Assembly (NCBI RefSeq): GCF_029223525.1
Contig: NZ_JARHTQ010000003.1
Span: forward strand, 186,001 to 250,000
Direction: 5' to 3'
Origin: Streptantibioticus ferralitis
GTDB lineage: Bacteria; Actinomycetota; Actinomycetes; Streptomycetales; Streptomycetaceae
DNA: 64,000 nucleotides
Each line of letters begins with the position of its first letter. Position 1 is the first letter of the stretch. Made by a program: the position numbers and the translations under genes. Shown in pieces: positions 1-64,000 of the stretch. The notes below the pieces were generated by a model that saw nothing but the letters and a program-made list of their open reading frames with translations, was not told the DNA's origin and ran no database searches.

Positions 1-806
1 CGCCGAACCCCCGAGGAAAGCGCCTGGGCCTCGTCGTAGGACGGCAGTCCGGGATCCGCGGCATCCGGGTCCGCGATGGCGCACGCCAGTTGGACCGCGC
101 TGTGCAGTGCGGCACGGAACAGCAGTGATCCGCAACTGACCCGGCCCACCCCCAGCTCCGCGAGCCGTTGGAAGGTCAGCCGGCCCGGTGCGTACAGGAC
201 GTTCAGCGGAGCGTCGAGGTCCCGTACCAGACCGGCGATGGTGTGCGCGTCGGTGAGGCCGGGGACGAAGAGGCCGTCCGCGCCCGCCCGCCGGTAGGCC
301 TCGGCGCGGGGCAGCGTCTGGCCGGTGGGCGCGTCGGCCAGCCAGTAGGTGTCGGTCCTGGCGTTGACGAACAGCCCCGGCGCCCGCTCCTTCACGGCGG
401 CGATCACCTCGCACTGGTGGCCTGCGGGCACCAGTCTGCCGCCCGGGCGGCCGTCCTCGATGTTCACCCCCGCCACCCCGGCCCGCGCCAACTCGGCCGC
501 GAGTGCGGCGACTTGCGCGGGGTCCTCGCTGAACCCGCCCTCGACGTCCACGGTGATCAGTGCCGGAAGCCGGGTCAACGCACGGGCGAGAGCCATCGTC
601 TGGGCGCGGGCGGCGCCGGTCCCGTCGGGCAGTCCGGCCGCCGCCGCGACCCCCAGGCTGGTGGTGCCGATCGCGGCGAACCCGCGATCGGCCAACGCCG
701 CCGCCGAGGAGTGGTCCCAGGCGTTCGGCAACAGAAGCGGCCGGTCGGCGTGGTGCAGCCGCCGGAACCGCGCGAACTGGTCGGAAGTCGGATCCGTAGC
801 GTTCAT
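1..806 (-). CDS. Isocitrate lyase/PEP mutase family protein, cut by window edge
   Basis: The reading frame starts at ATG 806 on the minus strand and runs off the left edge after about 268 codons, so the C-terminus is missing. The translation shows the landmarks of the PEP mutase/isocitrate lyase TIM-barrel superfamily: PNAWD near residue 27, VDVEGGFS (the metal-binding region) near residue 87, NIEDG and NARTD. Members cleave or form C-C or P-C bonds next to a carboxylate. The substrate of this subgroup, which is common in actinomycetes and often annotated oxaloacetate decarboxylase or carboxyphosphonoenolpyruvate mutase-like, cannot be read from sequence. It is divergent from nothing visible; the TPR-type regulator on the same strand ends 62 bp upstream of its start. 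Confidence 0.85.
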   Translation of the reverse strand, partial: MNATDPTSDQFARFRRLHHADRPLLLPNAWDHSSAAALADRGFAAIGTTSLGVAAAAGLPDGTGAARAQTMALARALTRLPALITVDVEGGFSEDPAQVAALAAELARAGVAGVNIEDGRPGGRLVPAGHQCEVIAAVKERAPGLFVNARTDTYWLADAPTGQTLPRAEAYRRAGADGLFVPGLTDAHTIAGLVRDLDAPLNVLYAPGRLTFQRLAELGVGRVSCGSLLFRAALHSAVQLACAIADPDAADPGLPSYDEAQALSSGVR

Positions 807-868
807 GGCACCGACGCTAGGGCCGGTACGTTTCGCCCGCCGTCGAACCGTCGCCGACCGGTGCGCCC

Positions 869-2248
869 TCACACCGCGTGCTTGGCCACGTACCCGTTGA
901 AGAACGCGCCCACGGCGGACCTGCGCCGGTACGGGCGCAGCGCTCGTGCCGCCACGTCCAGCATCCCCTGGATACGTGAGGACTTGACCCGTTCGCCCAG
1001 CAACTCCAGTGCGCGGCAGCCCGCCTTCGCGGACTCGTCCGGTTCCCCGCCGGCGGCCAGGTCACCGGCCAGCTCCGCGCTGTAGAGGGCGATGTTGCGG
1101 GTGAAGTGCGGGTCCTGGAGCGCGACGCCCCGGCGTGCGTGGGCCGCCGCGCGCCGGTAGTCGCCCAGGCGCGACCAGCACTGCGCCTCAAGGCCCGCCA
1201 TCTCGGCCTCGCCGTAGAACGTCATCCACTCCGGATCGCAGTCGGCCGCGCCGTGTCCGTACAGCCGCTGCGCCCGCAGCAGCGCGCGCTCGCAGGCGCC
1301 CCGGTCGCCGAGCCCGGCCCAGCCGCCCGCCTCGCGCAGCGCGAGCAGCGACAGCAGCCGCGCGGAGCCGAGCCGGGCCGCTGCCTGCTGCGCCGCCTGG
1401 GCGGCCAGTACGGCCTCCCGCGGCCGGTTGTCGTCCCGTGCCAGGAACGAGGTGTTGCAGAAGGCGTGCGCCTCCAGCGCCGGGTCGCCCGCCATCCGCG
1501 CGGTGGCCAGCGCCTCCGCGTAGTGCGAGCGGGCCTCGCCGTGCCGCCCCGAGTCATGCGCCAACCATCCGACGGAGATGGCGAGTTCACCCGAGCTCGC
1601 ATGCAACCGGTCGGCCACCGGCTGGCTGTACGCGCCATCTTCGAGCATCGCGTACGCGTTGCGCAGCCAGTGTCCGGCGCGTTGGTAGAGCCCGTCGGCG
1701 CCGTGCTTGTCGTCGAGCAGCCGGATCTGGCGTACCGCCTCCTCGACGGTCTGCACCTCGCTGCCGCCGACCCGGCGGGGCGCGGCCGAGGCGGAGCCGC
1801 GCGGCAGCGTCGCCGCCAGCGCGGCCGCTGGGCCGCTGGTCATGAATGCGCGACGTAGCACGTCGCTCTCCTCGTCACTGTGGGTATGTTCATCACGTCC
1901 ACCGAACTCGTCCACCTCCGGACCGGGAGTGCTACCGCCCGCGGGAACGGACCGTCGGGCCTCGCGTGCCCGTCGTCCACGTACCGTGTCGCGTGGCGCG
2001 AACCCGAGCTCCGCGAGCGAGTAGCCGGGGAACATGTGCTTGAACACCCGCTCGTACGCGTAGTTGGGGCATCGGATCTCGCCGGACTCCACGCGCCCGA
2101 TGTACCGGGCGTCGCAGCTCACTCGCTCGCCGATCTCGCGGGCCGCCCGCCGTACCGCCGCCGAGAACTCTCCCGGCGACAGGTCGCCGCGGATCCGGCG
2201 GAAGGCGGTGTTGGGTCCGGGATGGTCGGGTGAAGGTGAGGGTGCCAT
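869..2248 (-). CDS. XRE-type helix-turn-helix regulator with TPR-like C-terminal region
   Basis: 459 residues from ATG 2248. The N-terminal 75 residues form a Cro/C1-type DNA-binding domain (around SAAVRRAAREIGERVSCDARYIGRVE, given here only in part: residues 29-55). After an acidic, low-complexity linker a segment RRAFMTSGPAAALAATL (about residue 132) resembles a decayed Tat-type or membrane-associated motif, which is common in this Streptomyces family. The remainder is Ala/Arg-rich helical repeat consistent with TPRs used to sense a ligand or peptide. It is a likely transcription regulator of developmental or secondary-metabolism type; the target is unknown. It is transcribed away from the gene at 2490, leaving about 240 bp of shared upstream DNA. 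Confidence 0.85.
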   Translation of the reverse strand: MAPSPSPDHPGPNTAFRRIRGDLSPGEFSAAVRRAAREIGERVSCDARYIGRVESGEIRCPNYAYERVFKHMFPGYSLAELGFAPRDTVRGRRAREARRSVPAGGSTPGPEVDEFGGRDEHTHSDEESDVLRRAFMTSGPAAALAATLPRGSASAAPRRVGGSEVQTVEEAVRQIRLLDDKHGADGLYQRAGHWLRNAYAMLEDGAYSQPVADRLHASSGELAISVGWLAHDSGRHGEARSHYAEALATARMAGDPALEAHAFCNTSFLARDDNRPREAVLAAQAAQQAAARLGSARLLSLLALREAGGWAGLGDRGACERALLRAQRLYGHGAADCDPEWMTFYGEAEMAGLEAQCWSRLGDYRRAAAHARRGVALQDPHFTRNIALYSAELAGDLAAGGEPDESAKAGCRALELLGERVKSSRIQGMLDVAARALRPYRRRSAVGAFFNGYVAKHAV

Positions 2249-2489
2249 GGGCGGAGGCCTCCCCTGGTCCTGCGGTCGTGTGCTGGTGGCTTATTCGGCG
2301 GCACGACCGTACCCGCTGTGATCGGCCAACCACTCATTGTTTAGCTACAAAACGGATATCTCACCCGGGATTCGCCATCAAGTGCCATCCTTTGCGGCGG
2401 CTTGCGGCCGTAGCGGTTGACGGGGCGTGGCGTTGTGCATGGTGTACGGACAAAGGCAGTTGCGCTCCCGACTGCGAGGAGGGTTCCCC

Positions 2490-2936
2490 TTGTTGGACAC
2501 CGGTGGGGCACACAGGTCCTATGCGGCGCGTGGCGACGGGCTCGGGCCGATCCGCGGCGGTGGTGACCGTCCGCCTGCAGCCCCCGCCTGGGATCTGGTC
2601 ACCGTTCCCTCCCGGCAGGGCCTGGAGGCGGTTGACATCCTGCGGCTGCGTACCGGCGTCGGCCCGGTACTGCACGACGTCTCCGGTGACACCCTCGGCT
2701 TCCTGGTGCCCGAGGGCACCGCGGCCGGCTGGGACCTGCCGGGCAGCGCCTGCGCCCAGACGCACGGTCGCGTCCGCCGGTCCACGGGCGAGCCGCCGGT
2801 CGCGGGCACCCGCTGGCTGGTCCCTCCGGGGCAGGGCAATCCGGTCAACGACCCGATTCTGCTGCGCCTGGCGCTCGGTGAGGCCGCCCGTACCATCGAG
2901 GCCGCCGACGGCATCCAGGCCGCTGACGGTCGGTAG
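2490..2936 (+). CDS. Conserved hypothetical protein, DNA primase/polymerase N-domain-like
   Basis: I place the start at TTG 2490 because a strong GAGGAGG lies at 2476-2482, 7 nt upstream, whereas the in-frame ATG at 2427 has no ribosome site. This gives 148 residues. The core (WDLVTVPSRQG, then GPVLHD, GFLVPEGTAAGW and TRWLVPPG) resembles the short actinomycete proteins annotated as bifunctional primase/polymerase N-terminal domain-like. No catalytic triad can be identified, so a catalytic role is not claimed. It lies 47 bp upstream of the SpeE-like gene in the same direction and may be co-transcribed with it. Confidence 0.7.
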   Translation: MLDTGGAHRSYAARGDGLGPIRGGGDRPPAAPAWDLVTVPSRQGLEAVDILRLRTGVGPVLHDVSGDTLGFLVPEGTAAGWDLPGSACAQTHGRVRRSTGEPPVAGTRWLVPPGQGNPVNDPILLRLALGEAARTIEAADGIQAADGR

Positions 2937-2983
2937 CCCCGCGGTCACGCCGCTGACATGCGGTCCTCACCGATACTGGTGAG

Positions 2984-3847
2984 GTGGCAGGCAAGAGGCA
3001 GGGCAGAGCGCGCACCCCCGAGCCGGTGCGCGAAGAGGTCGACGGCGGTACCGCGGAGCTGGTGCCCGACCCCGACCGGCCCCGTGCCTGGTCGCTGCTG
3101 ATCGACGGCGCGCCGCAGTCACATGTCGACCTCGACGACCCCTCCCGGCTCGACTTCGTCTACCAGCGCAGGCTCGGCCATGTCGTGGACCTGGTGAGCC
3201 CGCCCGGCCAGCCGCTGCACGTGGTGCACCTCGGTGGTGGGGCACTGACGCTGCCGCGCTATGTCGCGGCGACCCGCCCCCGGTCCACCCAGCAGGTCAT
3301 CGAGAACGACGCCGCGCTCGTCCAACTGGTGCGCCGTGAACTGCCGTTGGACCGCTCCTGGCGGATCCGGGTACGCGGCGGTGACGCCCGTGAGGGCCTG
3401 GCCAAACTCCCCGAGCACTGGGCACATCTGATCATCGCGGACGTCTTCAGCGGGGCCCGCACCCCCGCCCATCTGACCAGCACCGAATTCCTCGCCGAGG
3501 CCGCCCGGGTGCTGCGGCCGAGCGGCTGGTACGCGGCCAATCTCGCCGACGGCGGACGGCTCGACTTCCTGCGCTCGCAGGTCGCCACCGTACGGGCCTG
3601 CTTCACGGAGTGCGCGCTGGCCGCCGACCCGGCCGTGCTGCGCGGTCGCCGGTTCGGCAACGCCCTGCTGCTGGGCACCGCGGGCGAACTCCCGGTGGCC
3701 GACCTGACCCGCCGCATCGCCTCCGACCCGCACCCCGGCCGGGTGGAACACGGCCGTGCGCTGGCCGACTTCACCGGCGGCGCGGCACCGGTCACCGACG
3801 CCACGGCGCAGGCCTCACCGGCCCCGCCGGACGATGTCTTCCGCTAG
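2984..3847 (+). CDS. Spermidine synthase-like class I SAM-fold protein
   Basis: GTG start at 2984; 287 residues. The protein has the Rossmann-type SAM-binding fold of spermidine synthases and methyltransferases: VVHLGGGALTLPRYVA (motif I, near residue 80), IENDAALVQLV (acidic loop after strand 2), RVRGGDAREGL and LIIADVFSG (motif III region). In SpeE proteins the aminopropyl-transfer aspartates sit in similar loops; the Asp in IIADVF is present. Streptomyces homologues are usually called spermidine synthase-like or fused methyltransferases, and the true substrate is uncertain. It follows the 148-residue hypothetical gene in the same direction and ends 57 bp before the convergent membrane protein gene. 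Confidence 0.8.
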   Translation: MAGKRQGRARTPEPVREEVDGGTAELVPDPDRPRAWSLLIDGAPQSHVDLDDPSRLDFVYQRRLGHVVDLVSPPGQPLHVVHLGGGALTLPRYVAATRPRSTQQVIENDAALVQLVRRELPLDRSWRIRVRGGDAREGLAKLPEHWAHLIIADVFSGARTPAHLTSTEFLAEAARVLRPSGWYAANLADGGRLDFLRSQVATVRACFTECALAADPAVLRGRRFGNALLLGTAGELPVADLTRRIASDPHPGRVEHGRALADFTGGAAPVTDATAQASPAPPDDVFR

Positions 3848-3903
3848 GGCGCCCTGGGGCGCGGGCGGTTCGGCGGCTGGCCAACGGCGAGCGACGGAGG
3901 CGG

Positions 3904-4437
3904 TCAGGACTCGTAGGTCTGCACGGTCGGCGAATGCCCGTTCCAGGTACAGAAGACCGATGACGCATGGCCCCCCGAGGTGAAGTCCACCCGGAGCCAC
4001 CCGTTCTGCTTCCATACCTGCATGGACCAGCCGGAGTTGGGCGTCGCCGAGACCAACGCGGCCGAGGACGCGCCCAGATCGATGGCCACCCGGCCGCCGT
4101 TGACCGTATAGCTGTTCACATTGCCGGTCGCCTCCGGGGCGCCCTGTGCGCTGCCCTGCGGTCGCTGCGGCGGCTGTTGGGACGCGGCGGGTTGCGACGG
4201 CGTCGGTGCCGCCGAGGGGCTCTGCGGCCTGGGGCGGTGGGTGGACGACGCCTCCGGGCTCTGACCCGGCGTCGTACTGGCGGACGGCTCACCACCCGAT
4301 ATCGGCAGGGCACGCGGCGGGTCGTACACGGTGCCGGTCAGCACCGTGTGAACGCCGTACCAGGACAGGGCGATCGCGGCACTCGTCGCCAGCGCCCACG
4401 CCCCGGTGTGAATCAGACCTCGCCGCATCCGGACCAT
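3904..4437 (-). CDS. Membrane-anchored secreted protein with Pro/Ser linker
   Basis: 177 residues from ATG 4437. One hydrophobic segment (about residues 11-33, GAWALATSAAIALSWYGV) near the N-terminus after RRGLIH suggests a signal anchor. A Ser/Thr/Pro/Gln-rich linker follows (residues 45-105), then a small C-terminal domain of about 70 residues containing SYTVNGGRVAIDLG, GWSMQVWKQNGWLRVDF and a single Cys (VFCTWNG). I do not recognise the domain; it looks like a wall- or ligand-facing sensor module. It is divergent from the two-component system at 4508, so it could be a target or an accessory sensor of that system, which is inference only. Confidence 0.75.
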   Translation of the reverse strand: MVRMRRGLIHTGAWALATSAAIALSWYGVHTVLTGTVYDPPRALPISGGEPSASTTPGQSPEASSTHRPRPQSPSAAPTPSQPAASQQPPQRPQGSAQGAPEATGNVNSYTVNGGRVAIDLGASSAALVSATPNSGWSMQVWKQNGWLRVDFTSGGHASSVFCTWNGHSPTVQTYES

Positions 4438-4507
4438 ACTGCCCCACCCGTCTCAGCCTTGGAACGGCCGGGGAGCGGTCCGCTCCGCATGGCGTACGGT
4501 GCCGGGC

Positions 4508-5200
4508 ATGGCAAGTGTGCTCGTCGTCGAGGACGACCAGTTCGTGCGCTCCGCGCTCATCCGCCACCTCAGCGAGGCATCGCACACCGTACGCAGTGTG
4601 GGCACCGCTCTGGAGGCGCTGCGCGAGGTGGCCCAGGTCGGCTTCGACGTGGTGATCCTGGACCTCGGTCTGCCCGACCTGGACGGCTCCGAGGCGCTGA
4701 AGATGCTCCGCGGCATCACCGATGTTCCGGTCATCATCGCCACCGCGCGCGATGACGAGGCCGAGATCGTCCGGCTGCTCAACGACGGCGCCGACGACTA
4801 CCTGGTCAAACCCTTCTCGGTGGAGCACCTCTCGGCGCGGCTGGCGGCCGTACTGCGCCGCTCGCGCACCGCCGAGGCGTCCCAGGTGCTGAGCGTCGGC
4901 GGCCTGCGGATCGATGTGCAGCGGCGCGAGGCGGTACTCGACGGCACCGCGTTGGACCTGACCCGCCGCGAGTTCGATCTGCTGGCCTTCCTCGCCGCCC
5001 GGCCGGGGGTGGTGGTGGCCCGCCGTGAACTGCTCGCCGAGGTGTGGCAGCAGGCCTACGGCGACGACCAGACCATCGATGTGCATCTGTCCTGGCTACG
5101 CCGAAAGCTCGGGGAGACCGCCGCGAACCCGCGCTATCTGCACACCCTGCGCGGTGTCGGGGTGAAACTGGAGCCGCCGCACACGGAGTTGCCCGTATGA
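4508..5200 (+). CDS. OmpR-family response regulator
   Basis: 230 residues from ATG 4508; a GTG nine bases upstream is in frame but would only add three residues. The receiver domain begins MASVLVVEDDQ with the acidic pair at residues 9-10, the phospho-acceptor Asp52 in ILDLGLPD and the conserved Lys101 in LVKPF. The C-terminal winged helix (LTRREFDLLAFLAARPG, then HLSWLRRKLGE and LHTLRGVGVKLE) is OmpR/PhoB type. The gene overlaps the following kinase by ATGA, so the pair is translationally coupled. A chitinase lies just downstream, making chitin or wall-related control plausible but unproven. It is divergent from the membrane protein at 4437. Confidence 0.95.
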   Translation: MASVLVVEDDQFVRSALIRHLSEASHTVRSVGTALEALREVAQVGFDVVILDLGLPDLDGSEALKMLRGITDVPVIIATARDDEAEIVRLLNDGADDYLVKPFSVEHLSARLAAVLRRSRTAEASQVLSVGGLRIDVQRREAVLDGTALDLTRREFDLLAFLAARPGVVVARRELLAEVWQQAYGDDQTIDVHLSWLRRKLGETAANPRYLHTLRGVGVKLEPPHTELPV

Positions 5201-6642
5201 GATGGGCGCTGGTCAAGGTGGTCGTCGCGGTGACCGCCATGGTGGTACTGGCGTTCGCGGTGCCGCTCGGGCTCGTGGTGCAGGAGATGGCCCGTGACCG
5301 TGCGCTGACCAACGCCGAACGGCAGGCGGCGGCGGTCGGCCCGGCGCTGGCCATCACCACCGACCGCACCCAGTTGGAGCGGGCCGTCGCCTCCACCCAG
5401 GCGGGCGCCGACGGCCGCATCGCCGTCCATGTACCGGCCGCCGGATCGAGCGGCGATGTGCGGATAGGTCGGCAACGCGTCGCACAGGCCGATCTCGACA
5501 CCGCGAGCAGACTCGGCCGGGCCTCGACCCTGCGGGTCCCCGGCGGCTACGCGCTGCTCCAGCCCACCGCAGTGAGTTCCGGTTCGGTCGCGGTGGTCGA
5601 GGTCTTCGTCCCCGAGGGCGACATCACCCGCGGTGTGACCGCCGCGTGGGCGGTGCTGGGGGTGGTCGGTGCCGGGCTGGTGGTGGGTTCGGTGGCGATC
5701 GCCGACCGGCTGGGCACCCGGCTGGTCCGCCCGGCCCGGCGGCTGGCCGCCGCGGCGCGCGAACTCGGCCACGGCCGGTTGGGGGTACGGGTACGGGAGG
5801 ACGGGCCGTCGGAACTGAGGGCCGCCGCCGTCGCGTTCAACTCCATGGCCGACAAGGTCGCCCAACTGCTGGCGAACGAGCGGGAGTTGGCGGCCGACCT
5901 GTCGCACCGGCTGCGCACCCCGCTCACCGTGCTACGGCTCAACGCCGCGTCGCTGGGCGACGGCCCGGCCGCCGACCAGACCCGGGAGGCGGTGGCCCAA
6001 CTGGAGCGCGAGGTCGACCAGATCATCCGCACCGCACGCGCCCAGCACTCCGCTTCGGCGGGCGCCGCCGCGGCGGGCTGCGACGCGGCCGAGGTGATCA
6101 GGGAGCGCATGGCGTTCTGGTCGGCGCTCGCCGAGGACCAGGGCCGCCGGGTGCGCACGGCGGGGGTGGACCGCCCGGTACGCGTTCCGGTCGCCCGCGC
6201 CGAACTCGCCGCCGCCTTGGACGCGTTGCTCGGCAATGTCTTCCGGCACACCGCCGAGGGCACCGCCTTCGCGGTCGATGTGCACAACGGCGAGGACGCG
6301 GTGATCGTGCTGGTCTCCGACGCGGGCCCGGGGATCAAGGACCCGGCGGCCGCCCTGCGGCGCGGGCACGGCGACGGGCGCCCCGGCTCCACCGGCCTGG
6401 GGCTGGACATAGTGCGCCGGGTCGCCGAATCGACCGGTGGCGATGTGGCGTTGGGCCGCTCGGTGCTCGGCGGCACCGAGGTACGGGTGTGGCTCGCCCT
6501 GCAACCCCGCGCCGGTGCCGGGGCGCGGCGCGGGCACCGGGTGGTGCGGCGGCGCAGGGGTCTTTCCGGTGGATCGTGGGTGCGGTTGGCTCGGAGCGGC
6601 GGTTTCGAGGCAGCCGAAGCCCGGACCAGCCCCGAAACATAA
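5197..6642 (+). CDS. Sensor histidine kinase
   Basis: 481 residues, starting at ATG 5197, which overlaps the regulator stop codon (ATGA). There are two membrane segments (residues about 7-27 and 147-170) enclosing an extracytoplasmic sensor region of about 120 residues. A HAMP linker follows (RLVRPARRLAAAARELGHGR), then a HisKA domain with His237 in DLSHRLRTPL and a GHKL ATPase (N box NVFRHT, G1 DAGPGI, G2 STGLGLDIVRRV). It should phosphorylate the upstream response regulator. The C-terminal 40 residues are Arg/Gly-rich and poorly conserved-looking. The chitinase start follows 129 bp later. Confidence 0.95.
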   Translation: MRWALVKVVVAVTAMVVLAFAVPLGLVVQEMARDRALTNAERQAAAVGPALAITTDRTQLERAVASTQAGADGRIAVHVPAAGSSGDVRIGRQRVAQADLDTASRLGRASTLRVPGGYALLQPTAVSSGSVAVVEVFVPEGDITRGVTAAWAVLGVVGAGLVVGSVAIADRLGTRLVRPARRLAAAARELGHGRLGVRVREDGPSELRAAAVAFNSMADKVAQLLANERELAADLSHRLRTPLTVLRLNAASLGDGPAADQTREAVAQLEREVDQIIRTARAQHSASAGAAAAGCDAAEVIRERMAFWSALAEDQGRRVRTAGVDRPVRVPVARAELAAALDALLGNVFRHTAEGTAFAVDVHNGEDAVIVLVSDAGPGIKDPAAALRRGHGDGRPGSTGLGLDIVRRVAESTGGDVALGRSVLGGTEVRVWLALQPRAGAGARRGHRVVRRRRGLSGGSWVRLARSGGFEAAEARTSPET

Positions 6643-6771
6643 CCGTTGCCGATCGCATCCTTAAGCGGGCCATAAGGCCGAGGGCGCCTGCCCTGAACTG
6701 GCTTTTTGTCCGTTTCCCAGCCGCTAGCGTGCTGCCACCCCCACCCCCCGACGCAGAGGTAGGCAACACCG

Positions 6772-8250
6772 ATGAGCAGTTCGCACCGCCGCCGTCCCAG
6801 CCGCAGGCTTCAGCTGATCGGCGGTGTCGTGGTCTCCGCAGCGGTCGCGGGCACCGCGGTCGCCCTCGCGGGCTCGGCGCAGGCGGCGTCGCTGGGTGCC
6901 GCTTACACCAAGACCAGCGCCTGGAGCGGCGGTTACACCGGCCAGTACGTGATCACCAATACCACGGACAAGCCGCTGTCCGGCTGGACGCTGAAGTTCG
7001 ACCTGCCGAGGGGCACCAAGCTCAGCTCGCTGTGGAACGGCAAGCACACCGTCAGCGGCGGACAGGTCACCGTCACCGGTGAGGACTGGGACAGCTCCAT
7101 AGCGCCCGGGAAGTCGGTCACCGTCGGCTTCGTCGCCACCGCCAGTGGTTCCGCGGCGGACCCGGCCAACTGCCTTATCAACGACGCGAAGTGCTCGGTC
7201 GACAACGGTCCCACCCCCACTCCGACCGGCCGTCCCACCGGGACTCCGACGACCGCCCCCACGTCGTCCCCGACCGGCTCGCCAACCCAGAGTGCCAGCC
7301 CGACGCCGACCCCGACCGCCACCCCCACGTCGGGCTCCGGCAACGGCAGTTCGTCGAACGCGGGCTTCGCCCCGTACGCCGACACCTCGCTCTACCCGGC
7401 GTTCGACCTGGTGGCCGCCGAGAAGGCGAGCGGAGTCAAGCAGTACAACCTCGCCTTCATCACCGACGGCGGTTCCTGCACCCCCAAGTGGGGCGGCGTG
7501 ACCGACCTGGCCGGCAACGCCACCGCCAACCAGATCGGCGCCCTGCGCGCGGCGGGCGGCGACGTACGGGTCTCGTTCGGCGGCGCGAACGGCAACGAGC
7601 TGGCCACCACCTGCTCCTCGGCCTCCGCTGTGGCCTCCGCGTACGGCAAGGTCATCGACCAGTACAAGCTCACCAAGGTCGACTTCGACGTGGAGGGCGG
7701 CGCGCTGACCAACACAGCCGCCAACACCCTGCGCGCGCAGGCCATCGCCCAGCTGCAGAAGAGCCACCAGGGCCTTGAGGTGTCCTACACACTGCCCGCC
7801 ATGCCCACCGGGCTCACCCAGGACGGCATCAACCTGCTGTCGAACGCCAAGAGCAACGGCGTGGACATCAACGCGGTCAACATCATGGCGATGGACTACG
7901 GTTCGTCTTTCAGCGGTGACATGGGCCAGTACGCGATCGACGGCGCCACCGCCACCCAGGCGCAGGTCAAGAGCGTGCTGGGGATCTCCGACGCCGCCGC
8001 GTGGAAGAAGATCGCGGTCACCCCGATGATCGGCGTGAACGACGTCAGCGCCGAGACCTTCACCGTCGCGGACGCCGGCAAGCTCGCGGACTTCGCCAAG
8101 TCCAAGGGGCTGGCGTGGTTGTCGATGTGGTCCGCCACGCGTGACAAGCAGTGCTCCGGCGGCGCCAAGAACTTCGCCGATCCGATCTGCTCGTCGATCA
8201 CCCAGGACCCGAACGCCTTCGCCAAGGCCTTCTCGGCGTACGGTGGTTGA
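6772..8250 (+). CDS. Secreted chitinase, CBM2 plus GH18
   Basis: 492 residues. An Arg-rich export signal (SRRLQLIGGVV...AGSAQAA) is followed by a family 2 carbohydrate-binding module (residues about 40-140, with SAWSGGYTGQYVITN, LSGWTLKF, W at SSLWNG and a closing Cys pair). A Pro/Thr/Ser linker (about 145-195) joins it to a GH18 catalytic domain. The catalytic DxDxE motif reads VDFDVEGG with Glu308 as the acid; LAFITDGG and MAMDYG are the other GH18 strands. It hydrolyses beta-1,4-linked GlcNAc polymers outside the cell. Upstream sits a two-component system that may control it. I found no clear DasR box in the 129-bp upstream gap. Confidence 0.95.
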   Translation: MSSSHRRRPSRRLQLIGGVVVSAAVAGTAVALAGSAQAASLGAAYTKTSAWSGGYTGQYVITNTTDKPLSGWTLKFDLPRGTKLSSLWNGKHTVSGGQVTVTGEDWDSSIAPGKSVTVGFVATASGSAADPANCLINDAKCSVDNGPTPTPTGRPTGTPTTAPTSSPTGSPTQSASPTPTPTATPTSGSGNGSSSNAGFAPYADTSLYPAFDLVAAEKASGVKQYNLAFITDGGSCTPKWGGVTDLAGNATANQIGALRAAGGDVRVSFGGANGNELATTCSSASAVASAYGKVIDQYKLTKVDFDVEGGALTNTAANTLRAQAIAQLQKSHQGLEVSYTLPAMPTGLTQDGINLLSNAKSNGVDINAVNIMAMDYGSSFSGDMGQYAIDGATATQAQVKSVLGISDAAAWKKIAVTPMIGVNDVSAETFTVADAGKLADFAKSKGLAWLSMWSATRDKQCSGGAKNFADPICSSITQDPNAFAKAFSAYGG

Positions 8251-8282
8251 TCACCGGCGGTCAGCCGACCGCGCCTGAGCCA

Positions 8283-8318
8283 GATGTCCCGACCGGACCC
8301 CCACCCGGCCGGGGCATC
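8283..8318 (+). terminator. Hairpin after the chitinase gene
   Basis: A 14-bp stem (8283-8296 with 8305-8318, one wobble pair and one mismatch) around an 8-nt loop lies 33 bp after the chitinase stop. Factor-independent termination is likely, although the following T-run is weak, as usual in Streptomyces. Confidence 0.6.
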
Positions 8319-8350
8319 CTCAGTTCTGGGGGAACCGTTCCGGAGGAAGC

Positions 8351-8671
8351 TCAGTAGTCCTGGGCGATGGCTTTGTGGTGCTGGACGACCTCTTCGATGA
8401 TGAAGCTCAGGAACTTCTCCGCGAAGGCCGGGTCGAGATGGGCGTCCTCCGCCAGCCGCCGCAGCCGTGCGATCTGCGCGACCTCGCGTGCCGGATCGGC
8501 CGGGGGCAGGTTGTGCGCCGCCTTGAGGTGGCCCACGGCCTGGGTGCACTTGAAGCGCTCGGCGAGCAGGTGGACGAGGGCGGCGTCGAGGTTGTCGATG
8601 CTGGAGCGCAGCCGCAGCAGCTCCTGCTGGGCCTGCTCGTCGAAGGCGCCGTCGTTCACGTGGTCGCTCAT
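8351..8671 (-). CDS. Chorismate mutase, AroQ type
   Basis: 106 residues from ATG 8671 (an upstream GTG-type extension adds 11 residues with no ribosome site). The all-helical AroQ fold is recognisable: LLRLRSSIDNLDAALVHLLAERFKC (read in part, residues 15-40) followed by VGHLKAAHNLPPADPAREVAQIARL and LSFIIEEVVQHHKAIAQDY. The Arg/Asp of RSSIDNLD, the Lys of VGHLK and the Gln of VVQHHK sit where active-site residues are found in monofunctional actinobacterial AroQ enzymes. It converts chorismate to prephenate for Phe/Tyr synthesis. No signal peptide is seen, so it is the cytoplasmic form. It is convergent with the chitinase gene. Confidence 0.9.
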   Translation of the reverse strand: MSDHVNDGAFDEQAQQELLRLRSSIDNLDAALVHLLAERFKCTQAVGHLKAAHNLPPADPAREVAQIARLRRLAEDAHLDPAFAEKFLSFIIEEVVQHHKAIAQDY

Positions 8672-8715
8672 CCCCGAAATGCTACAAGCCCCGCGATACG
8701 GCACGGGCCGTCGTA

Positions 8716-9381
8716 TCAGGAGGTGAGATGCCGGAGGCGGATGCGCAGCTGGATGCCGTGCACGATCTCCACCACGCCCAGCGCGATCAGCCAGATGCCC
8801 GCCACCAGGGTCAGCGCGGCGATGGAGTGGAAGGGCGCGATGATCAGCACGATTCCGCCGAGGATCGTGATGATGCCGAGGAACACCTGCCAGCCGCGGG
8901 CGGGCAGCCCCTCATGGGAGATCGCCACCGCGGTCAGCATGATGCCGCGCAGCAGCCAGCCGAAGCCGATCCACAGGGCCAGCAGCAGGATCGACTGCGC
9001 CGGGCCACGGAAGCAGATCAGGCCCAGCAGGATGCTCAGCGCGCCCGTGACGAAGCTCAGCACGCGCAGATGCCCCGGCACGTGGGTACCGAACGCTCCG
9101 GCGAGCTGGAAGATACCGCTCACCAGCAGGTAGATGCCGAAGAGGGCGCCGATCACCACCAGTGTGGCGCCCGACCACGCCAGCACGATGACACCCAGCG
9201 CGATCGCGGCCACACCGGCGGTCAGCAGGACCTGCCAGGTCGCATTGCCCAGAGCACTCACCAAGGTACCGGCGGGGCCAACGCCGTAGGGGGGCTCGGC
9301 GCCGTACGGGCTCGTCGCTTCGTGCGGGCCACCGGCCTCGTGCGGTTCACCGGCACTCGGTTTGTCGGAGGGGAACGTCAT
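8716..9381 (-). CDS. HdeD/DUF308 family membrane protein
   Basis: 221 residues from ATG 9381, preceded by GAGGGAGG at a good distance; the reading frame stays open further upstream but lacks a ribosome site. After a 45-residue Pro/Gly/Glu-rich cytoplasmic tail there are six hydrophobic segments (for example LLTAGVAAIALGVIVLAW, VIGALFGIYLLVSGIFQL, GALSILLGLICF, LLLALWIGFGWLLRGI, VFLGIITILGGIVLII and LVAGIWLIALGVVEI). This is the layout of HdeD-type proteins, linked in enterobacteria to acid stress; the actinomycete function is unknown. Confidence 0.85.
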   Translation of the reverse strand: MTFPSDKPSAGEPHEAGGPHEATSPYGAEPPYGVGPAGTLVSALGNATWQVLLTAGVAAIALGVIVLAWSGATLVVIGALFGIYLLVSGIFQLAGAFGTHVPGHLRVLSFVTGALSILLGLICFRGPAQSILLLALWIGFGWLLRGIMLTAVAISHEGLPARGWQVFLGIITILGGIVLIIAPFHSIAALTLVAGIWLIALGVVEIVHGIQLRIRLRHLTS

Positions 9382-9538
9382 GGCGTCTGCCTCCCTCGGT
9401 GGAGGAACGGATGGCGATATCCGGACAGGGCCATACTCGCCCAGAAGATCCCTTCCCGCCTGATGGGAGGTCCTCGGCCCGGTCATGACCGGGCCGGTGC
9501 GGGGCTGGGCCGACGACTGCGGGGGTCGGGCCAATGAG

Positions 9539-9573
9539 AAAGGCCCGGCCTGTGAGAATCAGGCCGGGCCTTT
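9539..9573 (-). terminator. Terminator left behind by the original tRNA-His
   Basis: A perfect 14-bp stem (9539-9552 with 9560-9573) closes a 7-nt loop and, read leftwards, is followed by a TTTCTCATT stretch. It lies just beyond the left copy of the tRNA-His 3' end. I infer it was the terminator of tRNA-His before the island inserted. Confidence 0.7.
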
Positions 9574-9582
9574 GCTCCGGAA

Positions 9583-9605
9583 GGGTGAGTGACGGGACTC
9601 GAACC
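9583..9605 (-). repeat. Left attachment repeat (attL/R), copy of tRNA-His 3' end
   Basis: These 23 bp are identical to 16287-16309, the T-arm and acceptor 3' strand of the intact tRNA-His. The identity ends at 9606 (T against C). The copy lacks the encoded CCA that follows in the intact gene. A tRNA 3'-end direct repeat on both sides of an integrase-bearing segment is the hallmark of site-specific integration by a tyrosine recombinase. Confidence 0.9.
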
Positions 9606-9708
9606 TGTTTCGTAGTCGTATCGTGACCTGCACCTTCGCTGAGAATGCGGACAAACGCGTGCAGAAGGATGACGGGCGATGACGCCTGATGCCACTGCGC
9701 GGCGTTCG

Positions 9709-9726
9709 GTTTGGCCATGGCCAAAC
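9709..9726. repeat. 18-bp palindrome near left island end
   Basis: GTTTGGCCATGGCCAAAC is a perfect palindrome. A copy differing at one base lies at 16218-16235 near the other end of the island. Their position 104 bp and 52 bp inside the att repeats suggests arm-type binding sites for the recombinase or excisionase; this is inference. Confidence 0.6.
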
Positions 9727-9756
9727 GCTGCCGCCGAGGTGCGCGTGCGTGGGTGA

Positions 9757-9769
9757 GGGGTGAGTGACG
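9757..9769 (-). repeat. Partial second copy of tRNA-His acceptor end
   Basis: GGGGTGAGTGACG is identical to 16286-16298 at the 3' end of tRNA-His, in the same orientation, 150 bp inside the left att repeat. It may be the scar of an earlier or nested insertion at the same tRNA. Confidence 0.5.
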
Positions 9770-9810
9770 AGTCCCCTGGCCGCGTTGCGCCCGCCCTCGT
9801 CCCTGACAAC

Positions 9811-9847
9811 GCGACCGGCTCCGGAGGCGAGCTCCGGAGCCGGTCGC
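9811..9847 (-). terminator. Strong hairpin after the excisionase-like gene
   Basis: A perfect 15-bp GC-rich stem (9811-9825 with 9833-9847) with a 7-nt loop lies 24 bp beyond the stop codon of the leftward excisionase-like gene. Confidence 0.65.
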
Positions 9848-9871
9848 GGGGGTGTGAGATATAGAGATCTG

Positions 9872-10156
9872 TCAGGCTGTCCGCCTTGTCGTGGAGCGAG
9901 GCAGAGGGCACAGGGCACCGAGTGGATGAGGGCCAGCGGCGCGGATGGCGGTCGGACGGATGCCGGGACCGGGCTCCTGGTGGAAAAGGTCGATGATCCG
10001 CCGTAGATCGCTGTCAGTGAAGAGGACGCGGCCCCCGAGCTTGGTGTGCGGCAGCTTCTTGATGTGGCGCCGCAGCCAGGATTCGTCGACCTTGAGCGCG
10101 GCGGCGGCCTCCGGGTAGCTATGGAGGGAGATCGGCATGGGCATGTCTGGGGGCAA
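9872..10156 (-). CDS. Excisionase-like helix-turn-helix protein
   Basis: 94 residues if started at TTG 10156, which has GAGGAG placed 8-9 nt upstream. The longer in-frame GTG at 10198 and an ATG at 10144 are alternatives. The core YPEAAAALKVDESWLRRHI followed by LPHTKLGGRVLFTDSDLRRI is the compact winged-helix DNA-binding fold (helix_turn_helix_17/excisionase type) found in Xis proteins of actinomycete integrative elements. The C-terminal 45 residues are Arg/Pro-rich and unconserved-looking. It lies close to the left att repeat, and I infer that it was the recombination directionality factor of the island. Confidence 0.7.
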   Translation of the reverse strand: MPPDMPMPISLHSYPEAAAALKVDESWLRRHIKKLPHTKLGGRVLFTDSDLRRIIDLFHQEPGPGIRPTAIRAAGPHPLGALCPLPRSTTRRTA

Positions 10157-10279
10157 GGTCAGCTCTCCTCTTTCTGGCGTTGAGGAGAGCTTCTTCACGC
10201 TTCGCGGTTTGGAGAGGCCGCGGAAAGGTGGTAGACGGCTCGGGGAGTCGCGGGCGGTTGGTTCACAACCCTATGCCGG

Positions 10280-10441
10280 GGACTCGCCGAAGAGATCGAA
10301 TCCCTGGTCGCCAAGGGGGCCCAACTCATCGAACAAGATGAAACATGCGCCCTGATGAAAGACCCTGGAGGAAACGAGTTCATCGTGGAACTCGACCTCG
10401 ACTTTCCCGAATCAATGACGACATCTCCCGAAGCCTCTTAA
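10280..10441 (+). pseudogene. C-terminal remnant of a glyoxalase/VOC family gene
   Basis: The frame ending at TAA 10439-10441 reads GLAEEIESLVAKGAQLIEQ, then ALMKDPGGNEFIVEL, which is the last beta-alpha-beta unit of vicinal oxygen chelate proteins (DPxGNEFxVE). No start codon or N-terminal part is present; the frame is closed by TAG at 10232-10234. Codon usage is visibly more AT-rich than the flanking genes (many GAA, AAA and ACA codons), which fits foreign origin. It is a broken remnant inside the island. Confidence 0.55.
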
Positions 10442-10733
10442 TCAGCTTGACGGCAGCAGGCTCAACGACAGGGCTGATGCGTTCTCAGGTGGCGAGATGA
10501 AGGGTCACCGGGTTCGGTGGGACGGGGGCCAACCTCGTCGTGCCCAACCGGGGTCGCGCCCGCCCCGGAGCCAACAGAGAAGTAACCGTGTGCAGCTCGG
10601 CGTCGATGAGTGGCTGGGCCCCACGTGTCACCCGCGGTGGGGCGGCCCCGCTTCTTCAGGAACTGCTCGGTGCGCAGCCGCTGGCCCTCCGCCGCCGTAC
10701 CGTGAGCGCTGATACCGCCGCCGACCTCCTCGT
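10442..10733. other. Gap with no recognisable gene
   Basis: Open frames exist on both strands, but none shows a family motif or ribosome site that I can defend. It lies between the VOC remnant and the regulator gene and is probably degenerate island DNA. Confidence 0.5.
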
Positions 10734-11558
10734 TCATTCGCTGGTCACGGCTACGCCCTCATCGGGCGGTTCGCTGCTGTCGAAGTAGACGACCAGCGTC
10801 TGCTCCGGCTGTTCGGCCAGGTGAAAAGCGGTGTACGCATAATCGATCGCTCCCCGTTGCGGGTGTCGTAGCCGTTTCCGACCGCTGTGCCGGGCCTGCA
10901 CCTCGTACTGCGGCCACCAGTCCCGCACCTCCGGGCTGCCCTCGTTCAGGTCCTCGATCAATCGGGTGTACCGCGGGTCGCCGAAATGGCGTGTCGCTAG
11001 CGTGCGAAGTCGGCCGAGCAGGCCGCGTGCCTCGGTTTCCCAGTCGACTAGAACGTCCCGGGCCACCGGTTCGAGAAACACCCAGCGGACGAAGTTGGCG
11101 GGCCGGTCCGCCTCAGTGATGAGCCTCGGGAACAACTCGTCGGCTGCCTGGTTGTGACTGAGGACGTCATAGTTGCCGCCGATGATGTACGCCGGGTTCG
11201 GCTGGAGCAACAGGGGGACGGCCCCCGCCTCGGCCGTGAGCGGCTCGCGTTCCTCGGCTTCGGCCGCGGGCGCGTGACCGGCAAGCTGGAGAAGATGATC
11301 GTGCTCGTGCCGGTCCAGCCGCAGCGCCGCGGCGAGGGCGTTGAGCACCTGTTCGGAGACGCCGATCTTCCGCCCCTGCTCCAGGTACGTGTACCAGGTG
11401 GCGCTGATCCCGGCCAGCAGTGCCAGTTCCTCTCGGCGAAGTCCCGGAGTCCGACGGCGGCCGGTCCGGGGCAGGCCCACCTCGTCAGGGGTCAGGCGCT
11501 CTCTCCGGCTGCGGAGGAATTGACTCAGCTGACGGCGTTGGTCCGGCTGCGTGGGCAT
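10734..11558 (-). CDS. MmyB-like XRE transcription regulator
   Basis: 274 residues from ATG 11558. The N-terminal HTH (FLRSRRERLTPDEVGLP, then TPGLRREELALLAGISATW and YTYLEQGRKIGVSE) is the hallmark of the actinobacterial MmyB-like family. The remaining 170 residues form the PAS-like ligand-binding domain (NYDVLSHNQAADELFP, FLEPVARDVLVDWE). These regulators characteristically sit back to back with a short-chain dehydrogenase, as here, and typically repress it. A perfect 7-bp inverted repeat at 11578-11599 just upstream of its start is a candidate operator. Frame and codon use are normal, so this pair is probably live cargo of the island. Confidence 0.9.
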   Translation of the reverse strand: MPTQPDQRRQLSQFLRSRRERLTPDEVGLPRTGRRRTPGLRREELALLAGISATWYTYLEQGRKIGVSEQVLNALAAALRLDRHEHDHLLQLAGHAPAAEAEEREPLTAEAGAVPLLLQPNPAYIIGGNYDVLSHNQAADELFPRLITEADRPANFVRWVFLEPVARDVLVDWETEARGLLGRLRTLATRHFGDPRYTRLIEDLNEGSPEVRDWWPQYEVQARHSGRKRLRHPQRGAIDYAYTAFHLAEQPEQTLVVYFDSSEPPDEGVAVTSE

Positions 11559-11577
11559 GACGGGTGGTATCTCCAGT

Positions 11578-11599
11578 TCCAGAATAAATACGTTCTGGA
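11578..11599. promoter_or_regulatory. Inverted repeat, candidate operator of the MmyB-like regulator
   Basis: TCCAGAA and TTCTGGA arms are separated by 8 bp, centred 31 bp upstream of the regulator start and within the intergenic region shared with the divergent SDR. The surrounding AT-rich TAAATACG spacer stands out from the local GC content. Confidence 0.55.
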
Positions 11600-11777
11600 T
11601 GCCAGGCTAACCCCGGTGGAGACTGGTGTGCGAGCACGGGCCGAGGCACTGCCGACGGCCTCACACGGTCACACCGGCACCCGGCCGTCCAGTGCGCAAC
11701 GGCTTCCGCCACGCTCCTCCAGGACCCGCTGCCGCTCGGCACCCCGGCCCCGGTGCCCAGGATGGAGAGGGCAACTC

Positions 11778-12515
11778 ATGTCCGGAATCAAGGGCAAAGT
11801 GGTGGCGATCACGGGAGCCAGCAGCGGCATCGGCGAGGCGACCGCGCTGCTGCTCGCCGAACGCGGCGCGCGACTCGTCCTCGGCGCACGCCGGTCCGAA
11901 CGCCTGGCGGAACTGGTGGCCCGGATCGAGAAGGCAGGCGGCACGGCCGTCCAGATCCGCACCGACGTGATCCGGCGGCACGACCTGCAGGCCCTGGTCG
12001 CGCTGGCCAGTGAGCGCTTCGGCCGACTCGACGTACTCGTCAGCAACGCCGGAGTCGGCACCATCTCGCCTCTCGACGATCTGCGCGTCGACGAGTGGGA
12101 CCACATGGTCGACGTCAACGTGAAGGGCGTCCTGCACGGGATCGGCGCCGCGCTGCCGGTCTTCCGGGCGCAGGGAACCGGCCACTTCATCACCACCGCC
12201 TCCACAGCCGCGTTTCGCATCGTGCCGACCATGGCCGTCTACGCCGGCACCAAGTTCGCGGTCCGGGCCATCTGCGAAGGGCTGCGCCAGGAAGCCGGCG
12301 ACTCCCTGCGGGTGACCACCGTCTCACCTGGTGCGACTGCGACCGACTTCGCCGAGGCGTCAACCAACAGCCAGGTCAGAGCGGAGATCACGAAGATGCG
12401 GGACGACATCGCGATCCCGCCCGACGCGATCGCCCGGGCCATCGCTTTCGCGATCGAACAGCCTGCCGCGGTCGACGTGAACGAGATCGTCGTCCGGCCC
12501 ACCGCCCAGAGCTGA
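11778..12515 (+). CDS. Short-chain dehydrogenase/reductase
   Basis: 245 residues; start ATG 11778 with GGAGAGG 8 nt upstream. Classical SDR features are present: the TGASSGIG cofactor loop (residues 12-19), an Arg in LGARRS suggesting NADP(H), SNAGVG, catalytic Ser in TTASTAAF, and the YAGTK catalytic Tyr-Lys. SPGATATDF follows the active site. It is a cytoplasmic oxidoreductase of unknown substrate. It is divergent from the MmyB-like regulator, whose family usually controls an adjacent SDR. It lies inside the tRNA-His island. Confidence 0.9.
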   Translation: MSGIKGKVVAITGASSGIGEATALLLAERGARLVLGARRSERLAELVARIEKAGGTAVQIRTDVIRRHDLQALVALASERFGRLDVLVSNAGVGTISPLDDLRVDEWDHMVDVNVKGVLHGIGAALPVFRAQGTGHFITTASTAAFRIVPTMAVYAGTKFAVRAICEGLRQEAGDSLRVTTVSPGATATDFAEASTNSQVRAEITKMRDDIAIPPDAIARAIAFAIEQPAAVDVNEIVVRPTAQS

Positions 12516-12690
12516 CCTCCCCCGCCCTTCCGGTGCGGACACCCGCACCCGCCGGGCTGTTCCACGGGTCACATGGCAACACAGGCCCAATGGCCGGTGG
12601 GGTGGGTGGCATGCCTGAGTGGAAACGATGGACGCGACGCCAGATGACCAAGGTTGCTGAGACCGAAGATCGACCTGGAGCCGCGTCCGC

Positions 12691-13023
12691 GTGCAACCTT
12701 CCCTGATCAGCGTCCTCACGCGCCACTTCGAGGATGCAGCCGCGCCATGTCCACCCACGGACCCCTCTGAACTGGCCACGCTGACCGAGGTGTTCGACCG
12801 TCTCCCCGATCCACGCCGGGTACGAGGACGCCGCTACCGGCTCGGCTCACTGCTGGGGCTGTGCCTGGTCGCCGTACTCGGTGGCGCACGGCCGCTTGCG
12901 CAGATCGCCCGCTTCGCGGCCGACGCGGCACCTGAGGTGCACGACCAGCTGGGGCTCAACCGGGCCACCCCGAACGCCTCCACCCTCGGACGCCTGCTGG
13001 CGCGGCTGGACGGGGACCCCTGA
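12691..13023 (+). pseudogene. Truncated ISAs1-type transposase fragment
   Basis: The 110-residue frame from GTG 12691 matches the N-terminal domain of ISAs1/H-repeat transposases: LTEVFDRLPDPRRVRG, YRLGSLLGLCLVAVLGGAR, LAQIARFAADAAPEV and STLGRLLARLDGD. It stops at TGA 13021-13023. Removing one C from the CCCCC run at 13016-13020 would continue the frame for a few residues (DAVALL), so a frameshift precedes loss of the DDE catalytic domain. No full-length IS, terminal inverted repeats or target duplication could be identified. Confidence 0.75.
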
Positions 13024-13252
13024 TGCGGTCGCCTTGCTGACCTGGTCTTTTGCCGACACCTGTACGTTGGCATGCTCTCGGACAGTGTCTCCAGTCATGA
13101 CCGTCTGCTGTGAGCGATGCCGAGCGGTGGGCATCGATCACCGGAACAGCGCCTACCGCTTGACGAAGTGACTTGATCCCTGCGGACCTACTGGGTCAGG
13201 CGGCGACAGGAGCGAGACACTCGCGGCAGGACGCCAACTATTGGGAGGGAAC

Positions 13253-13762
13253 ATGCAGTTCAGCAACGAGGAGCCGCCGTTGCATCCGGTACGGACGGTG
13301 ACATGGGCGCGTACGGTGTTAGGACGGCGCATCGCGGTCCTGGCCAACGAGCCGATAGGTCAGATCGGTTACGCGGCGGCCAGCCTGCCCGATAGGCCGG
13401 AAGAGACGTGGGAGATCCACATTCGCTACCCGCGGGTCGAGGTCAAGACCATCCGGCACCCGTCGTCGGTACGGCCGGGAGTAACGACGGTGGACCTGCT
13501 GAACGACGCGGTCGCTTCTTTCCCTCACGTCCCTGACCTAGTGGCTGAGGCGGAGATTGGGGAATGGCTGACCGCTCAGGCGACCCGTCCCCCTGCGGAG
13601 GTCGAAGAGGTGCCCGAGGCCCTGCTGATTGACGGCACGCCCTTCCGGGGTATGCAGGCCGAGCGTGACGGCGTAACCGCACGCCTGGTGCAGCCGGAGG
13701 CTGGGACAGTCGTCATTGCCGTGGGCGAGTCCCGCGGGGCTGTTCGTCTCGTCTGGGCTTGA
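13253..13762 (+). CDS. Conserved hypothetical protein
   Basis: 169 residues; ATG 13253 is preceded by GGGAGGGA, which decides the start over the upstream TTG. I do not recognise the family. The protein looks like two beta-rich halves (VLANEPIGQIGYAAASL; EIHIRYPRVEVKTIRH; DGVTARLVQPEAGTVVIAVG) without signal peptide, membrane segment or Cys. It lies inside the island between the transposase fragment and the frameshifted secreted-protein gene, whose stop is 60 bp away and convergent. Confidence 0.7.
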   Translation: MQFSNEEPPLHPVRTVTWARTVLGRRIAVLANEPIGQIGYAAASLPDRPEETWEIHIRYPRVEVKTIRHPSSVRPGVTTVDLLNDAVASFPHVPDLVAEAEIGEWLTAQATRPPAEVEEVPEALLIDGTPFRGMQAERDGVTARLVQPEAGTVVIAVGESRGAVRLVWA

Positions 13763-13822
13763 ACAGCACGACGCTGCCGCCCTTGGCACGGTAACCGGAG
13801 GGCGGCAGCGTTTGACGTTGCG

Positions 13823-14271
13823 TTAGTAGATGGTGTCCATGTCGGAGGGGCCTCCGCTGTGGCACACGCCGCCGTCGACCAGGATGGCATAGCTGTTGCC
13901 CGGGATGACCTGGGCGTATGCGGGGCCGGTGCCGCCGCTGTGGAAGGTGAAGGTGGTAGCCCACGAACGGCGTGCGGCCAGGGCGCCTCCCCAGTGCTGC
14001 TGAGAGGTTCCGTACCGCAGTCGCCAGGGATGGTGTTGTTCGGCTTGATGGTCTGCGGGTTGGCTCCGGCCTTGACTGAGTACTCCAGGCCCTGCGCGTC
14101 CTTCTTGATGACGTACCCGTGCGCCTTGGCCACCGCCGGGTCGTAGCCGACGAGGTGCATCGGCACGGTGATGGTCGTGGTGTGCGGCTGAGCTGGCTGG
14201 GCCTGTGCCGAGGTCACTCCAGTTACGGCTAAGCCCAAGGCCCCGGCCGTTACAGCAAGTTGCTTGATCAC
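13823..14271 (-). pseudogene. Frameshifted small secreted protein
   Basis: A GTG start at 14271 has GGAGGGG upstream and encodes a clear Sec signal (MIKQLAVTAGALGLAVTG...AQA). The mature part reads well to NTIPGDCGTE (near 14020). It then continues sensibly only in another frame: SWATTFTFHSGG, AYAQVIPGNSYAILVDGG, then VCHSGGPSDMDTIY ending at TAA 13823-13825. A one-frame shift between about 14020 and 13985 therefore separates the two halves, by mutation or sequencing error. The repaired protein would be a roughly 150-residue exported protein with two Cys; its function is unknown. Confidence 0.65.
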
Positions 14272-14731
14272 GTTCTTTTCCCCTCCGTACAGCCCATCCC
14301 TACGGCGCCCCCTGCGCCTGGTGGGGCGGCACGAGACCGACGTTACGGAGCGGGAGTGCTGACACGAACGTAATTCGTACGTGTGGCCGATTGCTGGTGC
14401 GGTATGGCTTATTCCGGGGTGTTCTGGTGCGGTCTATGCTGTCGGCTCCTGGTGGCGTCCTCAGCCGTTCCGGTATGTGGGCTTGCCCGTGCGGCCGGAC
14501 TACCGTCAGTGGGTACGGCTCGGGTTGGATAGCTCGCTCAGAGTGGTTCAGCGTGTGTTCGACGGCTGACCGGCAGCTGGCGGCAGTGATCCGCTCCGGC
14601 ACCGCCTGGACCACCGGAGTGCCGGAGCGAGATCTATTGGACGAGGCAGAACAGCATCGCCATGAGGGCGACCCACGTGTCGCACGGCGTCCGCCGCCTG
14701 GCCCGCACCGCTGATATGGGCTCTCCGAGCC
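14272..14731. other. Gap with no recognisable gene
   Basis: Open frames on both strands show no family signature. GC content is lower than in the flanking core genes, and the imperfect palindrome around ACGAACGTAATTCGTACGT (near 14362-14380) is the only structured element seen. This is likely decayed island DNA. Confidence 0.5.
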
Positions 14732-14796
14732 GGGGATTTCCTGGGGACTTTTCGGGGACTTTCAGCGCTGTCCCGGGGACTTTCCGGGGACAATCC
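14732..14796. repeat. Phased array of five GGGGA(C/T)TTTC repeats
   Basis: Copies start at 14732 (GGGGATTTC), 14743, 14754, 14775 and 14786, so the spacings are 11, 11, 21 and 11 bp, one or two helical turns apart. Copies 2-4 are GGGGACTTT(T/C); the last is GGGGACAATC. This iteron-like spacing suggests a protein-binding array on one face of the DNA, near the integrase 3' end. Confidence 0.65.
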
Positions 14797-14833
14797 GTCA
14801 GGTAAGCAGGGAAGGCCCTGACAGCGCTGAAAG
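14759..14833. repeat. 14-bp perfect inverted repeat overlapping the iteron array
   Basis: CTTTCAGCGCTGTC at 14759-14772 and its exact complement at 14820-14833 enclose 47 bp that contain two of the GGGGA repeats. Each arm contains the self-complementary core CAGCGCTG. It may be a recombination or regulatory site of the element. Confidence 0.65.
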
Positions 14834-14863
14834 ACTCAAAGCCGCAGGTCAGGGCTCATCCGC

Positions 14864-14942
14864 CTAGCACTCGATGACGTTCACCGCGAGCCCGCCGCGG
14901 GCGGTCTCCTTGTACTTGACGTTCATGTCCGCCCGTGGCCGC
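14864..14942 (-). pseudogene. 3' tail of an L-serine dehydratase gene
   Basis: Read leftwards from 14942 to TAG 14864-14866 the sequence encodes [19 protein letters not shown] followed by IEC, the conserved C-terminus of single-chain L-serine ammonia-lyases in actinomycetes. Nothing upstream (towards the integrase stop at 14969) continues the protein. Only the last 25 codons are present, so it is a captured gene tail, not a working gene. Confidence 0.65.
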
Positions 14943-14968
14943 CCGGCGGAGACGAATCCGCCTCAGCG

Positions 14969-15622
14969 CTAGGCGCTCACCAACCGCAGCCCGCCTCCGG
15001 TTGGCCGGTTGCCGCCCGGCGCGGCCTGAACGGCCCTGCTGATGTCGGTGTCCAGGGAGCGGACCAGGTGGCCGTATCGGTCGATGGTCGTCTGAATCGA
15101 CTCGTGGCCCAGACGGGCCTGGATGGCGGGCAGCGGGATGTTCGCGGCGACCAGCCAGGCCACGTGGGAGTGGCGGAGGTCGTGGATGCGCGGTCGGCGC
15201 GGCAGGCCCGCTCGGACGGCGGCGGCAACCGCGGGCTTCCACTTCCGGTTGTAGAAGTTGTTGTGCCTCCATGCCTTGCCCGTCGGCGTCCGGAAGACGA
15301 AGGCGTCGGGCGGCATCCCGTCCGTCAGGCGCTTGACCATGTCGACCTGTGCGGGTGCCAGGGCCACGAGGCGGCGCGCCCTCTTCGTCTTCGGAGGCCC
15401 GAGGAAGAAGGAGCGCTCCGAGCCCCTGGGAGCCCTCTTCCGCGCCCTCTGGACGCTTGCGGTGGGTGCGGGGCTGCCGAGCCTGAGGTCCTGCGCTTGG
15501 AGGGCCGTTGCCTCGCCCCAGCGCATGCCTGTTCCGACGAGCCAGTCGGCGAGGTCCCGGGCGTCCTCGTCGGTGATGTGACGCCGGATCAGCTGGTACT
15601 CGTCCTGCTCTAGGAAGACGGC
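14969..15622 (-). pseudogene. Tyrosine integrase, N-terminally truncated
   Basis: The frame is open from 15901, but only the part below about 15622 looks like protein. It encodes the catalytic domain of a phage/AICE-type tyrosine recombinase: Arg in TGMRWGEATAL, the HDLRHSH box (HxxR), LGHESIQTT and the nucleophile Tyr in IDRYGHL, ending LRLVSA. The preceding 93 codons are low-complexity and lie antisense to a GT87 gene remnant, so the arm-binding and core-binding domains are lost. The remaining 217 residues keep all catalytic residues but should not recombine alone. It is the integrase expected for insertion at tRNA-His. Confidence 0.75.
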
Positions 15623-15625
15623 GCG

Positions 15626-15850
15626 TCGCCGACGCGCCCGCGTTCGGCTGGCTCCTGCTGTGGCGCGCCCGCGCCCGCGCAGTGGACCACCGCCACGCCC
15701 TACGACGCCGCGCTCACGGCGGTTCTGCTCTTTGTTCTCACCAGCCGGGTCATTAGCCCGCAGTACATGATCTGGCCGGCTGGCCTCGCCGCTGTCTGCC
15801 TCACCGTCGAGCAGACCGTTCACCGGCCGGTGGCCGCCGTGAGCTGCGGC
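15626..15850 (+). pseudogene. Remnant of a GT87 (DUF2029) polyprenol-phosphate mannosyltransferase
   Basis: Plus-strand translation gives VADAPAFGWLLLWRARARA, then, after a one-base shift, TPYDAALTAVLLFVLTSR and VISPQYMIWPAGLAAVCL. This is the penultimate membrane region of actinobacterial GT87 enzymes (the SRVISPQY signature). Start, most membrane segments and the C-terminus are missing, and the frame ends in unrelated sequence at TAG 15905-15907. It abuts the truncated integrase, and the junction is near 15622-15626. Confidence 0.6.
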
Positions 15851-15907
15851 AGACGTGTACTGGACGGAAGAGAAGTCCACGGCGCAGATCCAGACGTTCA
15901 CCCGTAG

Positions 15908-16239
15908 TTACAACCGGGTCGGCGCTGCCTTCGAAGGCCTCATCCACCGAAGATTCCCGTTCAAGAGGATCTGCGGTGTCCGCCCGGAAGGAGTGCGGCG
16001 GCGCAGCAGTTCCGTTGACACGCGAAGCTGCCGAGAGTGCGGGCGAAGCCTAATAGGGTCGCATCTCCGGTGGCTCTGGTCATCCCGTCACTCACCTGTG
16101 AGATCGGCCCCCGAGGGCCATACAGTGGGTGTCGGGTTGTATACGCTGCGAAGGCCCTGGTTTTCGTCGGCGTCGTCCCGCCGTGAGCGGCTCCGATTGT
16201 GGAGTGGTTGGGCCATGGTTTGGCCGTGGCCAAACGGCA
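15908..16239. other. Right end of island, no gene
   Basis: No convincing frame is present. It contains CCCGTCACTCACC at 16084-16096, an exact inverted copy of 13 bases of the tRNA-His acceptor end, and the 18-bp near-palindrome GTTTGGCCGTGGCCAAAC at 16218-16235 matching the one near the left end. Confidence 0.5.
16218..16235. repeat. 18-bp near-palindrome near right island end
   Basis: GTTTGGCCGTGGCCAAAC differs from the left-end palindrome (9709-9726) only at one central base. It lies 52 bp inside the right att repeat. Confidence 0.6.
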
Positions 16240-16281
16240 GACAGGCCCGTGACCTACGTTTCCGCAGGTCACGGGCCTGTC
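16240..16281 (-). terminator. Terminator of tRNA-His
   Basis: A perfect 16-bp stem (16240-16255 with 16266-16281) and 10-nt loop lie directly downstream of the leftward tRNA-His gene. It was brought in with the island, because the older terminator sits at 9539-9573. Confidence 0.75.
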
Positions 16282-16284
16282 TCA

Positions 16285-16361
16285 TGGGGTGAGTGACGGG
16301 ACTCGAACCCGCGGCATCCTGGACCACAACCAGGTGCTCTACCAGCTGAGCTACACCCACC
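16285..16361 (-). tRNA. tRNA-His (anticodon GTG)
   Basis: On the minus strand a full cloverleaf folds from G1 at 16360 (the extra G-1 typical of tRNA-His is 16361). It has a 7-bp acceptor GTGGGTG/CACTCAC with one wobble pair, a D-arm AGCTCAGCTGGTAGAGC, an anticodon arm CCTGG-TTGTGGT-CCAGG giving GTG, and a T-arm GCGGG-TTCGAGT-CCCGT. C73 is followed by an encoded CCA (16285-16287). It is the integration target of the island to its left; adpA-orn lies upstream of it on the same strand. Confidence 0.97.
16287..16309 (-). repeat. Right attachment repeat inside tRNA-His
   Basis: These 23 bp of the T-arm and acceptor end are identical to 9583-9605. Crossover within them kept the tRNA intact. Confidence 0.9.
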
Positions 16362-16475
16362 ATGACCGGCGCTTGACTGCTTCCCGCACCGGCCGAGAAG
16401 AAGCATACAGGGTTTTGGTGGATGCTTGCGCCAGGCTTTTACGGGGCCTTGAGCGCCGACCTCACCCGGCGGACC

Positions 16476-17114
16476 TCACCGGGCGTCCGCGGCGGACTGT
16501 CCCGGCTGGCTCGGCACGGCGGGCAGCACGTACTTGGCCGCGATCGCCCGCGCGGTGTCCGTGTCCGGTCCGGGGGGCCGCACGAAGACCGCCTCGCGGT
16601 AGTAGCGCAGTTCCGCGATGCTCTCCCGGATGTCGGCCAGCGCGCGGTGGTTGCCGTTCTTCGGCGGGCTGTTGAAGTACGCCCGCGGATACCAGCGCCG
16701 GGACAGCTCCTTGATGGAGGAGACGTCAACGATCCGGTAGTGCAGGTGCTGTTCGAGCTCGGGCATGTCGCGGGCGAGGAAGCCACGGTCGGTGCCGACC
16801 GAGTTCCCGCACAGCGGCGCCTTGCGCGGCTCCGGCACGTAGGCGCGCACATAGTCGAGCACCTGCTTCTCCGCCTCGGCGAGCGTCGTCCCACCGGGCA
16901 GCTCATCGAGCAGGCCGGAGGCGGTGTGCATCTGGCGCACCACCTCCGGCATGGTCTCCAGCGCTTCGGCGGGCGGCCGGATAACGATGTCCACCCCGTC
17001 ACCGAGGATGTTCAGCTCGGAATCGGTGACTAGGGCGGCCACCTCGATCAGCGCGTCATGCCGCAGCGAGAGCCCGGTCATTTCGCAGTCGATCCACACC
17101 ATGCGGTCGTTCAT
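16476..17114 (-). CDS. orn: Oligoribonuclease
   Basis: 212 residues from ATG 17114 (an in-frame GTG at 17123 would add three residues). It is a DEDDh 3'-5' exoribonuclease: WIDCEMTGL holds the first Asp/Glu pair near residues 7-9, a central Asp lies in SVGTDRGFL, and [11 protein letters not shown] carries the closing His and Asp. It degrades two- to five-nucleotide RNA, including pGpG, and so ends cyclic-di-GMP signalling. It starts at the adpA stop codon on the same strand, the arrangement known from other Streptomyces, where loss of orn impairs growth and aerial development. Confidence 0.97.
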
Positions 17115-17119
17115 ACGTC

Positions 17120-18622
17120 TCACCCTACGGGGCGATCCCGTTGACCTGGCATAGCCGTGCTACGAGCGGACCCCGGGAGCAGGCCGGGAACGGTTCCGGG
17201 ACGCCCGCCCGGACGTCCGCCGCGATCGCCGCGCAGCCGGGTCAGCCCGGGGGTGCCGGACATCCCGGAGATCTCCGGACCGTCCGCCCGGCCGTGCTGC
17301 TCGGGCATTCTCGCCGCGTACACGTCCGACTCCGGCTTGCCCGGCTCATGCCGTTTGCCGGGTTCGAGCCGTCGGCCGGTCGGCGGCCCGTCCAGCGGCT
17401 GGGGGCCGCGCCGCTGGTGCGGCAGGCCCTCGCTGGGGGCTTCGCCACGTTCCGCGCGTTCTGGCCGGTCCCCGCGGTCCGCCCGCTCGGCGCCGTCCTG
17501 TGGTCTGCGCGCCCGGAACGCCATCCGGTAGGAGGCGGGGGACGACCCCAACTGCCGCCGGAAGTGCCCGCGCAGCGCCACCGGCGAGCGGAACCCGCAC
17601 CGTCCGGCCACCTCGTCCACCGAGTAGTCCGACGTCTCCAGCAGCCGCTGCGCCTGCAGCACCCGCTGGGTGATCAACCACTGCAGCGGAGCGCTGCCGG
17701 TGAGCGAGCGGAACCGGCGGTCGAAGGTACGGCGGCTCATGTAGGCCCGTGCGGCCAGCGTCTCCACGTCGAACTGCTCGTGCAGATGCTCCAGCGCCCA
17801 TGCCACGACCTCGGCCAGCGGGTCCCCGCCGATCTCCTCTGGTAAGGACCTGTCGAGGTACCGCTCCTGGCCTCCGCTGCGCCGGGGCGGTACGACCAGG
17901 CGACGGGCGAGCGCGTTGGCCGCGTCGGCGCCGTGGTCGGTCCGCACCACATGCAGGCACAGATCGATCCCGGCTGCCGTCCCGGCCGAGGTGAGTATGT
18001 CCCCGTCGTCGACGAAGAGCTCGCGCGGGTCGACGTGGACCGACGGATAGCGCTTGGCCAGCGTCGGCGCGTACATCCAGTGCGTGGTGGCCGGGCGGCC
18101 GTCCAGCAGCCCGGCGGCGGCCAGCACGAAGGCGCCGGTGCACAGGCCGATGATCCGTGCCCCCTCCTCGTGCGCCCGGCGCAGCGCGGCCAGCGCCGAG
18201 GCGGGCGGTGGCTGGGAGATCGAGCGCCAGGCGGGGACCACCACGGTCCCGGCCCTGCCCAGCGCGTCCAGCCCGTACGGCGCGGTCAGCTCAAGGCCGC
18301 CGGTGGTGCGCAGCGGGCCGTCCTCGCCCGCGCAGACCAGCAGCCGGTAGCGCGGGACACCGGCGTCCTGCCGGTCGACACCGAAGACCGAGAGCGGAAT
18401 CGAGCTCTCGAAGATCGGGCCGCCGCTGAACATGAGCACGGCGACGACTTCCTTGCGGCGCCGGGCGGAGAGTTTGCGGCCTCCGGTGCCGATGGTGGTG
18501 GCCGTCGTAGTGGTGGTGCTGCCAGTGGTCGCACCACTGGTCGTACCGCAGCAGCTCTGTACCGAGGTGCGGAGGGACGGGGTTGCCTCCGTCGCCGCAC
18601 CGGTCCTGGAGTCCTGGGTCAT
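17120..18622 (-). CDS. adpA: AdpA, AraC/XylS-type pleiotropic developmental regulator
   Basis: 500 residues from ATG 18622, where [13 protein letters not shown] aligns with known AdpA starts; an in-frame GTG at 18670 is the alternative. The N-terminal ThiJ/PfpI/DJ-1-like dimerisation domain ([34 protein letters not shown]) is followed by the two-helix AraC DNA-binding domain ([33 protein letters not shown]). Between them Leu260 is encoded by TTA (17843-17845), so translation should depend on the bldA tRNA. The C-terminal tail of about 125 residues is Arg/Gly/Pro-rich and long for the family. AdpA controls morphological differentiation and secondary metabolism. Confidence 0.97.
17843..17845 (-). 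promoter_or_regulatory. Rare TTA codon in adpA (bldA control point)
   Basis: The codon for Leu260 in the linker between the two AdpA domains reads TTA on the minus strand, the conserved position in Streptomyces. Only the bldA tRNA-Leu(UAA) decodes it. Confidence 0.95.
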
Positions 18623-19505
18623 GGCGGATGAGCCCCCCTCGGTCGACGCAACGTCCTTTCGGTACTGCACGTTTCCCCCGCCGTGTTACCCAAGATCGAA
18701 TCTACTGTGTGTTCGCTCGGGATGCGGTGACAAGTTCACCATCCGGCACTAAGTCGACAAGACAACTTGGCGCGAAGCATTCGATCACGAAGCGTTCCAC
18801 TCACCGGCTCCGCTGGGAAGTGCGCCTCGGTTATGCCCCCCGGTAACACACCGGCCTGACGGTGTCCGTGCGTCCCCCGCCGTGACGTTTCCGCTGGTGG
18901 TAAGGGTGTTGGAAGCGGACGTTCCGGACGCCCGTATCCCACAGAAAAGTTGGCCGAAAACAATCGCGGAAATGACCGCAGCACCGGGCCAACGCGCCGT
19001 CGCGCGCCCTCATTTACACCTCGCGCCGCTCTGCACACGGGGCGCCGCCCTGGTTGCCGGTAGCGCGGGGCACCGGTGGTGACGGTCTTCGGTACGGCTC
19101 GTCGAGGGCATTCCCGGCAGCGGGTGATGGTGGCGGGGTGCTCAGGTGGCGGGTTGTTGAGCGGCAAACGGATTCCGCATCGAAGTGCAACCGGCCGTCC
19201 GGTTTTCAGCCGCCCGAGGCGGGTCGTCGGACACCGGTTCGGGCCGTCGGCGACCCACGCGGGTAACCGGAGCGGCATGGGGCGTTGCGCTTCCCGCCGG
19301 GCTCCGGCATTCTCCTGGAAACTCCGGGTACTAAGACCCACGGCGGGACGTCCAGCGGATCTGTGCAGGGACGCGCCGCCGCCGTACTCTGGAGGCAGCG
19401 GGAGGGCAACGCCCTTACCGGCCAATGTGGCCGATCCCGCGGTCACCGCTGTCCGTGTCCGCTCCAGCGGCGCCCTACCGCGTCGCCTTCGCCGAAAAAC
19501 CCATC
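18623..19505. promoter_or_regulatory. Long regulatory region upstream of adpA
   Basis: About 880 bp without a convincing gene separate adpA from the divergent stress-protein gene. Candidate sites are a BldD-like palindrome GGTGACAAGTTCACC (18726-18740), an inverted repeat ACACCG-6-CGGTGT (18848-18865) that resembles half of a gamma-butyrolactone receptor box, and two 9/10 matches to the AdpA consensus TGGCSNGWWY (18768-18777 and 19147-19156). A long leader with many regulator sites is typical of adpA. Confidence 0.5.
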
Positions 19506-20027
19506 ATGGCCGGTTACGAGCACCACGACCCCGCCGACGGCAAACCGCTCGCCGACTCGACGGCGAAACCCGAGGCGGCAGCGCAGGCGCGCCATTCTTG
19601 CGACCCGGCCTTCCGGCACGGTGTGGTCGTCGGCTTCGACGGCTCGGTCTCCAGCGAGCGGGCCCTTGCCTATGCGATCGGCATGGCCCGGCGGCTGCAC
19701 TCCGGATTGATCATCGTCCATGTGGCCAACCGGCTGCCCGCCACCGTGTGGGCCGGTTGCGAGCCGCCGGTCTTCGTGGACGTCCCGGACCACCGCACCG
19801 AGGTGCTCGGCCTGGAACTGGCCTGCGCCGACTACCTGTCCGAGGTGTCGTGGATCCTGGTCGAGCGGGGCGGTGACATCTGCCACGAGTTGGAGGAGGT
19901 CGGCCGGGAGTACTCGGCCGACGCCATCGTCGTGGGCAGCACCCACGGGGTGATCGGCAAGATCTTCGGGTCGGTGGCCGGCCGCCTGGCGCGCCGTGCG
20001 CAGCGGCCGGTCATCGTGATCCCCTAG
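19506..20027 (+). CDS. Universal stress protein (UspA family)
   Basis: 173 residues from ATG 19506, the first start that makes sense with the domain; the frame is open further upstream. After a polar 35-residue extension a single Usp domain starts (VVVGFDGSVSSERALAYAI) and ends with the ATP-binding signature GSTHGVIGKIFGSVAG plus RAQRPVIVIP. The Asp of GFDGS and the glycine/serine loop are intact, suggesting an ATP-binding member. Its role is probably stress or dormancy; the regulator is unknown. It is divergent from adpA and convergent with glmS. Confidence 0.9.
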   Translation: MAGYEHHDPADGKPLADSTAKPEAAAQARHSCDPAFRHGVVVGFDGSVSSERALAYAIGMARRLHSGLIIVHVANRLPATVWAGCEPPVFVDVPDHRTEVLGLELACADYLSEVSWILVERGGDICHELEEVGREYSADAIVVGSTHGVIGKIFGSVAGRLARRAQRPVIVIP

Positions 20028-20042
20028 ATAAAACGTTTTATC
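20027..20042. terminator. AT-rich palindrome between convergent usp and glmS genes
   Basis: GATAAAACGTTTTATC is a perfect 16-bp palindrome that starts in the usp stop codon and ends 13 bp before the glmS stop. Its AT content is very unusual here. It may serve as a bidirectional terminator; a protein-binding role cannot be excluded. Confidence 0.5.
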
Positions 20043-20055
20043 TGACCGTGGCCGA

Positions 20056-21870
20056 CTACTCGACGGTCACCGACTTCGCCAGGTTCCGCGGCTTGTCGAT
20101 GTCCCGGCCGAGCGCCAACGCGGCGTGGTACGCCAGGAGTTGCAGCGGGATGCCGAGCAGGATCGGGTCCAACTCCGGCTCGTTGCGCGGCACGACGATG
20201 GTGTGGTCCGCGACATCCTGCGGCTGGTGGCCCACCGCGAGGATGCGGCCGCTGCGGGCCTTGATCTCCTCCAGCGTGGCGCGGTTCTTCTCCAGCAGTT
20301 CGTCGTCCGGCACGATCGCCACCGACGGCACCTCGGGCTCGATGAGCGCCAGCGGGCCGTGCTTCAACTCCGAGGCGGGGTAGGCCTCCGCGTGGACGTA
20401 GGAGACCTCCTTGAGCTTCAGGGATGCCTCACGGGCCACCGGGTAGCCCCGCACCCGGCCGACGAACATCATGCTCCTGGCGTTGGCGTAGGCTCCGGCG
20501 AGCTTCTCGATCTCCTCCTCGCCGCGCAGGATCTCCGCGATCTGCTCGGGCAGCCTGCGCAGACCCGCGATGATCCGCTTCCCGTCGGCGACCGAAAGAT
20601 CGCGCACCCGGCCGAGGTGCAGCGCCAGCAGCGCGAAGGCGACCGCGGTGTTGGTGAAGCACTTGGTGGACACCACGCAGACCTCGGGACCGGCGTGTAC
20701 GTAGACCCCGCCGTCCGTCTCGCGGGCGATCGCGCTGCCGACCACGTTGACCACGCCGAGGACCCGGGCGCCCTTGCGCTTGAGCTCCTGTACGGCGGCC
20801 AGCGTGTCGTAGGTCTCGCCGGACTGGCTGACCGCGATGTACAGCGTGTCCGGGTCGACGACCGCGTTGCGGTACCGGAACTCACTGGCGGGCTCGGCGT
20901 CCGCCGGGATCCGGGCCAGCTCCTCGATCAACTGGGCGCCGATCTGGCCCGCGTGGTACGCCGAACCGCAGCCGAGGATCTTCACCCGGCGCACTGCGCG
21001 CGCCTCGCGGGCGTCGATGCCCAGGCCGCCGAGGTGCACGGTGGCGAACCGGTCGTCGATCCGGCCGCGCAGCACCCGGTCCACGGCGTCCGCCTGCTCG
21101 CAGATCTCCTTGTGCATGTACGTGTCGTGGCCGTCCATGTCGTAGCTCTCGGCCTCCCACTCGATGGTGGTCGGCGAGGCGGCGGTACGGCTGCCCTCGG
21201 TGGTGTACGTGCGGTACTCACCGGCCTTCAGGGTGGCCATCTCGCCGTCGTCGAGGGTGACGACCTGGCGGGTGTGCCGGACCAGGGCGGCGACGTCGGA
21301 GGCGACGAACATCTCGTTCTCGCCGATGCCGAGCACCACCGGCGAGCCGTTGCGGGCGACCACTATGCGGTCCTGGAAGTCGGCGTGCAGCACCGCGATG
21401 CCGTAGGTGCCCTCGACACGCGACAGCGCCTCCTGGACCCTGGCCTCCAGCGTCTCGGCGGCGGAGCGGCCGATGAGATGGGCCAGCACCTCGGAGTCGG
21501 TCTCGGAGGTGAACTCCACACCGTCCGCGACGAGTTTGGCGCGGAGTTCGGCCGCGTTGTCGATGATGCCGTTGTGGACGATGGCGACCTGGCCCGCTGC
21601 GTCCAGGTGGGGATGTGCGTTGTCGTCGCTGGGCGCACCATGGGTCGCCCAACGGGTGTGGGCGATACCGGTGGTTCCGCTGAATCGCTTCGGTACCCGG
21701 GATTCCAGTTCGCGTACCCGGCCCTTGGCCTTGACGGTCTTCAGTCCCCCCGACTTGCCGCTGATCACGACGCCCGCCGAGTCGTAGCCGCGGTACTCCA
21801 GTCGCTGCAGCCCCTCCAGCAGCAGCGGAGCAGCGTCACGTTTACCGATATATCCGACGATCCCGCACAT
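20056..21870 (-). CDS. glmS: Glutamine--fructose-6-phosphate aminotransferase
   Basis: 604 residues, start ATG 21870. The N-terminal nucleophile glutaminase domain has Cys2 (MCGIVGYIG), TRWATHG and HNGIIDN. Two SIS isomerase domains follow (GCGSAYHAGQ; SQSGETYDTL; STKCFTNT), ending with the typical DKPRNLAKSVTVE. It makes glucosamine-6-phosphate from fructose-6-phosphate and glutamine for peptidoglycan synthesis. No glmS ribozyme is visible in the 60-bp upstream gap. Streptomyces often carry a second glmS; this one sits next to adpA-usp as in the S. coelicolor core. Confidence 0.97.
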   Translation of the reverse strand: MCGIVGYIGKRDAAPLLLEGLQRLEYRGYDSAGVVISGKSGGLKTVKAKGRVRELESRVPKRFSGTTGIAHTRWATHGAPSDDNAHPHLDAAGQVAIVHNGIIDNAAELRAKLVADGVEFTSETDSEVLAHLIGRSAAETLEARVQEALSRVEGTYGIAVLHADFQDRIVVARNGSPVVLGIGENEMFVASDVAALVRHTRQVVTLDDGEMATLKAGEYRTYTTEGSRTAASPTTIEWEAESYDMDGHDTYMHKEICEQADAVDRVLRGRIDDRFATVHLGGLGIDAREARAVRRVKILGCGSAYHAGQIGAQLIEELARIPADAEPASEFRYRNAVVDPDTLYIAVSQSGETYDTLAAVQELKRKGARVLGVVNVVGSAIARETDGGVYVHAGPEVCVVSTKCFTNTAVAFALLALHLGRVRDLSVADGKRIIAGLRRLPEQIAEILRGEEEIEKLAGAYANARSMMFVGRVRGYPVAREASLKLKEVSYVHAEAYPASELKHGPLALIEPEVPSVAIVPDDELLEKNRATLEEIKARSGRILAVGHQPQDVADHTIVVPRNEPELDPILLGIPLQLLAYHAALALGRDIDKPRNLAKSVTVE

Positions 21871-21929
21871 GGATGCCGTCCCTCCCTGGTGTCGCCTGGT
21901 GCCCGTGGGGCGTGTGATGTGTGTGGTGC

Positions 21930-22205
21930 TCAGCCGTAGACGATGCGGCGCAGCTGGCGCAGCGAGAACTCCGGCGGAGCCACCGCGCGGTGCGGCAGCT
22001 CCTCGGTGATCCGTTCGAAGATCTCCGCGTTCGCCAGGCCCTTGGCCTGCAGTTCCCGGTGGCGCCGGCGCACGTAGTCCTCCGCCGACTCGTCGAAGTA
22101 CGCCAGCACGTCGAGTACCACCCGGGCGGCCTCTCCGCGTTGCAGCGTCGTGGTCCGCACCAGGTGGTCTACGAGATCCTCGTGGGCAGTCCGGCGTTCG
22201 AGCAC
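21930..22205 (-). CDS. Conserved hypothetical protein upstream of glmS
   Basis: 91 residues if started at GTG 22205 (CAGGA 8 nt upstream); the frame also has ATG 22244, but its ribosome site is too close. The sequence is helical and charged (AHEDLVDHLVRTTTLQRGEA; VLAYFDESAEDYVRRRHREL; NAEIFERITEELPHRAVAPP; LRQLRRIVYG). I do not recognise a named domain; related small proteins occur beside glmS in Streptomyces. The same strand and a 59-bp gap suggest co-transcription with glmS. A 20-bp palindrome lies directly upstream. Confidence 0.7.
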   Translation of the reverse strand: MLERRTAHEDLVDHLVRTTTLQRGEAARVVLDVLAYFDESAEDYVRRRHRELQAKGLANAEIFERITEELPHRAVAPPEFSLRQLRRIVYG

Positions 22206-22245
22206 CGGACGATCCTGCGGGAGGGAGGGCCCGCAGTGCAACATT

Positions 22246-22277
22246 CCTGCCCGATATCGGGCAGGGGGCGCCCGATA
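22246..22277. promoter_or_regulatory. 20-bp perfect palindrome with a third half-site
   Basis: CCTGCCCGATATCGGGCAGG (22246-22265) is followed by another GCCCGATA at 22270-22277, so TATCGGGC-7-GCCCGATA forms a second inverted pair. It sits 41 bp upstream of the start of the small gene before glmS and is a strong operator candidate. The cognate regulator is unknown. Confidence 0.6.
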
Positions 22278-22317
22278 TTGAGGTTGCGTGGGGTGCGTGC
22301 TGGGAGTTTGTCCTGAT

Positions 22318-23484
22318 TTACGCGGTGAGCCCCAGCTCGCGGGCGATCAGCATGCGCTGGACCTCGCTCGTCCCCTCGCCGATCTCCAGGATCTTGGAGT
22401 CCCGCCAGAACCGGGCCACCGGGTACTCGTTCATGAAGCCGTATCCGCCGTGGATCTGGGTGGCCTCGCGGGCGTTGGTCACCGCGATCTCCGAGGAGTA
22501 GAGCTTGGCGAGCGCCGCCTCCTTCTTGAACGGCTCGCCGTGCAGCAGCCGGGATGCCGCGTCCCGCCAGGCAAGCCGGGCGGTGTGGGTGCGCATCTCC
22601 ATATCGGCCAGCTTGAACTGGATCGCCTGGTTGGCGCCGATGGGCCTGCCGAACGCCTGCCGGGTCTTGGCGTAGGACACCGACTCGTCGACGCAGCCCT
22701 GGGCGAGCCCGGTGGCCAGCGCCGAGATGGCGATCCGTCCTTCGTCCAGGATCCGCAGGAACTGGGCGTAGCCGCGGCTGATCTCGCCCAGCAGGTTGGC
22801 CGCCGGAACCCGGCAGTCGGCGAAGGACAGCTCGCGGGTGTCCGAGGCGTTCCAGCCGACCTTGGAGTACGGCGCCGCGACGGTGAAGCCCTGGGTGCCG
22901 GACGGCACGATGATCGAGGAGATCTCCGGACGGCCGTCCGCCGAGCGCCCGGTGACGGCGGTGACCGTGACCAGTCCCGTGATGTCCGTACCGGAGTTGG
23001 TGATGAAGCACTTGGTGCCGTTGATCACCCACTCGTTGGTGGCCTCGTCCAGGCGCGCGGTGGTGCGTGTGCCGCCCGCGTCGGAACCGCAGTCCGGCTC
23101 GGTGAGCCCGAAGGCGCCGAGCAGCTCACCGGAGCACAGCCGGGGCAGCCACTCACGCTTCTGCTCCTCGGTGCCGAACCGGAAGATCGGCATCGCACCC
23201 AGCGATACCCCGGCCTCCAGGGTGATCGCCACCGATGAGTCGACCCGGGCCAGCTCCTCAAGCGCCAGGCACAGCGCGAAGTAGTCGCCGCCCATGCCCC
23301 CGTACTCCTCGGGGAACGGCAGCCCGAACAGTCCCATGCGTCCCATCTCGCGCACGATCTCGTACGGGAACTCATGGTGTTCGTAGAACTCCCCGATCTT
23401 GGGGGCGATCACATCGTGGGCGAACTGCTCGACGGTGCGCCGGAGTTCCTCGTATTCGGCGGGTAGCCGGTGGTCGATCGTCAT
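22318..23484 (-). CDS. acdH: Acyl-CoA dehydrogenase (AcdH-like)
   Basis: 388 residues; ATG 23484 with AAGGAG 8 nt upstream decides the start. Standard ACAD signatures: GLTEPDCGSDAGG, FITNSG, QAFGRPIGANQAIQFKLADM and QIHGGYGFMNEYPVARFWRD. The catalytic Glu is probably the one in EIGEGTSEVQ (the MCAD/SCAD position), not the IVD-type Glu. It is last in the operon accD-accA-hmgL-acdH, so it should oxidise a branched short acyl-CoA such as isovaleryl-CoA. In S. coelicolor the equivalent gene is AcdH of branched-chain amino acid catabolism; the substrate here is inferred from context. Confidence 0.9.
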   Translation of the reverse strand: MTIDHRLPAEYEELRRTVEQFAHDVIAPKIGEFYEHHEFPYEIVREMGRMGLFGLPFPEEYGGMGGDYFALCLALEELARVDSSVAITLEAGVSLGAMPIFRFGTEEQKREWLPRLCSGELLGAFGLTEPDCGSDAGGTRTTARLDEATNEWVINGTKCFITNSGTDITGLVTVTAVTGRSADGRPEISSIIVPSGTQGFTVAAPYSKVGWNASDTRELSFADCRVPAANLLGEISRGYAQFLRILDEGRIAISALATGLAQGCVDESVSYAKTRQAFGRPIGANQAIQFKLADMEMRTHTARLAWRDAASRLLHGEPFKKEAALAKLYSSEIAVTNAREATQIHGGYGFMNEYPVARFWRDSKILEIGEGTSEVQRMLIARELGLTA

Positions 23485-23489
23485 GGAGT

Positions 23490-24482
23490 TCACTCCTTGT
23501 GGGAGAGGGCGCGAACGGTACGGGACGGGCTTGGTCGGCCCAGGTGTGCCGCCATCCACACGCTGGTGGCGGTGAGGCGGTCGAGGTCGACCCCGGTGTC
23601 GATGCCGAGACCGTTCAGCATCCAGACCAGGTCTTCGGTGGCGAGGTTGCCGGTGGCGCTCTTGGCGTAGGGGCAGCCGCCGAGGCCGCCGGCCGACGCG
23701 TCCACGGTGCAGACGCCCGACTGGAGCGCGGCCAGGGTGTTGGCGAGGGCCTGGCCGTAGGTGTCGTGGAAGTGCACGGCGAGCCGGTCGGCGGTCAGCC
23801 CGACCTCGTGCAGGGCGGCGAGCAGCTCGGTGACATGGCCGGGGGTGGCCACCCCGATGGTGTCCCCGAGGCTGAGCTCGGTACAGCCCAGATCGAACAA
23901 CCGCCGGGCCACCTGGACCACCTGGCGGACCGGAACCGGTCCCTCCCAAGGGTCGCCGAAGCACATCGACAGATAGCCGCGCACCTGCGCGCCCGCGTCT
24001 CTGGCCCGCGTCACCACCGGCTCGAACATGGCCAGCGACTCGTCGACGGACCGGTTGAGGTTGGCCTTGGCGAACGACTCGGTGGCGCTGCCGAACACCG
24101 CGATCTCGTCAACGCCGAGCGCCAACGCGCGTTCAAGGCCGCGCTCGTTGGGGACGAGTGCCGGAAGACGCGCGTCCAGCCCGGAGAGCATCGGCATCAG
24201 CTGCTCGGCATCGGCGAGTTGGGGCACCCACTTGGGATGCACGAAGCTCGTCGCCTCGATGGTCTTCAGGCCCGAGGCGGCCAGACGGCGGATGAACTCC
24301 GCCTTGACCTCCGTGGGGACGACCGCCTTCTCGTTCTGCAGCCCGTCGCGGGGACCGACCTCGTGGATCCGCACTCGGTCCGGGATGTCCTCGGACGGAA
24401 AGGGCATGGGCAGGCCAGCGGGAATGGGTAGCCCGGAGGGCTTCGATGAGGGGTGGCGGTCGGGCGCCGGGTGGGTCGTCAT
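23490..24482 (-). CDS. hmgL: Hydroxymethylglutaryl-CoA lyase
   Basis: 330 residues from ATG 24482, which overlaps the accA stop by ATGA. It belongs to the HMGL-like TIM barrel: EVGPRDGLQNE (metal and substrate residues), ATSFVHPKWVPQ, SLGDTIGVATP, HFHDTYG (metal His pair) and the catalytic Cys in GGLGGCPYAKSATGN. It splits HMG-CoA into acetoacetate and acetyl-CoA, the last step of leucine breakdown. A Pro-rich N-terminal extension of about 28 residues precedes the barrel. It lies 5 bp before the dehydrogenase, so this is one operon. Confidence 0.95.
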   Translation of the reverse strand: MTTHPAPDRHPSSKPSGLPIPAGLPMPFPSEDIPDRVRIHEVGPRDGLQNEKAVVPTEVKAEFIRRLAASGLKTIEATSFVHPKWVPQLADAEQLMPMLSGLDARLPALVPNERGLERALALGVDEIAVFGSATESFAKANLNRSVDESLAMFEPVVTRARDAGAQVRGYLSMCFGDPWEGPVPVRQVVQVARRLFDLGCTELSLGDTIGVATPGHVTELLAALHEVGLTADRLAVHFHDTYGQALANTLAALQSGVCTVDASAGGLGGCPYAKSATGNLATEDLVWMLNGLGIDTGVDLDRLTATSVWMAAHLGRPSPSRTVRALSHKE

Positions 24483-26521
24483 GACTCCTCCTGCGGGGCC
24501 GCGGTCGGGGTGACCACGGCGAGTACCTGGTCCATGGCGACCGTGCTGCCCGGGGTGACGTCGATCTCGGTGACTGTGCCGTCGTGCGGGGCGGCGATGA
24601 CGTGCTCCATCTTCATCGCCTCGACGACCAGCAGGCTCTGCCCGGCGGTGACCTCGTCCCCGGCGGTGACCTTGACGACGGTGACCGTGCCGGGCATGGG
24701 CGCGGTCAGTGTGTCGGTGCCTCCGGCGCCCGCCGCGCCGCGCAGCGCGGCCTCGACGGGGTCGTGGCCGTCGACGTGCCATGCGTCGCCGTCCCGGCCG
24801 AGCCAGGTGCCCGCATGGCGGAAGACGTGTGTCACGCCGTCCCAGTGCAGTATCACCCGGTCCCGGTCGGTGTGCAGTTCGGCGGGCACCGGCTCGGCGC
24901 CGCCGATGCGGACCTTGCCGGGGCGGACGCCCACGGTCACCGGTTCATGCCCTGGCACCCGCAGATGGTGCTCGGTCCAGGCGGGCTCGCCGCCCAGCCG
25001 CCAGCCGCTGGGCACGGAGAACGGATCCGTCCAGCCCTCGGCGTTCGACGGAGCCGCGGCTGCCGGAGCCAGTGCCGCCTGCCGTAGCAGCGCCGCCGCC
25101 GCGTACACCTCGTCCGGGACTCCTACCGGAACCAGCGAGGCCGCGTCCCGGTCGATCAGACCGGTGTCCAACTCGCCGGAGGCGACGGCCGGATGCTCCA
25201 GCAGCCGCCGCAGAAAACCGGTGTTGGTGTCCACACCGAGCACCACGGTGTCGGCGAGCGCGGCGCGCAGTCGGCGCAGTGCCGTACGGCGGTCCGGGCC
25301 GTGTGCGATCACCTTGGCCACCATGGGGTCATAGGCGGTGCCGACCTCGGTGCCGAGCGCCAGCCCGGAGTCGACCCGAACGCCCTCGCCGCCAGGCTCG
25401 CTGAGCGCCAGCACCGGCCCGGCCGAGGGCAGGAAGTCCACCCGCCCCTGGCCTTCCGTCCGCGGAACCCCGGCGGTGACCCGTGCGGTCTCGGCGCAGA
25501 TCCGGGCCTCCACCGCGTGCCCGGTGAGGCTGATGTCGCCCTGTCCGAAGGACAGTCGCTCTCCGGCGGCCACCCTCAGCTGCCACTCGACCAGGTCGAG
25601 TCCGGTGACCAACTCCGTTACCGGATGCTCCACTTGGAGCCGGGTGTTCATCTCCATGAAGCAGTAAGCGGACGGGTCCGCGCCGGGCACGATGAACTCC
25701 ACCGTGCCCGCGCCCAGATAGCCGCAGGAACGAGCCGCCTGTACGGCCGCCGCGCCCATGGCCGCCCGGGTCGCCTCGTCCAGGAGGACGGACGGCGCCT
25801 CTTCGATCACCTTCTGATGGCGGCGCTGCAGCGAGCATTCGCGTTCGCCGAGGTGGACCACCTGCCCATGGGCGTCGGCCAGCACCTGGATCTCGATGTG
25901 CCGGGGGCGGTCGATCCACCGCTCGACCAGCAGTGTGTCATCGCCGAAGGAGCCGCGGGCCTCTCGCCGGGCCGCGGTGATCTCCTCGGCCAATAGCGCC
26001 TCGTCGCGGACCAGGCGCATGCCCTTGCCGCCGCCGCCCGCCGAGGGCTTGAGCAGTACCGGGGTGCCGATCTGCCGGGCGGCGTCGATGAGTTGGGCGT
26101 CGGTGAGCCCGCTGCCGTTGCTGCCGGGGACGACCGGGACGCCTGCCTCCCGTACCGTCTCCTTGGCGCGGATCTTGTCGCCCATCAGCTCGATCGCGCT
26201 GGCCGGTGGCCCGATGAAGACCAGCCCGGCGTCCTCGCATGCCTGGGCGAAGGCCGCGTTCTCGGCGAGGAAGCCATAGCCGGGGTGGACCGCCTGGGCG
26301 CCGGTGCGGGCCGCCGCCTCCAGCAGCCGCTCGATGGACAGATAGCTCTGGGTGGCGGGCGGCGGCCCGATGCGTACCGCCTGATCGGCCTCCCGCACAT
26401 GGCGCGCCTCGGTGTCGGCGTCGCTGAAGACGGCGACCGAGCGGATGCCCAGCCGCCGCAGCGTACGGATCACCCGGACGGCGATCTCGCCCCGGTTCGC
26501 CACAAGGACCGTCTCGAACAT
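24479..26521 (-). CDS. Acyl-CoA carboxylase alpha chain (biotin carboxylase plus BCCP), 3-methylcrotonyl-CoA type
   Basis: 680 residues from ATG 26521. Biotin carboxylase domains come first: N-lobe VLVANRGEIAVRVIR, ATP-grasp with KPSAGGGGKGMR, ECSLQRRHQKVIEEAP, and EMNTRLQVEHPVTE. A linker domain follows, then a biotinyl domain with the attachment Lys in VEAMKMEH near residue 640. It carboxylates biotin for the beta subunit encoded just upstream. The neighbours (accD-like subunit, HMG-CoA lyase, acyl-CoA dehydrogenase) point to 3-methylcrotonyl-CoA as substrate, though actinomycete subunits are promiscuous. In S. coelicolor the homologue is the carboxylase alpha chain beside hmgL. Confidence 0.95.
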   Translation of the reverse strand: MFETVLVANRGEIAVRVIRTLRRLGIRSVAVFSDADTEARHVREADQAVRIGPPPATQSYLSIERLLEAAARTGAQAVHPGYGFLAENAAFAQACEDAGLVFIGPPASAIELMGDKIRAKETVREAGVPVVPGSNGSGLTDAQLIDAARQIGTPVLLKPSAGGGGKGMRLVRDEALLAEEITAARREARGSFGDDTLLVERWIDRPRHIEIQVLADAHGQVVHLGERECSLQRRHQKVIEEAPSVLLDEATRAAMGAAAVQAARSCGYLGAGTVEFIVPGADPSAYCFMEMNTRLQVEHPVTELVTGLDLVEWQLRVAAGERLSFGQGDISLTGHAVEARICAETARVTAGVPRTEGQGRVDFLPSAGPVLALSEPGGEGVRVDSGLALGTEVGTAYDPMVAKVIAHGPDRRTALRRLRAALADTVVLGVDTNTGFLRRLLEHPAVASGELDTGLIDRDAASLVPVGVPDEVYAAAALLRQAALAPAAAAPSNAEGWTDPFSVPSGWRLGGEPAWTEHHLRVPGHEPVTVGVRPGKVRIGGAEPVPAELHTDRDRVILHWDGVTHVFRHAGTWLGRDGDAWHVDGHDPVEAALRGAAGAGGTDTLTAPMPGTVTVVKVTAGDEVTAGQSLLVVEAMKMEHVIAAPHDGTVTEIDVTPGSTVAMDQVLAVVTPTAAPQEES

Positions 26522-26534
26522 CTGGTGATCCCCC

Positions 26535-28187
26535 CTACATCCGGAAGACGCCGTAGCCGGGAGCCTGCACGTCTCCAGAGAGCCCAGCCCGTTGTGGAGT
26601 GGGCGCGTTGGCGCAGGCCGTCAGGGCGAGGCCGAGTACCGTGCGGGTCTCCAGCGGGTCGATCACCCCGTCGTCCCAGAGTCTGGCCGTGGCGTAGTAG
26701 GCGTTGCCCTGGGTCTCGTACTGGGCGCGGATCGGCGCCTTGAACCGCTCCTCGTCCTCGATCGGCCACTGCTCGCCCGCCGCCTCCATCTGGTCCCGCT
26801 TGACGGTCGCGAGCACGGAGGCGGCCTGTTCGCCGCCCATCACCGAGATCTTGGCGTTGGGCCACATCCACAGGAAGCGGGGGGAGTAGGCGCGGCCGCA
26901 CATCGAGTAGTTGCCGGCGCCGTACGAGCCGCCGATCACCACGGTCAGCTTCGGTACCCGGGTGCAGGCGACGGCGGTGACCATCTTGGCGCCGTGCTTG
27001 GCGATGCCGCCCGCCTCGTACTGCCGGCCGACCATGAAGCCGGAGATGTTCTGCAGGAAGAGCAGCGGGATGCCGCGCTGGTCGCACAGCTCGATGAAGT
27101 GCGCGCCCTTCAGCGCCGACTCTGCGAACAGGATGCCGTTGTTGGCGACGATGCCCACCGGGTGGCCGTGCAGCCGGGCGAAGCCGGTGACCAGCGTCGT
27201 GCCGTACTCCGCCTTGAACTCGGCGAACCGGCTGCCGTCCACCAGCCGGGCGATGACCTCCCGCACGTCATAGGGGGTGCGCGAGTCGACCGGGACCGCG
27301 CCGTACAGCCCCGCGGGGTCGACGGCCGGCTCCTCCACGGGGGCGACCGACCAGGGCAGCGGCCCGCGCTCCGGCAGCGTGCCGACGATGTTCCGCACGA
27401 TGCGCAGTGCGTGGGCGTCGTCCTCCGCCAGATGGTCGGTCACGCCGGAGACCTTGGAGTGCACCTCGCCGCCGCCGAGCTCCTCGGCGGTGACGACCTC
27501 GCCGGTGGCCGCCTTCACCAGCGGCGGACCGCCGAGGAAGATCGTGCCCTGGTCGCGCACGATCACCGCCTCGTCGCTCATCGCCGGCACGTAGGCGCCA
27601 CCGGCCGTGCAGGATCCCAGGACCGCCGCGATCTGCGGGATGCCGCGCGCCGACATCGTCGCCTGGTTGTAGAAGATCCGGCCGAAGTGCTCCCGGTCCG
27701 GGAAGACCTCGTCCTGGCGCGGCAGGAAGGCGCCGCCGGAGTCCACCAGGTAGAGGCACGGCAGCCGGTTCTCCAGCGCCACTTCCTGGGCGCGTAGGTG
27801 CTTCTTGACCGTGATGGGGTAATAGGTGCCGCCCTTGACCGTGGCGTCGTTGGCGACCACGACGACCTCGCGGCCCGCCACCCGTCCGATGCCGGCGATC
27901 ACCCCGGCCGCGGGTGCCTGCCCGTCGTACATTCCGTCCGCCGCCAGCGGGGCCAGCTCCAGGAAGGGCGAGCCCGGGTCCAGCAGACCGTCCACCCGAT
28001 CGCGCGGCAGCAGCTTGCCGCGCGCGGTGTGCCGGGCGCGGGCCTTCTCGCCGCCGCCGAGCCGGGCGGCGGCCAGCTTCTCGCGCAGCCCGGCCGACAG
28101 TTCGGCATGCGCCGCCGTATTGGCCGCGAAAGCCTCCGATGCCGGATCGGCCGCGCTGCGCAGCGCGGGTGGTGCCGTGTCACGCAT
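26535..28187 (-). CDS. Acyl-CoA carboxylase beta chain (carboxyltransferase), 3-methylcrotonyl-CoA type
   Basis: 550 residues from ATG 28187. The two crotonase-like carboxyltransferase halves are evident: [53 protein letters not shown] (N-half); [76 protein letters not shown] (C-half). These long loops and the FLWMWPNA motif are typical of methylcrotonyl-CoA rather than propionyl-CoA carboxylases. It is the first gene of the leftward operon, divergent from the TetR gene 204 bp away across an operator and a tandem repeat. Confidence 0.95.
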
Positions 28188-28274
28188 GCCCTGGAGCCCC
28201 CTTGCTCACGGACCTGAACGCTCAACCTTCGGTCCGCGGCGCCTCGGCCGCGGATGTCGCCGGTGCACACCGGC

Positions 28275-28316
28275 GGTGGATCTTGGGACGGTGGATCTTG
28301 GGACGGTGGATCTTGG
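28275..28316. repeat. 15-bp tandem repeat, 2.8 copies
   Basis: GGTGGATCTTGGGAC repeats head to tail at 28275-28289 and 28290-28304, with a partial copy at 28305-28316. It lies in the accD leader between the divergent genes and is not coding on either strand. Confidence 0.75.
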
Positions 28317-28333
28317 AGATGGATGTTAGTGGT

Positions 28334-28370
28334 CGTTAACCTACTGCCCCCAGGTTAACGCTCGCTAACG
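28334..28370. promoter_or_regulatory. Operator cluster between carboxylase operon and tetR
   Basis: CGTTAACCT (28334-28342) and AGGTTAACG (28352-28360) form a perfect 9-bp inverted repeat with a 9-bp spacer. GTTAACG-CT-CGCTAAC overlaps it and reaches 28370. A TTAACG / TAGAAT pair (28355-28360, 28379-28384, spacing 18) could be the tetR promoter, with transcription starting near the ATG at 28392. TetR repressors of fatty-acid and branched-chain catabolism bind sites of this type, so autoregulation with control of the operon is likely. Confidence 0.65.
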
Positions 28371-28391
28371 ACGTTGTCTAGAATCTCTGTC

Positions 28392-29006
28392 ATGCAGCCG
28401 ACCAAGGCCGGGGTGGCCCGGCGCGAGCAGATCCTCAGAGAGGCCGCGCAGCTTTTCGCCGAGCGGGGGTTCCACGGCGTCGGCGTCGACGAGATCGGCG
28501 CCGCCGTCGGCATCAGTGGCCCCGGCCTGTACCGGCACTTCGCGGGCAAGGAGGCGATGCTCGCCGAACTGCTGGTGGGCATCAGTGGCCGCCTGCTCGC
28601 GGAGGGCAAGCGGCGGGTCGCCGAGGCGCCGGACCCCGAGGCGGCCCTCGACGCCCTGGTCGGCGGCCACACCGACTTCGCCCTGGACGACCGCCCGCTG
28701 ATCACCCTGCACGACCGCGAGCTCGACCGGTTGCGCGAGTCCGACCGCAAGCTGGTGCGTCAACTCCAGCGACAGTACGTCGAGTTGTGGGTGGAGGTGG
28801 TGGGGCAGGTGCACCCGGGCGCCACCGAGATCGAGGTGCGGGCCGCCGTGCACGCGGTCTTCGGTCTGCTGAACTCCACCCCCCACCTCGGCCGGCCGGG
28901 CGCGCTGCCGGACCGGGGGGCCACCAGCGAGTTGCTGCGCCGCCTCGCGCTCGGCGCGTTCGCCGCCCTCGACGGACCGGGCTCCGGGTCGTCCGCCCTG
29001 GGATAG
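28392..29006 (+). CDS. TetR-family regulator of the acyl-CoA catabolic operon
   Basis: 204 residues from ATG 28392. The HTH is clear: REQILREAAQLFAERGFHG, VDEIGAAVGISGPGLYRHF, AGKEAMLAELL. The C-terminal region (ligand binding and dimerisation) has no recognisable signature, as is usual. Its position opposite the accD-accA-hmgL-acdH operon, with shared inverted repeats, and ahead of a second acyl-CoA dehydrogenase suggests that it senses an acyl-CoA. Transcription may be leaderless, since the best -10 (TAGAAT) is 8-13 bp from the ATG. Confidence 0.9.
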   Translation: MQPTKAGVARREQILREAAQLFAERGFHGVGVDEIGAAVGISGPGLYRHFAGKEAMLAELLVGISGRLLAEGKRRVAEAPDPEAALDALVGGHTDFALDDRPLITLHDRELDRLRESDRKLVRQLQRQYVELWVEVVGQVHPGATEIEVRAAVHAVFGLLNSTPHLGRPGALPDRGATSELLRRLALGAFAALDGPGSGSSALG

Positions 29007-29089
29007 TCCAGCCCTGGACAGATTCCTAACCGGGAAGTAACTTGCTGAGCGCTTGCTTAGGCTGAAACTCGCCCATGGGGAGGCGCACA

Positions 29090-30247
29090 GTGCGGCGCAC
29101 GGTTTTCAACGAGGACCACGAGGCGTTCCGGTCCACGATCCGCGACTTCATCGCCACCGAGGTCGCCCCGGTGTACCACGAGTGGGAAGAGGCCGGGCAC
29201 GCACCGCGTGACTTCTACTACAAACTCGGTGAGCTGGGCGTCTTCGGCATCGAGGTGCCCGAGGAGTACGGCGGCGCGGGTGAGGTGGGCTTCAAGTTCA
29301 ACGCGGTCATCACCGAGGAGCTGGCCCGCGCCGGGGTGAGCTTCGGCGGCAGCGGCGTGCACACCGCGCTCTGCCTGCCGTACCTCCTGAAGTACGCCGA
29401 CGAGGAGCAGAAGAAGCGCTGGCTGCCGGGGTTCGTCAGCGGCGAGATCATGACCGCCATCGCCATGACCGAGCCCGGCACCGGATCCGATCTCGCCGGG
29501 ATGAAGACCACCGCGAGGCTGTCCGAGGACGGCACGCACTACGTCCTCAACGGCGCCAAGACCTTCATCACCGGCGGTGTGCTCGCCGACCGTGTCCTGG
29601 TCTGCTGCCGCACCTCCCCGCCGGACCCGGCGGACCGGCGCGGCGGAATCTCCATCCTCGTGGTGGACACCAAGAGCGAGGGATACGCGGTCGGCCGCAA
29701 GCTGGACAAGCTGGGCCTGAAGACCTCCGACACCGCCGAACTGTCCTTCACCGACGTCAAGGTGCCGGTCGAGGACCTGCTGGGGGAGGAGGGCAAGGCG
29801 TTCGCCTACCTCACCCACAACCTCCCGCAGGAGCGCCTCGGCATCGCCGTCAGCGCGTACGCCCAGGCGTCCGCCGCCGTGCGGTTCGCGACCGAGTACG
29901 TCAGGGAGCGCACCGTCTTCGGCAAGACGGTCGCCGAGTTCCAGAACACCAAGTTCGTGCTCGCCGACTGCAAGGCCGAGGTGGACGCCGCGCAGGCGGT
30001 GGTCGACCGGGCGCTGGAGGCGCATGACGCGGGCGAGTTGACCGTGGCCGACGCCGCCTCCGCCAAGCTGTTCTGCACCGAGGTCGCGGCCCGCGTCGTC
30101 GACAAGTGCCTCCAACTGCACGGTGGTTACGGCTACATGATGGAGTACCCGATCGCCCGGCTGTACGCAGACACCCGCGTCACCCGCATCTACGGGGGCA
30201 CCAGCGAGGTCATGCGGTCCATCATCGCCAAGTCGCTCGGTCTGTGA
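29090..30247 (+). CDS. Acyl-CoA dehydrogenase, long-chain type by active-site layout
   Basis: 385 residues if started at GTG 29090, where GGGAGG lies 6 nt upstream; an in-frame ATG at 29075 has no such site. ACAD motifs: AMTEPGTGSDLAGMKT, FITGG, TVFGKTVAEFQNTKFVLAD and QLHGGYGYMMEYPIARLYAD. The usual catalytic Glu position reads IYGGTSE, with Gly. Instead Glu248 in NLPQERLGIA matches the relocated base of mammalian LCAD (the PQERL motif). It therefore probably acts on longer or branched chains. It follows tetR in the same direction, 83 bp away, and precedes a TesB thioesterase. Confidence 0.9.
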   Translation: MRRTVFNEDHEAFRSTIRDFIATEVAPVYHEWEEAGHAPRDFYYKLGELGVFGIEVPEEYGGAGEVGFKFNAVITEELARAGVSFGGSGVHTALCLPYLLKYADEEQKKRWLPGFVSGEIMTAIAMTEPGTGSDLAGMKTTARLSEDGTHYVLNGAKTFITGGVLADRVLVCCRTSPPDPADRRGGISILVVDTKSEGYAVGRKLDKLGLKTSDTAELSFTDVKVPVEDLLGEEGKAFAYLTHNLPQERLGIAVSAYAQASAAVRFATEYVRERTVFGKTVAEFQNTKFVLADCKAEVDAAQAVVDRALEAHDAGELTVADAASAKLFCTEVAARVVDKCLQLHGGYGYMMEYPIARLYADTRVTRIYGGTSEVMRSIIAKSLGL

Positions 30248-30260
30248 ACACGACGACACG

Positions 30261-31169
30261 ATGAGCGAACCACTGCAGTCCCTGCTCGAACTGCTCGACC
30301 TGGAGCGGATCGAGCGGGACATCTTCCGGGGGACCAGCCGGGCCGCCCTGGTGCCGAGGGTCTTCGGCGGCCAGGTCGCCGCTCAGGCACTGGTCGCGGC
30401 CGGCCGCACCGTACCCGCGGAGCGGCACGCGCACTCCCTGCACGCGTACTTCCTGCGCCCGGGCGACCCCGGCGCTCCGATCGTCTATGACGTCGACCGG
30501 ATCCGCGACGGCCGTTCCTTCACCACCCGGCGGGTGGTGGCGATCCAGCACGGCCAGCCGATCTTCCACCTCTCGGCGTCCTTCCAGACCTACGAGGACG
30601 GGCTTGAGCACCAGGAGCCGATGCCGCCCGCGCCGGACCCCGAATCGCTGCCGACCGCCGAGGAACTGCTGCCCAAGCACGCCGACCGCTTCCCCGACCC
30701 CACCGTCGTGGACCGGCTGCTGGAGGCCCGCTCGGCGGTCGACCTGCGGTACGCGGAGGATCCGCCCTTCCTCACCGCCGGGCAGCAGCGTGAACCGCGC
30801 TCACAGGTTTGGTTCCGTACCCGCGGCAAACTCGACGACGACCCGCTGCTGCACGTCTGTCTCGCCACCTATGTGTCGGACATGACGCTGCTGGACTCCA
30901 TCCTGCTCGCGCACGGCCGCGGCGGCTGGGCGGTCGGCGACGTGGTGGGCGCGAGCCTGGACCACGCGATGTGGTTCCACCGGCCGTTCCGTGCCGACGA
31001 GTGGCTGCTGTACGACCAGCAGAGCCCGTCGGCGTCGGGTGGCCGCGGTCTGGGTACGGCGCGGATCTACACGCGGGACGGACGGCTGGCTGTCTCGGTG
31101 ATCCAGGAAGGCCTGGTCCGCGTTCCGCGTGCTGGCTACTCCGCGAGCCCGGCGGCCGACAGCAGGTAG
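30261..31169 (+). CDS. tesB: Acyl-CoA thioesterase II (TesB-like)
   Basis: 302 residues from ATG 30261, 14 bp after the dehydrogenase stop, so likely the same transcript. It has the double hot-dog fold of TesB: LLDLERIERDIFRG, VFGGQVAAQALVAAGRTV, HAYFLRPGD near the start of the active-site groove, DGRSFTTRRVVAIQ, and in the second half LDHAMWFHRPFRADEWLLYD and GTARIYTRDGRLAVSVIQEG. It hydrolyses acyl-CoA to free acid and CoA. The last 34 bp overlap the convergent gene at 31136. Confidence 0.95.
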   Translation: MSEPLQSLLELLDLERIERDIFRGTSRAALVPRVFGGQVAAQALVAAGRTVPAERHAHSLHAYFLRPGDPGAPIVYDVDRIRDGRSFTTRRVVAIQHGQPIFHLSASFQTYEDGLEHQEPMPPAPDPESLPTAEELLPKHADRFPDPTVVDRLLEARSAVDLRYAEDPPFLTAGQQREPRSQVWFRTRGKLDDDPLLHVCLATYVSDMTLLDSILLAHGRGGWAVGDVVGASLDHAMWFHRPFRADEWLLYDQQSPSASGGRGLGTARIYTRDGRLAVSVIQEGLVRVPRAGYSASPAADSR

Positions 31170-31933
31170 GCGGTCATCGGCTCGTAGTAGTGCGGTGCCA
31201 CATGGTCGTCCAGCGGCACCGTGACCATCAGCGAGCCCTCCGCCTCGCCGACGAACAGCGCCGGGTCGTTGCAGTCCGCGTAGCCGATCGCGTCGATGCC
31301 GCGCTGGCCCGCGCACCCGGCCCAGCCGTGGTCGGCGACCACCAGCTGCGGAAGCGGGCGTCCTTCGCGCTCCATCGCGTCGAGGATGGCCGCCATGGGC
31401 TCCGGCGAGTGCGTGTGGACGAGCGCGGCGGTGCGCAGCACCATGGCGACGCCGCCAATCTGCAGCACCCTGCCGTCGTCCGCGTACAGGCCCTCGGGAA
31501 TCTCGGTGATCTCGCACCCCGCGTCGCGCAGCGCGGCCGCGGTCGCCTGGTGGACGCCGAGCAGTCCGCCCGGGTGGCCGGTGGCGAACAGCACCCGCTG
31601 CTTGCCCGCCGCCGCCTTGCGCAGCGCGACGGCCATCCGGTCCAGGGCCTCGACGGTCAGTTCCGGGTCGATGATGTCCTGACCCGAGCGGTGCTCGGGG
31701 TCGGCGACGACACCGCAGCGCTCGGCCATCAGCTTGAGCAGGGCATCCTCGTCGGACCAGCGGTCGCCGAGGTCCAGTCCCAGCCAGTAATAGCGGTTGC
31801 CGGACGCCAACTCACGGTAGTGCTCAAGGTTGTTCTCGCGGCTGGTGGCGACGGCCCCGGCGATGCGGGTCCGTAGCAGGTGGTCGATCAGGGCCTGGCG
31901 GGACGGGGTGCGAACTGTCGGCATACGACCCAT
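31136..31933 (-). CDS. Conserved protein annotated phosphatase in actinomycetes
   Basis: 265 residues from ATG 31933 (ATG 31924 is the alternative and neither has a strong ribosome site). I do not recognise a catalytic motif with confidence. Notable stretches are VLFATGHPGGLLGVHQATA, MVLRTAALVHTHSPEPMAAIL, VVADHGWAGCAGQRGIDAIG and HVAPHYYEPMTAYLL. The His/Asp-rich patches (ATGHPGG, THSPE, ADHGW) suggest metal binding, consistent with the usual label phosphatase. It overlaps the tesB end by 34 bp in convergent orientation and lies upstream of nothing else on its strand. Confidence 0.7.
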   Translation of the reverse strand: MGRMPTVRTPSRQALIDHLLRTRIAGAVATSRENNLEHYRELASGNRYYWLGLDLGDRWSDEDALLKLMAERCGVVADPEHRSGQDIIDPELTVEALDRMAVALRKAAAGKQRVLFATGHPGGLLGVHQATAAALRDAGCEITEIPEGLYADDGRVLQIGGVAMVLRTAALVHTHSPEPMAAILDAMEREGRPLPQLVVADHGWAGCAGQRGIDAIGYADCNDPALFVGEAEGSLMVTVPLDDHVAPHYYEPMTAYLLSAAGLAE

Positions 31934-32002
31934 TGTCTCGTGCCCGGGAACGGACGTACGACGAGCCGTCGATTGAGACGAAGGCGTGACCCTACCGGGC
32001 GG

Positions 32003-33616
32003 TTACACATAGCGCAGCGCGAACCACAGATCCGCGCGTACCTCCGCGTCGTCGAGATCGGCGTCGAGCAGTGCGCAGGCGCGGGCGATGCGCTGCCGAA
32101 CGGTGTTGCGGTGCACGCCGAGCGCCACCGCGGTGCGGTCCCAACTGCCGTGCAACGAAAGCCAGGTGCGCAGGGTGCCGGTCAGGGCCGCGGAGTCCGC
32201 GATCGGGGCGAGCCGCGCGACCGCGTAGGCGCGCGCCTCCTCTTCGGCCACCAGCGCGGCGAAACCGGCTCGTGGCGAACGGTGCCGGTCCAGCCCGGCC
32301 CGGTTGGCGACGGCCCGGCGCAGCGCCGCGGCGGCCTGCGCGTCGGCGGTGGGCAGCCCGCCCGCCGGTACCGGCTCGCTCACCCCCAGCGTCCAGCCGG
32401 GCCGCGCGGTGACCTCCCGTCCGGCGGGCAGCAGTGCCCGCAGCGTGCCGCCATCGGCGTCCACCAGCGGAGTGCCCAGCGCTGCCGCGAGCTCCCCGGC
32501 GGCCAGTGCGTCCCGCAGCTCCGCCTCGCGGCGGCGCTCCGCCCCGTGCGGCGGGCTCGCGATCGGCGCGGCGCCTCGGCGGCGGGCGTGCACCACGGTC
32601 CAGTGCGGGTCCGTACCGTCCGCCGCCGACGCCGTGGCGAGCAGCGGAGCGACCTCGTCAGGGGATCCGCCCAGCAGCAGCCGGACCAGCGCCGCCGTCC
32701 GTCGCTCGTCGCCCGCGCCCCGGTAGGGGCCGGTCAGCAGGGAGAGCAGCACCGCAGCCATCGCCGCGATCGCCTGCTCGCGGAAGTCCCGCCGCTCGGC
32801 GGCCAGCACCAGTACCGGGCTGCCCTCGCCCGGACCGCCGCCGGCCAGCGCGTAGGCGGCGAGCCGGGTGCCGCCCACCGTGTCGGTCGCGGACGCCGGT
32901 GCTCCTGTCCGGTCCGGCCGCACCACCGCGGCCAGCGCGGTGAGTGCGGTGTGCACCTCGGCGGTCACCGAGTGCCCGGCCACGTACAGCTCCGCGCCCC
33001 GCGGGTCCAGCAGCGCCGCCCGCGCGTCGAGGTGGTGGGCGAGCTGGCGCAGTACGGCGGGTACCGGGTCGGGGCGGGCGGCGGCGGAGGCCAGCCCCTG
33101 CTGCGCCTCGGTGATCCGGCGCAGCTCCCGGTGCCGGGCCTCGGCCATCGCCTGCCACACGGCGCGGGCGATGGCGGTGAACGGGGTACGTGGCGGGACC
33201 TCCACCAGCGGCAGCCCGTAGCGGTCGCAGGCCGCCACCAGGGCGGGCGGCGTCGTGTCGTGCACCGGCGCCAGGCCGAAGCCGAGGGCCGCCGCGCCCG
33301 CCTCCACCGTCCGCGCCACATAGTGCTCCAGATACCCGCCGGAATCGCCGGTTCCGGCGCCGTCCGCGGCCGAGCCCCCGGCAGCGCCCCCGCCGGGCTC
33401 TCCGGCTGCCTCGTTCCCCGCGAAGTGCACGCCCGCCGTCAGCAGCAGCTCGCCGCCGAGCAGATAGGGCACCGGATCCGCCATCTCACTGGTGTGCACC
33501 CAGTACACGGAGACCTCGTCCGCCGGCGGCCCGGCCACCTGCCGCAGCCCGAGATCAGTGCGGAGCAGCAGCGATGACAGGGGGACCGCCGTGGTGGGGG
33601 GCGTCAGCTCCGACAT
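32003..33616 (-). CDS. PucR-family transcription regulator
   Basis: 537 residues from ATG 33616 (ATG 33631 would add five). The N-terminal PucR domain ([40 protein letters not shown]) precedes a GGDEF-like middle region. The C-terminal PucR HTH reads [19 protein letters not shown] then [20 protein letters not shown]. Regulators of this class often control purine, allantoin or amine catabolism. Here it is divergent from the agmatinase-like gene, so it is the likely activator of that pair. The palindrome ATGGATGATCCAT (33615-33627) overlaps its start and recurs partly at 33645. Confidence 0.9.
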
Positions 33617-33762
33617 GGATGATCCATCCATTTCAGGGGTCTTCTATGGATGAAACGTACACTTTAAGGCTGTTCGGCGGCCACCTAGGGTCAACTCACG
33701 AATCCGGCCTTGACCAGGGCTCCGCCTCCCGGACCCCCTTGAGGAAGAAGAAGGAAGTTCAC

Positions 33763-34734
33763 ATGACCACCACCGAGCCGCGCGGCCCCGTCGACTCCTC
33801 GCGCATCCCCCGGTACGCGGGCCCCGCCACGTTCGCCCGGCTGCCGCGCCTGGACGAGGTCGGCACCGCAGACGTGGCCGTCGTGGGCGTCCCGTTCGAC
33901 ACCGGGGTCTCCTACCGGCCCGGCGCACGCTTCGGTGGCAACGCGATCCGCGAGGCCTCGCGGCTGCTGCGCCCGTACAACCCGGCGCAGGACGCCTCGC
34001 CGTTCGCCCTCGCGCAGGTCGCAGACGCCGGTGACATCGCGGCCAACCCGTTCAACATCAACGAGGCCGTGGAGACCATCGAGGCCGCCGCGGACGACCT
34101 GCTGGGCACCGGCGCGCGGCTGATGACGCTGGGCGGCGACCACACCATCGCGCTGCCGCTGCTGCGCTCGGTGGCGCGCAAGCACGGCCCCGTCGCGCTG
34201 CTGCACTTCGACGCGCACCTGGACACCTGGGACACCTACTTCGGCGCGGAGTACACCCACGGCACGCCGTTCCGCCGGGCGGTCGAGGAGGGCATCCTCG
34301 ACACCTCCGCCCTCTCGCACGTGGGCACCCGTGGGCCGCTGTACGGCAAGAAGGACCTGGACGACGACGAGAAGATGGGCTTCGGCATCGTCACCTCGGC
34401 CGATGTCATGCGGCGCGGGGTGGACGAGGTCGCCCAGCAGTTGCGGGAGCGGATCGGTGACCGCCCGCTGTACATCTCCATCGACATCGACGTCCTGGAC
34501 CCGGCGCACGCCCCCGGCACCGGCACCCCGGAGGCGGGCGGGCTGACCTCGCGTGAGCTGCTGGAGATCCTGCGCGGGCTGGCCGACTGCCACCTGGTTT
34601 CCGCCGACGTCGTGGAGGTCGCCCCGGCGTACGACCACGCGGAGATCACCTGCGTCGCGGCCTCGCACACCGCGTACGAGCTGACCACGATCATGTCCCG
34701 GCAGATCGCGGCGGCCCGGGAGTCCGGCAAGTGA
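33763..34734 (+). CDS. speB: Agmatinase/guanidino-acid ureohydrolase
   Basis: 323 residues; ATG 33763 with AAGGAAG upstream, although the frame stays open far upstream. It is a ureohydrolase with all Mn ligands: [21 protein letters not shown] and [42 protein letters not shown] is the usual entrance loop. It hydrolyses a guanidino compound to urea plus an amine. Agmatinase and guanidinobutyrase cannot be told apart by eye. It overlaps the following ThDP-enzyme gene by GTGA and is divergent from the PucR gene. Confidence 0.9.
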
Positions 34735-36344
34735 CCGTACGCAACGGCGGCGATCTGGTCGTCGAGTCGCTCAGCGCGCTCGGCGCCACGACCGTCTTCG
34801 GACTGCCGGGGCAGCACGCGCTGGGTGCGTTCGACGCGCTGCGCAGATCCCAACTGGCCTACGTCGGGCTGCGGATGGAGAACAACGCGGGCTTCGCGGC
34901 CGACGCCCATGCTCGCGTCACCGGCACCGCGACCCCGCTGCTGGTCTCCACCGGCCCCGGGGCCCTGATGACGCTGGCCGCGCTCCAGGAGTCGGCGGCG
35001 GCGTCGGCGCCGGTCGTGGCCATCGGCAGCCAGGTGCCGGTGGCCGGTCTCGGCGGCGGCCGCCATGGCTATCTGCATGAACTGCCCGATCAGAAGGCCT
35101 CGTTCCGCGATGTGGTCAAGTCGGTGCACCCGGTCCGTACCGCCTCGCAGATACCGTCGGCCATCGCCGCCGCCTGGGAGTCCGCGCTCACCGCTCCGCA
35201 CGGCCCGGTGTGGGTGGAGATCCCGCAGGACGTGCTGCTCGCGCCGGTCGATGTGCCGCCGGTCAGCGCGCTGGAGGCGACGCCGCGTGCGCTGCACCCG
35301 CGTCCGGAGCTGATCGCCGAGGCGGCGGCCCGGCTGTCGGCCGCCGAGCGCCCGGTGATCCTCGCGGGCGGCGGAGTCATGCGCTCCGGCGCTACCGCGG
35401 AACTCCGCGCGCTGGCCGAGAAGTTGGGCGCTCCGGTGGCCACCACCTTCGGCGGCAAGGGCGCGTTCCCCTGGGAGCACCCGCTGTCCCTGCAGTCCTG
35501 GCTGGAGGACCGGCACACCACCGAGTTCCTGGCGGACGCCGATGTGCTGCTGGTTGTCGGCTCGGGGCTCGGCGAGCTCTCCTCGAACTACCACACGTTC
35601 CGCCCGCGCGGCCGGGTGATCCAGATCGAGGCCGACCTCGGCAAGCTGGAGTCCAACCATCCGGGTCTCGGCATCCACGCCGACGCGGCGCTCGCGCTGC
35701 GCGCACTGGTGCGGGCCGTCGAGGAGCGCCACGACGACGACGCTCCGAAGGCCGCGGCCGGTCTGCTGGCCCGGGTGCGCAGCCGCCTCGCCGCCCAGGA
35801 CCTGGGCACCGAACAGCGCCTCCTGGCCGCCGTCCACCAGGCCCTGCCGGACGGCTCGCCCAGCTTCTGGGACATGACCATCCTCGCCTACTGGGCATGG
35901 TCCGCCTGGCCGGGTCCGATGCACTCCGCGCAGGGCGCGGGCGGCCTCGGCTACGGCTTCCCGGCGGCCCTCGGAGCCGCCGCCGCGAACCGTACGAAGC
36001 CCGTGCTGGCCGTCTCCGGTGACGGCGGCGCGATGTACTCGATAGCCGAGCTGGCCACCGCCCGCCAGTACGAGCTACCGGTGACCTGGCTGATCGTCGA
36101 CGACGGCGGCTACGGCATCCTGCGCGAGTACATGACCGACGCCTTCGGCGCCCCGACCGCCACCGAACTGTCGAGGCCCGACTTCGTGGCCCTGGCCGAG
36201 TCCTTCGGCGTCCCGGCGGTCCGCACCACGCCGCAGGACCTGGCCGCCGACCTGGCGAAGGCGCTGGCCACCCCCGGCCCGTCCGTGGTCGTCCTTCCGG
36301 CGGTACTGCGCATGTTCGCGCCGACGCATCTCCCGGAGGGGTGA
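34731..36344 (+). CDS. Thiamine diphosphate-dependent enzyme, acetolactate synthase-like
   Basis: 537 residues from GTG 34731, overlapping the ureohydrolase stop (GTGA). Three ThDP-fold domains: Pyr domain with the activating Glu in [16 protein letters not shown], the central domain with [18 protein letters not shown], and PP domain with the GDG box [19 protein letters not shown] and [13 protein letters not shown]. No FAD-specific loop of true AHAS is evident. Its coupling with a ureohydrolase suggests decarboxylation or carboligation of a 2-keto acid formed from arginine or agmatine catabolism, which is inference only. Confidence 0.85.
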
Positions 36345-36426
36345 CCAAGAGGCTCGCCCCAGGAGGCGTCTGCGGATTGGTGAACTCGGCTGAGGTCCGC
36401 TGAGGTTTGCGGACGGCGCGGCTTGA

Positions 36427-36636
36427 TCAGGAGTAGCGGTCCGTCTTCACGTCGCGTATGAAGGAAGTCCAAGCTTCGGCGGAGAAGAGCAGCACCGGAC
36501 CTTCGGGGTGCTTGCTGTCGCGGACGGGGACCACGCCGGGGAAGCCGTCGGCGACCTCAACGCATGTGCCCCCGTTTTCACCGCTGTAGCTGCTCTTGCG
36601 CCAGACGGCACTCTCTAGGTTGGTTACCTTTGTCAT
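36427..36636 (-). CDS. DUF397 protein
   Basis: 69 residues from ATG 36636, overlapping the XRE stop (ATGA). The DUF397 signature is complete: VWRKSSYSGENGGTCVEVAD, PVRDSKHPEGPVLLFSAEAW, FIRDVK. DUF397 proteins are small partners of WhiJ-type XRE regulators in Streptomyces and are thought to counter or tune them. The upstream gene is such a regulator, so this is a canonical pair. Confidence 0.95.
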   Translation of the reverse strand: MTKVTNLESAVWRKSSYSGENGGTCVEVADGFPGVVPVRDSKHPEGPVLLFSAEAWTSFIRDVKTDRYS

Positions 36637-37445
36637 CGGCTCAAGCCCTTCATGATGGTGGCAATCATGTCGATGGATGCGTCAGGCGATAGGGCTGCAG
36701 CCCGGAGAAGATCATAGGCTCGATGAGCCTCACCCAACGCCTCAGGCTCGGCACGCAGTTGGCCCTGATAGAAACCGTCTACGTAGAGCACGTCTGGCCC
36801 TTCGTTGAACGACAGGGTCCAGAACGGGTAGTGCGATGGGTGGACGACCACGTCGGCGGGAACCACCTGAACCACGATCCGCGGCACCTCGGCCGCCTCA
36901 AGTAGCCGCGCGAGCTGGGCCCGCATCACGGAGGGGCCCCCGAGGTTCCGACGAAGTGCGTTCTCATCGATGATCACCCATAGCCGGGGCGGATCATCGC
37001 GGCTCAGAATGCGCTGCCGGTTGAGTCGCGCCGCGACCAACTCCTCGATCTTGTCGGGGCGTGCACCCGCCAGGACGGCCTGCGCGTACCCCTCCGTCTG
37101 AAGCAGCCCCGGGATGAGCCGGGTCTCGAACGACTGGATGGCGCTGGCCTGCTCCTCCAACTCGACGAATGGCCGGAACCATGCCGGGTACGCGTACTTG
37201 ATCACCAGCGGCCACAGCCGCGCGAAGTGCCCTCCCGTGTCGAGTACGGCGTCGCACTGCTCCGCCAGATCCTGGCTCGGTACCCGCTGGGCTGCCTCGA
37301 TCTTGCATAACAGTGACGGGGTGCAGAACACGAGCTTCGCCAGCTGCGCCTGCGACATCTTCGCCTCGGTCCGTACTCGTCGCTGCTCCGCCCCGTAGAA
37401 CGCCAGCATGGATGACGCCGAGTCAACTTCCAAGTCCGCGCTCAT
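36633..37445 (-). CDS. WhiJ-like XRE regulator (HTH plus DUF5753)
   Basis: 270 residues from ATG 37445; the longer frame from 37577 has no ribosome site. The HTH is QRRVRTEAKMSQAQLAKLVF then TPSLLCKIEAAQRVPSQDLA. The rest is DUF5753: WFRPFVELEEQASAIQSFE, LIPGLLQTEGYAQAVL, RQRILSRDDPPRLWVIIDE, NALRRNLGG, VVPADVVVHPSHYPFW, FYQGQLR. The family contains regulators that delay differentiation until relieved by a signal. It is coupled with DUF397 downstream and divergent from two tiny genes. Confidence 0.95.
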   Translation of the reverse strand: MSADLEVDSASSMLAFYGAEQRRVRTEAKMSQAQLAKLVFCTPSLLCKIEAAQRVPSQDLAEQCDAVLDTGGHFARLWPLVIKYAYPAWFRPFVELEEQASAIQSFETRLIPGLLQTEGYAQAVLAGARPDKIEELVAARLNRQRILSRDDPPRLWVIIDENALRRNLGGPSVMRAQLARLLEAAEVPRIVVQVVPADVVVHPSHYPFWTLSFNEGPDVLYVDGFYQGQLRAEPEALGEAHRAYDLLRAAALSPDASIDMIATIMKGLSR

Positions 37446-37579
37446 GATCGGCTTCTTTCCGTTGACAAGCCATGTGTCACTGATCAGCCCCTGCCGAGCG
37501 TAGCGCCGAACGGGCAGCCTTTGGATACACAACGTCATATGCCGCTCACGGAGCGATGGAGACAACGGAAGGCGCACAG

Positions 37580-37738
37580 ATGTACAGCACCCCTCACGAT
37601 GCGTTGAGGTTCGTGGGCTTCGTTCTGCCGTCGCTGGATGGCGAGTTCCCTCTCACGGGCTCTCCGCAGGTGCGGCTCGGCAGTCTGTCGGCGAAGGAGG
37701 CCCACCGGCTGGCGGCATGGATCCGAGACCACGGATGA
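37580..37738 (+). CDS. Small hypothetical protein near WhiJ-like regulator
   Basis: 52 residues from ATG 37580, chosen for GGAAGG 7 nt upstream. Sequence features: MYSTPHDALRFVGFVLPSL, then SPQVRLGSLSAKEAHRLAAW. No domain recognised. It overlaps the next small gene by ATGA and is divergent from the WhiJ-like regulator, an arrangement often seen around such regulators in Streptomyces. Confidence 0.55.
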   Translation: MYSTPHDALRFVGFVLPSLDGEFPLTGSPQVRLGSLSAKEAHRLAAWIRDHG

Positions 37739-37965
37739 GCGCTGCCGGACGCGAGGGTCCACCTCGGATGACGCTGCGGGTGTACCGCGTGGGTCCGGAC
37801 GGTACGGGCGTCGTCGACCTCTCCTCCTGCGTAGTGCGGATCGGGGATCGGCCGCGGGAGTTCAACCCGTTCGCGTTCCCTCCCTGCGAGTGTCCCCGTT
37901 GCCGCGCTGAACGTGAGGAGGAACAGGCGCAGACGGCGGCGGCACTGCGGGGACTGAACCGGTAG
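37735..37965 (+). CDS. Small Cys-motif hypothetical protein
   Basis: 76 residues from ATG 37735, overlapping the previous stop (ATGA), so the two are translationally coupled. A beta-rich N-terminal half (MTLRVYRVGPDGTGVVDL) is followed by FAFPPCECPRCRAERE, a CxC-x2-C knot that could bind Zn. No family recognised. It sits in the cassette opposite the WhiJ-like regulator and may be a regulated target. Confidence 0.6.
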   Translation: MSAAGREGPPRMTLRVYRVGPDGTGVVDLSSCVVRIGDRPREFNPFAFPPCECPRCRAEREEEQAQTAAALRGLNR

Positions 37966-38357
37966 GCACGGGGCACGCAATACGTCCCGTACGCCCGCGG
38001 ACCATGTCAAAGCCCTCATGGCCTGCGGCGCTACGCCGCCCCCTCGCGTGCGCCCTCTTCCGCTATCTGGGACGCGGCTACCGGCTGTCGGCGCTGGATG
38101 CTCCTGACCAGCCCGTACGGCTGGTGTCCGGCAGATTGCTGATGGACGCGGGAGCGGCGGCCGACCCGCGTCGCGGGCGTCGGGAGATCATCTAGGGGCA
38201 TCGATCCCGGGCCGTAGGGACGGGGACGCCCGAGGGACTTACGACCTCGGCCGTAGTCGTCCCGAGACCATGGTCCCCCGTTTGTTGCCGCAGGATGAAA
38301 TCAGCACGCCACGGCGTTTGCAGGGACCGATGGCGGACTGGACTACGGAGGTTCCGG
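37966..38357. other. Gap upstream of the ABC exporter
   Basis: A 63-codon frame (38004-38195) has no ribosome site or family match, so I do not call it. GGGACTTACGACCT at 38234-38247 resembles a DevR/DosR box (GGGACTTNNGNCCT) 111 bp upstream of the exporter start. No other structure was seen. Confidence 0.4.
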
Positions 38358-41300
38358 GTGGCGGCGGCGACGGCGAAGCAGCGAGGTCAGCAGGGCTGGC
38401 TACGGCGAATCTCCGCCGAGTGCCGGCGGTATCGGCGCAATGTGCTGCTGGCGCTGGGGGCGTCGCTCGCCGGAATGGCCGTCATGGCGCTGGTACCGCT
38501 ACTGCCCCGGCTGATCATCGACGATGTGATCGTCAAGCACACCCGGTCCATGGGGCCCTGGGCGGGTCTGATGGTTCTGGCGGCGGTCGCCGTCTACGTC
38601 CTCACCTTCATGCGCCGGTTCTACGGCGGACGGCTCGCCCTGGACGTCCAGCACGACCTGCGGACCGCGATGTTCCGTTCGATCACCCGGCTGGACGGCG
38701 CCCGGCAGGATGAACTGGACACCGGGCAGGTCGTGGGCCGAGCGACCAGTGACCTCCAGCTGATCCAGGGCATGCTGTTCATGCTGCCGATGATGATCGG
38801 CAACGTGCTGCTGTTCGTGATGTCGCTGGTGGTGATGGCGGTGCTGTCGCCGCTGCTGACCGTCATCGCGCTCGCCGTCGCCCCGGCACTGTGGCTCATG
38901 GCCGATCGCAGCCGTACCCGGCTGTTCCCCGCCACCTGGTACGCGCAGGGACAGGCCGCGGCCGTCGCGGGCGTGGTCGACGGGGCGATCACCGGGGTCC
39001 GCGTCGTCAAGGGCTTCGGCCAGGAGGCGCAGGAGGAGGCGAAGCTGCGCGGGGTCAGCCGCCTGCTGTTCGCCGCGCGGCTGCGCACCGTACGGCTCAA
39101 TTCCCGGTACAACCCGGCGCTGCAGGCGGTGCCCGCGCTCGGTCAGGTCGCGATGCTCGCGCTGGGCGGCTGGATGGCGGTAAACCACCAGATCAGCCTG
39201 GGCACGTTCGTCGCCTTCTCCACGTACCTCGCCCAACTCACCGGCCCGGTACGGATGCTGACCGCCATGCTGACCATCGGCCAGCAGGCCCGGGCGGGAG
39301 TCGAGCGGGTTTACCAGCTGATCGACACAGAACCGCGCATCAAGCAGACGCACAACGCGCGTGAACTGCCCGCCGACGCCGACGCCAGTGTCGAGTTCGA
39401 CTCCGTGACCTTCGGCTACGACCCCGAGCGGCCGGTGCTGGAGGACCTCTCGCTGCGTATCGAACCCGGTGAGACCGTCGCCGTGGTCGGTGCGTCCGGA
39501 TCCGGCAAGTCCACCGTCTCGCTGCTGCTGCCGCGCTTCTACGACGTGACGGGCGGCGCGGTACGGGTGGGCGGGATCGACGTCCGCGAGCTGACCTTCG
39601 ACTCGCTGCGGGCGGCCATCGGCCTGGTACCGGAAGACAGCTTCCTGTTCTCCGACACGATCCGCGCCAACATCCTCTACGGCCACCCGGACGCCACCGA
39701 GGAACAACTGCTCGCCGCCACCCGCGCCGCCCAGGCGCATGACTTCATCACCGCCCTGCCCGACGGCTACGACACCGTGGTGGGCGAACAGGGCCTCACC
39801 CTTTCCGGCGGCCAGCGCCAGCGCGTCGCGCTGGCCCGCGCGGTCGTCACCGACCCGCGGCTGCTGCTGCTCGACGATGCGACGTCGGCCGTGGACGCCC
39901 GGGTCGAGGCCGAGATCCATGACGCACTGCACGAGGTCATGCGCGGCCGCACCACGCTACTGATCGCCCACCGCCGCTCCACACTGGGGCTGGCCGACCG
40001 CATCGCGGTGCTCGACGGCGGCCGGCTGGTGGATGTGGGAACCCACGAGGAGCTCCAGGAGCGCTGCGCGCTCTACCGCAGGCTGCTGACCGACCCCGAT
40101 GAGCTCGCGTGCGACGTCCGCACGCCCGACCCCGCCGGAGCGTCCGGCGCACCCGAGGCGTCGGACGGCCAACGGCTCCCCGACGAACCCGGTGAGCGGC
40201 TCGTGGCGGCGGGCTTCGCCGACGGGGAATCGGCCGCGATCGGCCTCGCCGTTTCCCCGGCGGCGCTGACCGACGGCACTCGCCGCGTCGTACGGCATGT
40301 CGTGGACGGCATCACTCCGGAACTGTGGCGCCGGCCGAAGGAGGAGCGGAACCCGGCGGACGGCCACCAGTCCGCCAGCACCGCGGCTGCCGCCGGGCCC
40401 GGCCTGGCGGGCGCACTCGCCGGTATGCCCGCCACGCCCGAACTGCTGGAGCGGGTCGCGGCGCTGCCACCCGCCACCGACACCCCGGACGTCGACGAGG
40501 AGCGGGCCCGCCAGACCGATCCGGCCTTCGGACTGCGCGCCCTACTGCGCGGATTCGGGGCCCCGTTGCTGATCAGCCTGGTGCTGGTGGCCGCCGACGC
40601 GCTGGGCGGACTGCTGCTGCCCATCCTGATCCGGCACGGCATCGACCAGGGCGTGGAGCGGCTGGCGCTCGGCGCCGTGTGGGCCGCCTCCGTACTCGCC
40701 CTCGTCGTCGTCCTGGTGCAGTGGGCGGCGCAGATCGGCGAGACACAGCTGACCGGCCGCACCGGTGAACGGGTGCTGTACTCGCTGCGGGTGAAGATCT
40801 TCGCGCATCTGCAGCGCCTCGGACTCGACTACTACGAGCGCGAGTTGACCGGCCGTCTGATGACGCGTATGACCACCGACGTCGACGCGCTGTCGACCTT
40901 CCTGCAGACCGGACTGGTCACCGCGGTCGTCAGCCTGCTGACCTTCTTCGGCATCCTCGTCGCACTGCTCGCCCTCGACGTGGAACTGGCGATCGTGGTC
41001 TTCGCGACGCTGCCGCCGCTGATCGCCGCCACCATCGTCTTCCGCCGCAAGTCGGTGCGGGCGTACGGCCTCGCCCGCGACAAGGTCGCCACCGTCAACG
41101 CCGACCTGCAGGAGCATGTGGCGGGGCTGCGGATCGTGCAGGCGTTCCGCGGCGAGCGGGCGGGCAGGCGACGGTTCGCCGATCGCAGCGCGGAGTACCG
41201 GCAGGCGCGGGTGCGCGGCCAGTGGTACATATCGGTCTACTTCCCGTTCGTGCAGTTCCTGTCCAGCGTGGCAGCGGCGCTGGTGCTGATCGTCGGTGCC

Positions 41301-42260
41301 AGCCGGGTCGACAACCACACGCTGACCGCGGGTGCGCTGGTCGCGTATCTGCTCTACATCGACCTGTTCTTCTCGCCCGTACAGCAGCTGTCGCAGGTCT
41401 TCGACGGCTACCAGCAGGCGTCCGTGTCGCTGGGCCGGATCCGCGAGCTGCTGCGCGAGCCGACCGCGACCCCGCTCGCGGAGAACCCGCGGGCGGTGCC
41501 GGAAGCCGGGCTGCGCGGCGAAGTGGTCTTCGACGATGTGCACTTCGCGTACGGCGACGGGGAAGAGGCGCTGTCCGGTGTGGAGTTGCGGATTCCGGCC
41601 GGGCAGACCGTCGCCTTCGTCGGCGAGACGGGCGCGGGCAAGTCGACACTGGTCAAGCTGGTCGCCCGGTTCTACGACCCGACCAGCGGCGCGGTCCGGG
41701 TGGACGGCGCGGATCTACGCGATCTCGACCTGACCGCATACCGGCGGCGGTTGGGCGTGGTGCCCCAGGAGCCGTATCTGTTCGCGGGGACCGTACGGGA
41801 CGCCATCGCTTACGGGCGGCCCGACGCGAGTGACGCCGAGGTCGAGGCGGCGGCGCGGGCGGTGGGGGCGCACGACATGATCGCCGGGTTCGCCGACGGC
41901 TACCTGCACCGGGTGGGCGAGCGCGGACGCAACCTCTCGGCGGGACAGCGGCAGCTGTTGGCGCTCGCCAGGGCCGAACTGGTCGACCCCGATGTGCTGT
42001 TGCTGGACGAGGCGACCGCCGCCCTCGACCTGGCGACCGAGGCCCTGGTCAACGCCGCCGCCGACCAGCTGGCGATCCGGCGGACCACGCTGGTCGTCGC
42101 CCACCGGCTCACCACCGCCGCACGCGCCGACCGGGTGGTGGTGCTGGACCACGGACGGGTGGTCGAGGACGGTACGCACGCCGAGCTGCTCGCCCGGGGC
42201 GGCAGGTACGCGGAGCTGTGGCGCACCTTCGCGGGCACCGACGAGCAGGTAGCGGTGTAG
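38358..42260 (+). CDS. Fused two-half ABC exporter (TMD-NBD-TMD-NBD)
   Basis: 1300 residues from GTG 38358, chosen because GGAGG lies 6 nt upstream. Each half has six membrane helices and an ATPase. NBD1: Walker A GASGSGKST (from residue 378), signature LSGGQRQR (482), Walker B LLLLDD with Asp507 where the catalytic Glu should be. NBD2: Walker A GETGAGKST (1089), signature LSAGQRQL (1193), Walker B with Glu1218. The Asp507 site pairs with the altered LSAGQ, so one composite ATP site is degenerate and one canonical, as in heterodimeric multidrug exporters such as TM287/288. Most bacterial relatives are split into two genes. The substrate is unknown. Confidence 0.95.
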   Translation: MAAATAKQRGQQGWLRRISAECRRYRRNVLLALGASLAGMAVMALVPLLPRLIIDDVIVKHTRSMGPWAGLMVLAAVAVYVLTFMRRFYGGRLALDVQHDLRTAMFRSITRLDGARQDELDTGQVVGRATSDLQLIQGMLFMLPMMIGNVLLFVMSLVVMAVLSPLLTVIALAVAPALWLMADRSRTRLFPATWYAQGQAAAVAGVVDGAITGVRVVKGFGQEAQEEAKLRGVSRLLFAARLRTVRLNSRYNPALQAVPALGQVAMLALGGWMAVNHQISLGTFVAFSTYLAQLTGPVRMLTAMLTIGQQARAGVERVYQLIDTEPRIKQTHNARELPADADASVEFDSVTFGYDPERPVLEDLSLRIEPGETVAVVGASGSGKSTVSLLLPRFYDVTGGAVRVGGIDVRELTFDSLRAAIGLVPEDSFLFSDTIRANILYGHPDATEEQLLAATRAAQAHDFITALPDGYDTVVGEQGLTLSGGQRQRVALARAVVTDPRLLLLDDATSAVDARVEAEIHDALHEVMRGRTTLLIAHRRSTLGLADRIAVLDGGRLVDVGTHEELQERCALYRRLLTDPDELACDVRTPDPAGASGAPEASDGQRLPDEPGERLVAAGFADGESAAIGLAVSPAALTDGTRRVVRHVVDGITPELWRRPKEERNPADGHQSASTAAAAGPGLAGALAGMPATPELLERVAALPPATDTPDVDEERARQTDPAFGLRALLRGFGAPLLISLVLVAADALGGLLLPILIRHGIDQGVERLALGAVWAASVLALVVVLVQWAAQIGETQLTGRTGERVLYSLRVKIFAHLQRLGLDYYERELTGRLMTRMTTDVDALSTFLQTGLVTAVVSLLTFFGILVALLALDVELAIVVFATLPPLIAATIVFRRKSVRAYGLARDKVATVNADLQEHVAGLRIVQAFRGERAGRRRFADRSAEYRQARVRGQWYISVYFPFVQFLSSVAAALVLIVGASRVDNHTLTAGALVAYLLYIDLFFSPVQQLSQVFDGYQQASVSLGRIRELLREPTATPLAENPRAVPEAGLRGEVVFDDVHFAYGDGEEALSGVELRIPAGQTVAFVGETGAGKSTLVKLVARFYDPTSGAVRVDGADLRDLDLTAYRRRLGVVPQEPYLFAGTVRDAIAYGRPDASDAEVEAAARAVGAHDMIAGFADGYLHRVGERGRNLSAGQRQLLALARAELVDPDVLLLDEATAALDLATEALVNAAADQLAIRRTTLVVAHRLTTAARADRVVVLDHGRVVEDGTHAELLARGGRYAELWRTFAGTDEQVAV

Positions 42261-42291
42261 CGCCCAGCCGCCCCGCGTGAGCGGGGCGCCG

Positions 42292-42921
42292 CTACAACTT
42301 CCGTGCGCAGCCGACCTTGTGGTGCTGCACGCCCACGTACAGGGAGGTGGCGGGCGGGCAGTCCGCACGGGAGGGGACGATGGCGGTCACCCTGTACTGC
42401 GGGGAGTGCTTGCCCGAGCCGTCGCAGGCGGTCTCCTCGGCCTCGTCGGCGCCCTCGGTGTACACGCAGTCCCCGACGATGGTGTTGGGGCCGCCGCCCT
42501 TGCCGGGGTCGCCCGGGTGCGGCGGGTGCAGGTCGCGCAGACACGCATAGCCCTGTGCGTCGCGGTGGGCCGGAGTCCGGGTGGCGCTGGTGCCGCTGAT
42601 GCCGAGTACGAAGTCGGTTGTGTCGGGGCAGTCCGGGGCGTCCGCCGAGCCCTTGGTACGGCGCACCGTCACCGTCGCCACCGCGGCCGGGTCGTCGCAG
42701 ACCACCTGGTGGAAGGAGCCGCCGGTGCCGACCCGGTCGTGTGCCGCGCAGGTCCCGACGGCGAGGAAGGCCGCGGCGGTCGGCGAGCTCGACGGGCTGA
42801 CGGACGGCGGGGTGTACGCGCTGTTCCCGGTCGGCCCCTGGTTGGGCATGCAACCGGCCAGCGCCAGCGCGAGCGGCAACACCGCCGCGTACCGGCTGAT
42901 CCGGTGCCGCGAACCCCACAT
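42292..42921 (-). CDS. Putative secreted lipoprotein
   Basis: 209 residues from ATG 42921. A lipobox LALAGC (Cys24) ends the signal peptide. A Ser/Pro linker follows, then a domain of about 150 residues with several Cys (GTCAAHD, VVCDDP, DCPDTTD, YACLRD, GDCVYTE, TACDGSG, ADCPPA, VGCARK), probably disulfide-linked. It resembles actinomycete LppU/SCO3897-type lipoproteins in layout, but I cannot assign a function. It is convergent with the ABC exporter, 31 bp from its end. Confidence 0.8.
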   Translation of the reverse strand: MWGSRHRISRYAAVLPLALALAGCMPNQGPTGNSAYTPPSVSPSSSPTAAAFLAVGTCAAHDRVGTGGSFHQVVCDDPAAVATVTVRRTKGSADAPDCPDTTDFVLGISGTSATRTPAHRDAQGYACLRDLHPPHPGDPGKGGGPNTIVGDCVYTEGADEAEETACDGSGKHSPQYRVTAIVPSRADCPPATSLYVGVQHHKVGCARKL

Positions 42922-43477
42922 GGCGACCCCCTCGTCCGACTTCCTCCGTATTCTCCCACCCAGGCCGTGATTGACTGCCCATCAGCGGGATGATCCACAC
43001 CCGAACGAGTGTCGCCGCCGCTGGGGACCCGGCCCCGGTTCGGGGCCGGTCCGGTTGGCCTTGGTCGGGTTGCGGTTGTTGGGCCGCCGCCGTCCCCGCC
43101 GTGCGGCCTGCTCTCGGCTGCGGCGGCACAGATCGCGGGGCAGGCCCGCGAGACCACTGGGGGTTTGCGGGCTTGCCCCCCAAAGCAATCCGCCGCGACG
43201 GCGAGCAACCACGACGATGGGGACCGGCGGTGCCCAACCCACCGCAACCCAACCGAGAAGCCCCGCGGCAGCCAACTCACCGCAACCCGGCCAGCAAGCC
43301 CGAGGAGGCCGGCGCTTGCCCCCAATAAGACCAGCCGGAGGCTTACCCCGGGAGGAACACAGGGGGTTTGGGGGTCGCCCCCACACGATAATCCGCCGCG
43401 ACGGCGAGCAACCCCAACGGCGTGGACCGGCTGTGTCCCAACAACCGCAACCCGAACCAGGAAGCCGGCCGCAGGCT
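42922..43477. repeat. Intergenic repeat region bounded by 18-bp inverted repeats
   Basis: CGGGTTGCGGTTGTTGGG at 43066-43083 recurs exactly inverted at 43437-43454. Inside are two direct copies of a roughly 45-60 bp unit ending ATCCGCCGCGACGGCGAGCA (near 43188 and 43392), each preceded by a GGGGGTTTG...GCCCCC hairpin, plus several ACCGCAACCC motifs. No gene is present. It looks like a non-coding repeat family that will have copies elsewhere in the genome. Confidence 0.65.
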
Positions 43478-44368
43478 CTACCAGCGTTCGCGCAGCACCC
43501 GCACCGCCTCCACGATCGCCGGGCGGCGCGCCGCGCCGAGTCGCCACACCGCGAACACCCCCCGCGCCGGCGCCGGTTCCAGCCGCCGTACCACCACCTC
43601 GTCCGGCACCGGTCCGCGGCCCAGCCGTGGCACCAGTGCGATCCCCAGACCGGCCGCCACCAGCGCCAACTGCGTGTGGTACTCGGCGACGTGATACGCC
43701 ACATCCGGCTCCGTCCCGGCCGCGCGCAGCGTCCGCAGCAGCCAGTCATGGCACACCGTCCCCGGCGGCTGGCAGATCCAGCGGGCGTCCGCGAGGTCCG
43801 CCCGCACCAGTGTGTCGCGCCGCGCCAGCGGATCACCGGCCGGGACGAGCACATCGCATCGGTCCTCGCCGATCACCGCGCGCGCCAGGCCGTCCGGTGC
43901 GGGCAGCGGTGCGATGTCCCAGTCGTGCGCGACGGCCAGGTCCACCACACCGCGGGTCACCAGATCGACCGAGACATGCGGGTCCTGCTCGACGAGGCGC
44001 AGGTCCAACGATGGGTGGTTGCCGATGAGTTCGGCGATCACACCGGGCAGCAGCCCGCGTGCCGCGGTGGGGAAGGCCGCCACGGTCAACCGTCCCGACG
44101 GGGTGCCGCGCCGTTCCTCCAGCGCGACCTCGGCCTCCTCGACGATGGACAGCAACTGCCCGGCGGTCGTGACCAGCAACTGCGCGGCGTCGGTCAGAGC
44201 CACCCCCCGGCCCTGCCGCTCCAGCAAGGTGGTCCGTGTCTCCCGCTCCAACTTGGCGATCTGCTGCGACACGGCCGAGGGTGTGTAACCGAGCGCGGCC
44301 GCCGCCGCGCCCACCGAGCCATGCGTATGCACCGCGTGCAGCGCACGCAGCCGACCGAGATCCAGCAC
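43478..44368 (-). CDS. LysR-family transcription regulator
   Basis: 296 residues from GTG 44368. The N-terminal wHTH is LysR type: LGRLRALHAVHTHGSVGAAA, LGYTPSAVSQQIAKLE, TTLLERQGRGVALTDAA. The effector domain begins GRLTVAAFPTAARGLLP and contains VDLAVAHDWD and LVAAGLGIALVPRLG. The regulated gene is unclear: the isomerase-like gene 143 bp upstream lies on the same strand and ends towards it. Confidence 0.9.
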   Translation of the reverse strand: MLDLGRLRALHAVHTHGSVGAAAAALGYTPSAVSQQIAKLERETRTTLLERQGRGVALTDAAQLLVTTAGQLLSIVEEAEVALEERRGTPSGRLTVAAFPTAARGLLPGVIAELIGNHPSLDLRLVEQDPHVSVDLVTRGVVDLAVAHDWDIAPLPAPDGLARAVIGEDRCDVLVPAGDPLARRDTLVRADLADARWICQPPGTVCHDWLLRTLRAAGTEPDVAYHVAEYHTQLALVAAGLGIALVPRLGRGPVPDEVVVRRLEPAPARGVFAVWRLGAARRPAIVEAVRVLRERW

Positions 44369-44511
44369 TTCTCCCGCCCCGTTCAGCCGGTCAGTTCAGT
44401 GAATCTGTACGCGATCACACCGCGGTGACCGCTGACGCTGCATGGTAGAAGTCCGGACGACCGGGCGACGATCCCAGCCCGCAGCGCACCGGCCGCCACC
44501 GGACGACCGGA

Positions 44512-45312
44512 TCAGGCCGACTCGTTCAGCAGCCGCCACAGATGGGTTCGCGCATCGTCGAGGAGGTCCGGCAGATCCGGCACCCGCGGGAACCACCGCT
44601 TCTCGTACTCCCAGCACAGCCAGCCGTCCCAGCCGTCCCGGCTGAGCACCTCCACACACTCCGCCAGCGGCAGCACGCCCTGGCCGAGGGGGAGCGGTGT
44701 GCTGTCCTCCACCGAGGCGATGTCCTTGACCTGCACGTAGCCCAGATGCGGTGCCAGCGCCGGATAGGAGGCCGTCGGCTGCTCGCCGCCCAGCCAGGTG
44801 TGCATCACATCCCACAGCGCACCGACCGCACGGTGTCCGACCAGCCCGAGGATCCGCTCGACGTCGGCCGCCGTGCGGTGCGAGTCATGCGTCTCCACCA
44901 GGATCCGGACGTCCCGGTCCAGTGCGCGGGGGGCGGCGGCCGCGAGCCGCCGGGCCGCGACGGCGTCGGCACTGGTGCCGCTGCCGACCTCCGCGCCGGG
45001 GAAGACCCTGACGTACGGTGCGCCGAGGTCGGCGGCCAGCTCGACATGGGCCCGTAGCTCGGCCAGCACTGGTTCGTCCGCGCCCGGTGCTGCTGCCTGC
45101 ACGTACGAGCCGACGCACAGGACCTCCACCCCGGCGTCGTGGAACTCCCGGGCGACGGCGGCGCGTTGGGCGGCGGACAGACCGGTGTGCACCGGCTCCT
45201 CCTCGGCGTGCGCGCGCAGTTCCACGCCGTGGAAGCGATGGTCGGCGGCGAGGCGGACCACCTGGGCCACCGGCAGCCCGGGCACACCGAGGGTCGAGAA
45301 CGCGAGCTTCAT
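44512..45312 (-). CDS. Sugar phosphate isomerase/epimerase family (AP endonuclease 2 fold)
   Basis: 266 residues from ATG 45312. It is a TIM barrel of the xylose isomerase-like type: MKLAFSTLGVPGLPV, HGVELRAHAEE, VEVLCVGSYVQ, VRVFPGAEVG, ILVETHDSHRTAADVERIL (metal Glu), GALWDVMHTWLGG (metal Asp/His), YVQVKDIAS and GWDGWLCWEYEKRW (last metal Glu). The metal ligands look intact, so it is probably active. The substrate is unknown. It is upstream of the LysR gene on the same strand and 58 bp from the MarR-GNAT gene. Confidence 0.85.
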   Translation of the reverse strand: MKLAFSTLGVPGLPVAQVVRLAADHRFHGVELRAHAEEEPVHTGLSAAQRAAVAREFHDAGVEVLCVGSYVQAAAPGADEPVLAELRAHVELAADLGAPYVRVFPGAEVGSGTSADAVAARRLAAAAPRALDRDVRILVETHDSHRTAADVERILGLVGHRAVGALWDVMHTWLGGEQPTASYPALAPHLGYVQVKDIASVEDSTPLPLGQGVLPLAECVEVLSRDGWDGWLCWEYEKRWFPRVPDLPDLLDDARTHLWRLLNESA

Positions 45313-45370
45313 CGGTCGGACCCTAGTGCGCGGTCACGGCCGTGTCACGGACGCGCGAAGCGCGGCGGTC

Positions 45371-46303
45371 TCAGAGCACCAGCCGCCAGTCCTGGCCGAC
45401 CAGATCCTGGCCGAAGCTGTGGTGCGGCTTCTCGGCGACGAGTTCGAACCCCGCCCGCTGGTAGATCCTCCGCGCCGCGACCAGCACGTCGTTGGTCCAC
45501 AGCACCAGTTCCCGGTATCCGGCGCTCCGCGCGAAGTCAACGCACTCCCGCACCAGGCGCTCGCCGATGCCGTGGCCGCGTGCGCTCGGCTCGACCAGCA
45601 ACAACCGCAACCGGGCGGTGCCGGGCGCGGTGTCGCGGACACAGAAGACACATCCGACCGGCTCGCCCTCGAACTGGGCTATCAACGCGGCCTCCTGCGC
45701 CGGATCGTGCTCCGCCGCGAAGTCCGCGACGATCCGGGCCACCAGCGCCTCGTACTCCTCGTTCCAGCCGAACTGCTCCGCGTAGATCGCGGCGTTGCGC
45801 TGGATCACCCATCCGAGGTCGCCCGGCGCGGGGCGGCGCAACGCGATGACCCCGAGCCGGGGGCGGGTGAGGATGGCCGTCACCGTGTGCAGCGCCTCGC
45901 CGAGCCGGTGCCGCTGCCCGGCGCCCAACCGGCCGACGAGATCGGTGACCGCGTGCTGGGACCGTTCGTCCAGCAGCGCGGCGGCCGCGCGCCCGCTGTC
46001 GGTGAGCCGGGCCACCTGCACCCGGCGGTCCGCGGCGAGCGGCTCACGGGTGATGAGTCCGGCCTTCTCCAACCGCGTGAGCACCCGGCTCAGATGGGCC
46101 GCGTCCGCCCGGACGGTGTGCCGCAGCCGGGGCACCGGCAGGTCGGCCGTCTGGTGCAGCTCGTACAGCACCCGCGCCTCGGTCAGCGAGTACGGCGTCC
46201 CAAGGCGGCCCTCGTAGTCCAGTGCGCCGATCAGGCTGGTGTAGAAGCGGTTGAAAGTCCGTACTGCGTCGATCGTCGGGGCGAGTGACGCGGTGTCGTT
46301 CAT
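45371..46303 (-). CDS. MarR-GNAT fusion protein
   Basis: 310 residues; ATG 46303 with AGGAGG upstream. The first 145 residues are a MarR winged helix (TPYSLTEARVLYELHQTADL; DAAHLSRVLTRLEKAGLITR; AADRRVQVARLTDSGR). The rest is a GNAT acetyltransferase with VGCVFCVRD, LRLLLVEPSARGHGIGERLV (the acetyl-CoA loop RGHGIG) and YQRAGFELV. Such fusions may acetylate a metabolite while sensing it, or acetylate a nearby regulator; neither can be inferred here. Confidence 0.9.
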   Translation of the reverse strand: MNDTASLAPTIDAVRTFNRFYTSLIGALDYEGRLGTPYSLTEARVLYELHQTADLPVPRLRHTVRADAAHLSRVLTRLEKAGLITREPLAADRRVQVARLTDSGRAAAALLDERSQHAVTDLVGRLGAGQRHRLGEALHTVTAILTRPRLGVIALRRPAPGDLGWVIQRNAAIYAEQFGWNEEYEALVARIVADFAAEHDPAQEAALIAQFEGEPVGCVFCVRDTAPGTARLRLLLVEPSARGHGIGERLVRECVDFARSAGYRELVLWTNDVLVAARRIYQRAGFELVAEKPHHSFGQDLVGQDWRLVL

Positions 46304-46470
46304 ACGGCCTCCTCGGCGGGACTGACGGAGAAAGCTTGCGTAATCACTTGTCACTGACAAGGGTAGGGCCTGTTCAGTGGATCCTCGTCGGGTTGCGGCT
46401 GGTTCGCTGCCCGCTGGAGCGGCCGTGGCGGCTGGGGCGTGGTGTGTGAGGTCCTGGACTCGAAGGCCGC

Positions 46471-47541
46471 TCAGGACGCTCCGGGTGCGGCCGTTGACGC
46501 GCGCGGGACCAGTTCCGCGGCCACCGTGGCGACCCCGCCGGGTGGAGCGCTCTCCCGGTCCATCACCAGGCGGCCGGCCCATGCGCCCGCCTCGTGCAGG
46601 GGGAGCCGGACCGTGGTGAGGGCAGGTGCCGCGTCGGCGCTGAAGGGGAGATCGTCGAAGCCCGCCACCGAGACGTCCTGCGGGACCCGCAGCCCCCGCT
46701 CGCGTAGTGCCGCGCAGACGCCCAGCGCGGCGGTGTCGTTCGCGGCGACTATGGCCGTCAACTCGGGTGCGCGGTCCAGCAGTTCGCGTGCCGCCGCATA
46801 ACCGGCGCGGCGGTCGTAGTCGCCGCCCGCCGTGAGCCGCGCCGCGTCGGCGGTCAGGCCGTGGGCGGTCAGCGCGGCACCATGGCCTTCCAGACGATGC
46901 CGGGTGGTGGTGCGGTCGTCGGGGCCGGTGATGTAGCCGATGTGACGGTGGCCCAGAGACAGCAGATGCTCGGTGAGCCGCTGCGCGCCGCCCCGGTTGT
47001 CGAAGGCAAGGGTGGTCGTGGTGGCGCCGCCGTCCACCGTCAGCGGGGGCCGCCCGCAGAGCACGACGCGGGTGCCGTCGGCTGTCAGCCGGGCGAGTTT
47101 CGCGGTGACGGCCCGGGTGTGCCCGGTTCGCTCGGCGGTGCCTCCGGTGAGGATCACTCCGGCGGCCCGCTGCCGCTGGAGCAGTGTGAGATAGGTGAGT
47201 TCGGCCTCGGGGCAGCCGCCGGTGTTGCAGACGACGGCGAGCTTGCCGCCGCCCGCCGCGACGCCTTCCCGCGGCCCGCGGGCTATCTCGGTCTGTGCGG
47301 CGCTCGCCAGGATGCCGAAGAACGGGTCGGCGATGTCGTTGACGAGCACTCCGACCAGATCGGAGGTGGCGGCGGCAAGCCCCCGGGCCTGCCCGTTGAC
47401 CACGTACTCCAACTCCTCGACGGCGCGCAGCACACGTTCGCGGGTACTGCCCGCGACGGGGTAGTTGCCGTTCAGCACACGGGAGACGGTGGCCGACGAA
47501 ACCCCCGCCCGCGCCGCCACATCGGCCAAGGTCACGGTCAT
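46471..47541 (-). CDS. LacI-family repressor
   Basis: 356 residues; ATG 47541 is preceded by GGAGG. LacI HTH and hinge: VTLADVAARAGVSSATVSRV and LNGNYPVAGSTRERVLRAVE. The periplasmic-binding-like core has DLVGVLVNDIADPFFGIL, RAAGVILTGG, HIGYITGPDD, AIVAANDTAALGV and VPQDVSVAGFDDLPFSA. It is divergent from the operon at 47712. The box GTAAGCGCTTGC at 47668-47679, with the CG-centred palindrome of LacI operators, is its probable binding site; the inducer is likely a sugar or polyol. Confidence 0.93.
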   Translation of the reverse strand: MTVTLADVAARAGVSSATVSRVLNGNYPVAGSTRERVLRAVEELEYVVNGQARGLAAATSDLVGVLVNDIADPFFGILASAAQTEIARGPREGVAAGGGKLAVVCNTGGCPEAELTYLTLLQRQRAAGVILTGGTAERTGHTRAVTAKLARLTADGTRVVLCGRPPLTVDGGATTTTLAFDNRGGAQRLTEHLLSLGHRHIGYITGPDDRTTTRHRLEGHGAALTAHGLTADAARLTAGGDYDRRAGYAAARELLDRAPELTAIVAANDTAALGVCAALRERGLRVPQDVSVAGFDDLPFSADAAPALTTVRLPLHEAGAWAGRLVMDRESAPPGGVATVAAELVPRASTAAPGAS

Positions 47542-47667
47542 CGATCCTCCGCCTTCACCAGCGCCACTGAGGGGTTGCCCTGTTCGGCGACATGGTCTCA
47601 CCGTTGGAGGCGGTGCACGGCCCGGCCCCTTGAAGGGGGTTGTGGCGGAGGGTAGCTTCGGCGCGTG

Positions 47668-47679
47668 GTAAGCGCTTGC
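47668..47679. promoter_or_regulatory. LacI-type operator
   Basis: GTAAGCGCTTGC is palindromic apart from one base pair, with the central AAGCGCTT typical of LacI/GalR operators. It ends 32 bp before the ATG of the oxidoreductase and lies in the gap shared with the LacI gene. Confidence 0.75.
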
Positions 47680-47711
47680 TATGTGGTGTCTCCCGGTGGA
47701 GAGGACTTCCC

Positions 47712-48863
47712 ATGACGCGCAGGACCGTACGGATCGCCATGAACGGTGTCACCGGACGCATGGGCTACCGACAGCATCTTGCCCGCTCCATCCTCGCGAT
47801 CCGCGAACAAGGCGGTCTGGAACTCGGCGACGGCACCACACTGTGGCCGGAACCGGTCCTGGTCGGCCGCCGCGAGCACGCCGTGAAGGCCATCGCCGAC
47901 CGGCACGGGCTGGAGCACTGGACCACGGACCTGGACGCGGTCCTCGCCGACCCGTCGGTCGAGATCTACTTCGACGCCCAGGTGACCGCCGCCCGCGCCG
48001 CCGCGCTGCGCAAGGCCATCGCCGCCGGCAAGCACCTGTACTGCGAGAAGCCGACCGCGGCCAGCCTGCAAACCGCCCTGGAACTCGCCCGGTCGGCACA
48101 GGACGCCGGGATCAAGACCGGGGTCGTCCAGGACAAGATCTTCCTGCCCGGCCTGCGCAAGCTCAAGCGGCTGATCGACGGCGGGTTCTTCGGCCCGGTC
48201 CTCTCCGTGCGCGGCGAGTTCGGCTACTGGGTGTTCGAGGGCGACTGGCAGTCCGCCCAGCGCCCGTCGTGGAACTACCGTGCCGAGGACGGCGGCGGAA
48301 TCACCATCGACATGTTTCCGCACTGGGAGTACGTGCTCCATGAACTCTTCGGACGGGTCACCTCGGTGCAGGCACTCGCCACCACCCACCTTCCCCGGCG
48401 CTGGGACGAGCACGGCAAACCGTTCACGGCGACCGCCGACGACGCGGCGTACGGCATCTTCCAGCTGGAAGGCGGTGCCGTGGCACAGATCAACTCCTCC
48501 TGGGCGGTGCGCGTCCACCGCGACGAACTCGTCGAGTTCCAGGTCGACGGCGTACACGGCTCCGCTGTCGCGGGCTTGCGCAACTGCCGTGTACAGCACC
48601 GCGGCACCACCCCCAAACCGGTGTGGAACCCCGACCTGCCCGCCACCGAGCCCTTCCGGGAGCAGTGGCAGGACGTCCCGGACAACGACGGATTCGACAA
48701 CGGCTTCAAGGCGCAGTGGGAACTGTTCCTCCGCCATGTGGCGCTCGACGAACCATGGCGCTGGGACCTGCTGGCCGGCGCCCGCGGCGTCCAACTCGCC
48801 GAACTCGGCCTGCGCTCCTCAGCCGAAGGCCGCCGGCTCGACGTGCCGGAGCTGTCACTGTGA
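47712..48863 (+). CDS. GFO/IDH/MocA-family oxidoreductase
   Basis: 383 residues; ATG 47712 with GGAGAGG upstream. A Rossmann domain (VRIAMNGVTGRMGYRQHL) is followed by IYFDAQVTAARAAALRKAIA and the signature LYCEKPTAA, then the substrate-binding domain with DGGGITIDMFPHWEYVLHEL. It should oxidise a sugar, polyol or inositol derivative with NAD(P). It is first of three genes joined by GTGA overlaps (48860 and 50011), under a LacI-type operator. Confidence 0.92.
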   Translation: MTRRTVRIAMNGVTGRMGYRQHLARSILAIREQGGLELGDGTTLWPEPVLVGRREHAVKAIADRHGLEHWTTDLDAVLADPSVEIYFDAQVTAARAAALRKAIAAGKHLYCEKPTAASLQTALELARSAQDAGIKTGVVQDKIFLPGLRKLKRLIDGGFFGPVLSVRGEFGYWVFEGDWQSAQRPSWNYRAEDGGGITIDMFPHWEYVLHELFGRVTSVQALATTHLPRRWDEHGKPFTATADDAAYGIFQLEGGAVAQINSSWAVRVHRDELVEFQVDGVHGSAVAGLRNCRVQHRGTTPKPVWNPDLPATEPFREQWQDVPDNDGFDNGFKAQWELFLRHVALDEPWRWDLLAGARGVQLAELGLRSSAEGRRLDVPELSL

Positions 48864-50014
48864 TCCGACTGCCGGACGAGCACGGCGAGTTGCGCCCGTA
48901 CGAACCCGGGCGTGCGCGATCCGCCGGGCACGGGCCCGGCCCCGCCCCGCGCAGCCGTGCGGTCTTCGCGGCCGCCCATGTCGTCGCCGATCCGTACCGC
49001 ACCGCCGCGGACGCGGCCGCCGCCGTCGACTGGGACGCCACCCTCGCCTTCCGGCGCCATCTGTGGGCCCATGGCCTCGCGGTGGCCGAGGCGATGGACA
49101 CGGCGCAGCGCGGCATGGGCCTGGACTGGCCGGGCGCGGCCGAGTTGATCCGCCGCTCCGCCGCCGAAGCGAAATCCTGCGGCGGCCGGATCGCCGCAGG
49201 CGTCGGCACCGACCAACTCATCACCCCCGCCCGTTCGTTGGCCGCCGTGACGGCCGCTTACACGGAACAACTCGCCGTCGCCGAGGACTGCGGCGCGCAG
49301 CCGGTCCTGATGGCCTCCCGGGCCCTCACCGCGCTCGCCCGCGGACCCGAGGACTATCTGGAGACCTACGGGCAGCTGCTGCGCCAGTGCGCCGGACCCG
49401 TGATCCTGCACTGGCTCGGCCCGATGTTCGACCCCGAGCTGACCGGCTACTGGGGCAGCACGGACCTCGACACGGCGACCGAGACCCTGCTGGCCGTGAT
49501 CACGGCACACCCCGGCAAGGTCGACGGCGTCAAGGTCTCCCTCCTCGACGCACACCGCGAGATCGAGCTGCGCCGCCGCCTGCCGGACGGCGTGCGCTGC
49601 TACACCGGCGACGACTTCCACTACCCCGAACTGATCGAAGGTGACGAACAGGGCTTCAGCCACGCCCTGTTGGGCATCTTCGACCCGCTCGCACCGGTCG
49701 CCGCCGAGGCCGTACGCATCCTCGACACGGGGGACACCAAGGAGTTCCGGTCCCTGCTCGAACCGACCGTCGAGCTCTCCCGGCACCTCTTCCGCACCCC
49801 GACCCGTTTCTACAAGACGGGAGTGGTCTTCCTCGCCTGGCTCTACGGCCACCAGTCGCACTTCACCATGATCGGCGGACTGCAGTCCGCCCGCTCCCTC
49901 CCCCACCTCGCCCGCGCCTACGAACTCGCCGACCGGCTAGGCCTGTTCCCCGATCCAGACCTCGCGGCCTTCCGCATGGCCTCCCTTCTCGCCGTACATG
50001 GAGTCTCCCAGTGA
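48860..50014 (+). CDS. DUF993 protein (dihydrodipicolinate synthase-like barrel)
   Basis: 384 residues from GTG 48860, overlapping the oxidoreductase stop (GTGA). DUF993 features: FAAAHVVADPYRTA, DWDATLAFRRHLWAHGLAVA, AMDTAQRGMGLDW, CGGRIAAGVGTDQL, ILHWLGPMFDPELTGYWGS, VDGVKVSLLDA with a possible Schiff-base Lys, TGDDFHYPELIEGD and GHQSHFTMIGGL. The fold resembles aldolase-type class I barrels, so retro-aldol cleavage of a keto acid made by the oxidoreductase is plausible. I know of no experimental function. Confidence 0.88.
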   Translation: MIRLPDEHGELRPYEPGRARSAGHGPGPAPRSRAVFAAAHVVADPYRTAADAAAAVDWDATLAFRRHLWAHGLAVAEAMDTAQRGMGLDWPGAAELIRRSAAEAKSCGGRIAAGVGTDQLITPARSLAAVTAAYTEQLAVAEDCGAQPVLMASRALTALARGPEDYLETYGQLLRQCAGPVILHWLGPMFDPELTGYWGSTDLDTATETLLAVITAHPGKVDGVKVSLLDAHREIELRRRLPDGVRCYTGDDFHYPELIEGDEQGFSHALLGIFDPLAPVAAEAVRILDTGDTKEFRSLLEPTVELSRHLFRTPTRFYKTGVVFLAWLYGHQSHFTMIGGLQSARSLPHLARAYELADRLGLFPDPDLAAFRMASLLAVHGVSQ

Positions 50015-50889
50015 CCACTGACAATCGGGTGGGCGCGCACGGTCCGGCGGGCTTCGACGCGGGGGACCTCGCCCGGTTGAGCATCAACCAGCAGACCGTC
50101 CGGCAGTTGTCCATCCCGGAGCTGCTGCGCGGTTGCCGTGCGCTCGGCATCCCCGGGGTCGGGCTGTGGCGTGCCCCGGTGCAGGGCTTCGGCGTCGAAC
50201 GCACCGCGAAGGCGGTACGGGACGCGGGCCTGACGATCACCTCGCTGTGCCGGGGCGGCTTCTTCACCACCCCTGATCCGCGACAGCGGGCCGCCGCGCT
50301 CGACGACAACCGGGCGGCGATCGACGAGGCGGCCACGCTGGGCACCCGCACCCTCGCCCTGGTCTGCGGTGGCCTCCCGGCCGGCAGCAAGGACCTGGCC
50401 GGAGCCCGTGAACGGGTCGCCGACGCGCTGGCACAGCTCGCGCCGTACGCGGCCGAGCGGGACGTACGACTGGCCGTCGAACCGCTGCACCCGATGTTCG
50501 CCGCCGACCGCTGCGTGGTGTCAACGCTCGCCCAGGCGCTGGACCTCGCGGAGCACTTCCCGGCGGAGCAGGTGGGCGTGGTGGTGGACGCGTACCACCT
50601 GTGGTGGGACGACCAGGTGCCCGCACAGCTGGTCCGCGCGGGTGCGGCCGACCGGATCGCGGCCTTCCAACTCGCCGACTGGGTCACACCGTTGCCCGAG
50701 GGCTGCCTGCTCGGCCGTGGTCAGCTCGGTGACGGCTGTGTCGATCTGCGTGGCTTCCGCGAGCGCGTCGACGCGGCCGGCTACCGCGGTCCCGTGGAGA
50801 TCGAGATCTTCAACCAGACGCTGTGGGAGCGCCCGGGCGCGGAGGTGCTGGCGGAGATCGCCGGACGCTATCGCGAACATGTGCGATAG
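50011..50889 (+). CDS. Sugar phosphate isomerase/epimerase family protein
   Basis: 292 residues from GTG 50011, overlapping the DUF993 stop. It is an AP-endonuclease-2-like barrel: LSINQQTVRQLSIPELLRGC, GVGLWRAPVQG, TLALVCGGLP, RLAVEPLHPMFAADRCVVST (metal Glu), GVVVDAYHLWWD (metal Asp/His), AFQLADWVTP and VEIEIFN (final Glu). It is probably the isomerisation step feeding the other two enzymes. It ends the LacI-controlled operon; a terminator lies at 51031-51058. Confidence 0.88.
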   Translation: MTTDNRVGAHGPAGFDAGDLARLSINQQTVRQLSIPELLRGCRALGIPGVGLWRAPVQGFGVERTAKAVRDAGLTITSLCRGGFFTTPDPRQRAAALDDNRAAIDEAATLGTRTLALVCGGLPAGSKDLAGARERVADALAQLAPYAAERDVRLAVEPLHPMFAADRCVVSTLAQALDLAEHFPAEQVGVVVDAYHLWWDDQVPAQLVRAGAADRIAAFQLADWVTPLPEGCLLGRGQLGDGCVDLRGFRERVDAAGYRGPVEIEIFNQTLWERPGAEVLAEIAGRYREHVR

Positions 50890-51030
50890 CCGCGCGGAAT
50901 CGCCGGGCGCCGCGGACGCCACGGAAAGTTTCTCCGTCTCGCCGTGCAACCATCCGGCTACGTGGGGTGTCCTATACGTCGTCAGGTTCCCGAGGGGGGC
51001 TTCGGGGAGCCGATGAGGGGGGAACGCGGA

Positions 51031-51058
51031 GGGGTCCGGCCGAGGCCGGGCCCCTTTT
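51031..51058 (+). terminator. Terminator between convergent isomerase and ribokinase genes
   Basis: A GC stem GGGGTCCGGC / GCCGGGCCCC with one wobble pair is followed by TTTT on the plus strand. It could serve the operon ending at 50889. Confidence 0.75.
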
Positions 51059-51124
51059 GCCTTCAGGGCCGGGTCTTCTGCCATCGGGCCGCACCCCTAC
51101 CGCGGGACTGGGGGAGCCACCCCG

Positions 51125-52039
51125 CTACAGCGCCGCCACCTCCGCTGCCGTGGGGTACGACTCCTGGGCCCCGGGGCGCGTGACCGCGGCCGCGCCGACC
51201 TTCACGGCGAACCGCACCGCCTCCGCCAGGTCGTCCCCGGCTCCCAACCGCCAGGCCAGCGCGCCGGTGAAGGCGTCGCCGGCGCCCGTGGTGTCCACGG
51301 CCCGCACCCGAGGGCTCGGAATGCGGACGGCGGTGCCGTCGCCCTGTGCGGCCAGGGCGCCCGCCGCGCCCAGCGTCACCACCACCGAGCGGGGCCCGCG
51401 GGTCAGCAGCGCCTTGGCCCAGGCCTCCGGAGTGCCTTCCGCGGCCGCCGGGTCATCGCGCAGCAGGAACCGTGCCTCGTGCTCGTTGACCACCAGCAGG
51501 TCGCAGGCGGCGAGCGTGTCGACGGGCAGCGGGGCGGGCGGGGACGGGTTGAGCACGACCCTGGTACCGGCCCGCCTCGCCGTGGCGACCGCTTCCGCCA
51601 CGGTGTCCAGCGGGATTTCCAACTGCAGCGAGACCACCCGGGCCGCCGCCAGCAACTCTCCGGCCGCCCGCAGGTCGTCGGGCGTCAGACGTGCGTTGGC
51701 GCCGGGGGAGACCACGATGCTGTTGTCGCCGGAGGGATCCACCGTGATCAGCGCGACACCGGTGGGCGCGCCTCCGACGAGGACGCCGGAGGTGTCGACC
51801 CCCGAGGCGCGCTGGGTGTCCAGCAGCAGGCGGCCGTACGGGTCGTCGCCGACCCGCGCGAGCAGACCCGTGGTGGCGCCCAGCCGGGCGGCGGCGACGG
51901 CCTGGTTGGCGCCCTTGCCGCCCGGGTGGGTGGCCAGGTCGGAGCCGAGTACGGTCTCCCCGGCCGCTGGTCGGCGATCGACGGCGACCACCAGGTCGGC
52001 GTTGGCCGACCCGACGACCAGCAGATCGTAGCCGTGCAT
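51125..52039 (-). CDS. rbsK: Ribokinase
   Basis: 304 residues; ATG 52039 with GAGGAG upstream (the frame is open to 52087). PfkB family: YDLLVVGSANADLVVAVDR, THPGGKGANQAVAAARLG, the lid region, LNPSPPAPLP, VNEHEARFLL, TLGAAGALAAQGDGTAV and the ATP/anion-hole motif DTTGAGDAFTGALAWRLG with catalytic Asp. It phosphorylates ribose at O5. No rbs transporter is adjacent. It is divergent from recD2 across 119 bp. Confidence 0.93.
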   Translation of the reverse strand: MHGYDLLVVGSANADLVVAVDRRPAAGETVLGSDLATHPGGKGANQAVAAARLGATTGLLARVGDDPYGRLLLDTQRASGVDTSGVLVGGAPTGVALITVDPSGDNSIVVSPGANARLTPDDLRAAGELLAAARVVSLQLEIPLDTVAEAVATARRAGTRVVLNPSPPAPLPVDTLAACDLLVVNEHEARFLLRDDPAAAEGTPEAWAKALLTRGPRSVVVTLGAAGALAAQGDGTAVRIPSPRVRAVDTTGAGDAFTGALAWRLGAGDDLAEAVRFAVKVGAAAVTRPGAQESYPTAAEVAAL

Positions 52040-52158
52040 CCTTGAGCTCCTCACGTTGTCCACAGGCATCCGCGATCGGTTGTCCACAGGCCGGCCGGGC
52101 TGTCGGCGGCCGACGGTAACGTCGTATCAGTTCGTCGCCACGGAGGGAGGGCGGGTCG

Positions 52159-54405
52159 ATGGGGGCTGGACAGAATGCCGCCGCAGGAGGGTTCCGGTTG
52201 ACCGTCCTTGAGGGCGTGCTGGAGCGGATCACCTACGCGAACGAGGAGAACGGCTACACCGTGGCCCGGGTCGACACCGGCCGGGGCGCGGGTGACCTGC
52301 TGACCGTCGTCGGGGCGCTGCTGGGGGCGCAGCCGGGGGAGTCGCTGCGGATGGAAGGGCGTTGGGGCTCTCATCCGCAGTACGGCAAGCAGTTCACCGT
52401 TGAGAACTACACCACCGTCCTGCCCGCCACCATCCAGGGAATCCGGCGGTACCTCGGCTCAGGCCTGATCAAGGGCGTCGGCCCGAGGATCGCCGAGCGC
52501 ATCGTCGAGCACTTCGGCACCGACACGCTGGATGTGATCGAGCAGGAGCCGAAGCGGCTCATCGAGGTTCCGGGGCTGGGCCCGAAACGCACCAAGAAGA
52601 TCGCGGCGGCGTGGGAGGAGCAGAAGGCGATCAAGGAGGTGATGGTCTTCCTCCAGGGCGTCGGCGTCTCCACCTCCATCGCGGTGCGCATCTACAAGGA
52701 GTACGGCGACGCCTCGATCTCCGTGGTCCGGAACCAGCCGTACCGGCTGGCAGCCGATGTGTGGGGCATCGGCTTCCTCACCGCCGACAAGATCGCGCAG
52801 GCCGTGGGCATCCCGCACGACAGTCCGGACCGGGCCAAGGCCGGGTTGCAGTACGCCCTGTCGCAGGCCACCGACAACGGCAACTGCTTCCTGCCCGAGG
52901 AGCGGTTGATCGCCGACGCCGTGAAGCTGCTCCAGGTGGACACCGGGCTGGTCATCGACTGCCTGGGGGAGCTGGTCGCGGAGGAGGGCGTGGTACGCGA
53001 GCGGGTACCCGATCCGCAGGGAGGGGATCCGCTCGCGGCGGTCTATCTGGTGCCGTTCCATCGCGCCGAGATCTCGCTCGCCGGTCAGCTGCTGCGGCTG
53101 CTGCGTGGCTCGGAGGACCGGATGCCCGCCTTCCGCGACGTGGCCTGGGACAAGGCGCTGGCCTGGCTCAAGGACAGAACGGGCGCGGATCTGGCCCCCG
53201 AGCAGGAGCAGGCGGTGCGGTTGGCGCTCACCGAGAAGGTGGCGGTGCTGACCGGTGGCCCCGGCTGCGGCAAGTCGTTCACGGTGAAGTCGGTGGTGAC
53301 GCTCGCCCGCGCCAAGCAGGCCAAGGTGCTGCTCGCCGCGCCCACCGGCCGTGCGGCCAAGCGGCTCGCCGAGCTGACCGGCGCCGAGGCGTCCACCGTG
53401 CACCGCCTGCTGGAGTTGAGACCCGGCGGCGACGCGGCGTATGACCGGGACCGGCCGCTCGACGCGGATCTGGTGGTGGTCGACGAGGCCTCCATGCTTG
53501 ATCTGATCTTGGCGAACAAGCTGGTCAAAGCAGTGCCGCCGGGTGCCCATCTGCTGTTCGTGGGCGATGTGGACCAGCTGCCCAGCGTCGGCGCGGGCGA
53601 GGTGCTACGGGATCTGCTGGCCGAGGGCAGCCCGATTCCCGCGGTGCGGCTGACCCGGATCTTCCGGCAGGCGCAGCAGTCCGGTGTGGTCTCCAACGCA
53701 CACCGGATCAACTCCGGTGTGCCGCCGATCACCCAGGGGCTCGCCGACTTCTTCCTGTTCGCCGAGGACGACACCGAGGAGGCCGGGCGGCTCACCGTGG
53801 ACGTGGCGGCCCGGCGCATCCCGGCGAAGTTCGGGCTCGATCCACGCCGCGATGTGCAGGTGCTGGCCCCGATGCACCGCGGGCCCGCGGGCGCCGGCGC
53901 GCTCAACGGGCTGCTTCAGCAGGCGATCACCCCGGCCCGCCCCGATCTGCCGGAGCGCCGTTTCGGCGGCCGGGTCTTCCGGGTCGGCGACAAGGTCACC
54001 CAGATCCGGAACAACTACGAGAAGGGGGCCAACGGCGTCTTCAACGGCACGGTGGGTGTGGTGACCGCGCTCAGTACGGAGGAGCAGCGGCTTGTGGTGC
54101 GCACCGACGAGGACGAGGAGGTCGGGTACGACTTCGACGAGCTCGATGAGTTGGCCCATGCCTATGCCGTGACCATCCATCGCTCACAGGGCAGTGAGTA
54201 TCCGGCCGTGGTGATCCCCGTCACCACGGGCGCGTGGATGATGTTGCAGCGCAATCTGCTCTATACCGCGGTTACCAGGGCAAAGCGCCTTGTGGTGCTG
54301 GTGGGGTCCCGTAAGGCCATAGGACAGGCGGTTCGTACCGTTTCCGCAGGCCGTCGTTGTACCGCCCTTGACCACCGGCTGATGGGCGCCCTCCGAGAGG
54401 GCTGA
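52159..54405 (+). CDS. recD2: RecD2-type 5'-3' DNA helicase
   Basis: 748 residues from ATG 52159. An N-terminal RecD2 OB-like region (VLERITYANEENGYTVARVD) and helix-hairpin-helix repeats (GIRRYLGSGLIKGVGPRIAE; EVPGLGPKRTKKIAAAWEE) precede the SF1B helicase core: Walker A TGGPGCGKSFT, Walker B VVVDEASMLD, LFVGDVDQLPSVGAGEVL, LTRIFRQ and the C-terminal AYAVTIHRSQGSEYP with RNLLYTAVTRAK. RecD2 proteins act in replication-fork and recombination repair without RecBC. The gene is intact and full length. Confidence 0.96.
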   Translation: MGAGQNAAAGGFRLTVLEGVLERITYANEENGYTVARVDTGRGAGDLLTVVGALLGAQPGESLRMEGRWGSHPQYGKQFTVENYTTVLPATIQGIRRYLGSGLIKGVGPRIAERIVEHFGTDTLDVIEQEPKRLIEVPGLGPKRTKKIAAAWEEQKAIKEVMVFLQGVGVSTSIAVRIYKEYGDASISVVRNQPYRLAADVWGIGFLTADKIAQAVGIPHDSPDRAKAGLQYALSQATDNGNCFLPEERLIADAVKLLQVDTGLVIDCLGELVAEEGVVRERVPDPQGGDPLAAVYLVPFHRAEISLAGQLLRLLRGSEDRMPAFRDVAWDKALAWLKDRTGADLAPEQEQAVRLALTEKVAVLTGGPGCGKSFTVKSVVTLARAKQAKVLLAAPTGRAAKRLAELTGAEASTVHRLLELRPGGDAAYDRDRPLDADLVVVDEASMLDLILANKLVKAVPPGAHLLFVGDVDQLPSVGAGEVLRDLLAEGSPIPAVRLTRIFRQAQQSGVVSNAHRINSGVPPITQGLADFFLFAEDDTEEAGRLTVDVAARRIPAKFGLDPRRDVQVLAPMHRGPAGAGALNGLLQQAITPARPDLPERRFGGRVFRVGDKVTQIRNNYEKGANGVFNGTVGVVTALSTEEQRLVVRTDEDEEVGYDFDELDELAHAYAVTIHRSQGSEYPAVVIPVTTGAWMMLQRNLLYTAVTRAKRLVVLVGSRKAIGQAVRTVSAGRRCTALDHRLMGALREG

Positions 54406-54598
54406 CCGGGCAGCAGGACACCCCGGCTCGACGGAGTGATCCTGGGTGTTGAAGGGGTTCCAAGAGGAGGAAGATAGGCACTGCGTGCCACCTTTTGGCG
54501 TCTGGCTGACCCCGGGTGCACGTATGTGTGGCAAATGGGGGAAGGTATTAGCAGTCAGGGCACCTCGAAGAAGAGGCACAACGTCGGTGAGGGATGAC

Positions 54599-55888
54599 GT
54601 GAGCGACAACTCTGTAGTACTGCGGTACGGGGACGGCGAGTACAGCTACCCGGTGGTCGAGAGCACCGTTGGTGACAAGGGCTTCGACATCGGCAAGCTG
54701 CGGGCCCAGACCGGGCTGGTCACCCTGGACAGCGGTTACGGGAACACCGCGGCCTACAAGTCCGCGATTACGTACCTCGACGGCGAGCAGGGGATCCTGC
54801 GCTACCGCGGCTACCCCATCGAGCAGATCGCCGAGCGCGGCACGTTCCTGGAGACCGCGTACCTGTTGATCAACGGTGAGCTTCCGACCGTTGACGAGCT
54901 CAGCTCCTTCAAGGGCGAGATCACCCAGCACACCCTGCTGCACGAGGACGTCAAACGGTTCTACGACGGCTTCCCGCGTGACGCGCACCCGATGGCGATG
55001 CTCTCCTCCGTGGTGAGCGCGCTGTCGACGTTCTATCAGGACAGCCACAACCCGTTCGACGAGACGCAGCGCAACCTGTCGACGATCCGGTTGCTCGCCA
55101 AGCTGCCGACGATCGCGGCCTACGCCTACAAGAAGTCGGTGGGTCAGCCGTTCGTCTACCCGCGTAACGACCTTGGCTATGTCGAGAACTTCCTTCGGAT
55201 GACCTTCGCGGTCCCGGCGCAGGAGTACGAGCTCGACCCGGTCGTGGTGAACGCCCTGGACAAGCTGCTGATCCTGCACGCGGACCACGAGCAGAACTGC
55301 TCGACCTCCACGGTCCGCCTGGTCGGCTCCTCGCAGGCCAACATGTTCGCCTCGATCTCCGCCGGTATCAACGCGCTGTGGGGTCCGCTGCACGGCGGTG
55401 CCAACCAGTCGGTGCTGGAGATGCTGGAGAGCATCCAGGCCAACGGCGGCGACGTCGACTCCTTCATCCGCAAGGTGAAGAACAAGGAGGACGGTGTCAA
55501 GCTCATGGGCTTCGGACACCGTGTCTACAAGAACTTCGACCCGCGGGCCAGGATCATCAAGGCGGCGGCGCACGATGTGCTCTCCGCCCTCGGCAAGTCC
55601 GACGAACTGCTCGACATCGCCCTCAAGCTAGAAGAGCACGCCCTTAGCGATGACTACTTCGTGAGCCGCAAGCTCTACCCGAACGTGGACTTCTACACCG
55701 GTCTGATCTACCGGGCAATGGGCTTCCCCACCGAGATGTTCACCGTCCTGTTCGCGCTCGGCCGCCTCCCCGGCTGGATCGCCCAGTGGCACGAGATGAT
55801 CAAGGAGCCGGGCTCCCGCATCGGCCGCCCCCGCCAGATCTACACCGGCATCGAACTTCGCGACTACGTGCCGGTCGAAGCCCGCTAA
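54599..55888 (+). CDS. citA: Citrate synthase
   Basis: 429 residues from GTG 54599 (MSDNSVVLRYGDGEYSYP), the start of known Streptomyces CitA; the frame is open upstream to 54446 and includes a TTA that is therefore probably not translated. Type I hexameric citrate synthase features: RYRGYPIEQIAE, HADHEQNCSTSTVR (His), GPLHGGANQSVLEML (His), MGFGHRVYKNFDPRA (His plus Asp) and FYTGLIYRAMGFP. It condenses acetyl-CoA with oxaloacetate. A terminator hairpin cluster follows at 56076-56121. Confidence 0.97.
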   Translation: MSDNSVVLRYGDGEYSYPVVESTVGDKGFDIGKLRAQTGLVTLDSGYGNTAAYKSAITYLDGEQGILRYRGYPIEQIAERGTFLETAYLLINGELPTVDELSSFKGEITQHTLLHEDVKRFYDGFPRDAHPMAMLSSVVSALSTFYQDSHNPFDETQRNLSTIRLLAKLPTIAAYAYKKSVGQPFVYPRNDLGYVENFLRMTFAVPAQEYELDPVVVNALDKLLILHADHEQNCSTSTVRLVGSSQANMFASISAGINALWGPLHGGANQSVLEMLESIQANGGDVDSFIRKVKNKEDGVKLMGFGHRVYKNFDPRARIIKAAAHDVLSALGKSDELLDIALKLEEHALSDDYFVSRKLYPNVDFYTGLIYRAMGFPTEMFTVLFALGRLPGWIAQWHEMIKEPGSRIGRPRQIYTGIELRDYVPVEAR

Positions 55889-56532
55889 GCCACCAGCGGC
55901 CTCGGCCGCGGGCGCTGCGGACACTCCTCGTCGAGCGGTCGCCGCGATCCCTGCTCCTCGTCGCTTCCGGCAGCGGCGCGCTCCGGGGCCGGAAGCCGCT
56001 GATGTCACTGCGGCTCGCTTACCAGCGAACACATAAAGGCAGCCCGGCGACGAGCGAACACAAAATGCGCAGAGCGAGCGCCCCGCGCCGGATCCCCCCA
56101 CGGGTCCGGCGCGGGGCGCTCTGGGTCCCGGAAGCGGATCCCCCCACGGGTCCGTACCGGGCGTTCGGATGAGCGCCGAGCGTGATGCGCCATGCCGGGA
56201 CGAAACAGTCCGGGAGGGCCGCTCAAGCTCTCCGGGCTTCGCCCCGGCCACGCGGGCCTGCCGTCCCCCAAGACGGCCTGCCCCACATCGTCACCGAGTC
56301 CGCCGGGAGCCCGGTGATCGATCGGTTAGACCAACGACCCCCCTCCATGGTTACGTTGCCATGAGTGTGATCTAGGTCTCCCCTGATCGTCGCGGTACTC
56401 GGGGGCAAATAGGCACGGGCTACGCCAGATGCACGACGTTTGTCGACACCGCCCCCTGCGCCGAAGCCCGGTTGGCCATCGCGTAGCGTTAAACGCCCAG
56501 TCAGCAGCGGGTGTTGGGGCGGGCGGAACGAA
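55889..56532. other. Long gap after citA with hairpins and a direct repeat
   Basis: No gene found. It holds a strong terminator (56076-56121) and the 20-bp direct repeat CGGATCCCCCCACGGGTCCG at 56089-56108 and 56135-56154. An AT-richer leader precedes the SDR gene. Confidence 0.5.
56076..56121 (+). terminator. 17-bp perfect hairpin downstream of citA
   Basis: The arms 56076-56092 and 56105-56121 pair perfectly around a 12-nt loop, about 190 bp beyond the citA stop. Its loop sequence recurs 46 bp further on. Confidence 0.7.
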
Positions 56533-57300
56533 ATGGTGCGGAACGAGACGGACGGTATGGCGGGCGGGGCGCCCAGGACCGTCGTGGTCACCGGCGGTGG
56601 TACGGGCATCGGGCGGGCGGTGGCCGCGCGGTTCGCCGGGGCCGGTGACGATGTGGTGATCGTCGGGCGGCGCCGTGAGGTGCTGCGGTCCACCGCGGAC
56701 GCGCTCTCCGCCGAGTACGGCCGTACCGTCACCCCCCTCGCCTGCGATCTGGCCGACCCGGACGATGTGGAGGCGGCGCTGGGGCGGCTGCCGGACCGCA
56801 TCGACGTCCTGGTCAACAACGCGGGCAGCCGCGAGGTCCCGGCGGGCGCCGGGCCGCACGCGGTACTGGCCCGCTGGCGCGGTGACTTCGAACGCAACGT
56901 ACTGACCGCCGTGCTGCTCACCGAGTCGGTACGGGACCGGCTCACCCCGGAGCGCGGCAGGGTGATCACCGTGACCTCGCTCGCGGCGCTGCGCGGTGGC
57001 GGTTCGTACGGCGCGTCAAAGGCCGCGCTGCACGCCTGGAACCATTCGCTGGCCGCCCAGCTCGGCCCGCAGGGCGTGACCTGCAACATCGTGGCGCCGG
57101 GTACGGTCGCGGGCACCGAGTTCTTCGGTGCGCGGCTCAACGAAGCGGAGCTGACCCGGCGGGCCGGGCGGACACTGGTCGGTCGGGTCGGTCGGCCGAC
57201 CGATGTCGCGGCCGCGGTGGTGTTCCTGGCCTCTCCGGACGCCGGGTTCATCGCCGGCGAGATCCTCCAGTGCAACGGCGGCGAGCTGCTCGGTCGTTGA
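56533..57300 (+). CDS. Short-chain dehydrogenase/reductase
   Basis: 255 residues from ATG 56533 (ATG 56557 is the alternative; neither has a strong ribosome site). SDR signatures: VVVTGGGTGIGRAVAARF, an Arg pair in VGRRREVL (NADPH), LVNNAGSRE, catalytic Ser in ITVTSLAAL, YGASKAALHAWNHSL (YxxxK), and GEILQCNGGELL. It is 3-oxoacyl-reductase-like; the substrate is unknown. It is convergent with the CopZ-like gene. Confidence 0.92.
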   Translation: MVRNETDGMAGGAPRTVVVTGGGTGIGRAVAARFAGAGDDVVIVGRRREVLRSTADALSAEYGRTVTPLACDLADPDDVEAALGRLPDRIDVLVNNAGSREVPAGAGPHAVLARWRGDFERNVLTAVLLTESVRDRLTPERGRVITVTSLAALRGGGSYGASKAALHAWNHSLAAQLGPQGVTCNIVAPGTVAGTEFFGARLNEAELTRRAGRTLVGRVGRPTDVAAAVVFLASPDAGFIAGEILQCNGGELLGR

Positions 57301-57372
57301 CGCCGCTGGCTGGCGTGGCGCATACGGAGGGCCCCGGACCTGCGTGCGGTCCCGGGCCCGGTGGCCGGTGCG

Positions 57373-57606
57373 TCAGGCGCGGCCGGTGAGTTCGTATCCC
57401 GCCTCGTCGACCGCGCCGCGTACGGCCTCGTCGTCCAGCGGTGCGGTGGCGGTCACCGAGACCTGTCCGGTCTTGGCGTCGGCTTCGACGGCGGTGACGC
57501 CGGGCAGCGCGGAGAGTTCACCGCTGATCGCCTTCTCACAGTGGCCGCAGCTCATACCGGAAACGGTGTAGACGACAGTGGCGGTGTCGGAGTTGATGGC
57601 GGTCAT
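57373..57606 (-). CDS. copZ: CopZ-like copper chaperone (HMA domain)
   Basis: 77 residues; ATG 57606 with GGGAGG upstream. It is a single ferredoxin-like HMA domain with the Cu(I) site GMSCGHCEKAI, the hydrophobic GVTAVEADAKTGQVSV core and a closing AGYELTGRA. It should bind Cu(I) and pass it to a CopA-type ATPase or to CsoR; neither is in the window. A CsoR-type palindrome lies 74 bp upstream, indicating copper induction. Confidence 0.93.
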   Translation of the reverse strand: MTAINSDTATVVYTVSGMSCGHCEKAISGELSALPGVTAVEADAKTGQVSVTATAPLDDEAVRGAVDEAGYELTGRA

Positions 57607-58007
57607 GGACGTCCTCCCGGGGATGCGTGTCCGGTATCGCAGGGGAGACGTATGCCGACTCCCGTACCTTCGGAACCATATACCCCCCGCGGGTATGCCG
57701 GTCGGGTGGGTGGGCTCCCGTGTGTCACCGGGGCGCTGGGTGCGCCAGCGGGGAGGACGCCACGCCAGCTGATGGATCCTCCTGCGGGTGGATGCCGGGT
57801 CGCCCGCTCCTACGCCGTACAGAGCAGGTGTTGTCGTACTGGCGGATGGATTCCCCCGGAGACCTGCTGGATTCACCGGAACGCGATTGCCCGGGCGTTG
57901 AGCCGCCTGGCACTGTCGTCATAGGTCTGGGCTACATCCCGGGGCGGGGCTGTTCAAGGAACCGGGGCCGACGCCGGGGGCCGATACCCGGAATGAGGGA
58001 CGGCGGG
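57607..58007. other. Gap between copZ and dedA genes
   Basis: Apart from the CsoR-type operator at 57680-57696 I see no gene. The reading frame of the DedA gene stays open through it but has no start with a ribosome site before 58008. Confidence 0.5.
57680..57696. promoter_or_regulatory. CsoR-type copper operator
   Basis: ATACCCCCCGCGGGTAT has perfect 6-bp arms ATACCC/GGGTAT around five bases, closely matching the TACCC...GGGTA operators of Streptomyces CsoR. It lies 74 bp upstream of the copZ start. Confidence 0.8.
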
Positions 58008-58772
58008 ATGAGCGTTTCATCGATTGTGTCGGCACTGGACTCGCTGGACTTCACGTCCGCGCTGTCACAGCACATGGCGGGCAACATGCTGTGGGCTTAT
58101 GTCCTGTTGGCGCTGACCACGGCTCCGCCGCTGGTGCCGAATTCCGCTCTGCTGGTGACCGGCGGCGTCCTCGCCGCCAGCGGGCAGCTGAACATCTCCC
58201 TGGTCCTGCTGGTGGTCGCCGGTTCCGCACTCGCCGGTGATCTGGTCATCCACCGCACCGGCCGCGCCGTGAGCGGCCGGGTCCGGGCGCGGCTGTACCG
58301 CCGTCGCAAGCGCGGGCAGCTGCTGGAGTGGGCGGCGGGCCGGATACAGCGCTACGGGATCCCGTTCGTCATCGGCTGCCGATTCCTGCCGAGCGGCCGG
58401 GTGATCGGCGGGCTGGCGGCCGGGATCGTGCGGTACCCCTCGCGCCGCTTCCTGATCGGCGCCGCGGTCGCGGAGGCCCTGTGGGCCACGTACTCCGTCG
58501 GCATCGGCTACCTCGGTGGCGAGGCCACCGGGAACTCGCTCTACGCGATGGGGCTCGGCCTGGGCGTCTCGCTCGGCGTCGCGACGTTGGGCGGCCTGGT
58601 GCAGCTCGCCGCCCGCCGCCGCCACAGCCGGATGTCGTCGCAGGCGGAACTGGTCATCGGTGCCGACACCGATGACCCGGCGCCCTCCCGCACCCCCGCG
58701 ATCGAGGGACCGGCCGCGTTCGAGGGATCGGCCGCCTTCGAGGGACCGGCGCCGGACGCCGCCCGCAGCTGA
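58008..58772 (+). CDS. DedA-family membrane protein
   Basis: 254 residues from ATG 58008 (ATG 57993 in frame is the alternative). SNARE-associated/DedA core: NMLWAYVLLALTTAPPLVPN, ALAGDLVIHRTGRAVSGR, IPFVIGCRFLPSGRVIGGLA (the conserved FxRFxPxxR-type segment) and AVAEALWATYSVGIGYLGG. About five hydrophobic segments. DedA proteins recycle or flip undecaprenyl phosphate or other lipids. The C-terminal 40 residues are acidic and contain AFEGxA repeats. Confidence 0.88.
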   Translation: MSVSSIVSALDSLDFTSALSQHMAGNMLWAYVLLALTTAPPLVPNSALLVTGGVLAASGQLNISLVLLVVAGSALAGDLVIHRTGRAVSGRVRARLYRRRKRGQLLEWAAGRIQRYGIPFVIGCRFLPSGRVIGGLAAGIVRYPSRRFLIGAAVAEALWATYSVGIGYLGGEATGNSLYAMGLGLGVSLGVATLGGLVQLAARRRHSRMSSQAELVIGADTDDPAPSRTPAIEGPAAFEGSAAFEGPAPDAARS

Positions 58773-58804
58773 TCAACGCGCTGGCCGGGCATGGCCGTTG
58801 GGCG

Positions 58805-59404
58805 TCAAGCGGTCGGGGCCTCGGTGCCGCCCATCCGTGCCGAGATCGCCCGCAGCGCCTCGGCCAGGTCATGTGCCGAAGGCGCGCTGTCCGGATCGAT
58901 CATCCACTGCACCATCACGCCGTTCAGTAGCGCGTAGTAGAACGAGCCGACCGTACGCAGCTCCTCCTCGCCAAGCGCGCTCTCCTCAACTCCCAGGAAC
59001 AGCGCGGCCATCCCCGAACGCGCCTGCCGCAACCCCTCGGTGAGGAACGCGCGCACCTCGGGCAGCCGGTCGATCTGCGTGAAGCTCTCGTAGCTGGCGG
59101 CCCAGATGGGCCGTTGCTCGGCAAGGGAGTCGATCATCCGGGTCCAGATCGCGACGAAGCGCTCGACCGGCGTCGCGCCGGGGTCGACTTCGGACGCCAG
59201 CGCCGTGCGCAGTTCATCGCCCCACTCCTCGACCGTCTGCATCAGCGCCGCGTTCAGCAACGCCTCCTTGGAGCCGTAGTGGTAGCCGATGGAGGCCAGG
59301 TTGGTCCCCGAAGCCGCCACGATGTCGCGTGCGGTGGTGCGCGCGTACCCCTTCTCCCGCAGGCAGCGCTTGGCGCCCTCCAGCAGATCTTCGCGATGTC
59401 CCAT
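58805..59404 (-). CDS. TetR-family regulator
   Basis: 199 residues from ATG 59404; an in-frame GTG at 59434 lies inside the operator region. HTH: LLEGAKRCLREKGYARTTAR, IVAASGTNLASIGYHYGS. The effector part has AIWTRMIDSLAEQRPIWAA and GSFYYALLNGVMVQWM. A 29-bp imperfect palindrome (59438-59466) just upstream is the probable autoregulatory site. The target gene is unknown: the only neighbours are DedA (convergent) and another small regulator. Confidence 0.9.
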   Translation of the reverse strand: MGHREDLLEGAKRCLREKGYARTTARDIVAASGTNLASIGYHYGSKEALLNAALMQTVEEWGDELRTALASEVDPGATPVERFVAIWTRMIDSLAEQRPIWAASYESFTQIDRLPEVRAFLTEGLRQARSGMAALFLGVEESALGEEELRTVGSFYYALLNGVMVQWMIDPDSAPSAHDLAEALRAISARMGGTEAPTA

Positions 59405-59437
59405 GGCTCGATCGTAGCCCTGATTCTGACGCACGTC

Positions 59438-59466
59438 CTATACGAACGCGTAAGACGCTTGTATAG
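59438..59466. promoter_or_regulatory. TetR operator candidate
   Basis: CTATAC (59438-59443) and GTATAG (59461-59466) are perfectly complementary, and the inner bases ACGC/GACGC are partly so. It is AT-rich for this genome and lies 34-62 bp upstream of the TetR start. Confidence 0.6.
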
Positions 59467-59540
59467 TTTTCTGTGGGGGTACAACGCGGCGGCGGCGCCA
59501 GAGTCCTGACGCCGCCGTGCCGCGTGGCCCTGCGCCACGC

Positions 59541-59747
59541 TCACCCATCTCGGTTTCTTCGTGACCGGTTGCCCGGTCGTCTGGAGGTCCACAGTCGGAT
59601 GGTGTCCGCATACCAGTACGGCTTGCCGCACTCCACGACGTCCGGCGGCGGCAGCAGGCCGTGTTTGCGATACGAGCGCACGGTGTCGGTGCGCACACGA
59701 ATATGCGCGGCGATGTCCGCGTACGACCACAGGGTTCGGTCCGGCAT
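59541..59747 (-). CDS. Small MerR-like helix-turn-helix protein
   Basis: 68 residues; ATG 59747 with GGAGG 8 nt upstream decides the start. The DNA-binding fold is WSYADIAAHIRVRTDTVRSY with the wing HGLLPPPDVVECGKPYWYAD, followed by a basic tail RRPGNRSRRNRDG. It could be a stand-alone regulator or an excisionase-like protein. No integrase is near. Confidence 0.75.
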   Translation of the reverse strand: MPDRTLWSYADIAAHIRVRTDTVRSYRKHGLLPPPDVVECGKPYWYADTIRLWTSRRPGNRSRRNRDG

Positions 59748-59933
59748 CTCTCGCACCTCCCACAGAGGCAGAGCCACATCGGGCAGTGGCTGTTGAGCAG
59801 CCACTCTGTGTCCGGAGAACGACACCACCCGCCACCGGGCAGGCCCTGTGGACCACCTGTGACGGAGAACCGGCGCAATGGTGACAATCGTGTCGAGAGT
59901 GAGAAATGCCGTCAGGGCCGGGTGCGGCCACCG

Positions 59934-60521
59934 CTACCAGTGGCGGCCGGTTGGCAGGTCGGTCGACTGCGGTGCGCTCAGGTGCAGTACTTGGTAACGG
60001 AGGTCACCGTCCGCCTGCGGCGCGGAGTGCTCCCAGAGGGTGAAGCGGACCAACTCCCAGTGCCGGGGGTCGATGGCGAGTGCCGAGGAATGCACTCCGG
60101 GGGCGGCCGCGTGCTCTCGTAGCGCGTCGAGTTCGCGGGCGACGAGCGAGGTGGGGCCGAGGTGCGGCGGCACGGGCTCGGTGTGGCGGGTCGCGGCGTG
60201 CGGGGTGCTGGCGAAGGCGGGCCCACGCTCGTAGCCGACACCGGTCCAGTGCTCCACCGCCGGCCGCCCGAAGTCGTTCACGATGCCGTGGAATCCGCCG
60301 CCGCCCCACAGGAACCGGTTCATGGCGTCGATGGAGTGCCACAGGTAGAAGGGCGCGTACTGGTTGACCGGCGAGCCGTCCTCCCGCTCACGGACCAGAT
60401 ACGCCTTCAACCCCAGGCCGGGGAAGGCGTCAAGGGCTGCTCCCCGGGTTTTGACGCGGTGCCTGATGATCCCCATGTCGTAGTCGGCGGGCAGCGTGAT
60501 CTGGTACTGCATGGCGTACAT
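59934..60521 (-). CDS. DUF4865 family protein
   Basis: 195 residues from ATG 60521 (ATG 60512 also in frame). DUF4865 landmarks: MQYQITLPADYDMGIIRHRV, GLGLKAYLVRERE, QYAPFYLWHSIDAMNRFLWG and GIVNDFGRPAVEHWTGVGYE. The fold is ferredoxin-like and similar to small monooxygenases; no activity is established. It is 25 bp downstream of a TetR gene on the same strand, a common pairing, so it is probably controlled by that regulator. Confidence 0.85.
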   Translation of the reverse strand: MYAMQYQITLPADYDMGIIRHRVKTRGAALDAFPGLGLKAYLVREREDGSPVNQYAPFYLWHSIDAMNRFLWGGGGFHGIVNDFGRPAVEHWTGVGYERGPAFASTPHAATRHTEPVPPHLGPTSLVARELDALREHAAAPGVHSSALAIDPRHWELVRFTLWEHSAPQADGDLRYQVLHLSAPQSTDLPTGRHW

Positions 60522-60546
60522 GGCGGTCCGAACTCCCCTGGTGTGC

Positions 60547-61110
60547 CTAGTGGTTGGCTGACGCGAGCAGCGCGAGCACGCCGGTGACGGCCTGTTCGAA
60601 GGGCCTGACGGAGTCCGCGGCGCGGGCCAGCACGTATCCGCCCTGCAAGGTGGCCGCGATGGTGGCGGCGGTGGCCGCCGGGTCCAGCGCCGCGTTGAAC
60701 TCGCCGCGCGACTGGCCTTCGGCGACGACCTCGGCGAGCCGCCGCCGCAGCCAGTCGAAGAGCTCGTCCAGCGGCGCGCGCAGTTCGGGGCTGGCGATGA
60801 TGTCCGGGTCCATGGTCAGGCGCCCGACCGGGCAGCCGCGCAGCACATCGCGCTCGCGGCGCAGATACCCGGTGATCCGCTCCAGGGCGGTGCCGGGCGC
60901 CGACAGCAAGGCGTCCGCCGTCATCCGCATCTGCTCGACGGTCCGCCGTACGGCGGCCAGCGCGAGATCGGACTTGCCGCTGAAGTGGTGGTACATGCTC
61001 CCCTGGCCCGCTCCGGCGCGCTGCAGGATCGCCTTCGGGCTGGTGCCCACGTAGCCGCGCTCCCAGAGCAGCTCGCGGGTGCTCTCGATCAACCGGTCCG
61101 CCGTGTCCAT
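60547..61110 (-). CDS. TetR-family regulator (LmrA/YxaF-like)
   Basis: 187 residues from ATG 61110. HTH: RLIESTRELLWERGYVGTSP, ILQRAGAGQGSMYHHFSGKS. The effector domain matches the YxaF/LmrA type: GCPVGRLTMDPDIIASPELR and LQGGYVLARAADS. It probably represses itself and the DUF4865 gene. TACATACCAGTAGTTACA, just upstream, is partly palindromic and may be the operator. Confidence 0.9.
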   Translation of the reverse strand: MDTADRLIESTRELLWERGYVGTSPKAILQRAGAGQGSMYHHFSGKSDLALAAVRRTVEQMRMTADALLSAPGTALERITGYLRRERDVLRGCPVGRLTMDPDIIASPELRAPLDELFDWLRRRLAEVVAEGQSRGEFNAALDPAATAATIAATLQGGYVLARAADSVRPFEQAVTGVLALLASANH

Positions 61111-61192
61111 GAGGTGACTGTACATACCAGTAGTTACAATTTCCAGCCGAACGGCCGCCCCCAAGGTCTACGGGGCCACGACCGCTACGGGC

Positions 61193-61705
61193 CTACGGCG
61201 CCGGGACGACGGTGGCGGCCGCCGGATCGGCCGCCTCCACGGCGCGCACCAGCGGGGCGAGCTCGGGGACCCGCGCCGCCTCGTCGAGCGCCTCGCGCAG
61301 CGCGGCGTCGTTGGTGGGCCGGGCCGCGTCGAGCAGCGCCCGCCCGGCCTCGGTGACCTCGGTGTAGATGCCGCGCCGGTCGTCGGGGCACAGGTAGCGG
61401 GTGAGCAGCCCCTGGTCCTCCAGCTTGTTGACCACGCGCGTGGTGGCGCTCTGGCTGAGCACCACGGCGTTCGCCAGTTGCTGCATCCGCATGTGGTGGC
61501 CCTGCTGGCGGCTGAGTACGCGGAGCACGGAGTACTCGGTGACGCCGAGGCCATGGGTGAACTGCGGCGCCCGCTCGATACGGCCCGCGATACGGGAGTG
61601 CAGCGCGGCCAGCGCGCACCAGCCCTGGGCCAGGGCCTCCGCGGTCTCCTGCGGCGCTGTCGCCGGCTGGCCCGGGTGTTGTTCCGACCGGTCCGGCTGG
61701 GACAT
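61193..61705 (-). CDS. MarR-family regulator
   Basis: 170 residues; ATG 61705 with GAGGAGG upstream. The wHTH is complete: HGLGVTEYSVLRVLSRQQGH, MQQLANAVVLSQSATTRVVN, LEDQGLLTRYLCPDDRRGIY. It normally regulates a divergent transporter or oxidoreductase, but none is seen to its right, only a short frame at 61850 with a ribosome site and no family match. Confidence 0.9.
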   Translation of the reverse strand: MSQPDRSEQHPGQPATAPQETAEALAQGWCALAALHSRIAGRIERAPQFTHGLGVTEYSVLRVLSRQQGHHMRMQQLANAVVLSQSATTRVVNKLEDQGLLTRYLCPDDRRGIYTEVTEAGRALLDAARPTNDAALREALDEAARVPELAPLVRAVEAADPAAATVVPAP

Positions 61706-62171
61706 CGCGCCTCCTCGCAGCGTACGTCCTGCCCCGCGTAGAACTGTCGGCCGGGGGGCAGCGGCTCGTGCAACAACCCGCGTACGCGGGTCGCGCGGCA
61801 CGGCCCGCCCGGCCCTCGGAACCACCGACGATCCCGAGGAGAAGCAGACATGCTCCCGGCGCTCTCCACCGCGGCGATCAGGGTCCCGGATCGCACAGCA
61901 CCGTGGGTTCTCCCGTACCCCGCGGGTGCGGCCTGCCAGCTGAGCATGGCGTCACCGGTTGACCCCCCGGTCCCCGGGACGCTTGCTTCGACGCCACGAT
62001 GGCATGCGCGACGCCCCCGCGTATTGGAAGAATCCGCACCCGCGCCCCTGCCACCCGCGACGGAGGCGTCCGAGCGCCGTTCCGGCCAGGATCCCCGGAC
62101 CGGCCGCAGCCCCCGCCACCCCTACATCCCCCTACGCCCCGAAGCCGCGCGCGGACGCGCGCACGGCGCCC
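61706..62171. other. Gap with a possible broken target gene
   Basis: ATG 61851 is preceded by GAGGAG at 8 nt and begins MLPALSTAAIRVPDRTAPWV, but the frame turns into low-complexity sequence and I recognise nothing. It may be the start of a lost transporter gene divergent from marR. Confidence 0.4.
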
Positions 62172-63062
62172 TCATCCCGCCAGTACGACGCTGGTCACCT
62201 CGCCCGCCAAGCGGTCGACCGTCGGCGGCCCGGCGATTGCCCGCAACCCCGCGCGTTCGGCGACGAACGCGCGGGGCGTACGGCCGGTCATGGTCTTGAA
62301 CTCGCCGTTGAAGTGAGCCTGGTCGTAGAAGCCGCAGACGGCGGCCGTCCGCGCGGCAGGTAGGCCGGCGGCCAGCAGACGCAGGGCGTGCTGGAGGCGC
62401 AGTACCCGGGCCGCCGCCTTCGGGCCCAGGCCGATCTGCTCGCGGAAGCGGTTCTCCAACTGCCGTACGCCCCAACCGACATCGGTGGCCAGTTGGCGCA
62501 CCGGCATCGTCCCCTCTGTACGGCACAACTGGGCCCATGCGGTCGCGATGCGGGGTGAGCTGGTCGGCCCGGACGACGACCAGTTGAGCAGTACCGCATC
62601 GAGCAGGGCGAAACGGCGCCCCCAACTCGGTGTCGCGGACAGCGCTTCGGTCAGTTGGGCGAAGCGGCGGCCGAGTAAGTCGCCCGGGTCCACGGTCCGG
62701 TCAGCCAGCTCGTGCATCGGCACACCGAAGAGCGTGAAGGCCGTCCATGGCGCCAGCAGCACCTCGATGCCATGGAGCCGCCCGTCGTGCTCGCCCAGTG
62801 ACGCCCGGGTGTGCAGGCCCGAAAGGCAGGCCTCGAACATCGCGGGCGGGGCGGTGGGGCCGGTGATCCGCAGCCGGTGACCGAGGCCGATGACCAGGGT
62901 GACCACTCCGACCGGCGCCTCCCATCGCCGTCGTGGACGTTCCATTGCGAGCCGGAAGCCGCGATAGGCGATCACCCCCGGCCGCAGCCGCGGATGCGGG
63001 AACGCGGACGCCGTCTCCCAAGTGCCCGTGGAACTCGCCTGGTACCGCACCGCCTGGTACAT
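62172..63062 (-). CDS. AraC-family transcription regulator
   Basis: 296 residues; ATG 63062 has GGAGG about 9 nt upstream. The C-terminal AraC domain reads MPVRQLATDVGWGVRQLENR, FREQIGLGPKAAARVLRLQ, LPAARTAAVCGFYDQAHFNG and TGRTPRAFVAERAG. The N-terminal 170 residues form a cupin-like ligand domain (VVTLVIGLGHRLRITGP; GIEVLLAPWTAFTLFGVP). It is divergent from the thioesterase gene across 474 bp, so it may control the biosynthetic cluster expected to the right. Confidence 0.9.
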   Translation of the reverse strand: MYQAVRYQASSTGTWETASAFPHPRLRPGVIAYRGFRLAMERPRRRWEAPVGVVTLVIGLGHRLRITGPTAPPAMFEACLSGLHTRASLGEHDGRLHGIEVLLAPWTAFTLFGVPMHELADRTVDPGDLLGRRFAQLTEALSATPSWGRRFALLDAVLLNWSSSGPTSSPRIATAWAQLCRTEGTMPVRQLATDVGWGVRQLENRFREQIGLGPKAAARVLRLQHALRLLAAGLPAARTAAVCGFYDQAHFNGEFKTMTGRTPRAFVAERAGLRAIAGPPTVDRLAGEVTSVVLAG

Positions 63063-63536
63063 CCGGTGTCCCCTCCGTGCGCTCCGTAACTCCACCGACA
63101 CCGCGCCGTCTTCACACCAGCAAGCCACCAATGCGCTCGCTCCGCAGGTCGATTGACGGAACCGTTGCCTCGCGGACACACCGCGCCCGGCAGCCGGGAA
63201 GGACCGCCTGCCCGGGCCTGCCGTAAGGCCCAACTCGCATAAGCGTGCGACGTCAAGTGATTTTTGACATCGTCCGAACGGGTGATCGAGTAGTCCCGGC
63301 CACCAGGCAGAACGACCGATCCCAGGTGGTCCAGTCGGGCCCCGTCCGGGTGGCGGGGGCAAAGCTAGGGGTACCCCCTAGATCACCCGTTCTGCTAGAC
63401 ATGGAGCCAGGCCGAGGAGTTCGTGTGGATTGCCGGACAGGCAACGACGCCTCGCAGCGGCATGCCGTAGAGGGGCTCCGCAGGGACGACCACGTTCGGC
63501 CGCAGTCGGGGAACCACAGGAAAGAGTTTCGGTGCA
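63063..63536. promoter_or_regulatory. Regulatory gap before the thioesterase gene
   Basis: No gene seen. The palindrome CTAGGGG-TAC-CCCCTAG at 63365-63381 (perfect 7-bp arms, 3-nt centre) resembles LuxR-type boxes such as the CTVGGGAWWTCCCBAG site of PAS-LuxR regulators. It lies 156 bp upstream of the thioesterase start. Confidence 0.5.
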
Positions 63537-64000
63537 GTGGGTGAACTCCAGGACGTCAGCCGTTGGATACGCCGTTTCCACCCTGCCGAGGAAAGCGGAG
63601 TACGTCTCGTCTGCCTGCCGCACGCCGGCGGGTCGGCACCCTTCTACTTCCCGATGTCTCGCGCGCTCGCTCCCGCGGTAGACGTCCTGTCATTGCAGTA
63701 CCCAGGACGCCAGGACCGTCGCACGGACCGGGCCATCGAGAACATCGGTGAGTACGCCGACGCGATCGCCACTGAACTGAAGCCGTGGTTGGACCGTCCG
63801 ACCGCGCTGTTCGGCCACAGCATGGGAGCGATTCTCGCCTTCGAGGTGACCCGGCGTCTGGAACGCGATCTCGACTTCGTTCCGCTCGTTGTCTTCGCCT
63901 CCGGTCGACGGGCTCCGTCCCGGCACCGCGATGAGAATGTGCACCGCCGTGACGACGACGGCATCGTGAAGGAGATGCGGCTGTTGAGTGGCACCGACTC
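63537..64000 (+). CDS. Type II thioesterase, cut by window edge
   Basis: The frame from GTG 63537 runs off the right edge after 154 codons. It starts MGELQDVSRWIRRFHPAEES and shows the type II thioesterase hallmarks RLVCLPHAGGSAPFYFPM (oxyanion loop), VLSLQYPGRQDRRTD and the nucleophile Ser95 in LFGHSMGA, followed by VFASGRRAPSRH. The Asp/His of the triad lie beyond the window. Such enzymes clear blocked carrier proteins in polyketide or nonribosomal peptide assembly lines, so a biosynthetic cluster is expected to the right. Start choice is moderate; AGGAAAG lies about 15 nt upstream. Confidence 0.9.
   Translation, partial: MGELQDVSRWIRRFHPAEESGVRLVCLPHAGGSAPFYFPMSRALAPAVDVLSLQYPGRQDRRTDRAIENIGEYADAIATELKPWLDRPTALFGHSMGAILAFEVTRRLERDLDFVPLVVFASGRRAPSRHRDENVHRRDDDGIVKEMRLLSGTD

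Follow-up and report, generated by a model that had tools for sequence, protein, structure and literature searches.

The 6.7-kb island at the tRNA-His gene of Streptantibioticus ferralitis is very probably what is left of a phage-type insertion whose integrase gene was subsequently crippled, giving a non-autonomous island with potentially usable ends, and this reading best explains the evidence as a whole. The incoming element would have carried a tyrosine integrase of Streptomyces temperate-phage lineage and recombined its attP at the 3' end of tRNA-His, within a core of 23 bp. In doing so it would have restored the 3' end of the tRNA and provided it with a new terminator, which in attP lay between the core and the right arm, and the old 3' end would have come to lie on the far side together with the native terminator. 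Later, int would have lost its 5' part, with other DNA taking its place, and plasmid-type and other pieces would have piled up inside. The presumed remnant retains the cores, the putative GTTTGGCC arm-type sites and xis, with int reduced to its catalytic domain, and a full-length integrase with matching arm and core specificity, delivered by a phage, could still act on it.

The window analysed is a 64-kb stretch of DNA, in which ARAGORN predicted a single tRNA, tRNA-His (GTG), at 16285-16360 on the minus strand. The sequence GGGTGAGTGACGGGACTCGAACC is present on the plus strand as two identical 23-bp copies, at 9583-9605 and 16287-16309, bracketing 6.7 kb; no further copy was found elsewhere in the window with up to three mismatches allowed, and none occurred in 100 dinucleotide-preserving shuffles. 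Since the predicted tRNA-His overlaps the right copy, that repeat forms the 3' end of the gene, of which the left copy is a displaced fragment in the correct orientation. An earlier note on this DNA had described exact 23-bp repeats at the tRNA-His 3' end with xis-like and int-like genes between them, and both parts of that description stand, the genes giving matches to the phrog_1840 excisionase and to phrog_1/PF00589, respectively.

The host belongs to the Streptomyces family, in a separate small genus represented in our collection by three genomes, two besides the host. In one of these congeners (G002) the sequence up to 9605 runs straight into the sequence from 16310, forming the only empty site among them: sequence homologous to the left flank (to 9475) and the left hairpin leads immediately into the core and tRNA-His, as predicted when this comparison was proposed in the earlier note. 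A window sequence without the island (9530-9605 joined to 16310-16400) is identical to G002 at 149 of 164 aligned bases. Two hairpins fold strongly at the places where terminators had been assigned, 9539-9573 (-32.0 kcal/mol) and 16240-16281 (-44.4 kcal/mol). In G002 the hairpin that adjoins tRNA-His is homologous to 9539-9573, which identifies this left hairpin as the native terminator of tRNA-His, moved to the far side when the element inserted; 16240-16281, which has equivalents at the right ends of related elements, is the element-borne terminator now serving the tRNA; the earlier division into a pre-insertion and a present terminator is thereby borne out.

The second congener (G001) carries about 8.6 kb of other DNA at the site, with genes for a ricin-type lectin, an AAA ATPase and a GTPase-like protein as cargo. 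No int or xis match was found in this insert and the left core is absent from the site; the tRNA-proximal terminator is of element type, and the native one is found at the far side. The right ends of the G001 and window islands are 71% identical compared with about 90% for the shared right flank, and ends in S. shenzhenensis and S. hygroscopicus match the window right end at 85-87%, so that separate insertions are the simpler reading and probably the correct one.

Relatives of the integrase were sought in 395 genomes of the family and in IMG/VR. The int fragment (14969-15619, minus strand; phrog_1/PF00589) is an open frame comprising the catalytic domain only, and it aligns at 88% identity with residues 256-471 of its nearest relative, the full-length integrase of S. 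hygroscopicus ATCC 21589. The open frame of the latter has 471 codons, including a leader that runs through the tRNA, and its likely start is codon 53. An N-terminal half that is present but frameshifted was ruled out by the lack of any significant alignment to the N-terminal part of the relative; in its place the window has a foreign piece (15633-15801), 74% identical to another place in the same genome (G000:C36:5423-5590). In the tree the window integrase is sister to that of S. hygroscopicus ATCC 21589 with full support, among tRNA-His integrases. Relatives with at least 54.5% identity and a tRNA in view lie at tRNA-His, with two exceptions, both at tRNA-SeC; three at 52-54% come next and are found at tRNA-Met, and remoter ones at tRNA-Ala or -Ser. 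In IMG/VR, 17 contigs encode an integrase 56-76% identical, all of them with a xis homologue, and most measure 41-58 kb and have int at one of their ends. The clade of the window integrase is one of Streptomyces temperate-phage integrases, mostly found at tRNA-His.

The catalytic part lies 666 bp from the tRNA, in the same orientation as in relatives, where the distance is about 650-830 bp. Its frame is free of stop codons and has a dN/dS of about 0.19, which suggests that the truncation was recent relative to the divergence. Since the N-terminal part present in the closest relative is missing from int, and since the search of the host genome gave no other int homologue at E <= 1e-40 and no helper integrase was found there, the island is probably unable to excise alone; its ends could be used by a matching helper integrase. 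The earlier account, in which an element inserted and then lost mobility, is thus supported for the insertion by the empty site in G002, and for the loss of mobility is a deduction from the truncated int and the lack of another close homologue in the genome.

The two ends of the island share a further motif. Out of five exact copies of GTTTGGCC in the window, where 1.5 are expected and none of 100 shuffles reached five, four lie at the two ends of the island. The left arm (9709-9726) consists of the inverted pair GTTTGGCCATGGCCAAAC, which occupies the same place in the left ends of other tRNA-His elements, and the right arm (16207-16235) of GTTGGGCC-ATG-GTTTGGCC, with 11-bp spacing, together with inverted GGCCAAAC, a layout repeated in relatives. 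The GTTTGGCC motifs at both ends look like arm-type sites of the integrase. When we searched 200 family genomes for the end palindrome, only the two ends of the island and one copy adjacent to tRNA-His in another genome were recovered. In the named collection, among the 80 loci listed, the palindrome lies beside a tRNA-His core in six of seven Streptomyces genomes, the exception being S. aurantiacus. On these scans the palindrome appears to be uncommon, and its occurrences in Streptomyces fall almost entirely at the ends of tRNA-His elements. An operator of a host regulator is not the preferred explanation, given that the palindrome sits at such ends in both the family and the Streptomyces scans. 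The four palindrome matches in IMG/VR were discarded, all being copies of one unrelated sequence.

Relatives with a readable right arm have a direct motif pair with 11-bp spacing, and the sequence of the motif varies among them. The motif GTT(T/A/G)GGCC accompanies six integrases with an N-terminus like MATIR.R.RKDG...RW..GGRGG (L153, L158, L213, L218, L219, L183), and GTTCCC nine integrases that start like MASIVERPKK...QVKWR (L214, L216, L217, L220, L222, L174, L184, L171, L182), so that the pairing covers 15 relatives as raw counts regardless of relatedness; four further relatives have other arm motifs. As the tRNA-SeC integrases L218 and L219 combine the MATIR-type N-terminus and the GTT(T/A/G)GGCC motif with a different target, the arm motif appears to track the N-terminal domain and not the target. 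For a predicted binding of the repeats by the Int N-terminal domain, this co-variation is indirect support.

The interior of the island reads as a composite of phage-type ends and xis, a plasmid-like block of 2.4 kb and pieces of other genes. The xis-like gene (9872-10198, minus strand; phrog_1840 excisionase, 4e-14, and HTH_17), of which a homologue is found near int in related proviruses, has kept its place close to the left arm; Streptomyces sp. McG3 has the same arrangement, with the left arm and xis together about 70% identical to the window. It is followed by the C-terminal fragment of a glyoxalase-like gene (10268-10438, plus strand; positions 69-105 of the 106 of PF18029, below the Pfam cut-off). 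The block at 10664-13042 shares 92.1% identity with part of a linear plasmid from Streptomyces sp. A144, portions of it recur in other Streptomyces plasmids, and it encodes an MmyB-like XRE regulator (10734-11558, minus strand; PF17765, PF13560), an SDR family oxidoreductase (11778-12515, plus strand; PF00106, 7e-49) and the N-terminal fragment of a transposase (12691-13023, plus strand; PF13808). An ORF of 169 aa (13253-13762, plus strand) had no matches in Pfam, PHROGs, NCBIfam or PADLOC. The piece at 14726-14934 (minus strand), which corresponds to the 3' end of sdaA, has two counterparts elsewhere in the genome (G000:C22), each at 91-92% identity and with 20 kb between them, and one of these copies ends a long sdaA reading frame, for which reasons the piece looks like an att-type piece from another element. 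The island had been said to hold mostly gene fragments; this applies to int, the transposase, the glyoxalase, the sdaA tail and one further piece, but not to four ORFs of plausible full length, namely xis, the XRE regulator, the SDR oxidoreductase and the 169-aa ORF. In comparisons of the island ORFs with PHROGs and Pfam, phage-type matches were to integration and regulation families only, and no phage structural or replication genes were recognised. Decay is centred on the integrase, with both att arms and xis retained.

Other tRNA-His loci bear on how the island may have arrived. Right-end/core/left-arm junctions, as expected of tandem elements, are present in S. shenzhenensis, in the MAG SH_71_13 and, with a decayed core, in S. 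hygroscopicus, and from such junctions tRNA-His is taken to be an accretion site. In SH_71_13 (L156) an 11.6-kb unit with both ends present between two cores encodes a Wadjet (Jet type 2) system and lacks any integrase of the family found in the window island. An endonuclease VII gene is common to two tRNA-His tandem loci; as a hallmark of integrase-less islands it was dismissed, since not one of the 17 related places, spread over 13 genomes, was at a tRNA-His core. The window right end is 79-87% identical to the ends of islands without this integrase, compared with 66% to the end beside the nearest int relative, and for this reason the ends and int may have different histories. Existing same-ended units such as that of L156, these right-end identities and the tandem junctions in three other Streptomyces would all suit an island that came as integrase-less cargo between matching ends, was moved by a phage integrase and captured its int fragment from a tandem neighbour. 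We nevertheless regard this course of events as improbable, given that the int fragment has the usual place and orientation, xis lies near the left arm, and loss of int in place takes fewer steps. A broader and rather doubtful proposal is that tRNA-His of Streptomycetaceae hosts integrase-less islands with defence, biosynthetic or plasmid-derived cargo, which would be moved only by a resident or incoming tRNA-His phage integrase and would keep matching GTTTGGCC arm sites, the core and the tRNA terminator; the window island would then be a member of this group or be becoming one.

The empty site itself allows the opposite polarity, in which the 6.7 kb were ancestral in the genus and precisely lost in G002, the repeats having merely permitted the deletion. 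Precise excision likewise leaves an empty site, the genus is represented by three genomes, and with one empty congener ancestral absence and precise loss cannot be told apart. The other DNA in G001, with a right end that diverges from that of the window island despite the similar flank, and the left core, still exact though it has no tRNA function, make an ancestral island highly improbable. Even less credible is excision of the island unaided, the catalytic fragment sufficing with host factors or an unrecognised protein. In its favour, the island retains its cores, its arm motifs and xis, and the catalytic domain is open and conserved. Against it, the part missing here is the one to which tyrosine integrases owe arm binding and much of their core binding, and the genome search gave no other close homologue at E <= 1e-40. 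The location of arm binding in the N-terminal portion is described for mycobacteriophage integrases (PMC3203893). Insertion followed by crippling of int is thus retained as the preferred reading.

The type of island is already known, and the window island is a clean and unusually well-resolved example of it. Islander maps tRNA-integrated genomic islands by a tRNA gene and its displaced 3' fragment (PMC4383910); the window island likewise has a tRNA, a displaced 3' fragment in the same orientation, a length above 2 kb and an integrase gene inside, and the empty site in G002 is a supporting feature, but unlike in Islander islands its integrase is a fragment with the catalytic domain only. It resembles the temperate phages at Streptomyces tRNA-His (IMG/VR proviruses L169-L185; Streptomyces sp. 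CC53 L157/L158) in integrase clade and orientation and in having a xis homologue near int, tRNA-His adjoining int where the boundary is in view; in contrast to these proviruses, mostly of 41-58 kb, it has 6.7 kb and, apart from the phage-lineage integrase and xis, no recognised phage structural or replication gene. In Cluster K mycobacteriophages, paired arm sites are predicted, a stem-loop lies between the core and the right arm sites, and the arm motifs vary with the Int N-terminus (PMC3203893). The window island shares with the modules of Cluster K, L5 and Giles (PMC3203893) the core, paired arm-type repeats, a terminator stem-loop between core and arm and the covariation of motif and N-terminus, a likeness of sequence layout alone, and differs from them in integrase, in host and in the broken state of the integrase. 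CIMEs retain att sites while their integration genes decay (PMC5704250), and the AICEs of a Streptomyces population are known to show accretion, decay and empty sites (PMC9513070). Like CIMEs and defective AICEs, the window island has kept its att sites with a broken int, at a site differently occupied or empty in relatives; unlike them it shows no sign of conjugative descent, no transfer genes being found in it, and it keeps xis along with a fragment of a phage-type integrase whose relatives are in proviruses. An AICE remnant was rejected on the FtsK/SpoIIIE-type Tra expected of AICEs (PMC3218068), with no PF01580 match in the island (C44:195606-202286), and no Rep protein, the other AICE feature (PMC3218068), was found among the island ORFs compared with Pfam. 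With the terms tried, our literature search returned no paper on a Streptomyces tRNA-His element.

The locus offers a well-resolved before-and-after case, with an empty site, an occupied site and a probable second occupation, in which the rebuilding of a tRNA site, terminator included, can be seen along with the parts that outlast the integrase. Beyond the earlier reading, the analysis adds the GTTTGGCC motifs at the ends and their tie to the N-terminal type of Int. If confirmed, the link between motif and N-terminus would help to predict which phage integrase is able to mobilise a stranded island, and such a prediction would bear on the spread of defence and biosynthetic cargo in Streptomyces.

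The tRNA-His gene that carries the window island is occupied in a congener (genome G001) by a different island of 8.6 kb (L028:4400-13050), with the element-type terminator on the tRNA side and the native one on the far side; neither a left core nor an int gene was found in this island. A further unit at tRNA-His, 11.6 kb long and with both element ends present, was observed in the Streptomyces MAG SH_71_13 (locus L156; G206:C366), where it bears a complete-looking Wadjet system (JetABCD type 2, L156:2394-10731) and no integrase of the window-int family. In the otherwise provirus-like relative from Streptomyces sp. CC53, the integrase is split across two frames (L158:8740-8820), either by a real frameshift or by an assembly error.

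Within the window island, an XRE-SDR-transposase block (10664-13042) shares 92% identity with Streptomyces linear-plasmid DNA and is common to several plasmids. The 3' end of sdaA occurs four times in the genome holding the window, namely at window 14726-14934 and in loci L160, L161 and L163 (contig C22, near 150, 170 and 275 kb), and three of the four copies have in common an arm-like region of GGGGACTTTT repeats. Since an integrase reading frame enters the sdaA tail at L163, sdaA seems to be the target of another element family.

An exact GTTTGGCCATGGCCAAAC was located in S. aurantiacus JA 4570 (L120:5102-5119), with a tRNA-Tyr about 2.7 kb away; the tRNA-His core was not found at this locus. 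Two integrases of the same clade as the window int (L218 and L219) have tRNA-SeC as their site and keep the GTT(A/T)GGCC arm motif. Judged from sequence, they provide a natural example of a changed target with an unchanged arm type.
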